In this document: one piece after another, positions 1 to 64,000 of the stretch
Layout of the letters: each line of letters begins with the position of its first letter
How positions within the stretch are numbered: position 1 is the first letter of the stretch
NCBI RefSeq assembly: GCF_003544935.1
Contig: NZ_CP032098.1
Coordinates: forward strand, 744,001-808,000
Length of the DNA stretch: 64,000 bases
Origin: Malaciobacter molluscorum LMG 25693
GTDB lineage: Bacteria; Campylobacterota; Campylobacteria; Campylobacterales; Arcobacteraceae
Reading direction: 5' to 3'
Notes under the pieces: generated by a model
Database searches by the model: none
What the model was told of the DNA's origin: nothing
The model's input: only the letters and a program-made list of their open reading frames with translations
Translations under genes and position numbers: made by a program

Positions 1-212
1 AATTAGGTGGTTATGCAATTTTTAATATGAAATTTAATCAAAAAGTAAATAAAAATTTAGATATTACATTTGGTATTGATAATATACTTGATAAAACATA
101 TAATTCAACAAATACTTATCAAGATATATCATATGTCTCAGTTGATTCTAAAAGAGTTTTATTTAATGATCCTGGAAGAAATATATATTTTAATTTGCGA
201 TTTTTATTTTAA
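1..212 (+). CDS. TonB-dependent receptor, C-terminal fragment
   Basis: The frame is open from base 3 to the stop at 210-212 and gives 69 residues. The sequence holds TFGIDNILDKTYN, a signature of the last strands of TonB-dependent outer-membrane receptors. It ends in GRNIYFNLRFLF, an alternating hydrophobic strand with the terminal Phe recognised by the BAM machinery. The rest of the gene lies before the window. Such receptors import siderophores, heme, vitamin B12 or metals, but the substrate cannot be read from this piece. The ATG at 27 is internal to the barrel and not a start. Confidence 0.75.
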   Translation, partial: LGGYAIFNMKFNQKVNKNLDITFGIDNILDKTYNSTNTYQDISYVSVDSKRVLFNDPGRNIYFNLRFLF

Positions 213-260
213 AAAATGAATTAAAAAATGTTCTTAAACTTATAAGTACCTTTATTCTAG

Positions 261-266
261 TATAAT
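261..266 (+). promoter_or_regulatory. Putative -10 box TATAAT
   Basis: TATAAT lies in the gap between the receptor stop and the membrane protein starting near 304. The spacing suits a short leader that carries the AAAGGA site at 292-297. No clear -35 is visible, which is normal for Campylobacterota promoters. Confidence 0.45.
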
Positions 267-291
267 TATAATTCCGTTATAAAATATACAC

Positions 292-306
292 AAAGGATAC
301 AAGATA
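292..306 (+). promoter_or_regulatory. Ribosome binding site pointing to an AUA start
   Basis: AAAGGA (292-297) is followed by a six-base spacer and AUA at 304-306, in frame with the membrane protein. The same site and the same six-base spacing precede the pdxJ GTG and the cvpA-like TTG starts in this window. The frame has no ATG, GTG or TTG between the upstream stop (280-282) and 427. Confidence 0.5.
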
Positions 307-948
307 AAAGAGCAAGACCCCAATATAATCAAACAAGAATCAAAAGATATTATAATAGATAATTTAAAATATTTAGGAGTAGTTGTAACTATTTTTTTAG
401 TTGTTAATTTAGCATTAAGACTTGATGTGAATTATTTAGTTACTTACACAAGTGAAAGATCTTTTACTGAAGGTTTCCAACTTGCTTTTATTGTTTTTAC
501 AATTTTTACTTTTGCAAGAACTTTACCAAAAAGAAAAGATGTAAAACATGCACTTACTTTAATAATTGGATTTTTTATAGTTATTTTAATTAGAGAATTA
601 GATTCTCTATTTGATATGGTTTATCATGGATTTTGGAAAGTCCCAGCAGGAATAGTTACATTATCAGCAATATTTTATGCTTTTAGAAACCTTGCTGTAG
701 GTGTAAATGAATTAGCTGTAGTTTTAAAAGTAAGAGCAATGAAAATGATGATTTGTTCTGTTATGCTTTTATTTGTTTATTCAAGATTATTTGGTATGAA
801 AGTTTTCTGGAAAGATGTATTACACGAAAGTTATATTTATCAAATAAAAGTTATTGCAGAAGAAGGAACTGAGTTATTAGCATATGGACTTATTGCATAT
901 GCAGCATATTTAATATGTAAAAATTTAAAAAAAAATGTTATTGATTAG
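304..948 (+). CDS. Multi-pass inner-membrane protein, unknown function (apparent AUA start)
   Basis: About 214 residues with roughly six hydrophobic segments. The first conventional start is the GTG at 427, but the open frame continues upstream to 283. Those extra codons encode a charged N-terminus followed by a clean membrane segment (LGVVVTIFLVVNLALRL), so the true start is upstream. The only well-placed candidate is AUA at 304 behind AAAGGA; AUU at 349 has no site. The second cytoplasmic side carries LIRELDSLFD, and the C-terminus has EEGTELLAYGLIAY before a basic tail. I do not recognise the family. The gene converges on the HD-domain gene and shares a perfect hairpin with it at its stop. 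Coding is certain; the start is inferred. Confidence 0.65.
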   Translation: MKEQDPNIIKQESKDIIIDNLKYLGVVVTIFLVVNLALRLDVNYLVTYTSERSFTEGFQLAFIVFTIFTFARTLPKRKDVKHALTLIIGFFIVILIRELDSLFDMVYHGFWKVPAGIVTLSAIFYAFRNLAVGVNELAVVLKVRAMKMMICSVMLLFVYSRLFGMKVFWKDVLHESYIYQIKVIAEEGTELLAYGLIAYAAYLICKNLKKNVID

Positions 949-968
949 ACTTTTTTAAGTCTAATCAA
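941..968. terminator. Bidirectional hairpin terminator between convergent genes
   Basis: A perfect 12-bp inverted repeat, TTGATTAGACTT (941-952) and AAGTCTAATCAA (957-968), has a TTTT loop. It spans the stop codons of both convergent genes. Read on the minus strand it is followed by a T-rich run (about 928-938), so it should end the HD-domain transcript best. Confidence 0.75.
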
Positions 969-2193
969 AATCTAGAATAGTTTGAGTCTGTCCTGTACTT
1001 CCAAACTCTTCATCAATCTCTTTTGCAATTTGTTTAAAATCAATATTTTCTATTTTTTTAAGAGTTTTATATATATGTTTTTTACCACTTTGAAGTTCTT
1101 TTGATTTTATTCCATGTGAGATTGATAAACTAGCTTCAATAAAAGCAGATAATTTATCACACTGTTTTAATGCCTCTCCATCAATTGCATTATATTTATC
1201 TAAATTATATTCACTAATATTATCAATTATTTTTATTTTATTGTTATATTTTATTTTATTTAAAAACTCATCTTTCTTTTTATCTTCATATAGACCTAAA
1301 AGATATGAAAACTCATCTTTTAAATTATCTGGAATAAAAGGTAAAATATCATCTTCTATTTTTATTATTTCATATTCGGCTATTATATTTGATAGCTCAT
1401 CAACACTATATTTTACAGGTGAAATTATATCCTTAGTTAAAGCTTCTGGTAAATCATGAAATAGAGCAGTATAAAAATTATTTTGTAATCTTTGATCACA
1501 AGCATCAATATTTTTTGAATAAAAATATGCAAAAAGTGCAACAGTTAGCATATGTCCTAATACTGAAGTTTCAGGTATTCTTGGAGTTTGTGCCCATCTT
1601 TTTTGAAATCTTAATCTTCCACTTAAATCTATAATTCTTGATAACTTTTTGTTTAGTGCAATCTTTCTTACGCCAATTAGTTCATAATAATCTTCAATTT
1701 CATCTTCAACACTTCTTTTTACATTTTCTATATCTGTTAAAAATTTTGATGTTTGATATACAATTGAAAATTCCCATTTTGTTGCTAAATATGATGCTGC
1801 TTTTAAAATAAAACGTTCTTTTTTATACATATTTAAATCAGTTAAATACTCTTCAAATTTTTTAAGAAATGTTCCATTTTGAATTGGTTCTAATGAATCT
1901 TTTAATTTCTCAATTACCCATGAGTTTATCTCTTTTGATTTTTTTTGTAAAGCTTTTCTAAATACATCTGGTCTTATATCTGTAACTACTATTCTTCTTA
2001 AAAACTCAAATATTCCTGCTTCTATTAGATGTGTAAAGTTTATATCTTTTTCAAGTTTTGCAATAAAAAAAGCGATTATAAATTTGTGAGCTTGTTTATC
2101 AAGTTCAACTAGTTCAACCATTCTTGGATAATCATTCCATCGTTGAATTGAAGCTGAAGAGAATATATAATCAATAACCTTAGGATTTATCAT
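961..2193 (-). CDS. HD-domain phosphohydrolase (YfbR-like)
   Basis: About 410 residues. The C-terminal half carries a YfbR/YGK1-type HD signature: RWAQTPRIPETSVLGHM (about 199-215, metal His214), then FHDLPEALTKDI with the HD pair at 246-247 and a second Asp at about 255. This family includes metal-dependent 5'-nucleotidases acting on dNMPs; the substrate here is inferred only. The N-terminal half holds a similar R-W-x(n)-H pattern near 18-36 but no HD pair, so it may be a decayed repeat of the domain. The ATG at 2199 abuts the AAAGG site with no spacer, so the ATG at 2193 with six bases of spacing is preferred. It overlaps the small membrane ORF upstream by 14 bases. Confidence 0.75.
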   Translation of the reverse strand: MINPKVIDYIFSSASIQRWNDYPRMVELVELDKQAHKFIIAFFIAKLEKDINFTHLIEAGIFEFLRRIVVTDIRPDVFRKALQKKSKEINSWVIEKLKDSLEPIQNGTFLKKFEEYLTDLNMYKKERFILKAASYLATKWEFSIVYQTSKFLTDIENVKRSVEDEIEDYYELIGVRKIALNKKLSRIIDLSGRLRFQKRWAQTPRIPETSVLGHMLTVALFAYFYSKNIDACDQRLQNNFYTALFHDLPEALTKDIISPVKYSVDELSNIIAEYEIIKIEDDILPFIPDNLKDEFSYLLGLYEDKKKDEFLNKIKYNNKIKIIDNISEYNLDKYNAIDGEALKQCDKLSAFIEASLSISHGIKSKELQSGKKHIYKTLKKIENIDFKQIAKEIDEEFGSTGQTQTILDFD

Positions 2194-2302
2194 CTTCATC
2201 CTTTTTTATATTTTTATCATCATGAAAGAAAATAAGTTTTTTACCTACTAACATAGAAAAAACTATAACAAACATAATTAAATATACTTGCCAATCTTGC
2301 AC
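2180..2302 (-). CDS. Small single-pass membrane protein, 40 residues
   Basis: A GTG start at 2302 sits behind an AAAAAAGG site with about six bases of spacing and opens 40 codons ending in TAA at 2180-2182. The product begins MQDWQVYLIM, continues as a hydrophobic segment (about residues 6-20: VYLIMFVIVFSMLVG), then has a highly charged tail rich in Asp and Lys. Its end overlaps the HD-domain start, so the two are probably translationally coupled. I know no named family. Length, signal and coupling make it a credible small protein, likely N-terminus out and tail in the cytosol next to its HD partner (inference). Confidence 0.6.
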   Translation of the reverse strand: MQDWQVYLIMFVIVFSMLVGKKLIFFHDDKNIKKDEDDKS

Positions 2303-2379
2303 ATATAACCTTTTTTAAAATTTATTCATTATCTCATAAGCTACATAAATGGGCGCTTAGAGGTAAATTTTTAAAAAAC

Positions 2380-2410
2380 TTGATGTAAAATTGAAAATCA
2401 GTAGTATAAT
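2380..2410 (+). promoter_or_regulatory. Putative promoter for the DUF2156 gene
   Basis: TTGATG at 2380-2385 and TATAAT at 2405-2410 are 19 bases apart. They precede a strong AAGGA site and the ATG at 2440. The gap 2303-2439 is divergent and holds nothing else I can recognise. Confidence 0.5.
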
Positions 2411-2439
2411 TTTACAAATTTTTTTAAGGATAAAAATAA

Positions 2440-3420
2440 ATGTCAACTTTGACTGTTAATAACTATATGTTAAAACACTTTGATTTAAGTGCAAAAGAAG
2501 TAATGGACTTGTATTTAAAACAAATTGATGTTGAATTAAGTGATTATACTTTTGCAGGAAATTATATATGGTTATCTACTGCAACAGGATTTTATACAAT
2601 TGTAAATGAAACATTTTGTCTATTTATATTAAACTCTGGTGAACTTAGTATGCTTTTACCTCCAATTGGTAAAAAAGAGAAAACATATGAAGCAATTACA
2701 ATATGTTTTGAAATAATGAATAGTCATAATAGTAAAAAAAATTATTCAAAAATTGAGTATGTTCATGAAAATATTTTAGAAGGATTTGTTGATTATTTAG
2801 AAGAAGGTACTTTGATATATGATATGTTAAAAGATTATCTTATTGAGAAAAAACTTGTTGATTATATTTATAAAGCAGATGATTTAATTGAATTGAAAGG
2901 TGATTCATATAAATCAAAAAGAAATGAAATAAATAAGTTTAAAAAGATTTATCCAAATTTTAGAATTGAAGTTTTAGAGAAAAACAAACATGCAAATGAT
3001 GTATTGAATTTATTTAATAAATGGGTAAAAGATAGAACAACATACATGCCAAAAGAGGAAGTGGAAGTATTTCTTGATGGAATATATTTTGAAAGATTTG
3101 CTATAAAAAGATTGATTAATGATTATGAAAATCTTGATGTAATTGGTTTAGTTATTTATATTGATGATGAAATAAAAGGTTTTACTGTTGGTGAAAAAAT
3201 TACAAATAATACAGCAAGTGTAATTATTGAAAAAACAGATTTTGAAGTTTTAGGTTGTGCTCAATTGATATTTAGAGAATTTACTAAAGTTTTAAAAGAT
3301 AAATATAATATTGAATATATAAATGTAGGTGATGATATGGGATTTGAAAATTTGAAAAAAGTGAAAATGTCATATAGACCAAATAAATTAATTCCTAAAT
3401 ATACAATTTACCAAAAATGA
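2440..3420 (+). CDS. DUF2156 family protein (GNAT-fold, LPG synthetase C-terminal-like)
   Basis: 326 residues. It matches the pattern of stand-alone DUF2156 proteins: an N-terminal half with YTFAGNYIWLS, then DYIYKADDLIELKGDSYKSKRNEINKFKK (about 140-168), the hallmark segment of the family. The C-terminal half has a GNAT-like end with DVIGLVIYIDDEIKGFTVGE. The domain is related to the catalytic domain of lysyl-phosphatidylglycerol synthases but lacks the membrane part, so the acceptor is unknown. No signal peptide, so probably cytoplasmic. The stop overlaps the next acetyltransferase by four bases (ATGA), indicating coupled translation. Confidence 0.75.
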   Translation: MSTLTVNNYMLKHFDLSAKEVMDLYLKQIDVELSDYTFAGNYIWLSTATGFYTIVNETFCLFILNSGELSMLLPPIGKKEKTYEAITICFEIMNSHNSKKNYSKIEYVHENILEGFVDYLEEGTLIYDMLKDYLIEKKLVDYIYKADDLIELKGDSYKSKRNEINKFKKIYPNFRIEVLEKNKHANDVLNLFNKWVKDRTTYMPKEEVEVFLDGIYFERFAIKRLINDYENLDVIGLVIYIDDEIKGFTVGEKITNNTASVIIEKTDFEVLGCAQLIFREFTKVLKDKYNIEYINVGDDMGFENLKKVKMSYRPNKLIPKYTIYQK

Positions 3421-3833
3421 TATATAAAGCAAAAAAAAAGGATTTAAATCTTTTATACCAAATAGAAAAAAATGTTTTTAAAGATGAAATATTTTCTTTG
3501 AGTAAGGAATCTTTGAGGTACCATTTAAATAATAATTTGATATTTATAATAAAATATGAAAAAATAAATGTAGGTTATTGTTTATGGCTGGAAAGAAAAA
3601 AATATTATAGGTTATATTCATTTGCAATTTTACCAAAATATCAAGGGAAAGGTTTAGCTTCACAGTTGTTGAAATATTGTATAGAAAAATTAAAAGAGAA
3701 ATCTTTACAACTTGAAGTTAGAGTTTCAAATGAAAAGGCTATTTTATTGTATGAAAGATTTGCATTTAAAAAAGTAAAAGTTTTAAAAGATTATTATAAA
3801 AATGAAAATGCTTATTTAATGAAGAGAGTATAA
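3417..3833 (+). CDS. GNAT N-acetyltransferase (RimI-like)
   Basis: 138 residues forming one GNAT domain. Motif A is FAILPKYQGKGLASQLL with the acetyl-CoA loop QGKGLA at 76-81. Motif B follows as VRVSNEKAILLYERFAFKKV, the typical N-x(n)-A-x(n)-LYE-x-x-GF region, here with Ala-Phe in place of Gly-Phe. These enzymes acetylate amino groups of small molecules or protein N-termini; a RimI-like role is only suggested. It has no ribosome binding site of its own and overlaps the DUF2156 gene by ATGA. It converges on rpiB. Confidence 0.75.
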   Translation: MIYKAKKKDLNLLYQIEKNVFKDEIFSLSKESLRYHLNNNLIFIIKYEKINVGYCLWLERKKYYRLYSFAILPKYQGKGLASQLLKYCIEKLKEKSLQLEVRVSNEKAILLYERFAFKKVKVLKDYYKNENAYLMKRV

Positions 3834-3853
3834 GAGAGTTTCTCTTATGCTCT
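3825..3853. terminator. Hairpin between convergent GNAT and rpiB genes
   Basis: AGAGTATAAGAG (3825-3836) pairs with CTCTTATGCTCT (3842-3853) over 12 positions, with one G-U pair and a five-base loop. The left arm covers the GNAT stop and the right arm covers the last codons of rpiB. There is no T-run on either side, so it may act as an mRNA 3'-end stabiliser or a Rho-assisted stop rather than a classic terminator. Confidence 0.5.
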
Positions 3854-4300
3854 ACAACTTCCCATTTTACCTAAGGCATTTATTTTATCAACTCTTCCTT
3901 CATGTCTTCCACCTTGAAAAGTTGCATTATTCCACGCTTCAACAATAGCTTCAATCATTCCATATCCACTAACTCTTTCACCAAGGCAAATAACATTTGC
4001 ATCATTATGTTCTCTTGCCATTTTTGCAGAATATTCATTGTGGCATAAAGCTGCTCTAATTCCATCAAATTTATTGGCAGCCATTGACATTCCAATTCCA
4101 GAACCACAAATTAAAATTCCTTTAGAATTTTCATTTTTTAATACTTCTGTACAAACTTTGGCAGCAAAGTCTGGATAATCAACTCTATCTTTAGAAAAAG
4201 GACCTAAATCTATAACTTCATGGCCTTTTTTTTCAAATAACTCTTTTACATAAGCTTTTATATCTATACCTGCATGATCAGCACCAATAAAATATTTCAT
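3845..4300 (-). CDS. rpiB: Ribose-5-phosphate isomerase B
   Basis: 151 residues, normal for RpiB of the LacA/RpiB family. It interconverts ribose-5-phosphate and ribulose-5-phosphate in the pentose phosphate pathway. Visible signatures are the N-terminal GADHAG (Asp8, His9), the active-site cysteine in ILICGSGIGMSMAANK (Cys65), the His98 region REHNDANVICLGERV, and the phosphate-binding GGRHEGRV near 130-137. The start ATG overlaps the lepB stop by one base (TAATG) and is preceded by AAAGGA. It is last in the folD-lepB-rpiB run. Confidence 0.93.
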   Translation of the reverse strand: MKYFIGADHAGIDIKAYVKELFEKKGHEVIDLGPFSKDRVDYPDFAAKVCTEVLKNENSKGILICGSGIGMSMAANKFDGIRAALCHNEYSAKMAREHNDANVICLGERVSGYGMIEAIVEAWNNATFQGGRHEGRVDKINALGKMGSCRA

Positions 4301-5085
4301 TAGTATATTCCTTTTTCATGATTGATCTTTATTTCTTTGCCTATTAAATCTTTTTCAATTGACCCAACTGTTCTAAAAACTCTATCCCATCTAACTTTTT
4401 TATCTTTATCCCAAGAAAAATAGATAAACCAAGGTTTTCCTACTATATATTTATATTTTACTGTTCCCCAAAATCTTGAGTCATTAGAGTGATCTCTATT
4501 ATCACCCATCATAAAATATTCACCCTTTGGAACTTTTATTGGTAGCATATTAAATAATGCAGCTGGAGCTAATCCATTATTTACTACATTTGGATCATGA
4601 TGAATTCCTGGATGTTTCTTTTGATAAGGATTTATAATCCAAAGTTGTCCTTCAACATCAATAATTTGATCTTGAGAATAATTTTTCTTAACGTATTCAT
4701 TCCCTTCACTTGGATGTAAAAGTAGATTTTTATTTTGGATTAGAACTAAATCTCCTCCTGTTGCAACACATCTTTTTACATAATGAACTTTATCATTATG
4801 AGGATATCTAAAAACTACAATATCTCCACGTTGTGGTTTATCTCCATCAATCAAATGACCATTTCCTTTAAAATCAGGTAATATAGGAACTTCAAGCCAA
4901 GGAATTCTAGGAACTGGAATACCATAAGAGAATTTTTTTACAAATAACATATCTCCAATAAGCAGTGAGTTTTTCATACTTCCACTAGGAATAACAAAAG
5001 CTTGTGCTATAAAGAAAATAATCACTAATACTATGATTACTGTTCCAGTCCAAGAACTAGCCCAGTTATAAGCTTTTTTAATCAT
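4300..5085 (-). CDS. lepB: Signal peptidase I
   Basis: 261 residues, inner-membrane serine protease that cleaves Sec and Tat signal peptides on the periplasmic side. One membrane segment (about 13-33) precedes the catalytic Ser36 in PSGSM. The general-base Lys104 is in HYVKRCVATGGD, and the C-terminal box MMGDNRDHSNDSRFWG is complete. E. coli LepB has two N-terminal membrane segments; a single one is the shorter form. The start overlaps the end of folD by eight bases and the stop touches rpiB, so the three genes are co-translated. Confidence 0.93.
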   Translation of the reverse strand: MIKKAYNWASSWTGTVIIVLVIIFFIAQAFVIPSGSMKNSLLIGDMLFVKKFSYGIPVPRIPWLEVPILPDFKGNGHLIDGDKPQRGDIVVFRYPHNDKVHYVKRCVATGGDLVLIQNKNLLLHPSEGNEYVKKNYSQDQIIDVEGQLWIINPYQKKHPGIHHDPNVVNNGLAPAALFNMLPIKVPKGEYFMMGDNRDHSNDSRFWGTVKYKYIVGKPWFIYFSWDKDKKVRWDRVFRTVGSIEKDLIGKEIKINHEKGIY

Positions 5086-5947
5086 TTAATTTTCTTTCTC
5101 TTTCTTCTCTTAATTTTGCAGCCTTAATAGTATTTACTAAAAGCATTGCAATTGTCATAGGACCAACCCCACCAGGAACAGGAGTGATGTATGAACATTT
5201 TTTTGAAACATTTTCAAAATCAACATCACCAACTAACTTTCCATTATCAAGTCTATTTATACCAATATCAACAACAATAGCACCATCTTTAACCATATCT
5301 TCTGTAATTAAATTTACTTTTCCCACACCAACACAAATTATGTCGGCATTTAATGTATGTTCTTTTAGATTTTTTGTATAAATATGACATGTTGTAACTG
5401 TTGCATTTGCATTTAATAAAAGTGTACTCATAGGTTTTCCTACAATATTACTTGCACCTACAACACATACATTTTTACCTTCAGGATTTATATTATACTC
5501 TTCTAGTAATCTCATCACACCATAAGGAGTAGCAGGAATAAAAGAATCTAAACCTAAAGTCATTCTTCCTGTATTATAAGCATGAAATCCATCAACATCT
5601 TTTTCTGGTGCAATTGCTTCTAATATAGCTGTTGTATCTATATGTTTTGGTAATGGAAGTTGTACTAAAATACCATCTATATTTGGATTTTTATTCATCA
5701 TAGCTAATATTTCTAAGATTTTATCTTGAGATATTGTTTCTGGCATTTCATGTACAATAGAGTAAATACCAGCTTGTTTACAAGCTTTACTCTTCATATT
5801 TACATATGCTGCACTAGCTGGATCTGCACCAACTAAAACAACAGCAAGTCCTGGAGTTATATTCTTTTTAGTTTGAAGCTCAATTACATCAGCTTTAACT
5901 TCTTCTTTTATTTTATTAGATAGTCCTTTTCCATCAAGTATTGTCAT
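5078..5947 (-). CDS. folD: Bifunctional methylenetetrahydrofolate dehydrogenase/cyclohydrolase
   Basis: 289 residues, full length. It converts 5,10-methylene-THF to 10-formyl-THF with NADP. Visible are the catalytic lysine in YVNMKSKACKQAGI (Lys54), DGILVQLPLPKHI, the nucleotide-binding VVGASNIVGKPMSTLLL and the C-terminal PVPGGVGPMTIAMLL. It is first of the minus-strand folD-lepB-rpiB set and diverges from the cytochrome gene. The divergent gap of 74 bases must hold both promoters. Together with glyA at 21148-22410 it serves one-carbon metabolism. Confidence 0.95.
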   Translation of the reverse strand: MTILDGKGLSNKIKEEVKADVIELQTKKNITPGLAVVLVGADPASAAYVNMKSKACKQAGIYSIVHEMPETISQDKILEILAMMNKNPNIDGILVQLPLPKHIDTTAILEAIAPEKDVDGFHAYNTGRMTLGLDSFIPATPYGVMRLLEEYNINPEGKNVCVVGASNIVGKPMSTLLLNANATVTTCHIYTKNLKEHTLNADIICVGVGKVNLITEDMVKDGAIVVDIGINRLDNGKLVGDVDFENVSKKCSYITPVPGGVGPMTIAMLLVNTIKAAKLREERERKLND

Positions 5948-5985
5948 GGGAGTTAAACCTTATATTTGTTTTAATTTTAGGTTGA

Positions 5986-5991
5986 TATAAT
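5986..5991 (+). promoter_or_regulatory. Putative -10 box for the small cytochrome gene
   Basis: GATATAAT with TATAAT at 5986-5991 lies 30 bases before the TTG start at 6022 and before the AAAGG site at 6011-6015. It sits in the gap divergent with folD. Confidence 0.45.
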
Positions 5992-6021
5992 ACCAAAAAG
6001 ATTTTTACACAAAGGTTAATT

Positions 6022-6375
6022 TTGAGGTTTATAGTATTATTGTCTTTTCTTATATCTATACCTTTATTTGCAACTCAAGATGATAATTCTTTTATTACTA
6101 AGTATGAATATGGAGCAATGCTTTATGAAAACCCAAGAGGAATAGGGTGTAATAAATGTCATGGAAATGGTAAAAAAGAGATAATTTTAGCAAAATACAG
6201 AGATAGAAAAGGTGCCTTAAAATATATTAAAGTTCCTCCCATTATCAAAATTAGTTTTGAAGATTTTAAATCTAAGTTAAAATCAGATAAAACTGAATCA
6301 CTTATAATGCCTACTTATTTTTTAACTGATGATGAGTTAGATTCTTTATATTATTATATTCAAAAGCTAAAATAA
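6022..6375 (+). CDS. Small periplasmic c-type cytochrome
   Basis: 117 residues from a TTG start placed six bases after AAAGG. An N-terminal signal peptide (about 1-18, ending PLFA) leads to the periplasm. The single heme site is CNKCH (Cys43, Cys46, His47), and Met96 in SLIMPTYFLTDDEL is the likely sixth heme ligand, as in class I cytochromes c. The C-terminal helix is DELDSLYYYIQKL. It probably carries electrons, but the partner cannot be told from context. It is transcribed alone before rplY. Confidence 0.82.
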   Translation: MRFIVLLSFLISIPLFATQDDNSFITKYEYGAMLYENPRGIGCNKCHGNGKKEIILAKYRDRKGALKYIKVPPIIKISFEDFKSKLKSDKTESLIMPTYFLTDDELDSLYYYIQKLK

Positions 6376-6404
6376 ATTAAAGCAAAGATTAATAATTTCT
6401 TAAG

Positions 6405-6410
6405 TATAAT
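6405..6410 (+). promoter_or_regulatory. Putative -10 box for the rplY operon
   Basis: TAAGTATAAT with TATAAT at 6405-6410 precedes the AAGGA site at 6431-6435. The implied leader is about 25 bases. Confidence 0.5.
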
Positions 6411-6442
6411 GCGCAACTTAATTCAAAACAAAGGAAATGTTT

Positions 6443-6979
6443 ATGTTAGAGGGTATCGCAAGAGATAGTATGACAAAACAAGAAACTAAATCTTTAAGAA
6501 GAGATGGTTACTTAATTGCTAATATCTATGGAAAAGGTTTAGAAAATATTAATGCTGCATTCAAAATGAATGAATTTATTAGAGCTTTAAAAGCAAAAGA
6601 AACACTTGCTTTTGATGTATCTGTTAGTGGAACTACTTTTAAAGTTGTTGTTCAAGAGTACCAAAAATGTCCTATTACTTCAGATTTACTACATGTAGAT
6701 TTAATGGTAGCACAACCTGGTGTTAAAACTACTTATAAAGTTCCAGTTAAAAGTGTTGGTACACCAATTGGTTTAAAAAACAAAGGTCTATTTGTTTTCC
6801 ATAAAAAAAGAGTTCCAGTAAAAACTACTATAGAAAATTTACCAGAAAACTTTACTTTAAATGTTGATGCATTAGATACTGGTCATAATATCTTAGTTAG
6901 AGATTTAGAATTACCAGAAGGTGTAGAGTGTTTCTTAGATCCAAGAGTGCCAATTGTTGGTGTAATTAAGGCTAAGTAA
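6443..6979 (+). CDS. rplY: 50S ribosomal protein L25 (Ctc form)
   Basis: About 178 residues, the long CTC form with an N-terminal 5S-rRNA-binding domain and a C-terminal beta domain. The N-terminus [20 protein letters not shown] and the C-terminal [17 protein letters not shown] region fit L25. An ATG at 6437 is only one base after AAGGA, while the ATG at 6443 has seven bases of spacing, so 6443 is preferred. It heads the rplY-pth-LptF/G order known from Campylobacter and Helicobacter. Pth follows six bases later. Confidence 0.93.
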
Positions 6980-6985
6980 TTAAAT

Positions 6986-7543
6986 ATGTCTTTAATAGTT
7001 GGACTTGGTAATATAGGCGAAAAATATCTATTAACTAGGCACAACATAGGTTTTATGGTCATTGATGAAATGGCCAAAAATCTAAAAACTTCTATAATTA
7101 ATAAAGCTAATTTTAAAGCAGATATCTTCAAATCTGCATATGATTTATTAGTAAAACCAAAAACTTATATGAACCTTTCTGGTGATGCAGTAATTGCCAT
7201 CAAAAACTATTATAAAATTGATAATGAAGATATTATTGTAATTCATGATGATTTAGATCTACCTTTTGGCGCAGTAAAATTTAAAATTGGTGGTGGTCAT
7301 GGTGGTCATAATGGATTAAAATCTATAGATTCTCACATTGGGCGAGAATATATAAGAGTAAGAATTGGTATAGGGAAATCTGAAAATAAAGAAGATGTTG
7401 TAAATTATGTTCTACATAACTTTTCGAAAGAGGAATTAAATAGATTAAAAGATATAATTATACCTCATACGATAAAAGCAATAGAGGCACTAAAAAGTGG
7501 TGAATCTATAAATGAAATCAAATCTAAATACACATTGAAGTAA
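6986..7543 (+). CDS. pth: Peptidyl-tRNA hydrolase
   Basis: 185 residues, normal size. It releases peptides from prematurely dropped peptidyl-tRNA. Catalytic residues are in place: Asn9 in GLGNIG, His19 in TRHNIGF, Met61-Asn62 in KTYMNLSG, Asp87 in VIHDDLDLP, and Asn108 in GGHNGLKS. It follows rplY by six bases and precedes the permease gene by two, so the three share one transcript. Confidence 0.95.
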   Translation: MSLIVGLGNIGEKYLLTRHNIGFMVIDEMAKNLKTSIINKANFKADIFKSAYDLLVKPKTYMNLSGDAVIAIKNYYKIDNEDIIVIHDDLDLPFGAVKFKIGGGHGGHNGLKSIDSHIGREYIRVRIGIGKSENKEDVVNYVLHNFSKEELNRLKDIIIPHTIKAIEALKSGESINEIKSKYTLK

Positions 7544-7545
7544 TA

Positions 7546-8613
7546 ATGAGCATATTAACAAAATACGTTTTACAAAAATATTTAAAGAGTTTTTTTATTG
7601 TTTTAATTTCATTGCAACTATTTTTTGTTGGAATTGACTTTTTTCAAAATGTAAAAAACTTACCTGATTCTGCAAACTTACAATTATTATATCTATTTTA
7701 TAATAGTTTTTTTACTTTAACACTTACTTTACCTTTATCTTTGGTATTTGGGTGGATTTTAACACTTGTTATTTTAATTAAAGGTAATGAGCTTGTTGCT
7801 TTTACAGCACTTGGAGTAAGCAAAAGAAAAATATATTCTCCTGTTCTTAAAGTAACATTTTTTCTATTAATAGTAATTATTGCACTTCAAGCAACTCCAC
7901 TTGCATATTCATATGAACAAAAAGATAAAATATTGGATGGAGAATATTTTACTAGTACAAAATCTGATATATTTTTGAAATATGATAATTATTATGTATA
8001 TTTTCAAAGGTTATTTCCAATTGAAAAACGAGCTGAGAATATTCATATTTTTAATGTAGAAAATAAAGATCTAGTTGAAAGTATAGTTGCTAAAAAAGCC
8101 TATTTTCAAAATAATAGATGGTATATAATTGATGCAAAAATAACAACAAAACCTAAAAAAATTGATTTTCCTACTTCTAAAATTGTTGTTAAGCATGAAA
8201 AATTTCTTCATACACTTGAAGGCTTTAAACCTAAGATATTGGATAACGTATATGAAGAAAAATCTGCCTTTTCTATTTTAGATGCTGTTTCTGCATTACT
8301 TTTATTAAAACAACAAGGTATTAATACTGATAAAATTAGAGGTGCATTATATTATGAAATTATTGTATCCTTTTTTATAATACCTATTATGATGCTTGTA
8401 TTTGCATATTCAGCATTAAATAGTAGATTTTTTAATGTTGGTAAGTTTACTTCTCTTTCAATATTTTTCACATTAATTATTTGGGGATTATTCTTTTTAT
8501 TACATAAATTTTCTAATAATGGTACTTTATCACCAGAATTGTCACTTTTATTACCTATGTTTTTGTGGTACACTATTTCTTTTATAGTTTATAAAAGAAA
8601 AACATCTTATTAA
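7546..8613 (+). CDS. LptF/LptG family LPS-export permease
   Basis: 355 residues with the layout of LptF/LptG: membrane segments near 15-35, 50-80 and 98-120, a periplasmic beta-jellyroll region (about 125-255), then three C-terminal membrane segments. The motif ELVAFTALGVSKRKIYSPVL is the cytoplasmic coupling region that meets the LptB ATPase. With LptB it extracts LPS from the inner membrane. Position after pth matches its orthologues in Campylobacter and Helicobacter. Sequence alone does not let me choose between LptF and LptG. Confidence 0.85.
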   Translation: MSILTKYVLQKYLKSFFIVLISLQLFFVGIDFFQNVKNLPDSANLQLLYLFYNSFFTLTLTLPLSLVFGWILTLVILIKGNELVAFTALGVSKRKIYSPVLKVTFFLLIVIIALQATPLAYSYEQKDKILDGEYFTSTKSDIFLKYDNYYVYFQRLFPIEKRAENIHIFNVENKDLVESIVAKKAYFQNNRWYIIDAKITTKPKKIDFPTSKIVVKHEKFLHTLEGFKPKILDNVYEEKSAFSILDAVSALLLLKQQGINTDKIRGALYYEIIVSFFIIPIMMLVFAYSALNSRFFNVGKFTSLSIFFTLIIWGLFFLLHKFSNNGTLSPELSLLLPMFLWYTISFIVYKRKTSY

Positions 8614-8630
8614 AAAAAGGATATTTGAAT

Positions 8631-9086
8631 ATGCCTAACAATCATGTAAAAGCTTATGGAATAGCTTTATATAAGTTAGAGAATAATAATAGTATCAAGC
8701 TTTTATTATGTAAATCATCAAAAAGTGAAAATAGATGGGGATTTTTAAAAGGTATGCAACAAAAGGCTGAGAGTGCAAAAGAGTGTGCTAAAAGAGAGTT
8801 TTTGGAAGAGTCCGGAATAAAAGTTGATATTGATTTTTTTGAAGAATATTTTGAACAAATAAATAAAGAGAAAGATATTGGTATTTGGCTTGTAAATGCA
8901 AAAAATATAAAAGATTTAGATATTTACTTTAATGATGAAGGTAAAATTTTTGATAAATTTATTTCTCCTGAAAATAGTAAAGTGAAATATTTTGATTTAA
9001 ATAAATTACCTCAATTTAAAAAGAAACAAAAAAACTTGATTGTAAAGATTAAGGGTTTTTTAGAAAATAAGAATCAACACCATTAG
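8631..9086 (+). CDS. Nudix hydrolase
   Basis: About 151 residues. The full Nudix box GMQQKAESAKECAKREFLEESGI (about 41-63) fits G-x5-E-x7-REUxEExGU, including all metal-binding glutamates. The family hydrolyses nucleoside diphosphates linked to another moiety; here the substrate is unknown. A TTG at 8625 lies only three bases after AAAGGA, while the ATG at 8631 has nine, so 8631 is chosen. Its last 38 bases overlap the tail of the convergent amidase gene. Confidence 0.85.
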   Translation: MPNNHVKAYGIALYKLENNNSIKLLLCKSSKSENRWGFLKGMQQKAESAKECAKREFLEESGIKVDIDFFEEYFEQINKEKDIGIWLVNAKNIKDLDIYFNDEGKIFDKFISPENSKVKYFDLNKLPQFKKKQKNLIVKIKGFLENKNQHH

Positions 9087-10425
9087 CAATCCCTTCTGCT
9101 AATATTTTCTGGTATCTTTTATTATATAATCTTCTACTTTCCATAGGATGTGAAATATATCCTACTTCAATTAAAATAGAAGGCATTTGTGCACCTACTA
9201 ATACCCAAAATGGACCTTCCCTTACTCCACCATCTTCTATCGATCTATAATGTTTTTTTAGTTGATAAAGCATATTTTGTTGTACATCAATTGCTAATTT
9301 ATTTGATGCAGTAATTTTACTTTGATTTAACACTGTAAGAAAAGATTTTTTTGTTGCAAGACTCATTGATCTAATATCACTACTATTTTCTTTTGCAGCA
9401 ACTCTTTTTGCTCTTGCACTTCTTGCAGGACTTAAGAAAAATGTTTCAACACCTTTTATTTTATTTGCTTTACTTTTTGCAATAGAGTTAGCGTGAATTG
9501 ATATAAATATATCAGCGTTTAATTTATTTGCAAGAACAGTTCTATTTCTTACTTTTATAAATTTATCTGTCTTTCTCGTAATATAAGCTTTGTAACCTCT
9601 ATTTTTTAGATGATGATAAAGGTATTTTGCAATTGCTAATACAACATGCTTTTCATATCTTTTATGTGGACCTACTGCACCTGCATCCTTGCCTCCATGT
9701 CCTGCATCTATTACAACTATTTTTCTTTTATAATCTTCTTGGATTATTTTTGTAGCTATTTGTTTTTGTTCTTTTTTATCTGATATTTTTATATTTAAAA
9801 ATTTAATTATTATTCTTTTATTATTTATTATATAAATAGGTTTTAGTCTGTTTTTATCTCTAACTTTTATGTGTAATGTTTTTTTATCTTTTTGTATAAT
9901 GAATATTTTATCTATACCTAAAATAGATAGTTTAGTTGGTCCTGCATCTTTAAAAAAACCATTAATATCAAAAAGATATAAATTAAAATATTTTGTTTTA
10001 TCAATATTATAATCTATATCTTTTTTAGTAATATGTTTATTAAAATCAATAATAATCATATTTTTTTGTGTATAAACTTTTTGAATAGAATTTTTTAAAT
10101 CAATTTTTTGGGAAATTGAGTCTTTTTTTGCATACTCTTTTTCAAGTTTGTCTTTTTGAATTGATTGTTTTTTTATTTTGTTAAATTTTTCTTTATTTTT
10201 TAAAGATAATTTTTTTAATTCATTTTTATATTTAGTAGTGTTATATCCAAGTTTTTCACCATAAGATATAATATTTTCTAGGTGTTTCTTTTCTAAAGCA
10301 GTATTATTATCTAATACTGCTCTTAGATAGCTCATTCTTTCTGCATTGTATTTGTCAGATACAGATGATGCTAATAGATTAAGATTAAATATTATTAAAA
10401 AAGATAAAAATATTTTTTTTAAAAT
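9049..10425 (-). CDS. amiA: N-acetylmuramoyl-L-alanine amidase (AmiA/AmiC type), apparent AUU start
   Basis: Zinc amidase that cuts the peptide from glycan in peptidoglycan. Amidase_3 motifs are complete: VVIDAGHGGKDAGAVG (first zinc His), YEKHVVL (zinc Glu), FISIHANS (second zinc His) and the catalytic Glu in PSILIEVGYISHP. A lysine-rich linker fills the N-terminal half. The first usual start is the ATG at 10335, but the frame runs on upstream and encodes a clear signal peptide (LKKIFLSFLIIFNLNLLASS). The best initiation site is AUU at 10425-10423, seven bases after AAGGGAG, which lies in the last codons of the upstream gene. No ATG, GTG or TTG exists in that stretch. The start is inferred; the enzyme identity is firm. 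Confidence 0.85.
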   Translation of the reverse strand: MLKKIFLSFLIIFNLNLLASSVSDKYNAERMSYLRAVLDNNTALEKKHLENIISYGEKLGYNTTKYKNELKKLSLKNKEKFNKIKKQSIQKDKLEKEYAKKDSISQKIDLKNSIQKVYTQKNMIIIDFNKHITKKDIDYNIDKTKYFNLYLFDINGFFKDAGPTKLSILGIDKIFIIQKDKKTLHIKVRDKNRLKPIYIINNKRIIIKFLNIKISDKKEQKQIATKIIQEDYKRKIVVIDAGHGGKDAGAVGPHKRYEKHVVLAIAKYLYHHLKNRGYKAYITRKTDKFIKVRNRTVLANKLNADIFISIHANSIAKSKANKIKGVETFFLSPARSARAKRVAAKENSSDIRSMSLATKKSFLTVLNQSKITASNKLAIDVQQNMLYQLKKHYRSIEDGGVREGPFWVLVGAQMPSILIEVGYISHPMESRRLYNKRYQKILAEGIANGVDSYFLKNP

Positions 10426-10439
10426 AACTATTCTCCCTT
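10423..10439 (-). promoter_or_regulatory. Ribosome binding site and AUU start of the amidase
   Basis: On the minus strand AAGGGAG (10439-10433) overlaps the final codons of the nitronate monooxygenase gene. A seven-base spacer containing that gene's TAG leads to AUU at 10425-10423. This arrangement suggests re-initiation by ribosomes finishing the upstream gene. Confidence 0.5.
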
Positions 10440-11501
10440 AGTAAGTTTTTCTATTAATTCATGAACAGAAATCAATTTATCAAGTTTATATCCATTCGAA
10501 CCAGTAAAAAATAGCCCTGTATCCATATCCCCTTGATATGCTGCACCTAATCTATCTGCAATACAGTAACCTACAATTTTTGCTTCTTTCCCTCTATTAC
10601 AAGGTGCAACACAATTTGAGATACAAGCAACTTTTGGTGCAGTTTTCTCTTCCATTGATTTTTGAAGATTTGTCATTACTGCACGTGCAGGTAACCCAAC
10701 AGGAGATTTCATAAGTTTAATATCTTCTTCTTTTGCATCAATTAAAATTTTTTTCATATTTATATCTACATCACACTCATAAGTACCAATAAATCTTGTG
10801 GCCATTTGAACACCATCACATCCAAGTGCTAAAAATTTATCAATATCATTTTTATCCCAAATACCACCTGCAGCTATAATTGGAATATCTCCCCATTTTT
10901 TAGATTCTTCAATTACAGGTCCTACTATATTTTCTAGTTGATACTCTTCTTGAAAACATTGTTCATAAGTAAAACCTTGATGTCCTCCAGATTTTGGTCC
11001 TTCTACTATAATAGCATCAGGAATTTTATTAAATCTTTTCCATTTTTTACAAATAAGTTTTAATGCTCTTGCACTAGAAACAATTGGTACTAATGCAACA
11101 TCTGGAAAATCTTTTGTAAATTCAGGCATATTTGTTGGTAATCCAGCACCTGTAATAATAATATTAATTCCAGCTTCACATGCATCTTTTACAACTCTAC
11201 CATAATCATTAATAGCATGTAAAATGTTACAAGCTAAAGGTGCATCTCCACAAATTTTTCTTGCATTTTTTATTATAGTATTTAACGCTTCTTTTGAATA
11301 AAAATTTATAACATCAACTGGTTTATTCTTTTTTGTTTTAATTGAGAACTCATCACTTTTATAATAGCCAGTCCCAACTGCTGAAATAACACCTAAAGCC
11401 CCTTCTTTACTTACTGTTCCTGCTAGTTTATCCCAACTAATACCTACACCCATTCCACCCTGGATTATTGGATGTTTTATATCATACTTTCCTATTCTCA
11501 A
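10428..11501 (-). CDS. Nitronate monooxygenase / 2-nitropropane dioxygenase family FMN enzyme
   Basis: 357 residues. A TIM-barrel flavoprotein with the N-terminal PIIQGGMGVGIS, the GPKSGGHQG glycine loop that binds FMN, IIAAGGIWDKND and LGCDGVQMATRF phosphate-binding strands. The C-terminus contains several cysteines (CISNCVAPCNRG). The family includes nitronate monooxygenases and FabK-type enoyl-ACP reductases. The order tyrS - this gene - amidase matches Campylobacter and Helicobacter, where the physiological role is also unclear. It follows tyrS by 14 bases. Confidence 0.85.
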   Translation of the reverse strand: MRIGKYDIKHPIIQGGMGVGISWDKLAGTVSKEGALGVISAVGTGYYKSDEFSIKTKKNKPVDVINFYSKEALNTIIKNARKICGDAPLACNILHAINDYGRVVKDACEAGINIIITGAGLPTNMPEFTKDFPDVALVPIVSSARALKLICKKWKRFNKIPDAIIVEGPKSGGHQGFTYEQCFQEEYQLENIVGPVIEESKKWGDIPIIAAGGIWDKNDIDKFLALGCDGVQMATRFIGTYECDVDINMKKILIDAKEEDIKLMKSPVGLPARAVMTNLQKSMEEKTAPKVACISNCVAPCNRGKEAKIVGYCIADRLGAAYQGDMDTGLFFTGSNGYKLDKLISVHELIEKLTKGE

Positions 11502-11515
11502 TACTAGCCCTTTTT

Positions 11516-12724
11516 TTATTTTATTTTAATCTTTGCAAAATTCTTTTTACCTTTTTGTAAAATAAATTCTCCAGATTTTAAATTAAGTTTCTCATCAGTT
11601 ACTTTTTCTTGATCAATCTTCACAGCACCCGCTTTTATATCTCTTCTTGCTTGTGAAGTTGAATTAACAAGATTTGCATCAACTAGTGCTTGACAAATCC
11701 AAATATCCTTATTCATTTCAAATTCAGGCATATCTGTTGGAATGTCTTTTTGTGCAAATACTTTTTCAAATTCAGCTTTTGCAAGTTCTCCAGAACCTTC
11801 ACCATGGTATCTTTCTACTATTTCCATAGCAAGTTCTTCTTTTACTACTTTTGGGTGTAAAGAACCATCTTCAACACCATTTTTTAAATCTTCAATCTCT
11901 TGAAGAGTTTTTGTAGATAAAAGTTCAAAATATCTCCACATTAAATCATCTGATATCGATAATATTTTACCAAACATATCATTTGTATTGTCTGTAACAC
12001 CAATATAGTTTCCTAAAGATTTAGACATTTTTTGTACACCGTCCAATCCTTCTAATATAGGCATCATTAATACAGCTTGTTGTTTTTTACAATTATAAGC
12101 TTTTTGTAGAGTTCTACCCATTAATAAATTGAATTTCTGGTCTGTTCCACCCATTTCAATATCTGTATGCATTGCAACTGAATCATAACCTTGTAATAAA
12201 GGATACATAAATTCACTTACTGCAATTGGCGTATTTGAATTATATCTTTTTGAAAAATCATCTCTTTCTAACATTCTTGCAACTGTTAAATTTGAAGCAA
12301 GAGCAATTAAACCACCTGTACCTAAATCTTTTAACCATTCTGAATTAAATTTTACTTGAGTTTTTTCAGGATCTAAGATTTTAAATACTTGTTCTTTATA
12401 AGTCTCTGCATTTTCTAAAACTTGTTGTGTATTTAAAACTTTTCTTGTCTCACTTTTCCCGGTTGGATCTCCAATTGTTGCAGTAAAATCTCCAATAAGA
12501 AATTGAACTATTCCTCCAAACTTTTGGAATGTTGCCATTTTTTGCATTAAAACTGTATGCCCTAAGTGTAAATCTGGTGCAGTTGGATCAAAACCTACCT
12601 TTACATAGAAGTTCTCACCTTTTTCATAATAATTTCTAACTAATTTTTCAATTGATTCAATATCTATTATTTCAGCACAACCTCTTTGTATTTCTAATAG
12701 TGCATTTTTAATTTTTTGTTCCAT
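11516..12724 (-). CDS. tyrS: Tyrosyl-tRNA synthetase
   Basis: 402 residues, class Ic synthetase. The ATP-binding HIGH motif appears as HLGH at 53-56 in [14 protein letters not shown], and the KMSKS loop as QKMSKSLGN. The tyrosine-binding [13 protein letters not shown] region is present. A C-terminal S4 RNA-binding domain (about 335-400) ends with FAKIKIK. The short spacing HLGH to KMSKS and overall size fit the TyrZ-like branch. It follows spoT by 14 bases in the pyrH operon. Confidence 0.95.
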
Positions 12725-12738
12725 TTTTCCTCTTTTAC

Positions 12739-14877
12739 TTATTTGTTATATGCATCTTTTTTCGAAGTAAATTCAATAACTTTTGCTTTTTGTTCAACTA
12801 TTTTTCTTACTTCTTCAACATTTGAATTATTTATTTCAAATTCAATATCACAATATTGTCTATAAGAGTGTTTTTCTCTACCATAATCAACACTTAAAAT
12901 ATAACCTTCATATTTTGACATATACATTAAAAGTTTTGCTAATTCACCTTTTGTATTTGCTAATGAAACTACCATTTTATAAGGATATAATGTATCTTTT
13001 GTCCATTTACAAAATAACATGCTATGTTTTGATTTTATTTTTTTGTATGCTTTATCACACATTTTATGGTGAATTATTGCTTTATTCCCACTTTTAAAAG
13101 CAACAATATCATCTCCGAATTTAGGATGACAACAGTGGTCAAATAATACTGAATTTATACTAAAATTTGAATATATTAAAATATTATCAAATTTATAAGT
13201 TTTTAATTTACTTGCAAGAATTTTAAATCTTGTAACAAGTCCATGTTCTTTTATTAGTTTTGTTTCTATTTGTTTTTTAATATTTCTTAAAAAGTCTAAA
13301 TTTGTAGCCACTTTATGTATTGAAACAAATGGGTATGTATTTGTTATTTGTTGTGTATATCTATTAAAAATAGTATCAATTATATTAATTCCAGTAAATT
13401 CATCTAACTCTTTTTGTCTTTGTGAACATATTATTTTTATTTGTTTTTTTGCTCTATTTGTTTTTACCATATCAATCCATGAACATCTAGGAATTACATG
13501 ATCTGTTGTTTTAATAGATACAATATCTGAACTTTTTAATTCAGTTAAAAGTGGTTTTTTTATTTTATTAATATAACATTCAAAAGCATTTTTTCCAACA
13601 TCTGTGTGAACTGCATATGCAAAGTCATAAGCAGTTGAACCTCTTGGAAGATTAAAGGTATCGCCATGTGGAGAATATACAACTATTTCTTCAGAATATA
13701 AATCATCTTTTGTATCTGCATAAAATTCTTCTATATTTTCATTTGAAAATTCTAAAGATTTTAACCAATTTAAATTTGGTCCATTTTTTGCACCACTTTT
13801 ATATTTCCAATGTGCAGCAATTCCATATTCTGCAATTTTATGCATTTCAAATGTTCTAATTTGAATTTCATAAATTTTTGAATTATAAAATACTGTTGTA
13901 TGAATAGTTCTATAACCATTCTCTTTTGGTGTTGATACATAATCTTTAAATCTCGAAATTAAAGGTTTATATGCTAAATGTAAATGTCCTAAAACTTTAT
14001 AACAGTCTATCTCTTCTGGAACTAATACTCTTATTGCAAGTAAGTCAAGGACTTCATCAATTGTTACACCTTTTCTTTGCATTTTTAAATATATAGAATA
14101 GTGATGCTTTATTCTACTTAATATTTTTACTTTTGAAGAGTCATAACCATTTTTTTCTAAAACTATTTTTGTATTAGTAATGAAGCTATTAAAAGTCAAT
14201 TGAATTGCATGTTCATGCTCTTTTATGAAAGTATCAATTTTTTTATACTCTTCTGGGTATATATAATAAAAAGCTAAATCTTCTAGATGATTTTTAAGTG
14301 TTGAAATTCCAAGTCTATGTGCAATTGGTACATATACAACTAAAGTTTCTTCAGCAATTCTTTTTTGTTTTTGTTCATTTAATGCATCAAGTGTTAGCAT
14401 GTTATGAAGTCTATCACATAGTTTTACAAGTAAAACTCTAACATCATCAATTGAAGCAATTAACATTTTTCTAAAAGTCATAGCTGAAGACATAGTTCTA
14501 GAATCAGAAATTGATGAAGAAAACTCATGCTCTCTTATTTCTACAATTTTAGTTAGTCCATCAACCATATGAGAAATATCTTCACCCCAATTATTTTTAA
14601 CAAAATTTAAATCATATTTTGTATCTTCTACTACATCATGTAATAATGAAGTTGCTATTACTGCTTCATCTTGACTAAAGTGAGAAATAATTGTAGCTAC
14701 TAAAATAGGATGCACCACATATGGTTCACCGCTTTTTCTAAATTGATTTTCATGAGCTTTTATACAAAAGTCAATGATACTTTTTAGTTTGGGAGTAAGT
14801 TCTGTGTTTTTTTTAAGTTCATTTATAGCATCATCAATTGTATTAATGCTTTGAATTTTTTCTATAAATGGATCCAT
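12739..14877 (-). CDS. spoT: Bifunctional (p)ppGpp synthetase/hydrolase
   Basis: 712 residues of the RelA/SpoT family. The HD hydrolase domain holds HPILVA and HDVVEDT (His80-Asp81). The synthetase region has [10 protein letters not shown] near 257-266 and the RFKD signature at 309-312, which marks bifunctional enzymes rather than RelA. A TGS domain starts at [16 protein letters not shown], and the C-terminus has an ACT-like domain. As the likely single long RSH protein it would run the stringent response. A perfect 12-bp hairpin lies between it and rpoZ. Confidence 0.94.
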
Positions 14878-14893
14878 ATTATCTCAATAAAGA

Positions 14894-14921
14894 AATTATA
14901 AAAGCAAAAGCTTTTATAATT
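14894..14921. terminator. Perfect hairpin between rpoZ and spoT
   Basis: AATTATAAAAGC (14894-14905) and GCTTTTATAATT (14910-14921) form a perfect 12-bp stem with a four-base loop. It begins at the rpoZ stop codon and ends 17 bases before the spoT start. The minus-strand bases after it (TCTTTATTG) are a weak T-run, so partial termination or an RNA processing site inside the operon is likely. Confidence 0.6.
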
Positions 14922-15141
14922 AATCTTCTTTATCTACTAAACCTTCAATAACTAATAAACCATTTGCAATTTCATCAATTGCTATATCAGTGTATTTCAT
15001 GTTTTGAGTATTTTGTTCTAACAAGGGTTTTGCACCTTTACTTAATTCATCAGCTCTTTGTCCAACAGCTATTGATAAAATATATCTATCGTTGTTTACT
15101 TTTTCTAAAGCTTTAGAGATTCTTTCTTCTAATCTTAACAT
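14920..15141 (-). CDS. rpoZ: RNA polymerase omega subunit
   Basis: 73 residues. The conserved omega core is visible as MLRLEERISKALEKVNNDRYILSIAVGQRADELSKGAKPL, followed by DIAIDEIANGLLVIEG. It binds beta-prime and supports RNA polymerase assembly and, in many bacteria, the ppGpp response. Its position between pyrH and spoT is the same as in Campylobacter and Helicobacter. Confidence 0.93.
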   Translation of the reverse strand: MLRLEERISKALEKVNNDRYILSIAVGQRADELSKGAKPLLEQNTQNMKYTDIAIDEIANGLLVIEGLVDKED

Positions 15142-15151
15142 TTACAATCCT

Positions 15152-15868
<717 letters not shown>

Positions 15869-15882
15869 TTAAGAATTTGGTG

Positions 15883-15888
15883 ATTATA
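15883..15888 (-). promoter_or_regulatory. Putative -10 box of the pyrH-rpoZ-spoT-tyrS operon
   Basis: TAGATATAAT is read on the minus strand, with TATAAT at 15888-15883. An AAAGGA site and the pyrH ATG follow within 30 bases. Confidence 0.5.
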
Positions 15889-15925
15889 TCTAAAAAAAAA
15901 TTAATAATGATTTAAGAAAAGAGAT

Positions 15926-16993
15926 TTAACTAACTGCCCATTCAAAAAAAGGAAGAACTTCAACTTCAATATTATTTAATTTGAATTTCTCATTATATCC
16001 AACTGTTACAATATCAATTTTATTAATTTCTAACTCTTTTGTTGCTTTATTTAGTTTTTTTATAATTGAACTTTTTAGTAAAGGATTAAAAAAAGGAATA
16101 GATAATACAATATAGTTTTCCTCTTTTATATAAAAATCTACATTATCAGTATAAAAAATATCATTATAACTTGGTTCTAATTGTAAAAAAAGCATATTTG
16201 TAAACTCATTTTTAAATTTTTTTGTATGAGTTATTGCATTTAAAAATGCATGATTATAAGAGTATATCTTTTTTACAGCTTTTTCTTGTTTATATTTTGG
16301 TAAAAAATATACAAGTCCTGAATTTTCATATATTTTAACTACTTCATAAAACTTATCTTTTGATATTTTCATACTGTTTTTTAAAGTATTAAATAGTTGA
16401 AAAAGAGATTTCTTTTCATCAATATTTAAAAATAGAATTTTTAATATTTTTTCAAATGTCTCATCTTTTGTATATAATCTAAGTATCTCTTGTAATCTTT
16501 TTTCTTTATTATACTCTTCTAGGTTTACAACTCCTGGCATATTTCCATACTTTAAAAAGTTATTAAAAGCTTGAGTTGCAGTATGGTATCTATTTTCATG
16601 TAATAAATATTCTTCAAAATCTAAAGCTTTAACTTGAAGTTTATCAAAACCATTTATATCTATATTGTTATGTGAGGAGATTATTATACTTTCACAATTT
16701 GGTATTTCAAAAGAGAAATCAAAGTTTTCTAAAATCACTACTTTTATTTCATTTTGAATAATAAATTCTTCTAAATGATTTTTAACTTCTTCTAAATCAT
16801 TTCTAAAATCTTTAAAGTCAATGTATATGTATTCTTTTGTATTGAAATTTGATAAGTAATCATAAATTAAATATGTTTTACCACATTTAGGAGCACCAAA
16901 AATAAATGTTTTTGGTGCAGTTATTTTAGCTTTTCTTTCTAAAAAATTTATTTTAGAAAAATCAAGTTCATAGCATACTTCTAGTGTTTTCAT
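15926..16993 (-). CDS. P-loop ATP-binding protein (AAA_14/DUF4143-like), function unknown
   Basis: 355 residues. Walker A is GAPKCGKT (33-40) and a Walker B-like strand IKVVILENFDF follows near 84-94. The middle has EYLLHENRYHTATQAFNNFLKYGNMPGVV, a pattern seen in archaeal-type ATPases with an AAA_14 domain and a DUF4143 C-terminus. The C-terminal third resembles a PD-(D/E)xK nuclease-like fold, but key residues are unclear. It overlaps the pdxA stop by four bases. No link to vitamin B6 synthesis is known to me, so the coupling may simply be positional. Confidence 0.7.
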   Translation of the reverse strand: MKTLEVCYELDFSKINFLERKAKITAPKTFIFGAPKCGKTYLIYDYLSNFNTKEYIYIDFKDFRNDLEEVKNHLEEFIIQNEIKVVILENFDFSFEIPNCESIIISSHNNIDINGFDKLQVKALDFEEYLLHENRYHTATQAFNNFLKYGNMPGVVNLEEYNKEKRLQEILRLYTKDETFEKILKILFLNIDEKKSLFQLFNTLKNSMKISKDKFYEVVKIYENSGLVYFLPKYKQEKAVKKIYSYNHAFLNAITHTKKFKNEFTNMLFLQLEPSYNDIFYTDNVDFYIKEENYIVLSIPFFNPLLKSSIIKKLNKATKELEINKIDIVTVGYNEKFKLNNIEVEVLPFFEWAVS

Positions 16994-17916
16994 TGTTTCT
17001 TATTATTTAAATTAATTGCTTCTTTAATTGCATTGATGTAACTTTTTGTATTAACATTTATATTTTTGTATGCAATATCAAAAGCAGTTCCATGATCAAC
17101 AGAAGTTCTAATTATTGGTAGATTTAAACTTACATTAATACTTTGATCAAAATATAATGCTTTTAAAGGAGCTAATCCTTGGTCATGATACATACAAACA
17201 AAATATTTACAGTTCTTTCTGTTTGTTTTAGAAAAAGCAGTATCTGGAACTATTGGGCCTTTAAATATATCTTTTTTTAATATCTTATTTGCATTTTTTA
17301 TAGCTTTAAAAATTTCTACTTCTTCATTTCCTAAAACACCATTATCACTTGCGTGAGGATTAAGTCCTAAAACTTGAATATACTCTTGTTTTACACTTTG
17401 ATAAAAATCACACAAAAATTTTGTCAAGTCTTCTTCATTGATTTTTTTTGCAACTTTTTTTAATGCAATATGTTCTGTAAATAAAGCAACAAAAAGTTTT
17501 TTGCAACCAAGCATCATAATTGCATTTTTTCCAAAATATCTTCTTAATACTTCAGTATGACCTTTGAAATCAATTTTGGCTTTGTTCCATGCTTCTTTAT
17601 TAATAGGAAGTGTTACAACTGCTTTTGTTTTATTTTCATTTGTTAAATTTATTGCTTCTATAAAAGAGTTATAAGAGTATTTACCACTTTTTTTTGATAC
17701 TTGTCCTGGTTTTATTTCAAATTCACCTTTTACTTTGTGTATAGTAAAATCTTTTGGAATCTCAATATTTAAAAGTTTTGCACCTTGTTGTAAAAGTGAT
17801 TTATTTACGCAATAAATAGGATTACATATTTTTTTTACTTTTTCATGACTTTGTAATGCAATTTGTAAACCTATTCCATTTAAATCGCCAATAGAAATTG
17901 CTATATTTGGTTTCAT
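16990..17916 (-). CDS. pdxA: 4-hydroxythreonine-4-phosphate dehydrogenase
   Basis: 308 residues. It oxidises 4-phosphohydroxy-L-threonine in the DXP-dependent route to pyridoxal phosphate. Visible are the N-terminal SIGDLNGIGLQIAL, FKGHTEVL (metal His), and FVCMYHDQGLAPLKAL with the metal-binding His and the catalytic region, then SVDHGTAFDIAYKN. It overlaps pdxJ upstream by four bases and the P-loop gene downstream by four. PdxJ uses the product of PdxA, so the pair forms one pathway unit. PLP made here serves GlyA, TrpB and the DegT aminotransferase in this window. Confidence 0.93.
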   Translation of the reverse strand: MKPNIAISIGDLNGIGLQIALQSHEKVKKICNPIYCVNKSLLQQGAKLLNIEIPKDFTIHKVKGEFEIKPGQVSKKSGKYSYNSFIEAINLTNENKTKAVVTLPINKEAWNKAKIDFKGHTEVLRRYFGKNAIMMLGCKKLFVALFTEHIALKKVAKKINEEDLTKFLCDFYQSVKQEYIQVLGLNPHASDNGVLGNEEVEIFKAIKNANKILKKDIFKGPIVPDTAFSKTNRKNCKYFVCMYHDQGLAPLKALYFDQSINVSLNLPIIRTSVDHGTAFDIAYKNINVNTKSYINAIKEAINLNNKKQ

Positions 17917-18692
17917 TTTATTAACTCTTTCATATCTAATATTGCTTGATATAATCCACTAAATACAGAACGTGCGATAATACTTTGACCTATATTTAAC
18001 TCGCTAATTGTTTTAATTTTTGATATTTGCGTAACATTTTGATAGTTTAGTCCATGTCCCGCTGCAACATTTAAATCTAATTTAACAGCTAAATTTGATG
18101 CTTTTTTTATTTGTTTTTTTGATTTATCAAGTTTTTCTTTTAAAATTTTTCTTGAAAGCTCTAATTCTTTAATACTATGATGAGTATTTGATAAGTTTCC
18201 ATAAAGCATTGCATAAATATTTGCAAATGCTCCTGTGTGAAGTTCTACCCATTTAACTTCAAGTTTTGAACTTAGTTCTATCATCTCTTTACTTGGATCA
18301 ATAAATAGTGATACTTCAATTTCATTTTCATGTAGTTGTTTTATAGCTTTTTGAATTTTTTTATAATTAGTTTTTAAATCTAATCCACCTTCAGTTGTAA
18401 CTTCTTGTCTATTCTCTGGAACTAAAGTTGCTCTTTGAGGTTTTAGTTTACAAACTATATCAATTATCTCTTCATTTATTGAACACTCTAAATTTACAGG
18501 AAGAGTAGAAGTCTCTATAATTTTTTTTGCATCTTCATCATGAATATGTCTTCTGTCTTCTCTTAAGTGAATAGTGATTTGGTCTGCATTTGCAAGCTTA
18601 CATACTCCTAATGCATCTAATGGATTTGGGTCATTTATTTTTCTTGCTTCTCTTAATACAGCAATATGGTCGATATTTACACCAAGTAACAC
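17913..18692 (-). CDS. pdxJ: Pyridoxine 5'-phosphate synthase
   Basis: 259 residues, TIM-barrel enzyme condensing 1-deoxyxylulose-5-phosphate with the PdxA product. Motifs are LGVNIDHIAVLREARK, ITIHLREDRRHIHDED, LPVNLECSI, VELHTGAFAN and LNVAAGHGLNY. The GTG start at 18692 is six bases after AAAGGA. It is first of pdxJ-pdxA-ATPase. A possible -10 lies further upstream on the minus strand, but I could not fix it. It is slightly longer than the E. coli enzyme because of a charged insert near 180-200. Confidence 0.94.
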   Translation of the reverse strand: MLLGVNIDHIAVLREARKINDPNPLDALGVCKLANADQITIHLREDRRHIHDEDAKKIIETSTLPVNLECSINEEIIDIVCKLKPQRATLVPENRQEVTTEGGLDLKTNYKKIQKAIKQLHENEIEVSLFIDPSKEMIELSSKLEVKWVELHTGAFANIYAMLYGNLSNTHHSIKELELSRKILKEKLDKSKKQIKKASNLAVKLDLNVAAGHGLNYQNVTQISKIKTISELNIGQSIIARSVFSGLYQAILDMKELIK

Positions 18693-18763
18693 AATATATC
18701 CTTTAATTTATTTTATGGGGATATGGTATCTAATATTTGATTTTATAAGAATAAAGTAGAAGT

Positions 18764-18795
18764 TTAAAAGAGTATCTTTATGATAACTCTTTTAA
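18764..18795. terminator. Hairpin at the end of trpE
   Basis: TTAAAAGAGT (18764-18773) and ACTCTTTTAA (18786-18795) pair fully. An inner ATC/GAT extension gives a longer stem with one bulge. It overlaps the trpE stop at 18778-18780 and would end the minus-strand cvpA-to-trpE transcript. Confidence 0.6.
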
Positions 18796-20187
18796 TGTAG
18801 ATATATTTGCAGCTAGCTTATTTTGAACTTCAAGATATTCAAGTTCATTTATTGAATCAGCAACAACTCCAGCTCCAGCTTGGAATACAATTTTATCATC
18901 TGTTATAAGGCTAGTTCTAATAGTAATGGCACTATCCATATTTCCATCAAAACCAAAATATGCGATACTTCCACTATAAAAACTTCTTTTAATTCCTTCA
19001 AATTGAGCAATTAGTTCCATTGCTCTAATTTTTGGAGCTCCTGTCATTGTTCCAGCTGTAAATGTTGCAGCAAAAAGATCAAACATATCATACTGTTCAT
19101 CTATCATAGCTTCTACATCTGAAACCATGTGCATAACATGAGAATATTTTTCAACTCTCATTAAATCTGTAACTTTAACAGTTCCAGCCTTTGCAACTCT
19201 TCCGACATCATTTCTACCTAAATCAACAAGCATAATATGTTCAGCTTTTTCTTTAGTATCATTTAACATCTCTTTTTCAAGTTCAAGGTCTCTATTGATG
19301 TTTTTACCTCTTTTTCTTGTTCCTGCAATTGGTCTAAGTAAGATATTCCCATCAACTAATTTAACCATAACTTCAGGTGAACTTCCAGCAATTGAAAAAT
19401 CTTCATATTTTAAAAAGAATAGATATGGACTTGGATTTTTACTTCTTAATGCTCTATAAAAACTTAAGTGGTCAACTTTTGCTTTTTGAATAAATCTATT
19501 TGACATAAGAAGTTGAAATACATCTCCACTTGTAATCATCTCTTTTGCTTTTTCTACCATTTCAAAGAATTGCTCTTTTGTATAATTGAATTTTCCTTCA
19601 TCTAATAAAACAGCTTTTTTTAAAGGAGTATAAGTATATGGAGTGAATAACTCTTTTTCTATTTTTTCTAGTTCATCTTTTTTTGATTCAAGTGAAGTAA
19701 CCATCACAAGTTTTGATGTTTTGTGTGAAAAACCTAAAATGATTTTAGGTCTAATTAAATCAACATCAGCAATATCAAGTTGGTCTTCTAAATTAGCCAT
19801 TGATTTTTTAAGTGTTGGTTCAAACTCTTTTACTACATCAAAACCTACACTTCCTATAAATCCATCAATAAGTCCAATTCCTAACTCATTTGCTTTATCT
19901 TTAAATATCTGTTTATCAAATTTTTTATAGTAATTTTGAAGATATTTTAAAGGATTTGATTCTACTTCTTTAATATCTCCTTGTTCATCTTTATGGAAAC
20001 ATTTACTATTTTTATAATAAATCCTTTCTCTATCTCCAATAATAATGAAAGAGTAATTACCTTCATTTGAGTTAACTGTACTTTCAAATAAAAATGTAAT
20101 TTCATTTTTATAAAAGTTTTCCATTTTTTCATAAATAGAAACTGGTGTAAATTGGTCTAAAAAGAGCTCTTTTGAATAAAATATCAT
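18778..20187 (-). CDS. trpE: Anthranilate synthase component I
   Basis: 469 residues. Chorismate plus glutamine-derived ammonia gives anthranilate. The feedback motif equivalent to LLES is LFES at 33-36. Catalytic signatures are IAGSSPEVMVKL, RPIAGTRKRG, IMLVDLGRNDVGRV and FTAGTMTGAPKIRAMELI. The PIAGT motif with Ala, instead of the Lys of PabB enzymes, supports TrpE over aminodeoxychorismate synthase. Component II (trpG) and the other trp genes are not adjacent; trpB is at 38509. An AGAGG site precedes the start. It is last in the cvpA-lysS-glyA-SPOR-trpE run. Confidence 0.92.
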   Translation of the reverse strand: MIFYSKELFLDQFTPVSIYEKMENFYKNEITFLFESTVNSNEGNYSFIIIGDRERIYYKNSKCFHKDEQGDIKEVESNPLKYLQNYYKKFDKQIFKDKANELGIGLIDGFIGSVGFDVVKEFEPTLKKSMANLEDQLDIADVDLIRPKIILGFSHKTSKLVMVTSLESKKDELEKIEKELFTPYTYTPLKKAVLLDEGKFNYTKEQFFEMVEKAKEMITSGDVFQLLMSNRFIQKAKVDHLSFYRALRSKNPSPYLFFLKYEDFSIAGSSPEVMVKLVDGNILLRPIAGTRKRGKNINRDLELEKEMLNDTKEKAEHIMLVDLGRNDVGRVAKAGTVKVTDLMRVEKYSHVMHMVSDVEAMIDEQYDMFDLFAATFTAGTMTGAPKIRAMELIAQFEGIKRSFYSGSIAYFGFDGNMDSAITIRTSLITDDKIVFQAGAGVVADSINELEYLEVQNKLAANISTLKELS

Positions 20188-20198
20188 ATTATATGCCT

Positions 20199-21134
20199 CT
20201 AAAATCTAAGTATAAATGCACTTGAAATATTTAGTTTTCTTTTTATAGTTGATATATTTTTTTCTGCATTTGCTCTACTATTAAATGGACCAATTAATAC
20301 TTTATTATAAACTTTACCATTTACTGTAACTTTATAAATAGTATATTTAAATCCATTATCTTTAATCTTTTCTAAATAATCTTTTGCTGGTTGTCTTGAA
20401 AATGCTCCAACTTGTACATATGTTCCACTTGGTTTAGAACTAACTTTTGCTGGTGCTTTTTTTGCAACTTTTTGTTTTTGTACAGTTTTTGGTTTTTCAA
20501 TAGTTTTTGGTTTTTCAATAACTTTTTTTCTCTCTTGTACTTTTGCTTGTTTTACAACTTTAGGTTCTTCTTTCACTCCAAAAACATCAGGTTTTGTTTC
20601 TTCTACTTTTTGAGCTTTTTTCTCTTTTTCTTCAATAGAATCAATATTTAACTCTTGATCTGCTTTTTCTTCTGTTTGAGAATTTTGAGTTTGTTCTTTT
20701 ATATTTTTTAATTTTTCATCTATTATTTTTTGATACTGTTTTTCAATATTGTCATTTTCTAAAACTTGTTCTTCTTTTGCTGTTGATTCATTTGAAAATG
20801 AATTATTCTCTTCTTTTGGACTATTTAAAAGACGAATAATTACTATTGTTAATAAAAAAAGTATTATTAAAACAAGACCTAAAATAAGATATTTCTTCTT
20901 ATTAGTTTCATTTGTACTAGGAGAAGTAGTACCATTTAACATAATATCTCCTAGTTCATTATTTGAAATATCAACTTTTACTGCTTCTTCTTCATATGCA
21001 TTTTTTGCATTATTAATATTAACATTAGATGCTATTTCATCTTCTTCTTTTAGTTGAGAAAGTTTTTGTTCTAACTCTTCTGTTTCTTGTTTCTTTTGTA
21101 CTTTTTTTAAAAAATCTTCGCCTTTTATTTCCAT
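20199..21134 (-). CDS. SPOR-domain membrane protein
   Basis: 311 residues. An acidic cytoplasmic N-terminus with coiled-coil potential (about 8-35) leads to one membrane segment at 81-101. A long charged periplasmic linker contains repeats of EKPKT/VQKQK type. The C-terminal SPOR domain (about 235-311) starts SGTYVQVGAFSRQPAKDYLEKI and ends VLIGPFNSRANAEKNISTIK. SPOR domains bind denuded glycan strands at the septum, so a role in division or wall remodelling is likely. It could partner with the amidase at 9049-10425, but that is inference. It lies between glyA and trpE. Confidence 0.85.
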   Translation of the reverse strand: MEIKGEDFLKKVQKKQETEELEQKLSQLKEEDEIASNVNINNAKNAYEEEAVKVDISNNELGDIMLNGTTSPSTNETNKKKYLILGLVLIILFLLTIVIIRLLNSPKEENNSFSNESTAKEEQVLENDNIEKQYQKIIDEKLKNIKEQTQNSQTEEKADQELNIDSIEEKEKKAQKVEETKPDVFGVKEEPKVVKQAKVQERKKVIEKPKTIEKPKTVQKQKVAKKAPAKVSSKPSGTYVQVGAFSRQPAKDYLEKIKDNGFKYTIYKVTVNGKVYNKVLIGPFNSRANAEKNISTIKRKLNISSAFILRF

Positions 21135-21147
21135 ATCTTATCCTTAA

Positions 21148-22410
21148 TTAGTAAGTAGATTGAGAGTAAATAACAAAGTTAGAAGCTAAAGCTTCAAGTT
21201 CTTTGTTAACATTAGCTTGAAGTTCACTGTTTTCAATGTCATCTAAAATATCACAAATTTTATTTGCAATAAATTCAAACTCATTTTCTTTCATACCTCT
21301 TGCAGTTAAAGCAGGACTTCCTATTCTAATACCAGAAGTAACAAAAGGAGATCTAGTCTCACCTGGAACTGTGTTTTTATTTACAGTAATACCTGCATTA
21401 CCAAGTGCTGCATCAGCATCTTTACCTGAAAAGTCTTTATTTAAAAAAGATACTAATACAAGGTGATTATCTGTACCACCTGAAACAATATCATAACCTC
21501 TTTTAACAAGAACCTCACCTAAGATTTTTGCATTAGCTTTAACTTGTTTTGCATAATCAATCCATTCTGGTTTAAGAATTTCACCAAATGCAACAGCTTT
21601 TGCAGCAATTACATGAACTAAAGGACCACCTTGTAATCCAGGGAAAATTGCAGAATTTATTTTTTTAGCTAACTCTTCATCATTTGTCATAATCATACCA
21701 CCTCTTGGACCTCTTAAAGTCTTATGAGTTGTAGTAGTAACTATATGTGCATGAGGGAAAGGACTTTGATGTTCACCTGCTGCAACTAAACCAGCAATGT
21801 GAGCAATATCAGCAAAAAGATAAGCTCCAACTTCGTCAGCAATTTCTCTAAATCTTTTAAAATCTATTTCTCTTGCATAAGCAGAAGCACCACAAACAAT
21901 AATCTTAGGTTGAACAATTTTAGCAATCTCCAAAACTTTGTCATAGTTAATTCTACCATCTAACTCAACACCATAATAAAATGCAGAGTAGTTTTTACCA
22001 GAAAAAGATGGTTTAGAACCATGAGTTAAATGTCCACCATGAGATAAGTCCATACCTAAGATTTTATCACCAGCTTTTAATAATGCTGCATATACTGCAC
22101 CATTTGCTTGGCTACCAGAATGAGGTTGAACATTTGCATATTTACAATTAAAGATTTTACACGCTCTGTCAATAGCTAATTGTTCAACTTGATCTGCAAA
22201 TTCACAACCACCATAATATCTTTTATTTGGATAACCTTCAGCATATTTGTTTGTAAATACAGAACCCATTGCTTCCATTACTGCTGGAGATGTAAAGTTT
22301 TCACTTGCTATCATCTCTAAATGATTTGTTTGTCTTTCTAGTTCATTCTCTATTATTGAAAATACTTCTTTATCTGCTTCTTTTAATCTTGCATTTGTTA
22401 TGTAATTCAT
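21148..22410 (-). CDS. glyA: Serine hydroxymethyltransferase
   Basis: 420 residues. PLP enzyme that interconverts serine and glycine and loads methylene onto THF. Motifs are [48 protein letters not shown], and the PLP lysine in [15 protein letters not shown]. The C-terminus is complete. It follows lysS by 20 bases. Its product feeds FolD, and its cofactor comes from PdxA/PdxJ. Confidence 0.96.
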
Positions 22411-22430
22411 ACTTCTTCTCCCCTAAATTA

Positions 22431-23945
22431 CTATTCTTGATCTTCATAAATATCAATTTCTGTTTTTAATGGTTTCATTGCAGGGAATAATAAAACATCT
22501 CTAATTGAGTGTTGGTTTGTAAGCATCATAACTAATCTATCAATTCCAATACCTTGTCCTGCTGTTGGCGCCATACCATATGATAATGCATTTACAAAAT
22601 CTTCATCCATTTCGTGTGCTTCATCATCACCTTTATCTTTTGCAGCCATTTGCCCTTCAAATCTTGATAATTGATCAAGGGGATCATTTAACTCACTAAA
22701 TGCATTCGCAATCTCTTTACCAGCAATAAATAATTCAAATCTATCTGTTAGATGTGGTTTTTCATCATTTCTTCTTGCAAGTGGTGAAATTTCAACAGGA
22801 TATTCTGTAATAAATGTTGGATTAATTAGTTTTTCTTCAACAAACTCATCAAAAAGTTCTCCTTGAAGTTTTCCAAGATTTAAGTTTTCATCTACTTCAA
22901 TATTTTTTTCTTTTAAGAACGCAATTATTTTTTCTCTATCTTCTGTAATTTCAGCAGGAACTCCTCCCACTGTTGTAAGAGATTCAATAAGTGGAATTTC
23001 ACTAAAGTTATTAAAATCTATTTTTAGTTCACCATAAGGTAATATAGTTGGTAAATCTAAATGTTCAAATAAGAAATCAAAATACTCTTTAGTAATTTCA
23101 ATTAAATCTTTATATGTTTTGTATGCCCAATAAAATTCAATTGATGTAAATTCTGGGTTGTGTGTTGCATCCATACCTTCATTTCTAAAGTTTCTATTTA
23201 TTTCAAAAACTGCTTCAAAACCACCAACAATTAATCTTTTTAGATATAGCTCAGGTGCAATTCTTAAATATCTATCAACACCTAAAGAGTTGTGATGAGT
23301 AACAAAAGGTTTAGCATTTGCTCCACCAGCAATTGGATGCATCATCGGAGTTTCAACTTCTAAGAAACCTTTATTCTCAAAAAATCTTCTAGTTAAAGAT
23401 ATAACTCTACTTCTAATTTGAAAAGTTTTTCTTACTTGAGAATTCATAATTAAATCTAAATATCTTTGTCTGTATCTTAATTCTTTATCTTGAATACCAT
23501 GATATTTTTCAGGTAATGGAGATATAGATTTTGTAAGAATAACTAAGTTATTTACATGTAGTGATAACTCTCCTTTGTTTGTTACAAATGGATATCCACT
23601 AACTTCAACAATATCTCCAACTTCAACATTTTTTTTGAAAATATTATTATAAAAACCTTCTGGTAAGTTATCTCTTGCTACATAAATTTGTAAAATACCA
23701 CTTTCATCTTCAACTTTTAAAAAACTTGCTTTTCCCATAAGTCTAAAAAATTTAATTCTTCCTGAAATAGTATAACTTCTGTTTTCATCTCTTCTATTTT
23801 CTAATTGAAAAATATCAGTATTAACATTTATATATTTTGCAATTGTTGTATTTCTTTCACTTTTATTTGAATATGGATTTACACCTAGTTCTTTTAATGT
23901 ATTCGCTTTTTCAATTCTTTGTTGTATATATTTATTCTCAAACAA
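22431..23945 (-). CDS. lysS: Lysyl-tRNA synthetase (class II)
   Basis: 504 residues. An N-terminal OB-fold anticodon-binding domain (about 55-150) precedes the class II catalytic domain. Motif 2 is [22 protein letters not shown] and motif 3 is [24 protein letters not shown]. The TTG start at 23945 is eight bases after AAAGGA on the minus strand. It lies between the cvpA-like gene and glyA. Confidence 0.96.
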
Positions 23946-23962
23946 TCTATATATCCTTTAAT

Positions 23963-24664
23963 CTATTTATTTTCTTGTATATTTGTATTATTTTGTTCTA
24001 TTTGTTTTTTTTCAAACTCTTTTGAAACATCTTCTTTTATTTTTGTTGCTTCATCTACTGTATTTTTTGTTGTTTCTTCGATTTGTTCTGTTACTTTTTT
24101 CTCTATAGTTTTGTTTAAAGTATCTTTTGTTTTATCAACTACTGTATTTACACCATCTTCAATAGACTTTGAAACTTTTGCTGTATCTAACTTAACTATA
24201 TATCCACCCACATCGATTAAATATGGAAATGTAATTGAACTTCCCATTTTTTCATCAATAAAAGATTTAAATGATTGTACTTGATATAATGCATATATAA
24301 TTACAGAAAAAATTAGAAATATTTTTGCACTACCAAATAAAAATCCTAAAATTCTATTAACTGCACCAAGACCACTTATATCAGTTATTTTATTTAAAAT
24401 AATTGTAATAATATAAATTATTAGTAAAAAGCCAATTAAAGCAGCAATAAATCCAATTAGTTTAATAGTAGCTTCATTTTCTAAAGCTAGAATAGGAGCT
24501 AATATATTTCCTACTTCAAGTGAGAATCTAGAAGCAATAAATATACCACCAATAATTCCTACAAGTCCTAAAACTTCTTTAATAAAACCTCTAAAAAGTC
24601 CCTTTAGTCCTAAAATTACTGTAAAACCTACAACAATTATATCAAAAATTGTAAAATCCTGCAA
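23963..24664 (-). CDS. CvpA family membrane protein (TTG start)
   Basis: About 233 residues. Four membrane segments fill the first 130 residues (GFTVILGLKGLFRGFIKEVLGLVGIIGG is the CvpA signature), followed by a long charged coiled-coil tail rich in Thr, Glu and Lys. CvpA proteins are needed for colicin V export and for envelope integrity in some species; the function here is unknown. The ATG at 24691 lies inside the -10 box TATAATG, so it cannot be the start. TTG at 24664 sits six bases after AAAGGA and is preferred. Confidence 0.8.
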   Translation of the reverse strand: MQDFTIFDIIVVGFTVILGLKGLFRGFIKEVLGLVGIIGGIFIASRFSLEVGNILAPILALENEATIKLIGFIAALIGFLLIIYIITIILNKITDISGLGAVNRILGFLFGSAKIFLIFSVIIYALYQVQSFKSFIDEKMGSSITFPYLIDVGGYIVKLDTAKVSKSIEDGVNTVVDKTKDTLNKTIEKKVTEQIEETTKNTVDEATKIKEDVSKEFEKKQIEQNNTNIQENK

Positions 24665-24670
24665 CTCATT

Positions 24671-24695
24671 TCCTTTGTAAATAATGTGCATTATA
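24671..24695 (-). promoter_or_regulatory. Promoter and ribosome binding site of the cvpA-lysS-glyA operon
   Basis: Read on the minus strand, TAGATATAAT has its -10 at 24695-24690. The AAAGGA site is at 24676-24671, six bases before the TTG start. The expected transcript start lies between them. Confidence 0.55.
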
Positions 24696-24718
24696 TCTAA
24701 GTTTTTCCAAATAGAAGT

Positions 24719-26941
24719 TTAATTAAAATCAATGATAATTTCAGCACCATTATATGTCTTATTTTGGTACAAAAATTCACAATTTTGTATATCAATTTGA
24801 TAATGCATATGTTCAATTAAAAACTCATGTACCATATACAATCCCATACCCATTCCAAATGTTTGATGTTTGGTTGTAAAATATGGCTCAAATATTTTAG
24901 AAATATAATTCTTATTTATACCTTCTCCTGAGTCTTTAATATTCAATATTTTATTTTTTAATTTAATTAAAATAATTCTATTATTTATATCTTTATTATT
25001 AATTACAGCATATATTGAATTATCTAATAAATTAATAATACACTGTTGAAATTCTGTTTTATGTCCATTTATTACAAAATCTTTATCATACTCAAATTCA
25101 ATTTTTATAAAATTATCTATTATTGTAGAGTCTAAGAATTTTATTGAGTTTTTAATTGCTTGAATAATACTAAAATTGATATTTTGGTCTTCTTCCACAA
25201 AGTAGTTACTAAAATTGTCTATTGTTTTTGAAAGTTTTATTGTATTTTCAATAATTGCATCACAAGTTTTTTCAAAGTCTTCATCACTTAAAATATTCAT
25301 CTCTTTTTGAAGTTGCATACCACTTGTTGCCGTACTGATTGTACTTAATGGTTGCCTCCATTGATGCGCAATATTTTTTATTGTATCTGCAATTGCTGTA
25401 ATTTTTAATTGTTGAAAAAGTAATCTATCTTTCTCTTTACTTTTATTAATCTCTTTTTTAATTCTTTCTTCTAATGATTCATTTAATTTTTTTAATTGAC
25501 TCGTTTTATCTTGAATCAATTTTTCTAAATTATTATTTAAATATTTTAATCTTTGTTTTTGTTTTATAATTTTAGTAATATCTGTTAATGTAATAATTAG
25601 ATATTTATCTAATTTCTCTTTTGAACAGTTAATTGAAAAGTGTCTTAATCTATTTTTTGAATCATATATTGCAACTTTAAAATTTTCATTTTGATTTATA
25701 GAAATATATTCCGCCCAATTTTTGCCATCGTAATCTTTATTTGTAATATAAGTGGGGTCATACATTTGTATAAAAGTATTACAAATACAAATATATTTTT
25801 CTTTAAATTCATTTAAGTTTTTTACATCAGTAAAAAAGTTTAAAAGTTGCATATTTGAGTTAATTATTATTTCTCCATCAGTTATAATTATTATATTTGA
25901 TTGTGAGTCTAAAATTAATTGTCTTTTGCTTTTTTGTAGTTTAAGTTGTTTTATGTGATTTTTTAATCTTTTATTTAATCTTTTGGCATGTTTGTTGTTT
26001 AAAAAATTTATATAAATAATAAAAAGAAATGATAAAACTAAAATAATAATAGATGCAAACATAATCATCTGTTTTTGATTTTCATTTATTACTTTTATAT
26101 CTATAAATTCTAATGGTAAAAATGAAATAATAGAACCTAAATATTCACCATTTTCGTCTTTTAATACATAAGAATTAATAAGCTTATTATTTATTATTTT
26201 AAACTCTTTTAAATGTAAAAAATCCTCTATATTTCTATTTTTTAAAAAATTAATATAGTCATTTGATGCAGTTTTATTTGCAATATAATATCCATTTACA
26301 AACTTTTTTGTAAATGGATATTTTATTCTTTTATTATATTTTTTATCGACAATAACTAATGTATCTATATTATGTTTTTTTAATTGTTTTGTTATTGAAT
26401 TAAAATGAGTTATAACTTCAATAAATCCTAAAAAATTATCTTTCAAATCAAAAATAGGTGTTTTTGCTTTTATACTTAAATCATATTTTCCTATATTAAT
26501 AGAAGTAGATATATCTTTTTTATTTAATATTCTTATTACATCTTTTCTAAAATGCAAATCATCATTTTTTAAATTATCCCAAGATCTATAAATAGAGTAT
26601 CCATCTTTATTTACTATTTGAATCCAAACATTCTTAAATTTTGTATATTTTTGTATTTGAGAAGAGATTTTTTTATACTCAAATTTATTAAATTCTTTGT
26701 TTTTTAAGTATGAGTATAATCTATCATCTTTAGCTAAAGAAATTGCCATTGTTAAAGTTGCATTTTGTTTCTCTTCTATTAAGCTAGTGATAAATTTTGT
26801 AATTGTTTTAGAGGAGTTTTTATATCTTGAATTTAGTAAATCTTTTTTCTCTTCTTTTATATATAATATTGTAATAAATATTATAAAAATTGATAATAAA
26901 ATAAATAAATAAAGAATTTTATTATTTTTACTGTAAGACAT
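24719..26941 (-). CDS. Membrane sensor histidine kinase with Cache-like and PAS domains
   Basis: 740 residues. Membrane segments at about 8-28 and 291-312 bracket a periplasmic Cache-like sensor (about 35-285, with IQIVNKDGYSIYRSW and a repeat-like LKDENGEYLGSIISFLPL). A PAS-like region (about 343-458) and a coiled coil (460-505) follow. The phosphate-accepting His526 is in KNIAHQWRQPLSTIS, typical of the HWRQPL kinases common in Campylobacterota. The ATPase domain has NLLDNSIYAVIN, IKDSGEGI and TKHQTFGMGMGLYMVHE. No response regulator gene is next to it. The signal sensed is unknown. I see no strong ribosome binding site. Confidence 0.88.
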   Translation of the reverse strand: MSYSKNNKILYLFILLSIFIIFITILYIKEEKKDLLNSRYKNSSKTITKFITSLIEEKQNATLTMAISLAKDDRLYSYLKNKEFNKFEYKKISSQIQKYTKFKNVWIQIVNKDGYSIYRSWDNLKNDDLHFRKDVIRILNKKDISTSINIGKYDLSIKAKTPIFDLKDNFLGFIEVITHFNSITKQLKKHNIDTLVIVDKKYNKRIKYPFTKKFVNGYYIANKTASNDYINFLKNRNIEDFLHLKEFKIINNKLINSYVLKDENGEYLGSIISFLPLEFIDIKVINENQKQMIMFASIIILVLSFLFIIYINFLNNKHAKRLNKRLKNHIKQLKLQKSKRQLILDSQSNIIIITDGEIIINSNMQLLNFFTDVKNLNEFKEKYICICNTFIQMYDPTYITNKDYDGKNWAEYISINQNENFKVAIYDSKNRLRHFSINCSKEKLDKYLIITLTDITKIIKQKQRLKYLNNNLEKLIQDKTSQLKKLNESLEERIKKEINKSKEKDRLLFQQLKITAIADTIKNIAHQWRQPLSTISTATSGMQLQKEMNILSDEDFEKTCDAIIENTIKLSKTIDNFSNYFVEEDQNINFSIIQAIKNSIKFLDSTIIDNFIKIEFEYDKDFVINGHKTEFQQCIINLLDNSIYAVINNKDINNRIILIKLKNKILNIKDSGEGINKNYISKIFEPYFTTKHQTFGMGMGLYMVHEFLIEHMHYQIDIQNCEFLYQNKTYNGAEIIIDFN

Positions 26942-27069
26942 ATTTAACTACTTGTTTTTTTCTTATATTATCACATTTATACTTTTGTCTAGTAAAAGTA
27001 ACAATAAAATAACATAAATTAAGAATAATATAAATTCAAAAAATTCATAAAACATTAATAATATTTAGA

Positions 27070-27075
27070 TAAAAT
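27070..27075 (+). promoter_or_regulatory. Putative -10 box directly before ispG
   Basis: GATAAAAT, with TAAAAT at 27070-27075, is only six bases before the ispG ATG at 27082. A transcript from this box would begin at or next to the start codon. Confidence 0.45.
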
Positions 27076-27081
27076 TTTAAC

Positions 27082-28140
27082 ATGATAAAAAGATACCCAA
27101 CAAAAAAAATATATGTAGGAAATGTTCCTATTGGTGGTGATGCGCCAATTTCAGTACAATCAATGACTTTTTCAAAGACATCTGATATTAAAGCTACTGT
27201 TGAGCAAATAAATAGATTACATTTTGCAGGAGCTAATATAGTTAGAGTTGCAGTACCAGATAAAGAAGCAGCAAATGCATTAAAGGAGATAAAAAGCCAA
27301 GTTGCTTTACCGCTTGTTGCAGATATTCATTTTAACTATAAATTGGCATTAATTGCAGCTGAAGTTGTAGATTGTATAAGAATAAATCCAGGTAATATTG
27401 GAGATAAAAAAAGAGTAGAAGAGGTTGTTAAAGCTTGCAAACAAAGAAATCTTCCAATTAGAATTGGTGTAAATTGTGGTTCTTTAGAAAAAGAGTTTGA
27501 GAATAAATATGGTCAAACTGCACAAGGTATGATAGCAAGTGCTGATTATAATATTAAATATCTTGAAGATTTGGGATTTACTGATATTAAGGTATCTTTA
27601 AAAGCAAGTGATGTTCAAAGAACAGTAGAAGCTTATAGAGGACTAAGACCTCTAAATAATTATCCTTTTCATCTAGGAGTTACTGAAGCTGGAACTCAAT
27701 TTCACTCAACTGTTAAATCTTCAATTGCACTTGGAAGCTTACTTCTTGATGGAATAGGTGATACTTTAAGAGTATCTATGACTGGTGAACTTGAAAAAGA
27801 GATTGAAGTAGGGCGAGCAATTTTAAAAGATGCAGGTTTAGTAAAAGAGGGATTAAATATAATATCTTGTCCAACTTGTGGAAGAATTGAAGCTGATTTA
27901 GTAAGTGCAGTAGCTCAAGTAGAAGAAAAAACAAAACATATAAAAACACCTTTAAATGTATCAGTAATGGGATGCGTTGTAAATGCACTAGGTGAAGCAA
28001 AAAGTGCTGATGTTGCTATTGCTTATGGAAAAGGAAGCGGCCTTATAATTAAAAAAGGTGAAACTATAGCAAAACTACCTACAGATAAACTTCTTGATAG
28101 ATTTTTAAAAGAAGTTGAAAAAGAGGCTAATAATAAATAG
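27082..28140 (+). CDS. ispG: 4-hydroxy-3-methylbut-2-en-1-yl diphosphate synthase
   Basis: 352 residues. The iron-sulfur enzyme of the MEP isoprenoid pathway. The 4Fe-4S ligands Cys263 and Cys266 (CPTCGR), Cys298 ([11 protein letters not shown]) and Glu305 match those of E. coli IspG. The N-terminus [22 protein letters not shown] is the usual one, which fixes the start. The upstream bases carry no Shine-Dalgarno site, and a -10 box ends six bases before the ATG, so the mRNA may be leaderless. A good terminator overlaps its end. It supplies undecaprenyl precursors used by the polysaccharide genes downstream. Confidence 0.95.
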
Positions 28141-28150
28141 CTTCTTTTTT
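28118..28150 (+). terminator. Rho-independent terminator after ispG
   Basis: AAAAAGAGGCTA (28118-28129) pairs with TAGCTTCTTTTT (28138-28149) over 12 positions with one G-U pair. The right arm runs into a T-tract. The stem includes the last codons of ispG. Confidence 0.65.
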
Positions 28151-28173
28151 CCTCTTTGTTAGCTACTATTAGA

Positions 28174-28179
28174 TATAAT
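28174..28179 (+). promoter_or_regulatory. Putative -10 box for dnaB
   Basis: TTAGATATAAT with TATAAT at 28174-28179 lies 29 bases before the dnaB ATG, with a GGAG site at 28199-28202 between them. Confidence 0.5.
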
Positions 28180-28207
28180 AAAATCCTTATATAAATTTGG
28201 AGATTTT

Positions 28208-29647
28208 ATGGATAGCGTATATAGCATTAATATAGAAAGAGCCGTACTTAGTTCAATACTTTTTAATCCTGAAGAAATAGAAGAAATACTAGCAATTTTA
28301 AAACCAAAAGATTTTTATCTTCCTGCACATCAAAAAATATTTGAAGTAATGATAAAACTTTATCGTGATGATATGCCAATAGATGAAGAGTTTATTAGAA
28401 AAAGAGTTAGTGCAAAAGATGTTGATGATTCTATTTTAATTGAAATACTTTCTGCAAATCCAATCACAAATACATTAGCTTATGTAAAAGAGATAAAAGA
28501 TGCAAGTGTAAAAAGAGAATTAGCATCTTTAGCTACAACAATAAAAAAAGTATCTATTGAAGATGATGTTAGTGCAAATGATGCACTTGATACTATTCAA
28601 GGTGAACTTTATAAAATTTCAACTGATAGTGCAACTTCTGAATTAAAAGATATGCAATTAATAACTGGTGATACTTTAGCATATATTAAAAAAATGAAAG
28701 AGTTAGGAAATCATCATTTAATTGGTGAAACTACTGGTTTTTTTGATTTGGATAAAAGAACAACTGGATTTAATGAAGGGGATTTAGTAATTATTGCAGC
28801 ACGTCCAGCAATGGGTAAAACAGCTTTAGTTTTAAATATGGCTTTAGCAAATGTTGAAGCAAATAAGGGTGTAATATTTTTCTCACTTGAAATGCCAGCA
28901 GAACAATTGATGCTAAGAATGCTTGCAGCTAAAACTTCAATTCCTTTACAAAATTTAAGAAAAGGTGATTTGGATGATCAACAATGGAGTAATTTATCTG
29001 GAGCTTTTGAAGATTTAAATCAAAAAAAACTATTTGTTGATGATGGTGGAAGTGTGAATATTAATCAATTAAGAGCAAGGGTTAGAAAACTTGCACAAAA
29101 TGAAGATAATAATATCTCATTAGTAATCATTGATTACTTACAACTTATGCAAGGAACTGGAAACAAAGATAGACACCAAGAAGTATCTGATATTTCAAGG
29201 GGGTTAAAAATGCTTGCAAGGGAGATGAAAATTCCTATTATTGCACTTTCTCAGTTAAATAGGGGACTTGAAAATAGACCTGATAAAAGACCAATGTTAT
29301 CTGATTTAAGAGAGTCTGGAGCTATTGAGCAAGATGCAGATATTATTATGTTTGTGTATAGAGATGATGTATATAAAGAAAGAGATGAAGCAAGAAAAGA
29401 AAAAGAAGCAAAAGATAAAGGTGAAGAGTATAAATCTACTTTTGTTAATAAACCAGTAGAAGAAGCAGAAATAATAATAGGAAAACAAAGAAATGGTCCA
29501 ATTGGTACTGTTAAACTTGATTTTCAAAAACAATATACAAGATTTGTAAATAAAGAAAATAAAGCAGATGCTCCAATTGAAGTAATATTTGAAAGCGTAG
29601 CAGATACAAATAAAGAGACAAATATAGATGTACCTCAAATTCTTTAA
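28208..29647 (+). CDS. dnaB: Replicative DNA helicase
   Basis: 479 residues. The N-terminal DnaB domain (about 6-105) begins NIERAVLSSILFNPE. The RecA-like C-terminal domain has Walker A ARPAMGKTA (198-206), IIDYLQLMQG as Walker B, and ALSQLNRGLENRPDKRPMLSDLRESGAIEQDADIIMF as the switch and arginine region. A charged insert (about 395-420, KEKEAKDKGEEYKST) interrupts the C-terminal part. It unwinds DNA at the replication fork. It stands as its own unit between ispG and galU. Confidence 0.95.
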   Translation: MDSVYSINIERAVLSSILFNPEEIEEILAILKPKDFYLPAHQKIFEVMIKLYRDDMPIDEEFIRKRVSAKDVDDSILIEILSANPITNTLAYVKEIKDASVKRELASLATTIKKVSIEDDVSANDALDTIQGELYKISTDSATSELKDMQLITGDTLAYIKKMKELGNHHLIGETTGFFDLDKRTTGFNEGDLVIIAARPAMGKTALVLNMALANVEANKGVIFFSLEMPAEQLMLRMLAAKTSIPLQNLRKGDLDDQQWSNLSGAFEDLNQKKLFVDDGGSVNINQLRARVRKLAQNEDNNISLVIIDYLQLMQGTGNKDRHQEVSDISRGLKMLAREMKIPIIALSQLNRGLENRPDKRPMLSDLRESGAIEQDADIIMFVYRDDVYKERDEARKEKEAKDKGEEYKSTFVNKPVEEAEIIIGKQRNGPIGTVKLDFQKQYTRFVNKENKADAPIEVIFESVADTNKETNIDVPQIL

Positions 29648-29659
29648 TGAACTTTTGAG

Positions 29660-29665
29660 TAAAAT
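29660..29665 (+). promoter_or_regulatory. Putative -10 box for galU
   Basis: TTTTGAGTAAAAT, with TAAAAT at 29660-29665, lies 32 bases before the galU ATG. A 21-base stretch at 29650-29670 matches the ugd promoter at 41880-41900 in 20 positions. Confidence 0.5.
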
Positions 29666-29697
29666 AAAAATAATTATAGTTTAATAGGATTTTATAA

Positions 29698-30516
29698 ATG
29701 ATTAGAAAATGTTTATTCCCAGCAGCAGGATATGGAACAAGATTTTTACCTGCAACAAAAGCAACTCCAAAAGAGATGTTGCCCGTACTTACAAAACCAC
29801 TTATTCAATATGGAGTTGAAGAGGCTATAGAAGCTGGAATTGATACTATGGCAATAGTAACAGGTAGAGGTAAAAGAGCAATAGAAGATCATTTTGATAT
29901 TTCATATGAATTAGAGCATCAAATAAAAGGTACAAATAAAGAACACTATTTAAGAGATATAAGAAAAGTTATAGAAAATTGTACTTTTTCATATACAAGA
30001 CAAACACAAATGAAAGGTTTAGGTCATGCAATTTTAACTGGCCAAACATTAATAGGAAATGAACCTTTTGCAGTTATTTTAGCAGATGATTTATGTGATA
30101 ATGAAAAAGATGGTGTATTAAAGCAAATGGTAGATCTATATGAAAAATATCAATGCTGTATTGTAGCAATAGAAGAAGTTCCAAAAGAGCATACAAATAA
30201 ATACGGAGTTATTTCTGGAAGAGAGATTGAAGAAGGTATTTTTATGATAGATAATATGGTAGAAAAACCAGAACCCGAAGATGCACCATCAAATCTTGCA
30301 ATTATAGGAAGATATATTTTAACTCCAGATATTTTTGATATTATTAAAGAAACTAATCCAGGTAAAGGTGGTGAAATTCAAATTACAGATGCACTTTTAA
30401 CTCAAGCTAAAAAGGGTATGGTTTTAGGATTTAAATTTAAAGGTGTTAGATTTGATTGTGGAAGTATTGATGGTTTTGTAGAGGCTACAAATCATTTTTA
30501 TAATAAAACAAAGTAG
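29698..30516 (+). CDS. galU: UTP-glucose-1-phosphate uridylyltransferase
   Basis: 272 residues, normal for bacterial GalU. It makes UDP-glucose, the substrate of the Ugd at 41931. The nucleotide-binding signature is AAGYGTRFLPATKATPKEMLPV (about 9-30). Later motifs are GLGHAILTGQ, AVILADDLCDN, and GGEIQITDALL. It is followed by pgi eight bases later and the two share an operon. Confidence 0.95.
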   Translation: MIRKCLFPAAGYGTRFLPATKATPKEMLPVLTKPLIQYGVEEAIEAGIDTMAIVTGRGKRAIEDHFDISYELEHQIKGTNKEHYLRDIRKVIENCTFSYTRQTQMKGLGHAILTGQTLIGNEPFAVILADDLCDNEKDGVLKQMVDLYEKYQCCIVAIEEVPKEHTNKYGVISGREIEEGIFMIDNMVEKPEPEDAPSNLAIIGRYILTPDIFDIIKETNPGKGGEIQITDALLTQAKKGMVLGFKFKGVRFDCGSIDGFVEATNHFYNKTK

Positions 30517-30524
30517 GATGAACA

Positions 30525-31733
30525 ATGCAATATAACAAAAGTTTTTATCAAATAAAATCAAATGAAACTATTTTTGAAAAAGTAAAAAAAGAAGTAAATA
30601 GTATAGGTTATTATTCTTTGCCTTTTCAAGATACAACAAATGTAAAAAAGTTTGCTAAAGATGTAAAACAATCTCATATTGCAGTTATTGGTATAGGTGG
30701 AAGTACATTAGGTACTTTTGCAATTTATCAGTTTTTAAAAAGAACAAATGATTTTACAAAAAAACTTCACTTTTTTGAATCAACAGATCCAACAGATATA
30801 AAACAAAGAGTTAAAAAACTTGATTTAGAAGATACAATTTTTTTAGTAATTAGTAAATCAGGAACCACAATAGAGACAATATCAATTTTTAAATATCTAT
30901 CAAGTTTAGTAACAATGAGTAAAAATAACTGTGTGATTGTTAGTGAAACTGATAGTACACTAACAGCTTTTGCAAAACAAAATGGTATGCAAACTTTTGA
31001 AATACCTAAAAATGTTGGTGGAAGATTTTCAGTATTTTCAAATGTTGGATTACTTCCTTTAGCGATTTTGGGAGTAAATATAGATGAATTACTGCAAGGT
31101 GCAAAAGAGGTACATAATAGCTTTTTTAATGAAGATAAATATTATGATATTTTGATGGAAAAAGCAAGGTTTATGATTGAAAATAAAAATAGATTTAATA
31201 TAAATGTTGTTTTTTCATATTCAGCAAGTTTAGAAGGGTTTAATAAGTGGTATATTCAACTTTGGGGTGAGAGCTTAGGTAAAATTAATATAAATGGTAC
31301 AAAACAAGCTTTAACACCAATTGGACTTATAGGACCTGTTGATCAACACTCTTTTTTACAACTAATTGCTCAAGGGAAAAGAGATAAGACTGTAACTTTT
31401 ATTAAAGTAGCAAATTTTGAAGATGATACTAAAATTCCTAAAAATACATTAAATGGATTTGATGAATTAACATATTTAGATAATCTATCTTTTGCAAAAT
31501 TAATTGATGAACAAGCTAATGCAACAATTCAATCTATAAAAGATCTAAGTGATATTCCCTATGATATAATAACTATAAATAAAGTAGATGAATTTAATAT
31601 TGCAAAACTGATGTATAGTTATCAGTTATTAACTTCTGTTGTAGGAAAATTTGTACAGATTGATACATATAATCAACCAGGAGTAGAAGCTGGAAAGATT
31701 ATTTTAAAAGAAAAATTAAACAATAAGGTTTAA
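30525..31733 (+). CDS. pgi: Glucose-6-phosphate isomerase (short form)
   Basis: 402 residues, clearly shorter than the 550-residue E. coli enzyme but typical of the short Campylobacterota form. SIS folds are visible as AVIGIGGSTLGTFAIYQF and ISKSGTTIETISIF. The catalytic region has VGGRFSVFSNVGLLPLA, IQLWGESLGKINI and GPVDQHSFLQL. It links fructose-6-phosphate, the source of GDP-mannose and UDP-amino sugars, with glucose-6-phosphate. It overlaps no gene and lies between galU and the nucleotidyltransferase-fold gene. Confidence 0.93.
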   Translation: MQYNKSFYQIKSNETIFEKVKKEVNSIGYYSLPFQDTTNVKKFAKDVKQSHIAVIGIGGSTLGTFAIYQFLKRTNDFTKKLHFFESTDPTDIKQRVKKLDLEDTIFLVISKSGTTIETISIFKYLSSLVTMSKNNCVIVSETDSTLTAFAKQNGMQTFEIPKNVGGRFSVFSNVGLLPLAILGVNIDELLQGAKEVHNSFFNEDKYYDILMEKARFMIENKNRFNINVVFSYSASLEGFNKWYIQLWGESLGKININGTKQALTPIGLIGPVDQHSFLQLIAQGKRDKTVTFIKVANFEDDTKIPKNTLNGFDELTYLDNLSFAKLIDEQANATIQSIKDLSDIPYDIITINKVDEFNIAKLMYSYQLLTSVVGKFVQIDTYNQPGVEAGKIILKEKLNNKV

Positions 31734-31735
31734 AT

Positions 31736-32476
31736 ATGGTTTATGAAAAACTTTGGCAAAAATATGATGATTTTATTCCCTATGAATTGCAAATGAGTTT
31801 TGATATTAGACTATGTAATGTAGTAAATATGTTAAACTATTTTTTTCAAGATTTATTAGTTAGAAAACCAAGTTTTTCAAAAGTTAATTTTTATTTAGCA
31901 GGTTCTTGTATAAAAAAAGACACCTTTCGAGATATTGATATGATATTCCCTTCAAAAGAGATGATGAGTGAGTTAAATCAATGTTTAGACCAAAGTTATT
32001 TTGAATATGAAAATAATTCAATGACTTACAAGTTTAATGATGAAATTTTTCAATTAGTTTTTAGGCCAAAATTTGAAAATAAATCTTTAGAGTTTACTGT
32101 AAGTAGTTTTGATTTTGATTCAACAAAAATAGGTTTTGAGTGTTGCTTAGATATTGAAAAAAAAGAAGTAGAAATAGTAAAAGGCGATATTAGAAAAGAG
32201 TTTATTACTTATATTGATACAAAAGTAAATAATTTATGTAAAATTAGCGTAAATCCTTTTGTTTCACTTCAAAGAGCAATTCATTTCTTAAAAAGAGGAG
32301 ATGAGGTTCCATATAGCGTTTTTTTAGATATTTGTTCTAGTATTGCAGATATAAAAATTAAAGAGAATGAAGATATAAATAAACACTTTCAAAGACTTCA
32401 AGGAAATCCAAAAAAATTAGAAAATATTAAAGAAGCAATTACAGAATACATTGAAGATCATAAAAATAATAAATAA
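31736..32476 (+). CDS. Nucleotidyltransferase-fold protein, unknown function
   Basis: 246 residues. The segment FYLAGSCIKKDTFRDIDMIFP has the Pol beta-like pattern Gly56-Ser57, then Asp66-x-Asp68, with a spacing that fits minimal nucleotidyltransferases. A third acidic residue may be in FTVSSFDFDS. No membrane or signal segment. The helical C-terminus is charged. It begins two bases after pgi and shares its transcript, but a direct link to glucose metabolism is not evident. It may add NMP to an unknown target. I do not recognise a named family. Confidence 0.6.
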   Translation: MVYEKLWQKYDDFIPYELQMSFDIRLCNVVNMLNYFFQDLLVRKPSFSKVNFYLAGSCIKKDTFRDIDMIFPSKEMMSELNQCLDQSYFEYENNSMTYKFNDEIFQLVFRPKFENKSLEFTVSSFDFDSTKIGFECCLDIEKKEVEIVKGDIRKEFITYIDTKVNNLCKISVNPFVSLQRAIHFLKRGDEVPYSVFLDICSSIADIKIKENEDINKHFQRLQGNPKKLENIKEAITEYIEDHKNNK

Positions 32477-32499
32477 ACTTATTTTTATTTAAAACTATA

Positions 32500-32505
32500 T
32501 ATAAT
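32500..32505 (+). promoter_or_regulatory. Putative -10 box for the prepilin-like gene
   Basis: TATAAT at 32500-32505 lies 28 bases before the ATG at 32534, with AAGGG just upstream of the start. Confidence 0.4.
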
Positions 32506-32533
32506 CTTTAAAATTATTTTTTAAGGGTTTTAT

Positions 32534-32929
32534 ATGAAACAGGCTTTTTCATTATTAGAGTTAGTTTTTGTGCTTGTTATTCTTGCATTAATTGGAAGCT
32601 ATGCAATTCCTAAGTTTATGAATACAAAAGATGCAGCAATAATTACTACTGTAAAAAGAGATATAACTACTATCTTAAACTCAATTCAATCTCAATATTT
32701 ATTAGATGGTAAAATAGAAGATATAAGTGATACCATAAAAATAAATAGTTCAAATTGGTTTTTTGAAAATAATTCGATTATTTATAAAAGTAATAATAGC
32801 AATTGCATAACTATACGTATAGATAGAGCTAGTCAAAAGTTAAAATTAAACATTAATGAAACAAATGATACCATTTGTTCTAAGCTAAAACAATCAGGAA
32901 TAGAAAATAGTTCAATTGATTTATATTAA
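32534..32929 (+). CDS. Type IV prepilin-like / pseudopilin protein
   Basis: 131 residues. The class III signal peptide is MKQA followed by FSLLELVFVLVILALIG, with Glu at position 5 of the mature protein, as required for prepilin peptidase cleavage and methylation. The remainder is a short globular domain with two cysteines at about 96 and 116 that could form the C-terminal disulfide loop. No other pilus or secretion gene is in the window. It is either a minor pilin of a distant type IV or type II system or a competence pseudopilin. It precedes gmhB by eight bases. Confidence 0.75.
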   Translation: MKQAFSLLELVFVLVILALIGSYAIPKFMNTKDAAIITTVKRDITTILNSIQSQYLLDGKIEDISDTIKINSSNWFFENNSIIYKSNNSNCITIRIDRASQKLKLNINETNDTICSKLKQSGIENSSIDLY

Positions 32930-32937
32930 GGATAAAA

Positions 32938-33456
32938 ATGTATAAAGCCTTTTTCTTGGACAGAGATGGTGTAATAAATGTGGATAAAAGTTATGTTTAT
33001 AAAATAGAAGATTTTGAGTTTATTGATGGTGTTTTTGCTACTTTAAAATATATTCAATCTAAAGGTTATAAACTTTTTATTATTACAAATCAATCAGGAA
33101 TAGGAAGAGGTTATTATACAATTGAAAATTTTTTAGAATTGACATCATGGATGAAAGCTGAATTTGAAAAAAATGAAATAAAAATAGAAGAGGTTCAATA
33201 CTGCCCACATGCTCCAGAGGAGAACTGCAACTGCCGTAAACCAAAAACAGGCATGATTGATAATATTTTAAAAAATTATGAAATAGACTTAGAAAACTCT
33301 TGGTTTGTAGGAGATAAGGATTCAGATATAAAGTGTGCAAATAGTGCAAATATTAAAAATACAGTACAAGTAAAATCTGGTCAAAAGTTTGATGAAAATA
33401 AATCAAATGCTAAATATGTATTAGAAAATATAATAGAGTTGAAAAAATTAGTGTAA
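32938..33456 (+). CDS. gmhB: D-glycero-beta-D-manno-heptose-1,7-bisphosphate 7-phosphatase
   Basis: 172 residues, HAD superfamily. It removes the 7-phosphate in ADP-heptose synthesis for the LPS core. Motif I is FLDRDGVINVD with Asp8 and Asp10, motif II is FIITNQSGIGRGYYT, the zinc loop is CPHAPEENCNCRKPKTGM with three cysteines and a histidine, and the last motif is FVGDKDSDIKCA. It works between the kinase and the nucleotidyltransferase activities of HldE at 35414. The gene converges on the broken ligase gene. Confidence 0.93.
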   Translation: MYKAFFLDRDGVINVDKSYVYKIEDFEFIDGVFATLKYIQSKGYKLFIITNQSGIGRGYYTIENFLELTSWMKAEFEKNEIKIEEVQYCPHAPEENCNCRKPKTGMIDNILKNYEIDLENSWFVGDKDSDIKCANSANIKNTVQVKSGQKFDENKSNAKYVLENIIELKKLV

Positions 33457-33479
33457 AGAAAAAAAGCATTTGTATTTTT

Positions 33480-34285
33480 TTACTCTTCTTTTCTTACTCT
33501 CATAAATGAAGCAAATTTTGGTTTTTTATTTTTTGTAAATCCATAATACTTAAAAGTTACAGTAGCTCCAATTTTAGGTGGATTATATCTTTGTTTATTT
33601 GTAAATCCTCCTCCTAAATTAAATATTACACCATTTTCTAGTTTTATTTGAAGACTTTTCATTCTTTTTGTATTGTTTTTATTATAATTAATACCTATAA
33701 CTTTGCCTTCTTTATCAAAAAATTTTTTTACTTTTAAAATATTGTTATTTCTTCCTTTAAAGTAATTTAGTTTCCCATTTTTTATAATTACTCCTTCTGC
33801 TTTTTTTGATACTAATTTATTTAAATACTTATCTAAATCTTTTTTACTATTACATTTTATTTGAGGTATAAATTTTATGAATTTATTTGGATGTTTTTCA
33901 AACCATATTTTGCTTTTGAAAGTCTTTTTAGAAAATCGCCTTTTGCATTTGGAACTTCAAAAATATTATAAGTAATTTGATTCCATTTATTTGTTGGTAT
34001 TTTATCAAGTACGATACTTTGAATATTTTCAAAATCATCCCTTTTCGTCCATAACTCTCCATCTAGTTCAAATTTAGGAAAGTTTTTTGTAAACTTTTTT
34101 GGTGCATAGATTTTATTTCCATTTTTTGTTAGAAGATTTTTTCCATCCCAATATGCTCTAATTCCATCAAGTTTTTCACTCATGTACCAACCTTTTATAT
34201 TTTGGTCTTTATATATTTTTGGTTTTTGTAATTCAAAAGAAAATAAACTATTTATAAATAAAATAATTAAAAATATTAATTTCAT
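33480..34285 (-). pseudogene. ligE: Periplasmic ATP-dependent DNA ligase (LigE type), frameshifted
   Basis: The gene is split by one frameshift. The first part (34285 to about 33908) starts with a signal peptide (MKLIFLIILFINSLFS) and has the adenylation motif SEKLDGIRAYWDG and FELDGELW. The frame then runs out at 33875. In another frame it resumes at once with WFEKHPNKFIKFIPQIKC, EGVIIKNGKLNYFKGRNN, ILKVKKF and an OB-fold end (GGGFTNKQRYNPPKIG) to 33480. Adding one A to the run of four on the minus strand (33908-33911) restores a continuous protein of about 268 residues. LigE enzymes act on DNA in the periplasm. The shift may be real decay or a homopolymer sequencing error. Confidence 0.75.
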
Positions 34286-34372
34286 ATTAAGCCTTTTAAT
34301 AATTTTTTTAATTATATTTTAATAAAAACTATTAAATAAAGCCCTTAAAAGCTAATTTAATTGATTTTTAGA

Positions 34373-34378
34373 TAAAAT
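34373..34378 (+). promoter_or_regulatory. Putative -10 box for hldD-hldE-apt
   Basis: TAAAAT at 34373-34378 is preceded by TTAAAAGCTAATTTAA at 34345-34360. The same 16 bases occur at 43211-43226 before the epimerase gene. The ATG follows 28 bases downstream. Confidence 0.5.
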
Positions 34379-34406
34379 AATCCACTTTACATAAAAGTGA
34401 GATATT

Positions 34407-35414
34407 ATGAAATATAGTGATATAGACTTTAATAATAAAACAATTTTAATTACGGGTGCAGCAGGCTTTATTGGCTCAAATTTATGCTTTTATTTTCAAG
34501 AAAATTATCCAAATGTAAATATAATTGCTCTTGATTGTTTCAGGTCTGGAGAGACTTTTTCAAATGGAAATCTTAAAAGCTTTGGACACTTTAAAAATCT
34601 ATTAGGTTTTAAAGGTATTGTAATAAGTGGTGATATAAATGATAAAGAACTTTTAAATAATTTGGAAAATTCTTATACTTTTGATTATATTTTTCATCAA
34701 GCTGCAATTTCAGATACAACTGTTCAAGAACAAGACTTGATGGTAAAAACAAATGTTAATGCATATGAAGATTTATTGAAAATCGCAATAAAACATAAAG
34801 CAAATATGATTTATGCAAGTAGTGCTGCAACTTATGGTGATAGTAATAGATTTGAAATAGGTTATGAACAACCAAATAATGCTTATGGTTTTTCAAAAGT
34901 TATGATGGATAATATTACATATAAATATTTAAAACAAGGTGTTGATATAAGTATTGTTGGACTTAAATATTTTAATGTATATGGACAAAGAGAATTTTTC
35001 AAAAATAAAACAGCTTCTATGGTAGTTCAGTTTGGACACCAAATATTAAATAACCTTACTCCAAAACTTTTTGAGGGAAGCGATAAAATACTTAGAGATT
35101 TTATTTTTATTGAAGATGTAATTCAAGCAAATATAAAAGCTTGTTCTCCTAAAAAAAGTGGTGTTTATAATGTTGGTACCGGAAAAGCAAGAAGTTTTGA
35201 AGATATTGTAAATATTTTACAAAAACAATTAGAAATAGATAATGGAAAAGAGTATATTCCAAATCCTTATATTGGTGCATATCAATTTTTTACTCAAGCA
35301 AATATTGACTCAACAAAAGAAAATTTAGACTATGAGCCAAGATTTGAATTAGAAGATGGTATAAAAGAGTATATTCCTGAAATAAAAAGATTATTTGAAT
35401 GTGAGGTTAAGTGA
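34407..35414 (+). CDS. hldD: ADP-glycero-manno-heptose 6-epimerase
   Basis: 335 residues, SDR enzyme. It converts ADP-D-glycero-D-manno-heptose to the L-glycero form used in the LPS inner core. NADP site ITGAAGFIGSN (about 15-25), catalytic YASSAATYG and AYGFSKVMMD (the Tyr-x3-Lys pair), and NVYGQREFFKNKTASMV, a hallmark of HldD. Its stop overlaps the hldE start (TGATG). gmhA is not in the window, so the pathway is incomplete here. Confidence 0.94.
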   Translation: MKYSDIDFNNKTILITGAAGFIGSNLCFYFQENYPNVNIIALDCFRSGETFSNGNLKSFGHFKNLLGFKGIVISGDINDKELLNNLENSYTFDYIFHQAAISDTTVQEQDLMVKTNVNAYEDLLKIAIKHKANMIYASSAATYGDSNRFEIGYEQPNNAYGFSKVMMDNITYKYLKQGVDISIVGLKYFNVYGQREFFKNKTASMVVQFGHQILNNLTPKLFEGSDKILRDFIFIEDVIQANIKACSPKKSGVYNVGTGKARSFEDIVNILQKQLEIDNGKEYIPNPYIGAYQFFTQANIDSTKENLDYEPRFELEDGIKEYIPEIKRLFECEVK

Positions 35415-36835
35415 TGATAAAATTAGATAAAAAACCTAATATTTTAGTGATTGGTGATTTGATGATTGATCACTATTTATGGGGTAGTTGTGATAGAATC
35501 TCACCTGAAGCTCCTGTTCAAATAATTGATGTAAAAAAAGAGACAACAGTTTTAGGTGGAGCAGGTAATGTTATAAATAATTTACTTTCTTTAGGAAGTG
35601 ATGTTGGTGTTATTTCTGTTGTAGGTGATGATGAAGTTGCAAAAGAGTTAAAATCTATGCTTGATAAACATGGTGCAAAATCTTTCTTAATAGAACAAAA
35701 AGGAAGAAAAACATCTAAAAAATCAAGAATAATGGCATCTCACTCCCAAGTTGTAAGATATGACCATGAAAGTAAAAATTCTATATCTTTTGATAGTGAG
35801 AAAAAGATATTTGAAAAGTTTCAAGAGTTAATAAATAGATATGATATTATTCTTTTTTCTGATTATGGAAAAGGTGTAATTACTAAAGATTTATCTAAAA
35901 AAATAATAGATTATGCAAAAAAATATGATAAAAAAGTTATAGTTGATCCAAAAGGTGAAGATTATTCAAAATATAGTGGTGCATATTTTTTAACACCAAA
36001 TAAAAAAGAGGCTCAAATAGCTTCTAAAGTTGAAATAGAAAATGAAGAAAAATTAAAAGAAGCACTTATAAAACTTAAAACTATTGCCTCTTTAGATTAT
36101 TCAATTATTACACTTAGTGAGCAAGGAATTGCACTTTTAAAAGATGATGAAGTAATACTTCGACCAACAGTTGCAAGGGAAGTTTTTGATGTAACTGGTG
36201 CGGGAGATACAGTTTTAGCTTCACTTGGGTTTGCACTTAGTTTAGGAAAAGATTTAGTTGAAGCAATTGAGTTTGCAAATTTGGCAGCTGGTGTTGTAGT
36301 TGGAAAACTTGGAAGTGCAACTGTTACTTTAGATGAGATTGAAGAGTATAAAACAAGTTTAAATCAAAGCTCAATAGAGTTTCATTTAAAAACTTTCAAA
36401 GAGATTGAAAAAATTTCAAATAGATTAAAAGAACAAAATAAAAAGATTGTATTTACAAATGGATGTTTTGACATACTTCACAAAGGTCATGTAAGTTATT
36501 TAAATACAGCAAAATCTTTTGGAGATGTTTTAATCTTAGGTCTTAATTCAGATGACAGTGTAAAAAGGTTAAAAGGTGAAAATAGACCAATAAATAATCA
36601 AGATGACAGAGCATATATACTTTTGGCACTTGAATGTGTGGATTATGTAGTAATATTCGATGAAGATACACCATATGAATTAATCTCACTTGTTAAACCA
36701 GATATTTTAGTAAAAGGTGCTGATTATGATGGAAAAGAAGTAGTTGGAAGTGATATTGCAAAAGAGACTAAACTAGTTGAGTTTATTGATGGAAGAAGCA
36801 CTACAAAAACAATCGAAAAAATTCAAGGTAAATAG
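35414..36835 (+). CDS. hldE: Bifunctional heptose-7-phosphate kinase / heptose-1-phosphate adenylyltransferase
   Basis: 473 residues, full length. The N-terminal ribokinase-like domain (about 1-315) has VLGGAGNVINNLLSLG, VDPKGEDYSKY and the catalytic DVTGAGDTVLASL. The C-terminal nucleotidyltransferase domain (about 340-473) has FTNGCFDILHKGHVSYL with the HxGH motif and NRPINNQDDRAYIL. It performs the first and third steps of ADP-heptose synthesis. A GTG at 35411 is in frame, but the ATG at 35414 is seven bases after GAGG and is preferred. apt begins directly after the stop. Confidence 0.94.
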   Translation: MIKLDKKPNILVIGDLMIDHYLWGSCDRISPEAPVQIIDVKKETTVLGGAGNVINNLLSLGSDVGVISVVGDDEVAKELKSMLDKHGAKSFLIEQKGRKTSKKSRIMASHSQVVRYDHESKNSISFDSEKKIFEKFQELINRYDIILFSDYGKGVITKDLSKKIIDYAKKYDKKVIVDPKGEDYSKYSGAYFLTPNKKEAQIASKVEIENEEKLKEALIKLKTIASLDYSIITLSEQGIALLKDDEVILRPTVAREVFDVTGAGDTVLASLGFALSLGKDLVEAIEFANLAAGVVVGKLGSATVTLDEIEEYKTSLNQSSIEFHLKTFKEIEKISNRLKEQNKKIVFTNGCFDILHKGHVSYLNTAKSFGDVLILGLNSDDSVKRLKGENRPINNQDDRAYILLALECVDYVVIFDEDTPYELISLVKPDILVKGADYDGKEVVGSDIAKETKLVEFIDGRSTTKTIEKIQGK

Positions 36836-37384
36836 ATGAAAGAATTAAGTAATGAACATAAAACTAGAATATTAAGTAGTATTAGGGATGTAAAGGATTT
36901 TCCAAAAGAAGGTATTATTTTTAAAGATATTACTACACTTCTAAATGATAAAGAGGCTTTTAATTTACTTATGAATCATCTTGAAGATAGATATAAAGAT
37001 TATGATTTAGACTATGTTGCAGGAATTGATAGTAGAGGATTTATTTTTGGAGCTGCACTTGCAGATAGATTAAAAATTGGTTTTGTTCCAGTTAGAAAAA
37101 AAGGGAAATTACCTAGTACAACTGTATGTGAAAAGTATGAACTTGAATATGGTTTTGATGAAGTTGAAATTCACTTGGATGCTTTTCATGAAAAAGTAGG
37201 TGCAAAAGTTCTATTAATTGATGATTTGATTGCAACTGGTGGAACTGCAAATGCAGCAGCTAAACTTATAAAAAAGGTTAAAGCTAATTTAGTTGAGGCA
37301 TGCTTTTTATTAAATCTTTCATTTTTAGATGGTAAAAAAAGAGTAGAAGAACATACAACAGTTTATACAATATTTAATGTGTAA
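36836..37384 (+). CDS. apt: Adenine phosphoribosyltransferase
   Basis: 182 residues. It salvages adenine with PRPP to AMP. The PRPP loop is [20 protein letters not shown] and the N-terminal signature is [21 protein letters not shown]. It starts at the base after the hldE stop and is translationally coupled to the heptose genes, with no obvious metabolic link. The chain-length gene follows nine bases later. Confidence 0.94.
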
Positions 37385-37393
37385 GGATAAAAT

Positions 37394-38509
37394 TTGGAAC
37401 AAAAAGTAAATAATAATATGTTACAAGAAGATGAAATAGATTTAAGAGAACTTTTTAAAAAACTTTGGAAAGGTAAACTTTTTATAATAGTTTTTACATT
37501 AGTTGTTACAATATTTGCAGGTGTTTATGCATTTTTGAAAACACCTATTTATGAAGTTAAAGCTATTATAAAAGTTGGATATATAGGAGATGATAATATT
37601 GTAAATACAAAATTATTAGTTGATGAATTAAAATCAGTGTTTAATATAGGTTCAAAAAATAATACTTTGGAAAATTACAAATCAATAATTTCATCATTAA
37701 AAACACTAAGAGATAACGATAGTTTATTTTCTATTAGTTCTCAATCAACTTCTAATAAATTAGCAATTGAAAAAATAAATGAAGTATTAAATTATACAAA
37801 AGATAATTATAATCTAAAAATTAGTGAATTTAAAATGAAAGTAAATGCTGATATTTCTAGATATGAAAATGAAATTACAAATATAAATAAAATAGAAAAA
37901 GAAAAGATAGAAAGAGATATTCAAAAGATTAAAACACAAGAAATACCTTATATTCAAAGACAAATTGATGTCTTAAAAAATGAAGAATTAAAATCTATAA
38001 AAAATAAAATAAAATTTAATTCTTTTAAATTAAATGAATATGAAAAAAATATTGGAAAGTTAACTTCTAAAAAAAAATTAAATAGTACTGAGAATATTTT
38101 AATATCAATACAATTACAAAGTATTCAAAGTTTAATATTAAAAACTCAAGAAAAAATAGAAAATTTAAAACTTGAAGAAAATAGAATAGTCGATATTAAA
38201 ATAAAAAATTTAGAGAATAAAAAGAAAAATTTATTAAATGATAAAATAAAAGATTTAAATATTAAATTAAATGAAATACTATTAAAAAAAGTAAATGATT
38301 TAAAAGAAAAAATTTCTTTTGAAAAGTTTAAGTTAAAAAATGGATATTATTCTAATGCTAAAATTGTTGGAGATATTATTATAAACGATGAACCAATAAA
38401 ACCAAAAAAAGTTCTTATTCTTGTAGTTGCATTTGTATCTGGATTTATTTTATCAATTTTTTTAGTCTTTTTTTTAGATTTTATTAAAAGTTTTAAGGAA
38501 GAAAAGTAA
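37394..38509 (+). CDS. Wzz-type polysaccharide chain-length determinant
   Basis: 371 residues from a TTG start six bases after AAGGA. The layout is that of Wzz/PCP-1: a membrane segment at about 31-51, a periplasmic part (52-340) starting with the Wzz pattern [10 protein letters not shown], long coiled-coil helices rich in Lys, Glu and Asn, and a second membrane segment (about 344-364) preceded by [21 protein letters not shown]. No cytoplasmic tyrosine-kinase domain. It sets the modal length of chains made by Wzy. It lies apart from the polysaccharide locus, separated by trpB, a DedA gene and pepA. Confidence 0.88.
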
Positions 38510-39717
38510 TGAGCGATTATATTCCCAAAAAGAGTAAGTTTGATCCAGATGAAAATGGACATTTTGGTATATTTGGTGGAAAATATGTTCCTGAAACATT
38601 GATTCCAATTCTTGAAGATTTGGAAAAAGAGTATAAAAAATATAGATTTGATAAACAGTTTTGGAGTGAAGTAAATGCTTTACTTAAAGATTATGTAGGA
38701 AGAGAAACACCTTTATATCATGCAAAAAGTATAAGTGAAGAAGTTGGAGCAAAAGTATATTTAAAAAGAGAAGATTTAAATCATACAGGTGCACATAAAG
38801 TAAATAATGTAATTGCACAAGGCCTTTTAGCAAAAAAACTTGGTAAGACAAAAGTAATAGCTGAAACGGGTGCAGGACAACATGGTGTTGCAACTGCTAC
38901 AATTGCTGCACTTTTAGGACTTGAATGTACAGTATTTATGGGTGCAAAAGATGTACAAAGACAAGAGTTAAATGTATTTAGAATGAAACTTCTTGGAGCA
39001 AAAGTAGTTGCAGTACAAAGTGGTAGTAAAACTTTAAAAGATGCTATGAATGATGCTATTAGATATTGGGTTACAAATGCAAGGGATACTTTTTATATAA
39101 TAGGAACTGTTGCAGGGCCTCATCCTTATCCAATGATGGTAAGAGATTTTCAAGCAATTATAGGTTATGAAGCTAGAAGACAAATTATTGAAAAAGAGAA
39201 TAGACTTCCTGATTATGTTGTGGCTTGTATTGGTGGTGGAAGTAATGCAATAGGTATGTTTTCACACTTTTTAGAAGATGAAGAAGTTACATGTATAGGA
39301 ATAGAAGCAGGTGGCCTTGGACTTGATACAAATAAGCATGGGTGTAGTTTACAAAAAGGAAGTCCAGGTGTTTTGCATGGACAGTGTTCATACTTACTTC
39401 AAGACAAAAATGGTCAAGTAACAGAAGCACACTCAATTAGTGCAGGACTTGATTATCCAGGTATTGGACCAGAACACTCATTTCACAAAGATAATAATAC
39501 AGTACAGTATGATTCAATTACAGATGATGAAGCAATTGAAGCTTTTGTATGGTTAAGTCAAAAAGAGGGAATTATTCCAGCTTTTGAAAGTGCTCATGCT
39601 ATTGCATATCTTAAAAAAGCAAAAGATAAATTCAAAGATAAAGTAGTAATCGTAAATTTATCAGGAAGAGGTGATAAAGATATGATTCAAGCAAAATCAC
39701 TTTTGCATTTTGACTAA
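38509..39717 (+). CDS. trpB: Tryptophan synthase beta chain
   Basis: 402 residues, TrpB1 type. PLP lysine Lys97 is in [16 protein letters not shown]. Motifs [23 protein letters not shown] and the C-terminal SGRGDKDM are complete. The start overlaps the last base of the chain-length gene stop. No trpA is adjacent, and trpE lies 18 kb away in the other orientation, so trp genes are scattered. TrpA must be elsewhere for the channelled reaction. Confidence 0.94.
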
Positions 39718-39728
39718 AGAAGTGAGTA

Positions 39729-40418
39729 ATGCAAAAATATTTTAGAAAATTACAGACTCATTCAGGGAAAATACTTGCAGCTTTTCTTATAGTATTTTTC
39801 TCATTTTTAGCATACAACTTATATCAAGCACCAGTTAGTGGCTTTGAAAATAAGTTTATGTTTTTACTTAAAGAGTATGGATATATCATACTTTTTGCGT
39901 GGGGAATGCTTGAAGGTGAAGCAGGACTTATAATGGCAGGACTTTTATCTCATACTGGTGATATGACTTTATATATAGCTATTTTTGTAGCTGGACTTGG
40001 TGGTTTTGCAGGAGATCAAGTATATTTTTATATAGGAAGATTTAATAAAGCATATGTATATAAAAAATTTAGAGGTCAAAGAAGAAAATTTGCACTTGCA
40101 CATTTACTTTTGAAAAAACATGGTTGGCCTATTATTTTTATGCAAAGATATATGTATGGAATGAGAACGATTATACCTATTTCTATTGGTATTACAAGAT
40201 ATAGTGCAAAAATGTTTGCTTTTATAAATCTTATTAGTGCTTGGTGTTGGGCTACTATTACTATTTTACCTGTTTGGTATTTTGGTGAAGAAATACTTGT
40301 AGTATTGCATTGGGCAAAAGAACATTGGTATTTTGCATTGCCATTTGCACTTGTATTTGGTGGAAGTATAATATACTATTTTAATAAAGCTTCAAAGAAA
40401 AAGGAGAAAGAACTATGA
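39729..40418 (+). CDS. DedA family membrane protein
   Basis: 229 residues with about five membrane segments. The DedA/SNARE-associated signature is in GEAGLIMAGLLSHTGDMTLYIAIFVAGLGGFAGDQVYFYIGR. The conserved arginine region is FMQRYMYGMRTIIPISIG. Family members move lipid carriers such as undecaprenyl phosphate or phospholipids across the inner membrane. That would fit polysaccharide and wall synthesis here but is inference. It overlaps pepA by four bases. Confidence 0.85.
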   Translation: MQKYFRKLQTHSGKILAAFLIVFFSFLAYNLYQAPVSGFENKFMFLLKEYGYIILFAWGMLEGEAGLIMAGLLSHTGDMTLYIAIFVAGLGGFAGDQVYFYIGRFNKAYVYKKFRGQRRKFALAHLLLKKHGWPIIFMQRYMYGMRTIIPISIGITRYSAKMFAFINLISAWCWATITILPVWYFGEEILVVLHWAKEHWYFALPFALVFGGSIIYYFNKASKKKEKEL

Positions 40419-41818
40419 AAATAAATTTAGTTGAAAAAACTAAAAAGCTAAAATCTTCAATTGAAATAATAATATTAAGTGATATAGAAGAGTCAAAAGA
40501 TAAAAAAGTTTTAAAAACTTTAAATTTTGAACCAAAAGATGAAACAAGTGTTTTTTTAGTAGAGAGTAATAAAATATATGTAGGATGCGAAAATCAAGAT
40601 TATGATAGTGTTGCAATAGCAATTGCAACTGCTATTAAAAAGTTTATTTCAACTACTACAAAAAGTGCAAAAATTGTTTTGAGTGATACAACACTATTAA
40701 ATGCAATTGTTGAAGGAGCACTTTTAGGAAGCTACTCTTTTACTACATATAAATCAGATAAACAAAAATGTAAAAAACAAGAATTAAATATAGTAGTAGA
40801 AAAAGTTACAAACGAACTTGAAAAAGTAGTTGAAAACTCTATTATTATCTCTGATAATGTTAATAAAGTAAGAGATATGGTAAACACTACACCCGCTGAT
40901 TTTTATCCAGAAGTTATGGCTAAAAAAGCAGAAGAAATAGCAGTTGAAAATGAATTAGAATGTAAGATATTAGGTGAAAAATATTTAGAAAAACACTCAA
41001 TGAATGCAATGCTAAGTGTAGGTAGAGCTTCAGTTCATGAATCAAAGCTTATACATTTATCGTATAAACCAAAAGATGCAAAGAAAAAAGTTGTATTAGT
41101 TGGAAAAGGTCTTACTTATGATTCAGGAGGACTTTCTCTTAAACCAGCTGATTATATGACTACTATGAAATCAGATAAATCAGGTGGATGTGCAGTTTTA
41201 GGAATAATAAATGCAGTATCAATTTTAAAATTACCTATTGAAATTCATGCTATTGTAGGTGCAGTTGAAAATATGATTGGCGGAGATGCATATAAACCAG
41301 ATGATGTATTAACTGCAAGAAATGGTAAGACAATAGAAGTTAAAAATACAGATGCTGAAGGAAGACTTGTACTTGCAGATTGTTTATGTTATGCACAAGA
41401 TGAAATTGAAAATATAGATTATATTTTTGATTATGCGACTCTTACAGGTGCTTGTGTAGTTGGAGTTGGTGAATATACAACTGGAATTATGGGAAATTGT
41501 GAAAAACTAAAAAGAAAAGCAGTATCAAATGCTTTAATATCTGGAGAATATGCAACATCTCTTGATTTTAATAGATTTTTAAGAAAAACATTAAAATCTG
41601 AAGTTGCAGATATAAATAATATATCAAGCACAAGATATGGTGGAGCAATAACAGCTGGAATTTTTCTTGATAACTTTATAAACAAAGAGAACAAAGATAA
41701 ATGGCTACACTTTGATATAGCTGGGCCAGCTTATGTTGAAAAAGCATGGGGATATAATCCTTTTGGAGCAAGTGGAGCGGGTGTGAGAATGACACTTGAA
41801 CTATTAAAAAACTTATAA
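40415..41818 (+). CDS. pepA: Leucyl aminopeptidase
   Basis: 467 residues, M17 family dizinc aminopeptidase. The metal and catalytic lysine region is VGKGLTYDSGGLSLKPADYMTTMKSDKSGG. The second motif is NTDAEGRLVLADCLCYA with the metal Asp and Glu and the catalytic Arg. The N-terminal macro-like domain (about 1-150) is present, and DMVNTTPADFYPEVMA marks the start of the catalytic part. It trims peptides in the cytosol. It ends in a hairpin just after its stop. Confidence 0.94.
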   Translation: MKINLVEKTKKLKSSIEIIILSDIEESKDKKVLKTLNFEPKDETSVFLVESNKIYVGCENQDYDSVAIAIATAIKKFISTTTKSAKIVLSDTTLLNAIVEGALLGSYSFTTYKSDKQKCKKQELNIVVEKVTNELEKVVENSIIISDNVNKVRDMVNTTPADFYPEVMAKKAEEIAVENELECKILGEKYLEKHSMNAMLSVGRASVHESKLIHLSYKPKDAKKKVVLVGKGLTYDSGGLSLKPADYMTTMKSDKSGGCAVLGIINAVSILKLPIEIHAIVGAVENMIGGDAYKPDDVLTARNGKTIEVKNTDAEGRLVLADCLCYAQDEIENIDYIFDYATLTGACVVGVGEYTTGIMGNCEKLKRKAVSNALISGEYATSLDFNRFLRKTLKSEVADINNISSTRYGGAITAGIFLDNFINKENKDKWLHFDIAGPAYVEKAWGYNPFGASGAGVRMTLELLKNL

Positions 41819-41829
41819 TATACAATCAA

Positions 41830-41853
41830 AAGGCGCGATTTCAATCGCGTCTT
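41830..41853 (+). terminator. GC-rich hairpin after pepA
   Basis: AAGGCGCGAT (41830-41839) pairs with ATCGCGTCTT (41844-41853), ten pairs with one G-U and a TTCA loop. It is very GC-rich for this genome. It has only a short broken T-run after it. A similar core (CGCGA, TTCAAT, GC) recurs at 43122-43136 on the other side of ugd. Confidence 0.6.
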
Positions 41854-41889
41854 ACTTCCTAGTTAACCAACTTTTCACCAACTTTTGAC

Positions 41890-41895
41890 TAAAAT
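41890..41895 (+). promoter_or_regulatory. Putative -10 box for ugd
   Basis: TTTTGACTAAAAT, with TAAAAT at 41890-41895, is preceded by two copies of ACCAACTTTT spaced 11 bases apart (41865-41885). The ugd ATG is 35 bases downstream. The core nearly matches the galU promoter. Confidence 0.5.
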
Positions 41896-41930
41896 AAAAA
41901 AAACAAAATTTTTAAGGTAGTTTTAAAAAT

Positions 41931-43115
41931 ATGAATAATAATAAATACAAAATAGCAATAGCAGGAACTGGATATGTAGGACTTAGTAATGGTATTTTAT
42001 TATCTCAACATAATGAAGTAATTGCTTTAGATATAATTGAAAAAAAAGTAGAATTATTAAATAAAAAAATATCTCCAATTGAAGATAAAGAGATACAAGA
42101 GTATTTAAGTTCAAAAGAACTTAATTTTAAAGCAACTTTAGATAAAAATGAAGCTTATAAAAATGCTGATTTTATTATAATTGCAACTCCAACTGATTAT
42201 GATACGCAGACTAATTACTTTAATACTAAAAGCGTTGAAGCTGTGATCTCTGATGTGTTAAGTATAAATCCTAATGCAACAATGGTAATAAAATCAACTG
42301 TTCCAGTAGGATATACAAAATCAATAAAAGAAAAATTTAATACTGAAAATATTATTTTCAGCCCTGAATTTTTAAGAGAAGGGAAAGCACTATACGATAA
42401 CTTATATCCAAGTAGAATCATAGTAGGTGAACAAAGCCAAAGAGCAAAAACTTTTGCTTCACTTTTAGCACAAGGTGCAATAAAAGAAGATATATCTACG
42501 CTTTTTATAGATAACACTGAAGCAGAAGCAGTTAAGCTTTTTTCAAATACATATTTAGCTATGAGAGTTGCATACTTTAATGAACTAGATAGTTATGCCC
42601 AATCAAATAATCTAAATACAAGACAAATCATTGAAGGCGTTGGACTAGATCCAAGAATTGGAAGTCACTATAACAATCCAAGCTTTGGATATGGAGGTTA
42701 TTGCTTACCAAAAGATACAAAACAACTAAGAGCAAACTATAAAGAAGTACCAAATAATCTAATTTCTGCAATTGTAGATGCAAATAGTACAAGAAAAGAT
42801 TTTATAGCTGATAGTATTATTGCAAAAGCTCCTAAAACTGTAGGAATATATAGATTAGTGATGAAATCAGGAAGTGATAATTTTAGAGCAAGCGCAATAC
42901 AAGGAATAATGAAAAGAATCAAAGCAAAAGGTATTGAAGTAGTTGTTTACGAACCAGCTTTAGAAGAAGATGAATTCTTCCACTCAAAAGTTATAAAAGA
43001 TTTAAATGAATTCAAAAAAATAAGTGATGTAATAGTAGCAAACAGAATATCACAAGATATAAAAGATGTAGAAGAAAAAATCTACACAAGAGATATTTTT
43101 AATAGTGATAGTTAA
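41931..43115 (+). CDS. ugd: UDP-glucose 6-dehydrogenase
   Basis: 394 residues. It oxidises UDP-glucose to UDP-glucuronate with NAD. The Rossmann motif is [14 protein letters not shown] (8-21). [10 protein letters not shown] and [24 protein letters not shown] are family signatures, and the catalytic Cys258 is in [15 protein letters not shown]. Its substrate comes from GalU. The gene is a single transcription unit with hairpins on both sides. The next gene likely epimerises its product to UDP-galacturonate. Confidence 0.94.
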
Positions 43116-43145
43116 AGGAAACGCGAATTCAATTGCCTCCTTTTT
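43114..43145 (+). terminator. Terminator after ugd
   Basis: AAAGGA (43114-43119) pairs with TCCTTT (43138-43143), with an inner GCGA/TTGC pairing. A T-tract (43141-43145) follows. It overlaps the ugd stop codon. Confidence 0.6.
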
Positions 43146-43149
43146 ATAT

Positions 43150-43201
43150 AACTAGTGGTATACAAATAAAAGATAAAAAAGTTTCAAAAAAGTCACTAGT
43201 T
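43150..43201. repeat. Inverted repeat in the gap before the epimerase gene
   Basis: AACTAGTG (43150-43157) and CACTAGTT (43194-43201) are perfect 8-bp inverted copies 36 bases apart. They lie just upstream of the promoter box at 43228. They could be an operator for a dimeric regulator or chance; I see no other copies. Confidence 0.35.
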
Positions 43202-43227
43202 TAATCAAATTTAAAAGCTAATTTAAG

Positions 43228-43233
43228 TAAAAT
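43228..43233 (+). promoter_or_regulatory. Putative promoter of the polysaccharide operon
   Basis: TAAAAT at 43228-43233 immediately follows TTAAAAGCTAATTTAA (43211-43226), a 16-base word also found before hldD. It is the last clear promoter before a run of closely packed genes to the end of the window. Confidence 0.5.
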
Positions 43234-43261
43234 AATTCCAATTAATTTAGAGGCAATTATA

Positions 43262-44350
43262 TTGAAAATATTAGTGACAGGAACAGCGGGATTTATAGGA
43301 AGTCATCTAGCTATTAAGCTACTTGAAAGAGGTGATGAAGTAGTAGGATTAGATAATATAAATGACTACTATGATCAAAATGTAAAATATGGAAGATTAC
43401 AAAGAGGTGGAATAATTGATTCACTAGAATTGGGTGAAGATATTCCATATGGAAAGCTGCTAACATCAAAGAAAAATAATAATTATAAATTTATAAAATT
43501 AAACTTAGAAGATAAAGAAAAAGTAACTAAACTTTTTGAAGATGAAAAGTTTGATGCAGTATGTAATCTAGCTGCACAAGCAGGAGTTAGATATAGTCTT
43601 ACAAATCCAGATTCTTATATCCAAAGTAATATAGTTGGTTTTTTAAATTTATTAGAAGCATCTAGACATAACAATGTAAAGAACTTTTCTTATGCTTCAA
43701 GTTCTTCTGTTTATGGACTAAATGAGGAACTGCCTTTTTCTACAAATCATAATGTAGATCATCCAATCTCACTTTATGCAGCAAGTAAAAAATCAAATGA
43801 ATTGATGGCACATACTTATAGTCATCTTTATGGTATTTCTACTACTGGGCTTAGATTTTTTACTGTATATGGACCATGGGGTAGACCTGATATGGCACTG
43901 TTTTTATTTACAAAAGCAGCTTTAGAAAATAGAAAAATTGATGTTTTTAACAATGGTGAAATGCTAAGAGATTTTACTTATATTGATGATATAGTAGAAG
44001 GTGTTATTAGAGTTATTGATAATCCAGCAAAATCAAATGAAACTTGGGATAAAAAAGAAGCATCGATTTCAAGTGCACCATATAAAGTATATAATATAGG
44101 AAATAATAACCCTGTAAAACTTATGGACTTTATAGAAGCTATTGAAAATAAGCTCGGTAAAACAATTGAAAAAAATATGATGCCAATACAAGCTGGTGAT
44201 GTACCTGCTACATTTGCAGATGTAAATGATTTAGTACAAGATTTAGGTTATAAACCAGCAACACCAATCCAAGAGGGAATAGATAATTTTGTAGATTGGT
44301 ACTTAGAATTTTTTGGATATGATAAAAAAGGAAATAAAATCAATGGATAA
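43262..44350 (+). CDS. UDP-glucuronate 4-epimerase-like SDR
   Basis: 362 residues from a TTG start behind GAGG. Extended SDR: LVTGTAGFIGSH NAD site (4-15), DNINDYYDQNVKYGRL typical of UDP-glucuronate 4-epimerases, SYASSSSVYG, and the catalytic Tyr172-x3-Lys176 in LYAASKKSNEL, then GLRFFTVYGPWGRPDMALFLF. A 25-residue insert near 48-75 (LELGEDIPYG) is seen in some relatives. It probably makes UDP-galacturonate from the Ugd product. It opens the long polysaccharide operon and overlaps the following dehydrogenase by eight bases. Confidence 0.88.
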   Translation: MKILVTGTAGFIGSHLAIKLLERGDEVVGLDNINDYYDQNVKYGRLQRGGIIDSLELGEDIPYGKLLTSKKNNNYKFIKLNLEDKEKVTKLFEDEKFDAVCNLAAQAGVRYSLTNPDSYIQSNIVGFLNLLEASRHNNVKNFSYASSSSVYGLNEELPFSTNHNVDHPISLYAASKKSNELMAHTYSHLYGISTTGLRFFTVYGPWGRPDMALFLFTKAALENRKIDVFNNGEMLRDFTYIDDIVEGVIRVIDNPAKSNETWDKKEASISSAPYKVYNIGNNNPVKLMDFIEAIENKLGKTIEKNMMPIQAGDVPATFADVNDLVQDLGYKPATPIQEGIDNFVDWYLEFFGYDKKGNKING

Positions 44351-45587
44351 AATATGTATTATTGGTCTTGGGTATGTAGGTCTTCCTCTTGCTCATGCAT
44401 TTTCTGTTAAATATGAAGTAGTAGGTTTAGATATATACCAAACAAGAATAGATGAACTAAACAATGCACATGATAGAACACTTGAATTATCAAGAGAACA
44501 GTTAAAAGAAGCAATTGACAATGGTATTAAATTTACATGTAATATAGAGGACATAAAAGATTGTAATATTTTTATAGTTACAGTTCCAACTCCAATAGAT
44601 AAAAATAAACAACCTGATTTAACTCCTTTATTAAAAGCAAGTGAAACTGTAGGAAAAGTGCTTAAAAAAGATGACATAGTTATATATGAAAGTACTGTTT
44701 ATCCAGGTGCTACAGAAGAAGTATGTGTACCAATACTTGAAAAATTTTCAAATCTAGAATTTAATAAAGATTTTTATTGCGGGTATTCGCCTGAGAGAAT
44801 AAACCCAGGAGATAAAAAACATACAGTTACAAAAATACTTAAAGTAACATCTGGTTCAACACCAAAAATCGGACAAAAAGTAGATGAACTTTATTCTTCT
44901 ATTATTACTGCTGGAACACACTTAGCTCCTACAATAAAAGTAGCAGAAGCAGCAAAAGTAATAGAAAATTCTCAAAGAGATATAAATATAGCTTTTGTAA
45001 ATGAGCTTTCAATTATATTTAATAAACTAGATATCGATACAAATGCAGTACTAGAAGCAGCAGGTACTAAATGGAATTTCTTACCTTTTAGACCTGGACT
45101 TGTAGGAGGACACTGTATAGGTGTAGATCCATATTATCTAACTCATAAAGCACAAAGTATAGGATATAATCCAGAGATAATACTTGCAGGTAGAAGACTA
45201 AATGATAATATGGGAATTTATGTAGCAAATCAAGTTATAAAACTTATGATAAAAAAAGGACAAAAAATTGAAGGCTCAAATGTCTTAGTTCTTGGAATAA
45301 CATTTAAAGAAAATTGTCCTGATATTAGAAATAGTAGAGTAATAGATGTAATAGAAGAACTTCAAGAATTTGGATGTAATATTGCAGTATCTGATTATTG
45401 GGCAGATAAAGATGAAGTAAAACATGAATATAATATAGATTTAAAAGATGAAGTTAATTTTGAAGATTATGAAGCGATAGTTTTAGCAGTTGCACATGAT
45501 AATTATAAAGTTTTAAATTTGAAAAATGATGATAATGTTGTTTTTGATATTAAGTCTATTTTAGAAAAAAGTGATGGTAAATTATAA
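44343..45587 (+). CDS. UDP-N-acetylhexosamine/UDP-sugar dehydrogenase (WbpA/TviB-like)
   Basis: 414 residues. Rossmann motif IIGLGYVGLPLAHAF (6-20). VPTPIDKNKQPDLTPL, YESTVYPGATEEVCVPILE and YSPERINPGDKKHTV mark the branch that oxidises UDP-GlcNAc, UDP-GalNAc or UDP-ManNAc rather than UDP-glucose. Catalytic Cys258 is in VGGHCIGVDPYYL. The frame is open back to 44313, but the ATG at 44343 is the N-terminus that fits the family and follows AAAGGA by about ten bases. It overlaps the epimerase gene. Which amino-sugar it oxidises is not certain from sequence alone. Confidence 0.87.
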   Translation: MDKICIIGLGYVGLPLAHAFSVKYEVVGLDIYQTRIDELNNAHDRTLELSREQLKEAIDNGIKFTCNIEDIKDCNIFIVTVPTPIDKNKQPDLTPLLKASETVGKVLKKDDIVIYESTVYPGATEEVCVPILEKFSNLEFNKDFYCGYSPERINPGDKKHTVTKILKVTSGSTPKIGQKVDELYSSIITAGTHLAPTIKVAEAAKVIENSQRDINIAFVNELSIIFNKLDIDTNAVLEAAGTKWNFLPFRPGLVGGHCIGVDPYYLTHKAQSIGYNPEIILAGRRLNDNMGIYVANQVIKLMIKKGQKIEGSNVLVLGITFKENCPDIRNSRVIDVIEELQEFGCNIAVSDYWADKDEVKHEYNIDLKDEVNFEDYEAIVLAVAHDNYKVLNLKNDDNVVFDIKSILEKSDGKL

Positions 45588-45590
45588 AAT

Positions 45591-46970
45591 ATGACAAATA
45601 TAATATTATGTGGAGGAAGTGGAACAAGGCTTTGGCCTATTAGTAGAACACTTATGCCTAAGCAATTTGTAAAATTTTTTGATGATAAATCTCTTTTTCA
45701 ATTAACAGTAAGGAGAAACTCTAAAATATGTGATAATCAATTCATAGTATCAAATGCAGAACAATATTTTTTAGCATTGGATCAGTTGGAAGAATTAAAT
45801 AAAAATAATAATAGATATTTATTAGAACCGATTGGAAGAAACACAGCACCAGCAATTGCACTTGCATGTTTTTCTCTTGATGCAGAAGAAATAGTATTAG
45901 TAACTCCAAGTGATCATTTAATTAAAGATGAAAAAGAATATTCTAAAGTATTAAAGAAAGCTCAAAATCTTGCTAATGAAAATAACTTAGTAACCTTTGG
46001 AATAAAACCAACATTTGCAGAAACAGGTTTTGGATATATAGAAACAATAAGTTTAGAAAAAGAAGATGTAAAAGCTTTCCATGAAAAGCCTGATTTTGAT
46101 ACAGCTACTAAATATTTAAAATCAGGTAATTATTACTGGAATAGTGGGATGTTTATGTTTAAAGCTGGAGTTTTTTTAGAAGAACTAAAAAAATACTCTC
46201 CTAAAATATATGAAAGTTCTAAAAAAAGTATTGAAAATATATCTAACTCAGAATTAATTAGAATAAAATATGAAGATATGATAAATATACCAGAGGATAG
46301 TATTGATTATGCAGTAATGGAAAAATCAGATAAAGTAAAAGTTGTTTCAAGTGATATTTCATGGAGTGACGTAGGAAGTTTTGATTCCTTATATGAAGAA
46401 TTACCAAAGGATGAAAAGAACAATACAATAAATGAAAATTTAATAAATATAGACTCTTCAAATAATTTAATTTATACACAAGATAGAAAAGTAGCAATTA
46501 TTGATATAGAAGATTTGATAATAATAGATACAGAAGATGCACTTCTTATATCAAAAAAAGGTTCTTCTCAAAAAGTAAAAAAAGTAGTAAAAAGGCTAAA
46601 TGAAGAAAGTTCTGAATTAATAAATATACACAAAACTGGTTATAGACCTTGGGGAAGTTATACTGTATTACAAGAATCTAATGGGTATAAAATAAAAAAA
46701 ATAGAAGTAAAACCAGGCAAAAGACTTAGTTTACAAAAACATTTTCATAGAAATGAACACTGGATAGTAGTTTCAGGTTGTGCTACAGTTACTGTAGAAG
46801 ATGAAAAATTTATTTTAAATCCAAATGAATCTACATACATTAAAGCAGGACAACTTCATAGACTTGAAAATGAAGGAAAATTACCACTTATTATAATAGA
46901 AGCACAGGTTGGTGAATATACAGGCGAAGATGATATTATTAGAATTGAAGATGACTTTGAAAGAAATTAG
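45591..46970 (+). CDS. manC: Mannose-1-phosphate guanylyltransferase / mannose-6-phosphate isomerase
   Basis: 459 residues, bifunctional type II enzyme. The GT-A pyrophosphorylase domain begins CGGSGTRLWPISRTLMPKQF (signature at 8-16) and includes GRNTAPAIALA and the FGYIET and FHEKPD motifs. The C-terminal cupin isomerase domain has KPGKRLSLQKHFHRNEHWIVVSG with the zinc ligands. It makes GDP-mannose from fructose-6-phosphate via mannose-1-phosphate; a phosphomannomutase must be supplied elsewhere. GDP-mannose goes to Gmd next door. Confidence 0.94.
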   Translation: MTNIILCGGSGTRLWPISRTLMPKQFVKFFDDKSLFQLTVRRNSKICDNQFIVSNAEQYFLALDQLEELNKNNNRYLLEPIGRNTAPAIALACFSLDAEEIVLVTPSDHLIKDEKEYSKVLKKAQNLANENNLVTFGIKPTFAETGFGYIETISLEKEDVKAFHEKPDFDTATKYLKSGNYYWNSGMFMFKAGVFLEELKKYSPKIYESSKKSIENISNSELIRIKYEDMINIPEDSIDYAVMEKSDKVKVVSSDISWSDVGSFDSLYEELPKDEKNNTINENLINIDSSNNLIYTQDRKVAIIDIEDLIIIDTEDALLISKKGSSQKVKKVVKRLNEESSELINIHKTGYRPWGSYTVLQESNGYKIKKIEVKPGKRLSLQKHFHRNEHWIVVSGCATVTVEDEKFILNPNESTYIKAGQLHRLENEGKLPLIIIEAQVGEYTGEDDIIRIEDDFERN

Positions 46971-46989
46971 TTAATAAAGAAAGGAAAAA

Positions 46990-48030
46990 ATGAATAGAAT
47001 GAAAAAGGCATTTATTACAGGTATTACAGGACAAGATGGTTCTTATCTTGCAGAATTCTTACTTGAAAAAGGTTATGAAGTTCACGCGATACAAAGAAGG
47101 TCATCTGTATTTACAACTCAAAGAATTGAGCATATATTGGATCATCCAAATTTAAAAACATACCATGGAGATTTAACTGACTCAAGTAATTTACATACTT
47201 TATTAGCAAAAATACAACCTGATGAAGTTTATAATTTAGGTGCGCAATCACATGTTGCTGTTTCATTTGAAGTTCCAGAATATACTGCTGAAGTAGATGC
47301 AATAGGAACAGTTAGATTACTTAATGCAATAAAAGACTTAAATTTAAAACCTAAATTTTATCAAGCATCAACTAGCGAACTTTTTGGTGGCCTTCCTGAA
47401 ACTGCTCCTCAAAGTGAAAAGACACCTTTTTATCCAAAGTCACCTTATGGTGCTGCTAAACTTTATGCTTATTGGGTAACTGTAAATTATAGAGAATCAT
47501 ATGATTTATTTGCTTGTAATGGGATACTGTTTAATCATGAAAGTCCAAGAAGAGGAGAAACTTTTGTAACTAAAAAAATTACAAAAGCAGTTGCTAATAT
47601 CTATAAAGGAAAACAAGAAAATCTTCAGCTTGGAAATCTTGATGCAAAAAGAGATTGGGGATATGCAAGAGATTATGTAGAATGTATGTGGCTCATGCTT
47701 CAACAAAATGAACCACAAGATTATGTAATAGCTACTGGTAAAACTTATACGATTAGAGAATTTGTAGAATTGGCTTTTAAAGAAGTTGGTATAGAAATAG
47801 AGTGGAGTGGAAAAGGTGTAAATGAAAAAGGAATAGATAAAGTTACAAGAAAAGAGCTTGTAGTTGTAAATCCAAAATATTTTAGACCAGCCGAAGTTGA
47901 GTTTTTATGGGGAGATCCTTCAAAAGCAATGAATGAACTAAATTGGGAACCAAAAACATCTCTTGAAAAACTTGTAAAAATTATGGTGAAATATGATTTA
48001 GAATATGATAATTTTGGTGGTAAAGAATGA
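46990..48030 (+). CDS. gmd: GDP-mannose 4,6-dehydratase
   Basis: 346 residues, normal length. It converts GDP-mannose to GDP-4-keto-6-deoxymannose. NADP site [31 protein letters not shown], catalytic STSELFG and [12 protein letters not shown], and [17 protein letters not shown] are Gmd hallmarks. No fucose synthase follows, so the keto sugar may go to the DegT aminotransferase or the RmlC-like protein downstream. It overlaps the next gene by four bases. Confidence 0.95.
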
Positions 48031-48578
48031 GTTTTGACTTTGAGATAACAGAATCTAAAAAATTAAAAGGTGTGATGATTATAAAACCTTCTATTTCTCA
48101 AGATAGAAGAGGGACTATATGGACATCGTTTTTAAAAGAACAAATAGATAAACTATTGCCAGATGGTTTGTATTTTAAACATGATAAATTTTCAGAATCA
48201 AGAGGTAATGTTTTAAGAGGTATTCATGGAGATAATAAATCATGGAAACTTGTGACTTCTGTATATGGTGAAATTCATCAAGTTGTAGTAGATTGTAGAA
48301 AAGATTCTCCTACATATTTGCAATGGGAAGAATTTATAATAAATAAAGACAATCAACAACTAATACTAATTCCACCTATGATGGGAAATTCATATTATAT
48401 AAGTAGTGAGAATGCAGTTTATCACTATAAACTTGCTTATGATGGTGATTATATAGATGCAGATGGTCAGTTTACATTTGCATGGAATGATCCTAACATA
48501 GCCATAAAATGGCCAACAAAAACTCCAATACTTTCAGATAGAGATATGGAAGCACATTTAAAACAAGAAGGGAAATAA
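48027..48578 (+). CDS. RmlC-like sugar 3,5-epimerase family protein
   Basis: 183 residues, cupin fold of the dTDP-4-dehydrorhamnose 3,5-epimerase family. [31 protein letters not shown] holds the catalytic His67 and Lys74 positions, and [21 protein letters not shown] is the family C-terminus. No rmlA, rmlB or rmlD is in the window, so a dTDP-rhamnose role is unlikely. It may epimerise the GDP-keto sugar made by Gmd or another keto sugar. It overlaps gmd by four bases. Confidence 0.82.
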
Positions 48579-48579
48579 A

Positions 48580-48984
48580 ATGGCAGTAAAAGAAGTAATA
48601 AAAGATGGAATTGTATTAGCAAGACATATACCAAGTGAAGATTGGAAAGAAGGCTTAAGCTTTTATTCTGAAGATAATGAGTTCATTCAAGTTGGCGCTT
48701 GGGGATATGATACAGGAAAAGAACTTTTAGCTCATATTCACAATGAAGTAGAAAGACAAGTTTATTGGACTCAAGAGGTTTTATATATCAAAAAAGGTTC
48801 TATAAAAGCAAAAGTTTATGATACAGATGAAAATTTTGTAGAGGAAATTATTGCAAAAGAAGGTGATACTATGATACTTTTAAGAGGTGGTCATGGATAT
48901 ACAATACTTGAAGATGGCACACAAGTACTTGAAGTAAAAAATGGACCTTATGTAGGTGCAGATAAAGATAGAAGAAGAATATAA
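48580..48984 (+). CDS. Single-domain cupin protein
   Basis: 134 residues. A cupin core with LLAHIHNEVERQVYWTQEVLYIKKGSIKAKVY: His52, His54 and Glu66 suit a metal site, and His105 in RGGHGYTIL gives the fourth ligand. The domain lacks other recognisable parts. It starts one base after the RmlC-like gene and is followed directly by a hexapeptide acyltransferase. A ketoisomerase-like role on the same sugar is plausible but unproven. Confidence 0.7.
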   Translation: MAVKEVIKDGIVLARHIPSEDWKEGLSFYSEDNEFIQVGAWGYDTGKELLAHIHNEVERQVYWTQEVLYIKKGSIKAKVYDTDENFVEEIIAKEGDTMILLRGGHGYTILEDGTQVLEVKNGPYVGADKDRRRI

Positions 48985-49545
48985 ATGAATAATGATAATA
49001 TTTTTTTCGATATTTCAAAACTAAAATCTTGTGGTAAAAATGTAATAATAGGTAAAACTGTAAGAATTAGATATCCTGAGTTAGTAGAAATAGGGGACAA
49101 TGTGATCATTGATGATTTTACATATATATCAACGCAGCTTAAATTATCTTCAAACATACATATCTCTTCTGGCTGTAAAATTATTGGAGGAAGAGAATCC
49201 TACGTGGAATTTGGAGAATTTTCTACGCTTGCTCCAAATGTTACACTTTCCGCTGGAAGCGATGATTATATTGGAGGTATTGCAACACCTATAGTACCTT
49301 TAGAGCTTAAAGGAGATGTTGAATTAGGGGAAATAATATTTGGTAAACATTGTATTGTAGGTGCGAATTCAGTTGTTTTGCCAAATGTAACTTTTCATGA
49401 TGGATCTTCATTGGGAGCGTTGTCTTTAGCAAAAAAAGATTTAGAAGAATGGAGTCTATATGCAGGTATTCCTGCGAAGAAAATAAAAAATAGAAATAAA
49501 GAACAAATATTAGATTATGAAAAAAAATTTATGGAGAAATTATAA
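48985..49545 (+). CDS. Left-handed beta-helix (hexapeptide) acyltransferase
   Basis: 186 residues with hexapeptide repeats such as VIIGKTVRIRYPELVEIGDNVIIDD and IIFGKHCIVGANSVVLPNVTFHDGSSLGALS. The C-terminus WSLYAGIPAKKIKNR is typical of WbbJ/maltose-O-acetyltransferase-like trimers using acyl-CoA. Next to the DegT aminotransferase it could N-acetylate the amino sugar, as PerB does for perosamine, or O-acetylate another. It overlaps the next start by one base. Confidence 0.8.
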   Translation: MNNDNIFFDISKLKSCGKNVIIGKTVRIRYPELVEIGDNVIIDDFTYISTQLKLSSNIHISSGCKIIGGRESYVEFGEFSTLAPNVTLSAGSDDYIGGIATPIVPLELKGDVELGEIIFGKHCIVGANSVVLPNVTFHDGSSLGALSLAKKDLEEWSLYAGIPAKKIKNRNKEQILDYEKKFMEKL

Positions 49546-50639
49546 TGGAATTTATAATGCAAATGCAACCATGGTTTGCTGAAGAAGAAAAAAAGGCTAT
49601 TTGTGAATATATGGATGAAGGTGGATTTCTTACTGAGTTCAAAAGAACAGAAAAATTTGAACAAATGATTGCTGAATATACTGGTGCTAAACATAGTATA
49701 GTTGTAAACAATGGAACTATCAGTTTAACACTTGCAGCTATGGCAGTTGGTATAGAAGCAGGTGATGAAGTGATAGTGCCAAACTATACTATGATAGCAA
49801 CTCCAAACTCTGTAAAAATGTTTGATGCGGTTCCTGTTTTTGTAGATGTAGAGCCTGAAACCCTTTGTCTTGATATAGAGAAAGTAAAAAATGCAATTAC
49901 AGCTAAAACAAAAGCGATTATGCTTGTTTCTGCAAATGGAAGATATCCAAAATCTGGTATAAAAGCTTTTGAAGATTTATGCAAAGAAAAAAATATTATC
50001 TTAATAGAAGATTCTGCTCAGTCATTGGGGTCGTTTTACCCAGATGGTAGACATATTGGTACAGCTGGACTTGTAGGAAGCTTTTCTTTCTCAGCACCTA
50101 AAATCATCTCAACGGGTCAAGGTGGAGCATTAATTACTAATGATGATGAAGTAGCTAATAAAATTAGAAGACTTAAAGATTTTGGAAGAAGTGGTGGAGG
50201 AAATGATATTCATGATTCTATAGGTTTTAACTTTAAGTTTACAGAACTTCAAGCTTGTATTGGTATAGAGCAAATGAAAAAACTTCAACAAAGAGTTGTA
50301 AGAAAAAAAGAAATTTTTGAACTTTATACAAAACTTTTAAAAGATGTAAAAGAAGTGAAATTCTTTGAGCAAGATTTATCTTGTACTACACCATGGTTTT
50401 ATGATACAACTGTAGAAAATAGAGAAGAATTACAAAAATTTTTAAAAGAAAATAATATAGGTACGAGAGTAATGTATGGACCTATTAATAAGCAAGTAGC
50501 TTACAATGTAGAAGGTGAGCATGAAGTATCAAATATGATAGGTCAAAAAGGTCTTTGGCTTCCATCAACTACACAACTAACTGATGATGAAATTAAATAT
50601 ATTTGTTCAAAAATTATAGAATTTTATAAAGGTTTATGA
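49545..50639 (+). CDS. DegT/DnrJ/EryC1-type sugar aminotransferase
   Basis: 364 residues, PLP enzyme. VVNNGTISLTLAAMAVGI binds phosphate, Asp156 in IEDSAQSLGS binds the pyridine nitrogen, and the PLP lysine is Lys186 in FSFSAPKIISTGQGG. The C-terminal GLWLPSTTQLTDDEIKYI is typical. In a cluster with Gmd the most natural substrate is GDP-4-keto-6-deoxymannose, giving GDP-perosamine, but sequence alone cannot exclude another keto sugar. The following gene starts four bases after its stop. Confidence 0.88.
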   Translation: MEFIMQMQPWFAEEEKKAICEYMDEGGFLTEFKRTEKFEQMIAEYTGAKHSIVVNNGTISLTLAAMAVGIEAGDEVIVPNYTMIATPNSVKMFDAVPVFVDVEPETLCLDIEKVKNAITAKTKAIMLVSANGRYPKSGIKAFEDLCKEKNIILIEDSAQSLGSFYPDGRHIGTAGLVGSFSFSAPKIISTGQGGALITNDDEVANKIRRLKDFGRSGGGNDIHDSIGFNFKFTELQACIGIEQMKKLQQRVVRKKEIFELYTKLLKDVKEVKFFEQDLSCTTPWFYDTTVENREELQKFLKENNIGTRVMYGPINKQVAYNVEGEHEVSNMIGQKGLWLPSTTQLTDDEIKYICSKIIEFYKGL

Positions 50640-50642
50640 TAA

Positions 50643-51005
50643 GTGTATTTAAAAAGATTGGATGAAATAAGAGGGGTTGCACTTTTATTATTATTATTTG
50701 CTCAATGGCTAACTTTTTATAAGAGTGATAATACTTTATTTTTAGTTTCATTAACATTTTTTACTATTTTATTCTTTTCAACTTTAGAAAACAAGAGGAA
50801 TAGTATTAGTTTATTTTCATATTTAGGTACTATATCTTACTCTTTATATATAATACATAGACCAATATTGTTAATGTATAGAGAATATTTTAAAACTGAT
50901 ATAATTTCTCATATTTTTGTATTTTTTATTATAATATTATGTGGAATATTTGTCTATAAATATATAGAGAAGCCATTTCATTTATTAGCAAGGAAATATA
51001 AATAA
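50643..51005 (+). pseudogene. Internally deleted acyltransferase-3 family remnant
   Basis: 120 residues from a GTG start. It opens with YLKRLDEIRGVALLLLLFAQWL, the usual start of OafA/NodX-type acyltransferases, but lacks the catalytic His that should follow. It then jumps to the far C-terminal part (LFSYLGTISYSLYIIHRPI and YIEKPFHLLARKY). About 230 central residues are missing with the frame kept. It may be decayed or a short membrane stub with another role. A full-length relative starts at its last base. Confidence 0.6.
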
Positions 51006-52054
51006 TGGGTATTTTAAGAACTTTATTAGCAATAAGTGTATTAATTGCTCACTCTGGAAGTATATTTGGGATTAGACTATATGATGGTAATACGGCAGTA
51101 ATATTATTTTTTGTAATCTCAGGGTTTTATATGCAGTTAATTTCAAAAAAGTATATTAATACAAAATATAATTGGATGGATTTTTATTTTTCAAGATTAC
51201 TAAGAATTTACCCATATTATATTATTGTTCTATTAAGTACATTTATAATACCAATAATCTTAAATTTTTCTTATAAAGATTTTGGATTAACTAGTTATAT
51301 TGTAAATAATTATCATAATTTATCATTTATTTCAGTTATTTTTATAATTTTTTCTAACTTGTTTATTTTAGGAATGGAATGGAGTTTTATTTTTTCTATT
51401 GGTTCTAGTGGTACTGAGTTTATATTTAATCCCATGCAAGGTATACCATTATGGATGTTTTTTCCAGTAGGCCAAGCATGGAGTATAAGTTTAGAATTAT
51501 TGTTTTATGGATTATTTCCTCTTTTAGTAAAATTAAAAACTAAAAATTTGTTTATATTATTATTTTGTATTTATATATTACATTTTATTATTATTTTATA
51601 TATACCAGAAATATATAATTCAGGTACGCATAGATTTTTTTTAACTGCATTAAGATTCTTTTTAATGGGTATGCTTTCATGTAGATTGTATTCATTTATT
51701 ACGGAAAATAAAGAACAAAAATTTTTTATTTTAAAAATTTTTGTTATATTATTATTATTGCATTTATTTTTTTATGCATTAGGTTTTCAAGAAATATATG
51801 TAATTTTGTTTGCACTTTTTATTCCATTTTTATTTCATTGGACAAAAAAATCTTCTATAGATAACTATATAGGTGAGTATAGCTTTTATATATATATTTG
51901 GCATATATTTGTTTTATATACCTTTAGAATTTATATTGAAAAAGGTGGTGCAATTATTGTATTATTGTTTACAATAGTATTGAGCTATTTTACTATTAAA
52001 TATATATCTCCATATTTTGAAAGTGTAAGGATAAAGTTTGGTTCAAGAAAATAG
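51005..52054 (+). CDS. Acyltransferase-3 family membrane protein (O-acetyltransferase)
   Basis: 349 residues with about ten membrane segments. The N-terminus MGILRTLLAISVLIAHSG holds the catalytic His in a segment like that of OafA, and FFVISGFYMQLIS and FYFSRLLRIYPYYI give the conserved Arg-rich loop. The C-terminal end has YIGEYSFYIYIWHIFVLY. It likely O-acetylates the polysaccharide repeat unit at the inner membrane. It overlaps the next gene by 17 bases. Confidence 0.85.
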   Translation: MGILRTLLAISVLIAHSGSIFGIRLYDGNTAVILFFVISGFYMQLISKKYINTKYNWMDFYFSRLLRIYPYYIIVLLSTFIIPIILNFSYKDFGLTSYIVNNYHNLSFISVIFIIFSNLFILGMEWSFIFSIGSSGTEFIFNPMQGIPLWMFFPVGQAWSISLELLFYGLFPLLVKLKTKNLFILLFCIYILHFIIILYIPEIYNSGTHRFFLTALRFFLMGMLSCRLYSFITENKEQKFFILKIFVILLLLHLFFYALGFQEIYVILFALFIPFLFHWTKKSSIDNYIGEYSFYIYIWHIFVLYTFRIYIEKGGAIIVLLFTIVLSYFTIKYISPYFESVRIKFGSRK

Positions 52055-52847
52055 TTTTAAGGATACGGCATTAATAGTTTTATCGTGTGATGGGTATTCA
52101 GATTTATGGATAACATTTATTGATACTTTTTTTGATAATTGGGCAAATTGTCCATTTAGTATTTATATCTTATCAAATACCAAAAAATGTGAAGATAAAA
52201 GAATTAAGACATTATTATCCGGAGATGATGTCGACTGGTCAAGTTCGTTAAGAAAAGGTATTGAGCAATTAGAGGAGAAAAATTTATTTTTCTTTTTAGA
52301 AGATGCTTTTTTATGCGAAAAAGTAGATAATATTGAATTTACAAAAAAATATAATTTTTTTATTGAGAATAAATTAAATTATTTAAGATTAAGACCTGCT
52401 CCTAAACCAGATATAAAATATAATAAAGATTTTGGTGAGTTATCAAATAAATCTATGTATCGTGTTTCTCTTTATTCTTCTTTTTGGAAAAAAGATGTCT
52501 TTTTAGAAATTTTAAAAGATGGAGAGAGTGCATGGGAATTTGAAATTAATGGTACAAAACGAAGTTCATTGTATGACAAGTTTTTTTCGACAAATATAGA
52601 GTTTTTTAATATAATACATGGTGTTGAAAGAGGAAAATGGATTAATAATTCATTAAAAAAACTAAAAAATAATGGATATATTATTAATTCAGAAAGGAAA
52701 TTGTTATATAAAAATTCTTTTGAAGAAAAGATAAAAGTTATGCTTGTTTTATTAAAACATAAATTTTTAGATTTATTTCCTTCCTCAAAAAGAGAATATG
52801 CAATTAAATTTTTTGGTAATATAAAAAGATTTTTATTTGAAAAATAA
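52038..52847 (+). CDS. Putative glycosyltransferase-like protein, unknown family
   Basis: 269 residues from a TTG six bases after AAGGA. The N-terminus ALIVLSCDGYSDLWITFIDTFFDNWANCPFSIYILSN resembles the first strands of GT-A-like enzymes found in polysaccharide loci. Then FFFLEDAFLCEKV has an acidic Glu-Asp pair where a metal site might be, and YLRLRPAPKPD and SAWEFEINGTKRS follow. No membrane segment. The function is unconfirmed; location among wzx and acyltransferases supports sugar transfer. Confidence 0.55.
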   Translation: MVQENSFKDTALIVLSCDGYSDLWITFIDTFFDNWANCPFSIYILSNTKKCEDKRIKTLLSGDDVDWSSSLRKGIEQLEEKNLFFFLEDAFLCEKVDNIEFTKKYNFFIENKLNYLRLRPAPKPDIKYNKDFGELSNKSMYRVSLYSSFWKKDVFLEILKDGESAWEFEINGTKRSSLYDKFFSTNIEFFNIIHGVERGKWINNSLKKLKNNGYIINSERKLLYKNSFEEKIKVMLVLLKHKFLDLFPSSKREYAIKFFGNIKRFLFEK

Positions 52848-52851
52848 AATA

Positions 52852-54138
52852 ATGATTAATTTAAAAAAAAATAAGGAACATATTAATAATTTCCTTTCAT
52901 TTATTATAACTAAATTTTTGTCTTTAGGTATATTTGCTATAACTGTACCTTATTTTATAAATAATTTAGGTAATGAAAAGTATGGAATTATTACACTCGT
53001 TTTAATTTTATTTAATTATTTATATGTTTTTGATTTTGGTATGGGATATGCAATTACTTATAGATTTACAAGACAATTAACTAAAAATAATAGTTATAGT
53101 TGGAAAATTATTTCAAAAGGAATACCTTTTTATTTAATAAGTAGTATAATTTTTGGTTTAATATTTATATTTTTGTCTACTAATATTTCTATATGGTTAT
53201 TTGATAATTCTAATTATAGTATTCTTTTTAAATTATTAGGGATTTCTTGTTTTTTATTAATGTTAAGTAATCTTTTAATAGGAATATTAACTTCTTATAA
53301 TAAAATATATTTAGCAAATTACTCAAGGTTAGTACTTGATATAATAAAAGGTTTTTCTTTTATTATTGGTGTAATGAATAATGGTGATTTAACCTATGTA
53401 ATGATTGCAATCGTTTTTGGAATGGTTATAAAAGTTCTTTTAGATTTATGGTTAGTATATAGGCAAATTGGACATTTTTATTGGCTAAAGCCTATTTTCT
53501 CTATTAAAGACATATTTTTTAATTTTAAATTTTCATCGCCAATGATGGTTACTATTTTTTTTGCAATGTTTGTTAATAGTCTAGATAAAGTTTATATTAC
53601 AAAAATTTTTTCACCTGAACAATTGGCATATTATTCAATTGCATTTGATTTGAATGTAAAAGCATATTTTTTACTTGCAGCAGTAAATGGAACTATGGTT
53701 ACTTTATTAGTAAGAAAAAGTGCTAAAAAAGAAAATAAAATGAAATTAATAAAAATATCTTTTATTGCAATACTTTTTATTACAATTTTTTATTATGTTC
53801 CTTTAGCTATATTTTCTCAAAAAATTTTAGAAATATGGATAAATCCAGATTTTGCGAATAAAAGTTATAAATTTGTTAGAATAATGGTATTAGTCTCGAT
53901 TTTACACATGATTTATGATGTATTTTATAATTTATTTCAAACTGCTGGAAAATTTAAGCTTTTATCGTATGCTAGTATTTTAGGTTTTCTAGTGTTACTT
54001 TGTGCTCTAAATATATTAATAGATAATTATGGTATTGGAGGAATTATTTATTCTTTTATTCTAATGTATCTTTTTATGATAAGTTATTTTGTGTATATTT
54101 ATTATTCTAATAAAAATATTTTAAAGGGAAAGATATGA
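52852..54138 (+). CDS. Wzx-type polysaccharide flippase
   Basis: About 428 residues with about 12 membrane segments, MATE/MOP superfamily. The N-terminal FLSFIITKFLSLGIFAITVPYFINNLGNEKYGIITLVLILFNYLYVFDFGMGYA is the polysaccharide-synthesis flippase pattern. It moves undecaprenyl-linked repeat units to the periplasm for Wzy. An in-frame TTG at 52837 exists, but no binding site precedes either start, so the ATG at 52852, after the previous stop, is preferred. It overlaps the GDPD-like gene by four bases. Confidence 0.87.
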   Translation: MINLKKNKEHINNFLSFIITKFLSLGIFAITVPYFINNLGNEKYGIITLVLILFNYLYVFDFGMGYAITYRFTRQLTKNNSYSWKIISKGIPFYLISSIIFGLIFIFLSTNISIWLFDNSNYSILFKLLGISCFLLMLSNLLIGILTSYNKIYLANYSRLVLDIIKGFSFIIGVMNNGDLTYVMIAIVFGMVIKVLLDLWLVYRQIGHFYWLKPIFSIKDIFFNFKFSSPMMVTIFFAMFVNSLDKVYITKIFSPEQLAYYSIAFDLNVKAYFLLAAVNGTMVTLLVRKSAKKENKMKLIKISFIAILFITIFYYVPLAIFSQKILEIWINPDFANKSYKFVRIMVLVSILHMIYDVFYNLFQTAGKFKLLSYASILGFLVLLCALNILIDNYGIGGIIYSFILMYLFMISYFVYIYYSNKNILKGKI

Positions 54139-54767
54139 TTATATTGTCTCATCGAGGTTATTGGAAAACATTGAATGAAAAAAATAAGATAATTGCATTT
54201 GAACGAAGTTTTTCATTGGGCTTTGGCACAGAAACAGATGTAAGAGATTATAAAGGTAAACTTGTAATATCTCATGATATTGCGGATGAAAAATCTATTA
54301 CTTTAAGAGAAGTGTTTGAAATTTATAATAAATACAATTGTAGTTTGCCATTAGCTCTGAATATTAAAGCAGATGGATTACAATTAAAATTAAAAGAACT
54401 TTTGGAAGAATATAAAATTAAGAACTATTTTGTATTTGATATGTCGGTTCCTGATGGACTTGTATATTTAAAAAGTAATATAAAATCATTTACAAGAGAA
54501 AGTGAATATGAAAAAGTTCCATCTTTTTATGATGAAACTTGTGGTATTTGGCTTGATGAATTTCAAAGCCATTGGATAAACAAAAAAATAATAGAAAAGC
54601 ATATTAAAAATAATAAAAAGATTTGTGTAGTTTCTCCTGATTTGCATAAAAGAGAATATGAAAAGGAATGGAAAGATTATAAAGAAATAGAAAAAGAATT
54701 AGGAATAGATAATCTTATGATATGTACGGATTTTCCTGAAGAAGCGAAGGAGTTCTTTAATGAATAA
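54135..54767 (+). CDS. Glycerophosphodiester phosphodiesterase-like protein
   Basis: 210 residues, TIM-barrel of the GDPD/PLC type. The active-site pattern is complete: ILSHRGYW (His6, Arg7), FGTETDVRD (Glu33, Asp35) and LVISHDIADEKSITLREVFE (His47, Asp48). The C-terminus WLDEFQSHWIN and MICTDFPEEAKEFF fits the last barrel strands. No signal peptide, so it is cytoplasmic. Small GDPD-like genes occur in capsule loci, where the substrate may be a phosphodiester precursor. It overlaps the HAD gene by eight bases. Confidence 0.78.
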   Translation: MIILSHRGYWKTLNEKNKIIAFERSFSLGFGTETDVRDYKGKLVISHDIADEKSITLREVFEIYNKYNCSLPLALNIKADGLQLKLKELLEEYKIKNYFVFDMSVPDGLVYLKSNIKSFTRESEYEKVPSFYDETCGIWLDEFQSHWINKKIIEKHIKNNKKICVVSPDLHKREYEKEWKDYKEIEKELGIDNLMICTDFPEEAKEFFNE

Positions 54768-55395
54768 AATAAAAGCTGTAATATTTGATATGGATGGTGT
54801 ATTAATTGAAGCTAAGGATTGGCACTATGAAGCACTAAATAAAGCATTAAATTTATTTGGAATGGAAATAAGTAGATATGATCATTTAGTAACTTATGAT
54901 GGATTACCTACTAAGAAGAAATTAGAAATGTTAACACATGAAAGAGGATTACCTAAAGGTTTGCATGGGTTTATAAATGATATGAAACAACAATATACTA
55001 TGGAAATTGTACATTCTGAATGTAAACCAAGATTTTATCATGAATATGCACTTAGTTGTTTGAAAAATGAGGGATATAGTATGGCAGTATGTTCTAATTC
55101 TATAAGAAATACTATTGAAGTTATGATGCAGAAATCATCTCTTAAAGAATATCTTGATTTTTATATTTCAAATCAAGATGTAAAAAATGGTAAGCCTGAT
55201 CCTGAAATGTATAATAAGGCAATCTTGAAAATGGGATTAAAACCAAATGAATGTGTGATAATAGAAGATAATGAAAATGGTATAAAAGCTGCTAGAGCAA
55301 GTGGTGCAAATGTTATAATAGTAGATAGTGTTGAAGATGTAAATTATGAAAATATAAAAAAACATATAAGACTTTTTGAAGGAGAAAAAAAATGA
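54760..55395 (+). CDS. HAD-family phosphatase (beta-phosphoglucomutase/GPH-like)
   Basis: 211 residues. HAD motif I VIFDMDGVLIEAKDWHYEAL (Asp10, Asp12), motif II in MAVCSNSIRNTIE, the lysine motif NGKPDPEMYNKAI, and motif IV CVIIEDNENGIKAARASGA. The cap is small and helical (C1). Embedded between the GDPD-like gene and a nucleotidyltransferase, it probably dephosphorylates a sugar or polyol intermediate of that cassette. It overlaps both neighbours. Confidence 0.85.
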   Translation: MNKIKAVIFDMDGVLIEAKDWHYEALNKALNLFGMEISRYDHLVTYDGLPTKKKLEMLTHERGLPKGLHGFINDMKQQYTMEIVHSECKPRFYHEYALSCLKNEGYSMAVCSNSIRNTIEVMMQKSSLKEYLDFYISNQDVKNGKPDPEMYNKAILKMGLKPNECVIIEDNENGIKAARASGANVIIVDSVEDVNYENIKKHIRLFEGEKK

Positions 55396-56120
55396 TAAAT
55401 ATTCTTATACCTCTTGCAGGAAAAAATCATTTTTTCCCTGAATTAGAATATCCATTTCCAAAACCTCTTATTGAATTTAATGGTAAAACTATGATAGAAC
55501 ATATTATAGATAATTTTTCTTCTCTAAAAGAAGAAAAACAATTTATTTTTATAGTAAATAGAGATGATTGTAAAAAATATCATCTTGACAATGTTCTTAA
55601 TATTCTTACGAACAATACTTGTAAAATAATTAAACTTGAAAAAGAAACAAAAGGTGCAGCTTGTAGTGTTATGATGGCAGTTGAATATATAGATAATGAT
55701 ACTTCATTAATTATTTCTAATGCAGATCAATTGTTTGATATATCATTAAATGAAGTTATTAATAAGTTTAATAATACAGATGCAGGAGTAATTACTTTTG
55801 AGTCTATTCATCCAAGATGGTCATATGTAAGAATAAATAATGAATATAAAGTGATCGAAACAGCAGAAAAAAGGCCTATAAGTAAATTAGCTATTGCAGG
55901 ATTTTATTATTTTAAGAAAGGAAAAAATTTTATTAGAGCCGCCTCAAAAATGATAAAAAAAGATGCAAGTGTAAATGGATTATATTATTTAGCACCTTGT
56001 TTAAATGAATTAATATTGGAAAATAAAACAATAAATATATTTAAAATAGAAAATAATAAATATCATACTTTTTATACGCCACAAAAAATAAAAGAATATG
56101 AAAGGTTGATTTCATGCTAA
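55392..56120 (+). CDS. Diverged GT-A nucleotidyltransferase (BcE-like), paralogue 1
   Basis: 242 residues. A GT-A nucleotidyltransferase related to the gene at 56781, sharing NILIPLAG, PFPKPLIEFNGKTMIEHII, LEKETKGAACSVMMA, IISNADQ, a WSYVRIN segment and GFYYFKKGKNFIRAA. The signature loop GxGxRF is replaced by GKNHFF and lacks the usual Arg, so the nucleotide or the chemistry may differ. The metal-binding NADQ (Asp) is kept. It overlaps the HAD and NTF2-like genes. Confidence 0.75.
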   Translation: MINILIPLAGKNHFFPELEYPFPKPLIEFNGKTMIEHIIDNFSSLKEEKQFIFIVNRDDCKKYHLDNVLNILTNNTCKIIKLEKETKGAACSVMMAVEYIDNDTSLIISNADQLFDISLNEVINKFNNTDAGVITFESIHPRWSYVRINNEYKVIETAEKRPISKLAIAGFYYFKKGKNFIRAASKMIKKDASVNGLYYLAPCLNELILENKTINIFKIENNKYHTFYTPQKIKEYERLISC

Positions 56121-56449
56121 AAGAATTAACAAAAAAATATATAGAAGCTTTTAATAGTAAAGATTTAGAAAAATGTGCTGAACTTTTTACAGATAACTTC
56201 GCATTAGAAGATCCAGTAGTTAAAAGAATAGAAGGGAAAGTTGAAGTTTTAAAAGTTATCAAAGGGATATTTGAGTCTTGCACTACTTTAAATTTTAGTG
56301 CTAAAAATATTTATCAAGATAATCAGATAACGATTATAGAATTTACTTTAAAGCTTGATGATACAATTTTAACAGGAACTGATATCATAGAATGGAAAGA
56401 TAACAAGATGAAAGAAATTAGGGCTTATCTTGATATTCCAAAAGGTTGA
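56114..56449 (+). CDS. NTF2/SnoaL-like small protein
   Basis: 111 residues. The cone-shaped NTF2 fold is suggested by KKYIEAFNSKDLEKCAELFTDNFALEDPV at the N-terminus and ITIIEFTLKLDDTILTGTDIIEWKDNKMKEIRAYLD at the end. No catalytic set can be assigned. Members act as isomerases, dehydratases or ligand binders. It lies between two nucleotidyltransferase paralogues and overlaps the first by seven bases. Confidence 0.72.
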   Translation: MLKELTKKYIEAFNSKDLEKCAELFTDNFALEDPVVKRIEGKVEVLKVIKGIFESCTTLNFSAKNIYQDNQITIIEFTLKLDDTILTGTDIIEWKDNKMKEIRAYLDIPKG

Positions 56450-56451
56450 AA

Positions 56452-56781
56452 ATGAAAGTTGCAAAGCTTGAAGATATGATAAAAGGTTGGTTTGTAGGTA
56501 ACTTTGATCCAACACTTATAAAAACAAATGAAGTAGAAGTTGCAGTAAAAGAGTATAAAAAAGGTGAGTGTGAAGAGAAACACTATCATAAAATAGCCAC
56601 AGAAATAACTGTAATAGTAAGTGGAAAAGTAAAGATGAACGGCATTGAATACTCAAAGGGGGATATTATAGTCATAGAACCTTTTGAAACTACAGATTTT
56701 GAAGCATTGGAAGATACAGTAAATACAGTAGTTAAATTTCCAGGTGCAAATGATGATAAATATTTAGGAGAGCCGAAATAA
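56452..56781 (+). CDS. Small cupin protein
   Basis: About 109 residues. The cupin motifs are KKGECEEKHYHKIATEITVIVSGKVKMNG (His-x-His and Glu ligands) and YSKGDIIVIEPFETTDFEA. A TTG at 56446 directly abuts AAAGG, while the ATG at 56452 has six bases of spacing. The domain is similar in size to sugar-binding or ketoisomerase cupins. It overlaps the second nucleotidyltransferase by one base and forms part of the same cassette. Confidence 0.72.
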   Translation: MKVAKLEDMIKGWFVGNFDPTLIKTNEVEVAVKEYKKGECEEKHYHKIATEITVIVSGKVKMNGIEYSKGDIIVIEPFETTDFEALEDTVNTVVKFPGANDDKYLGEPK

Positions 56782-57521
56782 TGATAAATATAGTAATACC
56801 AATGGCAGGTCAAGGAAGTAGATTTGCCAAAGCTGGATACGATAAACCAAAACCGTTTATTGATGTTGGTGGTAAACCTATGATTGTAAGAGTATTAGAA
56901 AATTTAGCTTGCCCAGAAGCTAGATATATTTTAATAGCAAGAAAAGAGCATATGGAAAAAGAAAAAGAGTTGGTTAGACAAATAGAGAAAGAGTTTAATG
57001 CTATTTTTATTCCAATAGACAAATTAACTGAAGGTACTGCTTGCACAGTTTTATATGCAAGAAAATATATAAATAACAATGATCCATTATTAATAGCAAA
57101 TTCTGATCAAATAGTTGATATAAATATTGCAGATTTTATATATGATTGTAAAAATAGAAATTTAGATGGTTCTATATTAACTTTTATAGATAAGTTTCGA
57201 GATCCAAAATGGTCATTTGCCAAACTTGATGAAAATAGTTTAGTTACAGAAGTAAAAGAAAAATTAGTTATTTCTGAGTTTGCAACAGTAGGAATTTATT
57301 TATTTTCAAAAGGAAAAGATTTTATAGATGCCTCAATCGATATGATCATAGAAAATGAGAGGGTAAATAATGAGTTTTACACTTGTCCTACATATAACTA
57401 TGCTATAAAAGATGGCTCAAAAATAGGTATTTATAATATTGAGTTTGAACAAATGCATGGAATTGGTACTCCTGAAGATTTGAATTTATATTTAAATAGT
57501 ATTGTCGATGATAAGTTATAA
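56781..57521 (+). CDS. GT-A nucleotidyltransferase (BcE-like), paralogue 2
   Basis: 246 residues. The signature is intact: IVIPMAGQGSRFAKAGYDKPKPFIDVGGKPM (about 4-34). The metal site is ANSDQIVD, and KWSFAKLDENSLVTEVKEK and YLFSKGKDFIDASIDMI align with paralogue 1. It should activate a sugar or polyol phosphate with an NTP. An AGGAG site precedes the ATG. The following acyltransferase overlaps its end by 14 bases. Confidence 0.8.
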   Translation: MINIVIPMAGQGSRFAKAGYDKPKPFIDVGGKPMIVRVLENLACPEARYILIARKEHMEKEKELVRQIEKEFNAIFIPIDKLTEGTACTVLYARKYINNNDPLLIANSDQIVDINIADFIYDCKNRNLDGSILTFIDKFRDPKWSFAKLDENSLVTEVKEKLVISEFATVGIYLFSKGKDFIDASIDMIIENERVNNEFYTCPTYNYAIKDGSKIGIYNIEFEQMHGIGTPEDLNLYLNSIVDDKL

Positions 57522-58008
57522 TATTAAAACTACATTACCAAAACCATCATTAATATTAAAAATAATTAGATTATTTCCTTTTATTTTATTAATACCAAAG
57601 TTAAAAAATATTGTATTAAAAAAACTAAATAAAAAAAATAATGTTAATATTAAACCTGGATTTTATTGTGTTGTTGGAGAAAATATTGAGTGTGGAAATA
57701 ATGTAAATTTAAATGATACAAGAATAATAGATTATGGAAAGGTTATTATTGGAGATAATGTTAAATTTTCAGGTGAAAATCTTATTTTAACTTCTACTCA
57801 TGATTTTAAAGAGTTTGATACTGTAAATATTGATAATGTTGAAATAGAATCAAATGTATGGATTACATATAGGTGTATAATTTTACCTGGTGTAAAAATA
57901 GGTGAAAATAGTATTATTGGTGCAGGTTCAGTTGTGACTAAAAACATTCCTGCAAATGTTATTGCAGCAGGCAACCCTTGTAAAGTTATAAAAAAAATAC
58001 AAAAGTAG
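57508..58008 (+). CDS. Hexapeptide-repeat acetyltransferase (MAT/NodL-like)
   Basis: About 166 residues. A basic amphipathic N-terminus (about 10-45) precedes left-handed beta-helix repeats: VVGENIECGNNVNLNDTRI, KVIIGDNVKFSGENLILTSTHDF with the catalytic His, and WITYRCIILPGVKIGENSIIGAGSVVTKNIPANVIAAGNPCKVIKK. It transfers acetyl or another acyl group to a sugar. A TTG at 57502 is in frame; ATG 57508 is chosen. Confidence 0.82.
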   Translation: MISYNIKTTLPKPSLILKIIRLFPFILLIPKLKNIVLKKLNKKNNVNIKPGFYCVVGENIECGNNVNLNDTRIIDYGKVIIGDNVKFSGENLILTSTHDFKEFDTVNIDNVEIESNVWITYRCIILPGVKIGENSIIGAGSVVTKNIPANVIAAGNPCKVIKKIQK

Positions 58009-58013
58009 ATTTT

Positions 58014-58826
58014 ATGAATGAAATTAAAATAAGTATAGTTATTCCTACGTATAATCGTGAAAAAAAAGTTTTAAATACAATAAAATCTGTAATAAAAACT
58101 TTTGATGGACATTGTGAATACGAAATAATTGTAATAGACGATAAATCGACTGATGATACTGTATTAAAATTAAATAAATATTTTGACAAAGAAATTAAAA
58201 ATAAATTGATAAAAATTTTTATTAATAAAAAAAATTTAGGTGTAACTGGTTCTAGAAATAGAGGTTTCTTTTTATCAAGTAATGATTTTGTTTTTTTTCT
58301 TGATTCAGATGATGAATTTATAAGTAATAATAGTAAACATATATTAAATTATTTAAATAAGAATATAGATTCACCTATGATTTTTTTTCGATGTATTGAT
58401 GAAAAAAATAATTTTGTTGGAACAAGATTTGATTTTGAAAAAAAGATAGAAATTTTTGAATATATTCAAAAAGGTTCTTATGGAGAGATACTTTGTGTAA
58501 TTAATAAAAACATAGTTAATGATACCCCATTTGAAGAAGAATTAAGAGGTTATGAAGGATTGTCATTAGCTAGGATAATTAATAAATATGGATTTGCAAT
58601 ATTATCTGATGTAATAGCAAGATTATATAATTGTGATGGCGAAGATAGATTATCTGTAAATTCAGGCTTTTTAAGAAGAATGCCTTTATTATCAAAAGGT
58701 CATTTTTTGATGCTAAAAGAGTTTGGAAAATTTATGACTTTAAAAAGTAAATTTTTTTATTTTATAAAAGCAATTCTTTATTATATTATAGGAAATATAT
58801 ATAATTTTATGAAAGGTAATAAATGA
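58014..58826 (+). CDS. Family 2 glycosyltransferase
   Basis: 270 residues. GT-A fold: ISIVIPTYNREKKVLNTIKSV, the acidic IVIDDKSTDDT (Asp42-Asp43), NLGVTGSRNRGF, and the metal-binding FFLDSDDEF (97-100 DSDD). It uses a nucleotide sugar to extend the lipid-linked repeat unit. The C-terminus has two hydrophobic helices (about 245-265) that may hold it to the membrane. It overlaps the next gene by four bases. Confidence 0.9.
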   Translation: MNEIKISIVIPTYNREKKVLNTIKSVIKTFDGHCEYEIIVIDDKSTDDTVLKLNKYFDKEIKNKLIKIFINKKNLGVTGSRNRGFFLSSNDFVFFLDSDDEFISNNSKHILNYLNKNIDSPMIFFRCIDEKNNFVGTRFDFEKKIEIFEYIQKGSYGEILCVINKNIVNDTPFEEELRGYEGLSLARIINKYGFAILSDVIARLYNCDGEDRLSVNSGFLRRMPLLSKGHFLMLKEFGKFMTLKSKFFYFIKAILYYIIGNIYNFMKGNK

Positions 58827-60004
58827 TAGTTTTTTATAATCCTCAAGTTGATGATTTTTTAGCAGAACCTCCTCATTTCTCTTTACTAAAAAGAAGAGCT
58901 TTAAAAAAATATGCTTATATCTTTAATGGTATATTATCAGAAAATAAAATGATTGAAATTTATGTTGATTTTACTCTATCTGCATTTGTACCTGAAAAAG
59001 TTTTTTCTAGATTTCCTTTATTTTTTAGAAAAATAATAGTAAAAAAAGAGTTAAGTAAATGGATAAAAGATAATAAATTAGAAAATAAAATAAAAATAAA
59101 TTTTAATTATAATAACTCTTTTGAAAATAAAATTTTATTTGCAATGTCTTATAAATCTATGGAAAACTACAATGAAAGTAGAATTAATATAATTAATAAA
59201 TTTAAGAAATCAATATTTCATCTTAGCCACTATCATATATCAACAAAAATGAAATCAAAAAATTTGTCATTATTAAAAAATGTTTATCTTTGTGGTGATT
59301 CTGATATTACTGTAAATGATTATTTTAATTTTCATTTTTCTTGGTATAAAAGAGAATTTTTGATTATTCCTTTCTTTGTTCAAGATAGATTCTTTTCTAA
59401 AAAAGAGTTTTCAGAAAAAAAAGATTTAGCTATAGCAACTGGTTCTTTTCATAATTTATATGATGAACAGCCTGCTTATAAATATGAAGATTATTTAGAC
59501 TTTTATAAACAATCAACTTATCATCCCATTAGAAAAATATTATATGAAAATAAAAATAAAGTTAAAAATTTGATAGATGTCAAAGTTAGTCCATATCGAG
59601 AAAAATCAAATGAAATCTTTATAATGAAATTATTAAAAAAATATTTTGTAGCACAAAAAAATTATTTTAGTTTTGATATTGTGGAGTTATATAATGAGTA
59701 TAAATATGTTGTAGTAGGAGAAGAAAATATAGGTTTCCCTGCTATTGGAGCTTTTGAAGCAATGGCATGTGGATGTATCCTAATTGGACAAAAAGAATAT
59801 TATTCTGGTTTGGGGGTAGAGGAAAATACACATTTTATTAATTATGATGGGAATTTTGAAGATTTAATTTCTAAAGTAAGAAATTTACAAAAAGAAGTAG
59901 AAATATTAAATAAGATTTCAATAAAATCTCAAAAATATATAAAAAAAACATTTTCATCTGAAAATAGATATGTCCAATTTAAAAAGGTTATTAGTGAATT
60001 ATAA
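58823..60004 (+). CDS. Family 1/4-like glycosyltransferase, diverged
   Basis: 393 residues. The N-terminal half is not recognisable beyond IVFYNPQVDDFLAEPPHFSLLKRRALKKYA, a start shared by some polysaccharide-locus transferases. The C-terminal part has YKYVVVGEENIGFPAIGAFEAMACGCILIGQKEYYSGLGV, the nucleotide-binding motif of GT-B enzymes with the conserved Glu in AFEAMACG. It probably adds one sugar to the repeat unit. The Wzy-like gene overlaps its end by 11 bases. Confidence 0.7.
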   Translation: MIVFYNPQVDDFLAEPPHFSLLKRRALKKYAYIFNGILSENKMIEIYVDFTLSAFVPEKVFSRFPLFFRKIIVKKELSKWIKDNKLENKIKINFNYNNSFENKILFAMSYKSMENYNESRINIINKFKKSIFHLSHYHISTKMKSKNLSLLKNVYLCGDSDITVNDYFNFHFSWYKREFLIIPFFVQDRFFSKKEFSEKKDLAIATGSFHNLYDEQPAYKYEDYLDFYKQSTYHPIRKILYENKNKVKNLIDVKVSPYREKSNEIFIMKLLKKYFVAQKNYFSFDIVELYNEYKYVVVGEENIGFPAIGAFEAMACGCILIGQKEYYSGLGVEENTHFINYDGNFEDLISKVRNLQKEVEILNKISIKSQKYIKKTFSSENRYVQFKKVISEL

Positions 60005-61337
60005 TTTAACTTTCATAAAAAAATTATTTGCATTTATTTTAATCATTTTTGTTTTTATTGGTGCTTTTTTATTTTATCAAAAAGATTTTCAATATTGGTC
60101 TTTATACTATTATAGTACAGTTTTTATAACAATAATTTATTTGTATAAGAATATTCCTTTTTGTTATTTTTTTTCATTTTTATTTATTATATTTCAATTG
60201 ATTGGGATAACTTTTTCAGTTATTCCATTTTTATATTTTGACCTTGAATTAGAAGGACTAAATAAAGCTTTATTTCTTCACTCTTTATCACTTTGTTTTA
60301 CTGTTGCAATAAATATTTTGTTCTTTTCCAAATATAGAGTTAAATTAACAGTAAAAAATAGTTTATTTGATACACCTGCTTGGAGTAAATTTATTTTAAT
60401 AAATAAAAGAATATTTTATTTTACTCTACCTTTTGTTTTTCTTGCAATGTATTTTTCTAATGGTTGGAAAAGTTTCTTTGGAATAGAAGGCTATGACCGA
60501 GTTGCAAGTATGAAAGGCATGGGCTTTTTAATGATTTTTTCTGTTATTAATGTTGGAAGTGCAATTTTTTTAGTACTAAATAATTTTTATAAAAAAAATT
60601 ATTTAAATATTCTTTTTCCTTTATTCTCTATTTTAGTTATTAATGGTTTTACTCAAGGAAGAAATAATTTAATATGGTTGATATTTACAGCTTTTTTCGT
60701 ATTAGGAGTTTTTAATAAAATAAATAAAAAGACTATAATTTATTTTTTCTTTTTAGGATTATTGATAGTTTTTTATAAAATAATGAGATATAATCCAAAT
60801 GAAAATCAATTTTCTCTGCTTTTGACTTTTTTCTTAAATTTTACAGGTGACTTTGATGTTGTAATTAGAACAACAAATCTTTTAAATTATATAGAAAAAA
60901 ATGATTTTTTTGGATTATACCATATTTGGTCACAGTTATTAGTATATTTACCTCGAACTATATTTCCAGACAAACCTCAAATATTAGGGAATCTTTATTT
61001 AAATGCTTTAGTCTTTCCTGGTGTTTATACAGGAGGTATTGGTAGTACAGGATTTACTTTTGGTGTTATTTCAGTACTTTATTCTATTACAGGAATTTCA
61101 TTTGCCTTATTACTTTTATTTTTATCCTGTTTTGTATTTATAAAATTTGATAATTATATATATAAAGAAATTGTAAATAAAAGATTGAGTATATTTTTTG
61201 TTATTTACTTTTTTTTACTTCAGAATGTTATTATATATTATAGAGAATGGTCTACTGGAATAACAAATATATTATTGTACTCTTTTATATATATTTTCTT
61301 TTATACAATATTTAAATTTAATTGGACTAAAGGTTAA
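59994..61337 (+). CDS. Wzy-like O-antigen/polysaccharide polymerase
   Basis: About 447 residues with about 12 membrane segments and a large periplasmic loop near 275-340 (FLNFTGDFDVVIRTTNLLNYIEKNDFFGLYHIWSQLLVYLPRTIFPDKP). INGFTQGRNNLIWLIF resembles the conserved arginine region of oligosaccharide repeat-unit polymerases. The frame is open to an ATG at 59970, but GTG at 59994 stands six bases after AAAGG and is preferred. With Wzx and Wzz it completes a Wzy-dependent pathway. Polymerases vary widely, so the name rests on topology and context. Confidence 0.78.
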   Translation: MNYNLTFIKKLFAFILIIFVFIGAFLFYQKDFQYWSLYYYSTVFITIIYLYKNIPFCYFFSFLFIIFQLIGITFSVIPFLYFDLELEGLNKALFLHSLSLCFTVAINILFFSKYRVKLTVKNSLFDTPAWSKFILINKRIFYFTLPFVFLAMYFSNGWKSFFGIEGYDRVASMKGMGFLMIFSVINVGSAIFLVLNNFYKKNYLNILFPLFSILVINGFTQGRNNLIWLIFTAFFVLGVFNKINKKTIIYFFFLGLLIVFYKIMRYNPNENQFSLLLTFFLNFTGDFDVVIRTTNLLNYIEKNDFFGLYHIWSQLLVYLPRTIFPDKPQILGNLYLNALVFPGVYTGGIGSTGFTFGVISVLYSITGISFALLLLFLSCFVFIKFDNYIYKEIVNKRLSIFFVIYFFLLQNVIIYYREWSTGITNILLYSFIYIFFYTIFKFNWTKG

Positions 61338-61339
61338 AT

Positions 61340-63238
61340 ATGTGTGGAATAGTTGGATTTATAGATAAAAATAAAAACATAGATATTTTAGATGATATGC
61401 TGAAAATTCAATCATATCGTGGTCCAGACGATAGTGGAATTTATTTTGATGAAAAAAGTGGAGTACACTTTGGACATAATAGACTTTCGATACAAGATTT
61501 AAGTTCTCATGGACATCAACCTTTTATAAGTGATTGTGAAAATTATGTGATTGTTTTCAATGGAGAAGTTTATAACTTTAAAAGCATAAAAAATGAACTT
61601 AAAGAACTAGGATATAAATTTATCTCAAACAGTGATACAGAGGTTATACTTTATAGTTATAAGCACTGGGGCATAAAGTGTATTGATAAATTTATAGGAA
61701 TGTTTGCTTTCTCAATACTTGATAAAATAAAAAATAAACTATTTTTAGTACGAGATAGAGCAGGGGTGAAACCATTATATTATTATAAAAACAAAGATCA
61801 ATTTATTTTTTCATCTGAAATTAAATCATTTCATAAACATCCAAAATTTAAAAAAGAGCAAAACTTAGAAGTGTTACCTTATTTTTTTCAGTTTGGATAT
61901 ATACCTGCTCCATATACAATATTTAAAAATTGTTTTAAACTTGAAGCTGGACATTATTTAGAGTATGATATTAAAAATTATAAATTTCAAATTACTAAGT
62001 ATTGGGATGTAAATGATTTTTATTTACAAGAAAAAAACTCTAAAAATGAAGGTGATATAAAAAATGATATAGAGAAAATTCTAAATGATGCTATTAATCT
62101 TAGAATGGTATCAGATGTACCTGTAGGGGTATTTTTAAGTGGTGGTTATGATAGTTCTTTGGTAGCCTCTATATTGGCTAAAAAACAAGGAAAAAAAATC
62201 AATACTTTTACTATAGGTTTTGATGATGAAAAATATAATGAAGCAAAACATGCTAAAACAATAGCTGAGTATCTTGGTACAAATCATACAGAATATTATA
62301 TGAAAAATAGTGATATGTTAGATTTAGTAGAGAAATTGCCATTTTATTATGATGAACCTTTTGGTGATAGTTCTGCTCTTCCTACTATGATAGTATCTAA
62401 AATAGCAAAAAAAACTGTAACAGTTGCATTAAGTGCAGATGGTGGAGATGAAGCTTTTTGTGGATATAGCAAATACTTTTTTCTTAATAAATTTCAAAAT
62501 ATATTTTCAAATAGTTTTAAAAGAGAAGTATTAAAAACAGGATTAAACCTCTTTAGTGCAGATAGTGTTGAATATATAAATGAAAAACTGCCTAAAAATT
62601 TAAAACAAACAAATATTAAAGATAAATATACTAAATTTCAAAGAGCTATAAATAGTGATAGTTTGGAAGAGATGTTTGAAAATGCAAGTAGTTATGTAGA
62701 TAAGAAAGAAATAAAGAAGTTTTTATCTATAAGTAAAAATGAGAAATTATTTAAAAAATGGCAAAATATAGGAAATATTGAGTTTCTAAATCAGATGATG
62801 GCTATTGATTATAAACTCTTTATGAATGATGATGTTCTTACTAAAGTTGACCGTGCTACTATGAGTGTGAGTCTAGAAGGAAGAGAACCCTTACTTGACC
62901 ATAGAATTATAGAGTATATGGCAAGAGTTCCTTTAAATATAAAATATAAAAATAATCAAGGAAAATATATATTAAGACAAGTACTTTATAAATATCTTCC
63001 AAAAGATATGGTTGATAAACCTAAGTCAGGATTTCAAATACCTCTTAATGAATGGCTTAGAAAAGAATTAAAACCTTTAGTAATAAAGTATTTAGATAAT
63101 ACTAAACTCAATGAAGATATTTTTAATATAAAAGAAATAAATCTTTTAAAGAAAAAATTTTTTGCTGGAGTTGATGTAGGTACAACTATATGGTTTATTT
63201 TAATGTATCAAATGTGGAAGGAAAAATGGTTTGACTAA
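61340..63238 (+). CDS. asnB: Glutamine-hydrolysing asparagine synthetase family protein
   Basis: 632 residues. The Ntn glutaminase domain starts with the catalytic Cys2 (MCGIVGF), SYRGPDDSG, FNGEVYNF and GMFAFSILD. The synthetase domain has the PP-loop SGGYDSS (267-273; more often SGGIDSS), and ALSADGGDEAFCGYSKYF and DRATMSVSLEGREPLLDH. Such genes in polysaccharide loci (WbpS-like) amidate uronic acids. The uronic acid genes of this cluster would supply the target, but true asparagine synthesis cannot be excluded. Confidence 0.88.
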   Translation: MCGIVGFIDKNKNIDILDDMLKIQSYRGPDDSGIYFDEKSGVHFGHNRLSIQDLSSHGHQPFISDCENYVIVFNGEVYNFKSIKNELKELGYKFISNSDTEVILYSYKHWGIKCIDKFIGMFAFSILDKIKNKLFLVRDRAGVKPLYYYKNKDQFIFSSEIKSFHKHPKFKKEQNLEVLPYFFQFGYIPAPYTIFKNCFKLEAGHYLEYDIKNYKFQITKYWDVNDFYLQEKNSKNEGDIKNDIEKILNDAINLRMVSDVPVGVFLSGGYDSSLVASILAKKQGKKINTFTIGFDDEKYNEAKHAKTIAEYLGTNHTEYYMKNSDMLDLVEKLPFYYDEPFGDSSALPTMIVSKIAKKTVTVALSADGGDEAFCGYSKYFFLNKFQNIFSNSFKREVLKTGLNLFSADSVEYINEKLPKNLKQTNIKDKYTKFQRAINSDSLEEMFENASSYVDKKEIKKFLSISKNEKLFKKWQNIGNIEFLNQMMAIDYKLFMNDDVLTKVDRATMSVSLEGREPLLDHRIIEYMARVPLNIKYKNNQGKYILRQVLYKYLPKDMVDKPKSGFQIPLNEWLRKELKPLVIKYLDNTKLNEDIFNIKEINLLKKKFFAGVDVGTTIWFILMYQMWKEKWFD

Positions 63239-64000
63239 AAAAATATTATTTGTAATAAATGTTGATTGGTTTTTTATATCTCATAGATTACCAATAGCAA
63301 TTGAAGCAATGAAAAAAGGCTATGAAGTTAATCTTGCTTGCTCAATAACAGACAAAAAAGAGTATTTAGAAAGTCTTGGAATAATTGTTCATCCCTTAAA
63401 ATTATCTCGAAGTGGAACAAGTATTTTATCTGAAATAAGTATTTTTATCAAAATTTATAAATTATTAAAAGATCTCTCATCAGATATTACACATTTTGTG
63501 ACAATCAAACCTGTACTTTATGGTGGCATTGTATCAAGATTTTTAAATTTAAATAAAAAAGTATTCTCTATTTCTGGATTAGGTTTTATATTTATTAATC
63601 AAGGATTAAAAGCATCACTTGTAAGAAGTGTAGTAAAACTAATGTATAAAGTTGCATTAAAAGGTAAGAACTCACATGTTATAGTTCAAAATCCAGATGA
63701 TAAAAAAATAGTAAATTCTTTAGTTAAACAACCTATTTCATTGATAAGAGGTTCTGGCGTAGATTTAAATAAGTATAAATATAAAGGAGAGAATAATACT
63801 GAAGATATTAAAATTTCAATGGCTTGTAGATTATTAAAAGATAAGGGAGTTTTTGAATATATTGAAGCCGCAAAAATTATAAAACAAAAGTTGCCAAATG
63901 TTAATTTTGAACTTTTTGGAGATATAGATATTCATAATCCTGCAAGTTTAACTCCTACAGATATAGAAAATATAAAAAGTGATGGATTTGTAAAAGTATA
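63231..64000 (+). CDS. Family 4 glycosyltransferase, N-terminal part (runs off the window)
   Basis: The frame is open from a TTG at 63231 to the window end. The TTG lies eight bases after AAGGA and overlaps asnB by eight bases. The product begins LTKKILFVINVDWFFISHRL, followed by AIEAMKKGYEVNLACSITD, HFVTIKPVLYGGIVSRF and FSISGLGFIFI, a pattern of GT4 enzymes like PglA and CapM that place a sugar on the lipid carrier. The end has DIKISMACRLLKDKGVFEYIEAAKII, the start of the GT-B C-terminal domain. At least 256 residues are visible. Confidence 0.8.
   Translation, partial: MTKKILFVINVDWFFISHRLPIAIEAMKKGYEVNLACSITDKKEYLESLGIIVHPLKLSRSGTSILSEISIFIKIYKLLKDLSSDITHFVTIKPVLYGGIVSRFLNLNKKVFSISGLGFIFINQGLKASLVRSVVKLMYKVALKGKNSHVIVQNPDDKKIVNSLVKQPISLIRGSGVDLNKYKYKGENNTEDIKISMACRLLKDKGVFEYIEAAKIIKQKLPNVNFELFGDIDIHNPASLTPTDIENIKSDGFVKV

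Follow-up and report, generated by a model that had tools for sequence, protein, structure and literature searches.

Which codon starts the wall amidase gene of Malaciobacter molluscorum, if no canonical start codon (ATG, GTG, or TTG) lies ahead of its signal-peptide-like segment? Natural starts at AUU, AUA, and AUC (collectively AUH) are considered rare and exceptional, and several are linked to IF3. The window, the whole stretch of 64,000 nucleotides analyzed here, belongs to a genome of 2.80 Mb in a single contig (G000). Its amidase gene follows a nitronate monooxygenase-like (NMO) gene (Table 1). The amidase matched the Pfam Amidase_3 profile with an E value of 3.1e-48 and 164.6 bits against a cutoff of 27. 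Profile positions 1–173 of 174 were covered, which is the whole domain.

The amidase frame opens past the TAA at 10440–10438 with GGG AGA ATA GTT ATT TTA AAA AAA ATA TTT. No ATG, GTG, or TTG occurs in this frame between that TAA and the ATG at 10335–10333. A sequence-only reading of this DNA had taken the AUU behind AAGGGAG as the only initiation site, and our analysis likewise leaves this codon as the only plausible start, with 7 bases between GGGAG and ATT. The one other in-frame near-start, an ATA at 10431–10429, comes straight after the Shine-Dalgarno (SD) sequence, and some relatives have GTA at this codon. From the ATT onward the frame translates to I-LKKIFLSFLIIFNLNLLA-SS. The stretch between the AUU and ATG 10335 is ILKKIFLSFLIIFNLNLLASS, which we judged by eye to be a Sec-type signal peptide, as the sequence-only reading had also done. 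The charged start and hydrophobic core of this N-terminus recur among relatives, again by eye. The NMO gene ends with TAG at 10430–10428, and 2 bases separate this stop from the amidase AUU. RNA structure around the start showed nothing special (z –0.22).

Table 1. Positions of the features discussed (window coordinates, except for uvrB)
Feature	Position	Strand	Remarks
Amidase_3 N-acetylmuramoyl-L-alanine amidase gene	9049..10425	–	458 codons counted from AUU; Pfam PF01520
AUU start codon of the amidase (putative)	10423..10425	–	Sole SD-spaced candidate ahead of ATG 10335
Shine-Dalgarno AAGGGAG	10433..10439	–	From sequence; overlaps the 3' end of the upstream NMO gene
Signal-peptide-like coding region (ILKKIFLSFLIIFNLNLLA)	10369..10425	–	From translation; judged by eye
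Internal ATG, the first canonical codon but probably not the start site	10333..10335	–	Downstream of the signal-like stretch
Upstream nitronate monooxygenase-like (NMO) gene	10428..11501	–	Pfam PF03060
AUA start codon (putative)	304..306	+	SD AAAGGA at 292–297; the 41 codons after it include no canonical start
Small gene with hydrophobic N-terminal part	304–948 (frame 283–948)	+	AUA start
uvrB	L251:14646-16616 (G000:738646-740616)		Putative AUC start

Amidase homologues were found in 101 of 104 Arcobacteraceae genomes, with no match in G023, G047, and G071, and the start region was compared in all 101. The AUU-type layout was present in 77 of them, from 14 genera. Another 23 genomes, belonging to five genera, carry ATG, TTG, or GTG at or near the place equivalent to the AUU; the sequence of G075 is masked at this place. 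In outgroup loci (Sulfurimonas and kin by name), ATG is the usual codon at the equivalent place, as judged by eye and uncounted. Within the 77 genomes, the start column reads ATT in 69, ATA in 4 (G007, G011, G019, and G030), ATC in 3 (G015, G028, and G029), and GGT in 1, so that 76 of the 77 have an AUH codon. In the GGT genome (G018, locus L043), the AUU has been lost and a TTG follows. In G008 (L033), the ATT is kept and followed by TTG, which may be the start there. In both genomes, the start has perhaps shifted back from AUU to a TTG at the next codon. In nearly all of the 77 genomes, an SD sequence ends up no more than 18 bases ahead of the start column (AAGGAG or AAGGGAG in 67, GGAG in 5, AGGGG in 4, none of these in 1). 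The comparison among related genomes that the sequence-only reading called for thus returned the same aligned codon in most of the genomes sharing the layout, and the AUU start of the amidase is very likely real and common to the 14 genera. On an amidase-domain tree, the AUH label needs 2 changes against a shuffled mean of 17.9. Long branches meet in this tree and the outgroup is placed among AUH rows, which leaves a single origin of the AUU unsettled.

The third base of the start codon changed little. On a gene tree of 43 full-length amidase genes, parsimony required 1 third-base step at the start column; G030 (ATA) and G034 (ATT) are gapped at this column in the alignment, and the full count is about 2. 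The 15 other amidase columns with at least 80% isoleucine required 5–18 third-base steps in the 43 genes, and their isoleucine codons were ATT (290), ATA (217), and ATC (48). The start column therefore has far fewer third-base changes than other isoleucine columns, which points to extra constraint on its third base, although 7 of 103 conserved amidase columns have equally few. We also considered the missing ATG as proof of selection against ATG and rejected this as weak, since G is rare at third positions: it makes up 4.7% at four-fold sites, and 10 of 34 such columns have no G at all.

The amidase AUU had been described as the second unusual start in the window, possibly reflecting an initiation habit. 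The other one is probably the AUA of the small gene near the window's left end (Table 1). This gene has no Pfam family. It matched 3 other family genomes of the 61 searched, and the AUA is kept in both of its close homologues, G004 and G005. To extend the sample, 400 kb around the window were taken from G000 (464 kb in all), together with 400 kb from G002, a genome of the same genus. Among 277 orthologue pairs between the two, several conserved frames begin well ahead of their first canonical start. In the 464 kb, genes with an AUH codon behind an SD sequence included uvrB (AUC), pnuC (AUA), a dbpA-like helicase gene, an ABC permease gene (ATA in G000, ATC in G002), and the gene at 304 (AUA). 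Pfam assigned UvrB, NMN_transporter, and BPD_transp_1 to genes with such extended frames. This supports the idea of an initiation habit: in G000, and among the family orthologues, several genes besides the amidase carry AUH at the start position behind SD.

A strict mechanical test required an SD sequence 4–10 bases before AUH and a run of at least 20 codons free of canonical starts. In G000, 10 of 434 ORFs passed. Two were dropped by inspection, the hit at 777480 as a piece of a split gene and the hit at 922790 for a canonical start further on; of the 8 kept, 6 had homologue support. G002 gave 6 of 370 ORFs, unpruned. Two control genomes of another family (f10, GC 29–30%) gave 3 of 371 (G235, unpruned) and 0 of 370 (G275). 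G074, from another AUH genus, gave 1 of 369, the amidase alone. In a second count, we took the codon 5–7 bases behind SD in ORFs with such a run of at least 20 codons. AUH made up 8 of 12 such codons in G000 (p 2.0e-4, binomial) and 5 of 7 in G002 (p 2.9e-4), against 1 of 7 in the controls (1 of 4 in G235 and 0 of 3 in G275, p 0.55) and 1 of 4 in G074. A scan for SD sequences followed by AUH had been suggested as a measure of how common such starts are; on these samples, it showed enrichment in the two Malaciobacter genomes and none in G074 or the two controls. These counts replaced an earlier homology-extension control with G235 and G275 (362 pairs), whose close similarity to each other made it uninformative. 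As a separate observation, the control genome G235 has a possible AUA start of its own at 828368-831238 on the minus strand, where AAAGGATATATT-ATA-AAA-AAG stands ahead of a hydrophobic N-terminus. Within the window, overlapping minus-strand frames at 33480–33956 and 33875–34318 match one intact G002 ORF, and this gene looks frameshift-split.

Three of these genes were then read across the family, in each case in the best 30 hits of the search, where close relatives weigh most, and with a looser SD list than in the strict test. The uvrB start region reads AAAAAGGATAAAA-ATC-GCA-AAA-TTT, with the first canonical codon 47 codons on. In all 30 loci, the best of a search of 104 genomes, the codon 13 before GDQP could be read: ATC in 18, ATA in 2, ATG in 7, and TTG in 3. 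No canonical codon was found upstream of GDQP in the 20 loci with AUH. AUH and canonical codons sharing one position in uvrB is the clearest evidence, at the level of sequence, that AUH acts as a start. An annotation of uvrB restricted to ATG, GTG, and TTG would drop 47 residues, including the GVTGSGKT motif.

The PnuC-type transporter gene, matched in 44 of 104 genomes, has the start region AAAAAGGATAAATT-ATA-GAA. Twenty-seven of the 29 loci read among the best 30 have AUH behind SD (ATA 17, ATC 8, ATT 2). G001, taken to be M. halophilus, has ATG at the AUH codon, and L372 has TTG one codon on from the AUH position. Against this, the AUH loci have ATGs between that codon and the anchor, and a TTG stands right after the AUH in L371 and two codons before it in L375. 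Given the ATGs further inside the gene, the pnuC case depends on the aligned N-terminus. For the dbpA-like gene, 14 of the 28 loci read among the best 30 have AUH behind SD with no canonical start before the Q motif. Of the others, 4 have both SD with AUH and a canonical codon, 9 have a canonical codon only, and 1 has neither. A canonical codon thus stands upstream of the Q motif in 13 of the 28, which weighs on the other side. The third base varies (AUU, AUC, or AUA), with ATG, TTG, or GTG in other species, which fits a set of usable start codons that includes AUH.

The initiation machinery looked ordinary. G000 has two copies of initiator tRNA, both with a CAU anticodon and the GGG/CCC stem of three G-C pairs, as found by a pattern search that allowed 3 mismatches and that a more divergent tRNA would escape. 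The same features were present in seven genomes (four of AUH genera, two with canonical starts, and one outgroup, G219), and the initiator tRNA of G235 gave no match to the pattern at 3 mismatches. For IF3, we compared residues with chain 8jsg_A, which we take to be E. coli IF3, assuming also the numbering of R99 and R131 and their link to fidelity mutants. The aligned residues in Malaciobacter IF3 are Ser and Lys. Across the 6 infC loci read of 10, the R99-aligned residue is Ser in 5 and Thr in 1 (G148), and the R131-aligned residue is Lys in 3 and Arg in 3. As these residues do not separate the AUH genera in the 6 loci, we rejected them as the cause of AUH use. In infC, TTG is the first canonical codon in all 30 family loci read (L091–L120); among the 6 loci of the residue comparison, it is TTG in 5 and ATG in 1 (G148, of another family). 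By codon position, the family loci gave no sign of an AUH start of infC itself, that is, of an AUU loop of the E. coli type.

Several other accounts of the amidase start have to be weighed against initiation at AUU. ATT differs from ATG by a single base, and the sequence-only reading had allowed for base-call errors; a base-call or assembly error hiding ATG or TTG has next to no chance of being right. The same ATT recurs in the 69 separately assembled genomes, which excludes such an error, and the records with ATT include named species and strains such as M. halophilus, A. vitoriensis, A. cryaerophilus, and A. vandammei. Translation could instead begin inside the frame, at ATG 10335 or a different canonical codon, leaving the hydrophobic stretch untranslated. 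This ATG is the first canonical start, and its Met is nearly invariant in 13 aligned sequences. Yet a protein begun there would lack the signal-like N-terminus, many genus-g2 relatives have Ile instead of this Met, and the roughly 90 codons read in each of G010, G011, and G036 include no canonical codon. The canonical starts that 23 family genomes have at or near the AUU position also speak against an internal start, to which we give a slim chance. The closeness of the NMO and amidase genes, 0–2 bases apart in the 77 genomes, would suit a fusion of the two proteins by stop readthrough or frameshifting. The distance from the NMO stop to the start column is 2 bases in 53 genomes, 1 in 22, and 0 in 2, with the AUH directly after the stop in G086 and G087. 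All three frames of the amidase relative to the NMO stop therefore occur, a single recoding event would not serve them, and fusion by readthrough or frameshifting is excluded as a shared mechanism; the AUH is the first codon common to the lineages. A fusion would also make the signal peptide internal, and the SD is kept at start spacing. Its probability is very slim.

The same short distance gives more weight to strict coupling, in which the AUU is used solely through reinitiation after NMO and new initiation is negligible. The stop-to-AUU gap of 0–2 bases (77 of 77) compares with 1–13 bases in canonical-start relatives, measured in the 19 with a located NMO stop; in the other four (G043, G045, G053, and G103), the start was taken from the start-region comparison. 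If anything, the AUU layout is tighter than the canonical one. AUH starts need not depend on coupling, however, as uvrB, pnuC, and dbpA have no demonstrated tight upstream gene, and we consider the strict form rather unlikely. Were there an additional initiator tRNA carrying an Ile-type anticodon, it would account for AUU, AUA, and AUC alike. This idea runs against the CAU anticodon of both G000 copies found by the pattern search, and it has very little chance of being correct.

We are fairly confident that the amidase starts at the AUU, placed there by its SD sequence with a low, IF3-sensitive yield, as one of a set of AUH genes in the family. The strong AAGGGAG would position the 30S ribosome at the AUU, possibly handed over by a ribosome that has just stopped 0–2 bases upstream on NMO. 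The ordinary fMet-tRNA would then pair with the A and U and mismatch at the third base. IF3 would normally disfavor such a mismatch, so the amidase yield should be low and sensitive to IF3. The predicted product is the full amidase preprotein, including the signal peptide. The amidase would belong to a set of genes (uvrB, pnuC, the dbpA-like gene, and others) whose start became and stayed AUU, AUA, or AUC. With an ordinary initiator tRNA and no IF3 residue tied to the AUH genera, the known SD-driven mismatch mechanism is likely. A low ceiling on output would plausibly suit a wall-cutting enzyme.

Similar starts occur elsewhere. Binns and Masters reportedly found in 2002 that an inefficient AUU limits pcnB expression in Escherichia coli. 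That gene, like the amidase, has an AUU start and is unrelated to IF3; the gene and lineage are different, and here AUH is kept across 14 genera. The E. coli infC gene also has a natural AUU start, and replacement with AUG abolishes its translational autocontrol (PMC1780047). It shares the AUU with the amidase, whereas here the gene encodes a wall amidase and infC in the family has TTG as its first canonical codon. In Staphylococcus aureus, one report describes conserved AUU (cvfC1) and AUA (ccpN and infC) starts mapped by Ribo-Ret behind strong SD sequences, with AUU/AUA sites giving about 10% of the AUG reporter yield in poor medium (PMC13009471). The arrangement is alike in conservation and strong SD. 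That text names four sites, citZ included, against at least six homologue-supported candidates in 464 kb here, which are sequence-based. The Streptomyces sigR gene has a GTC start that is conserved in its lineage and repressed by IF3, and canonical replacements overproduce the protein (PMC5472188). Both cases show a noncanonical start conserved within a lineage, GTC there and AUH here, and the function of the sigR start was tested experimentally in that account.

Searches of open-license literature, including start codons combined with Arcobacter or amidase, gave no paper whose title concerns AUH use in Arcobacteraceae. The amidase would join the natural AUU-started genes, and the gene-by-gene retention of AUH in Arcobacteraceae is the new and more interesting finding. 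Several genes tend to retain a third base of their own, with AUU for the amidase, AUC for uvrB, and, in Malaciobacter and genus g2, AUA for pnuC. We tentatively propose, leaning slightly against it ourselves, that AUU, AUA, and AUC may be regular starts in much of Arcobacteraceae, used by about 2% of Malaciobacter genes as a low-output set co-tuned by initiation fidelity with an ordinary tRNA. The 2% estimate comes from 8 of 434 ORFs sampled and would mean some tens of genes per Malaciobacter genome. If the proposal is true, initiation fidelity as a shared dial on gene output becomes testable. Gene callers limited to ATG, GTG, and TTG would trim N-termini here, including signal peptides and the N-terminus of UvrB.

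Three loci assigned to Campylobacterales or Campylobacterota also drew our attention. Near position 1500, the amidase start looks like ATT in L172 and ATA in L195 and L200, and L200 has an additional in-frame ATG further upstream of the ATA. These are possibly independent cases of AUH.
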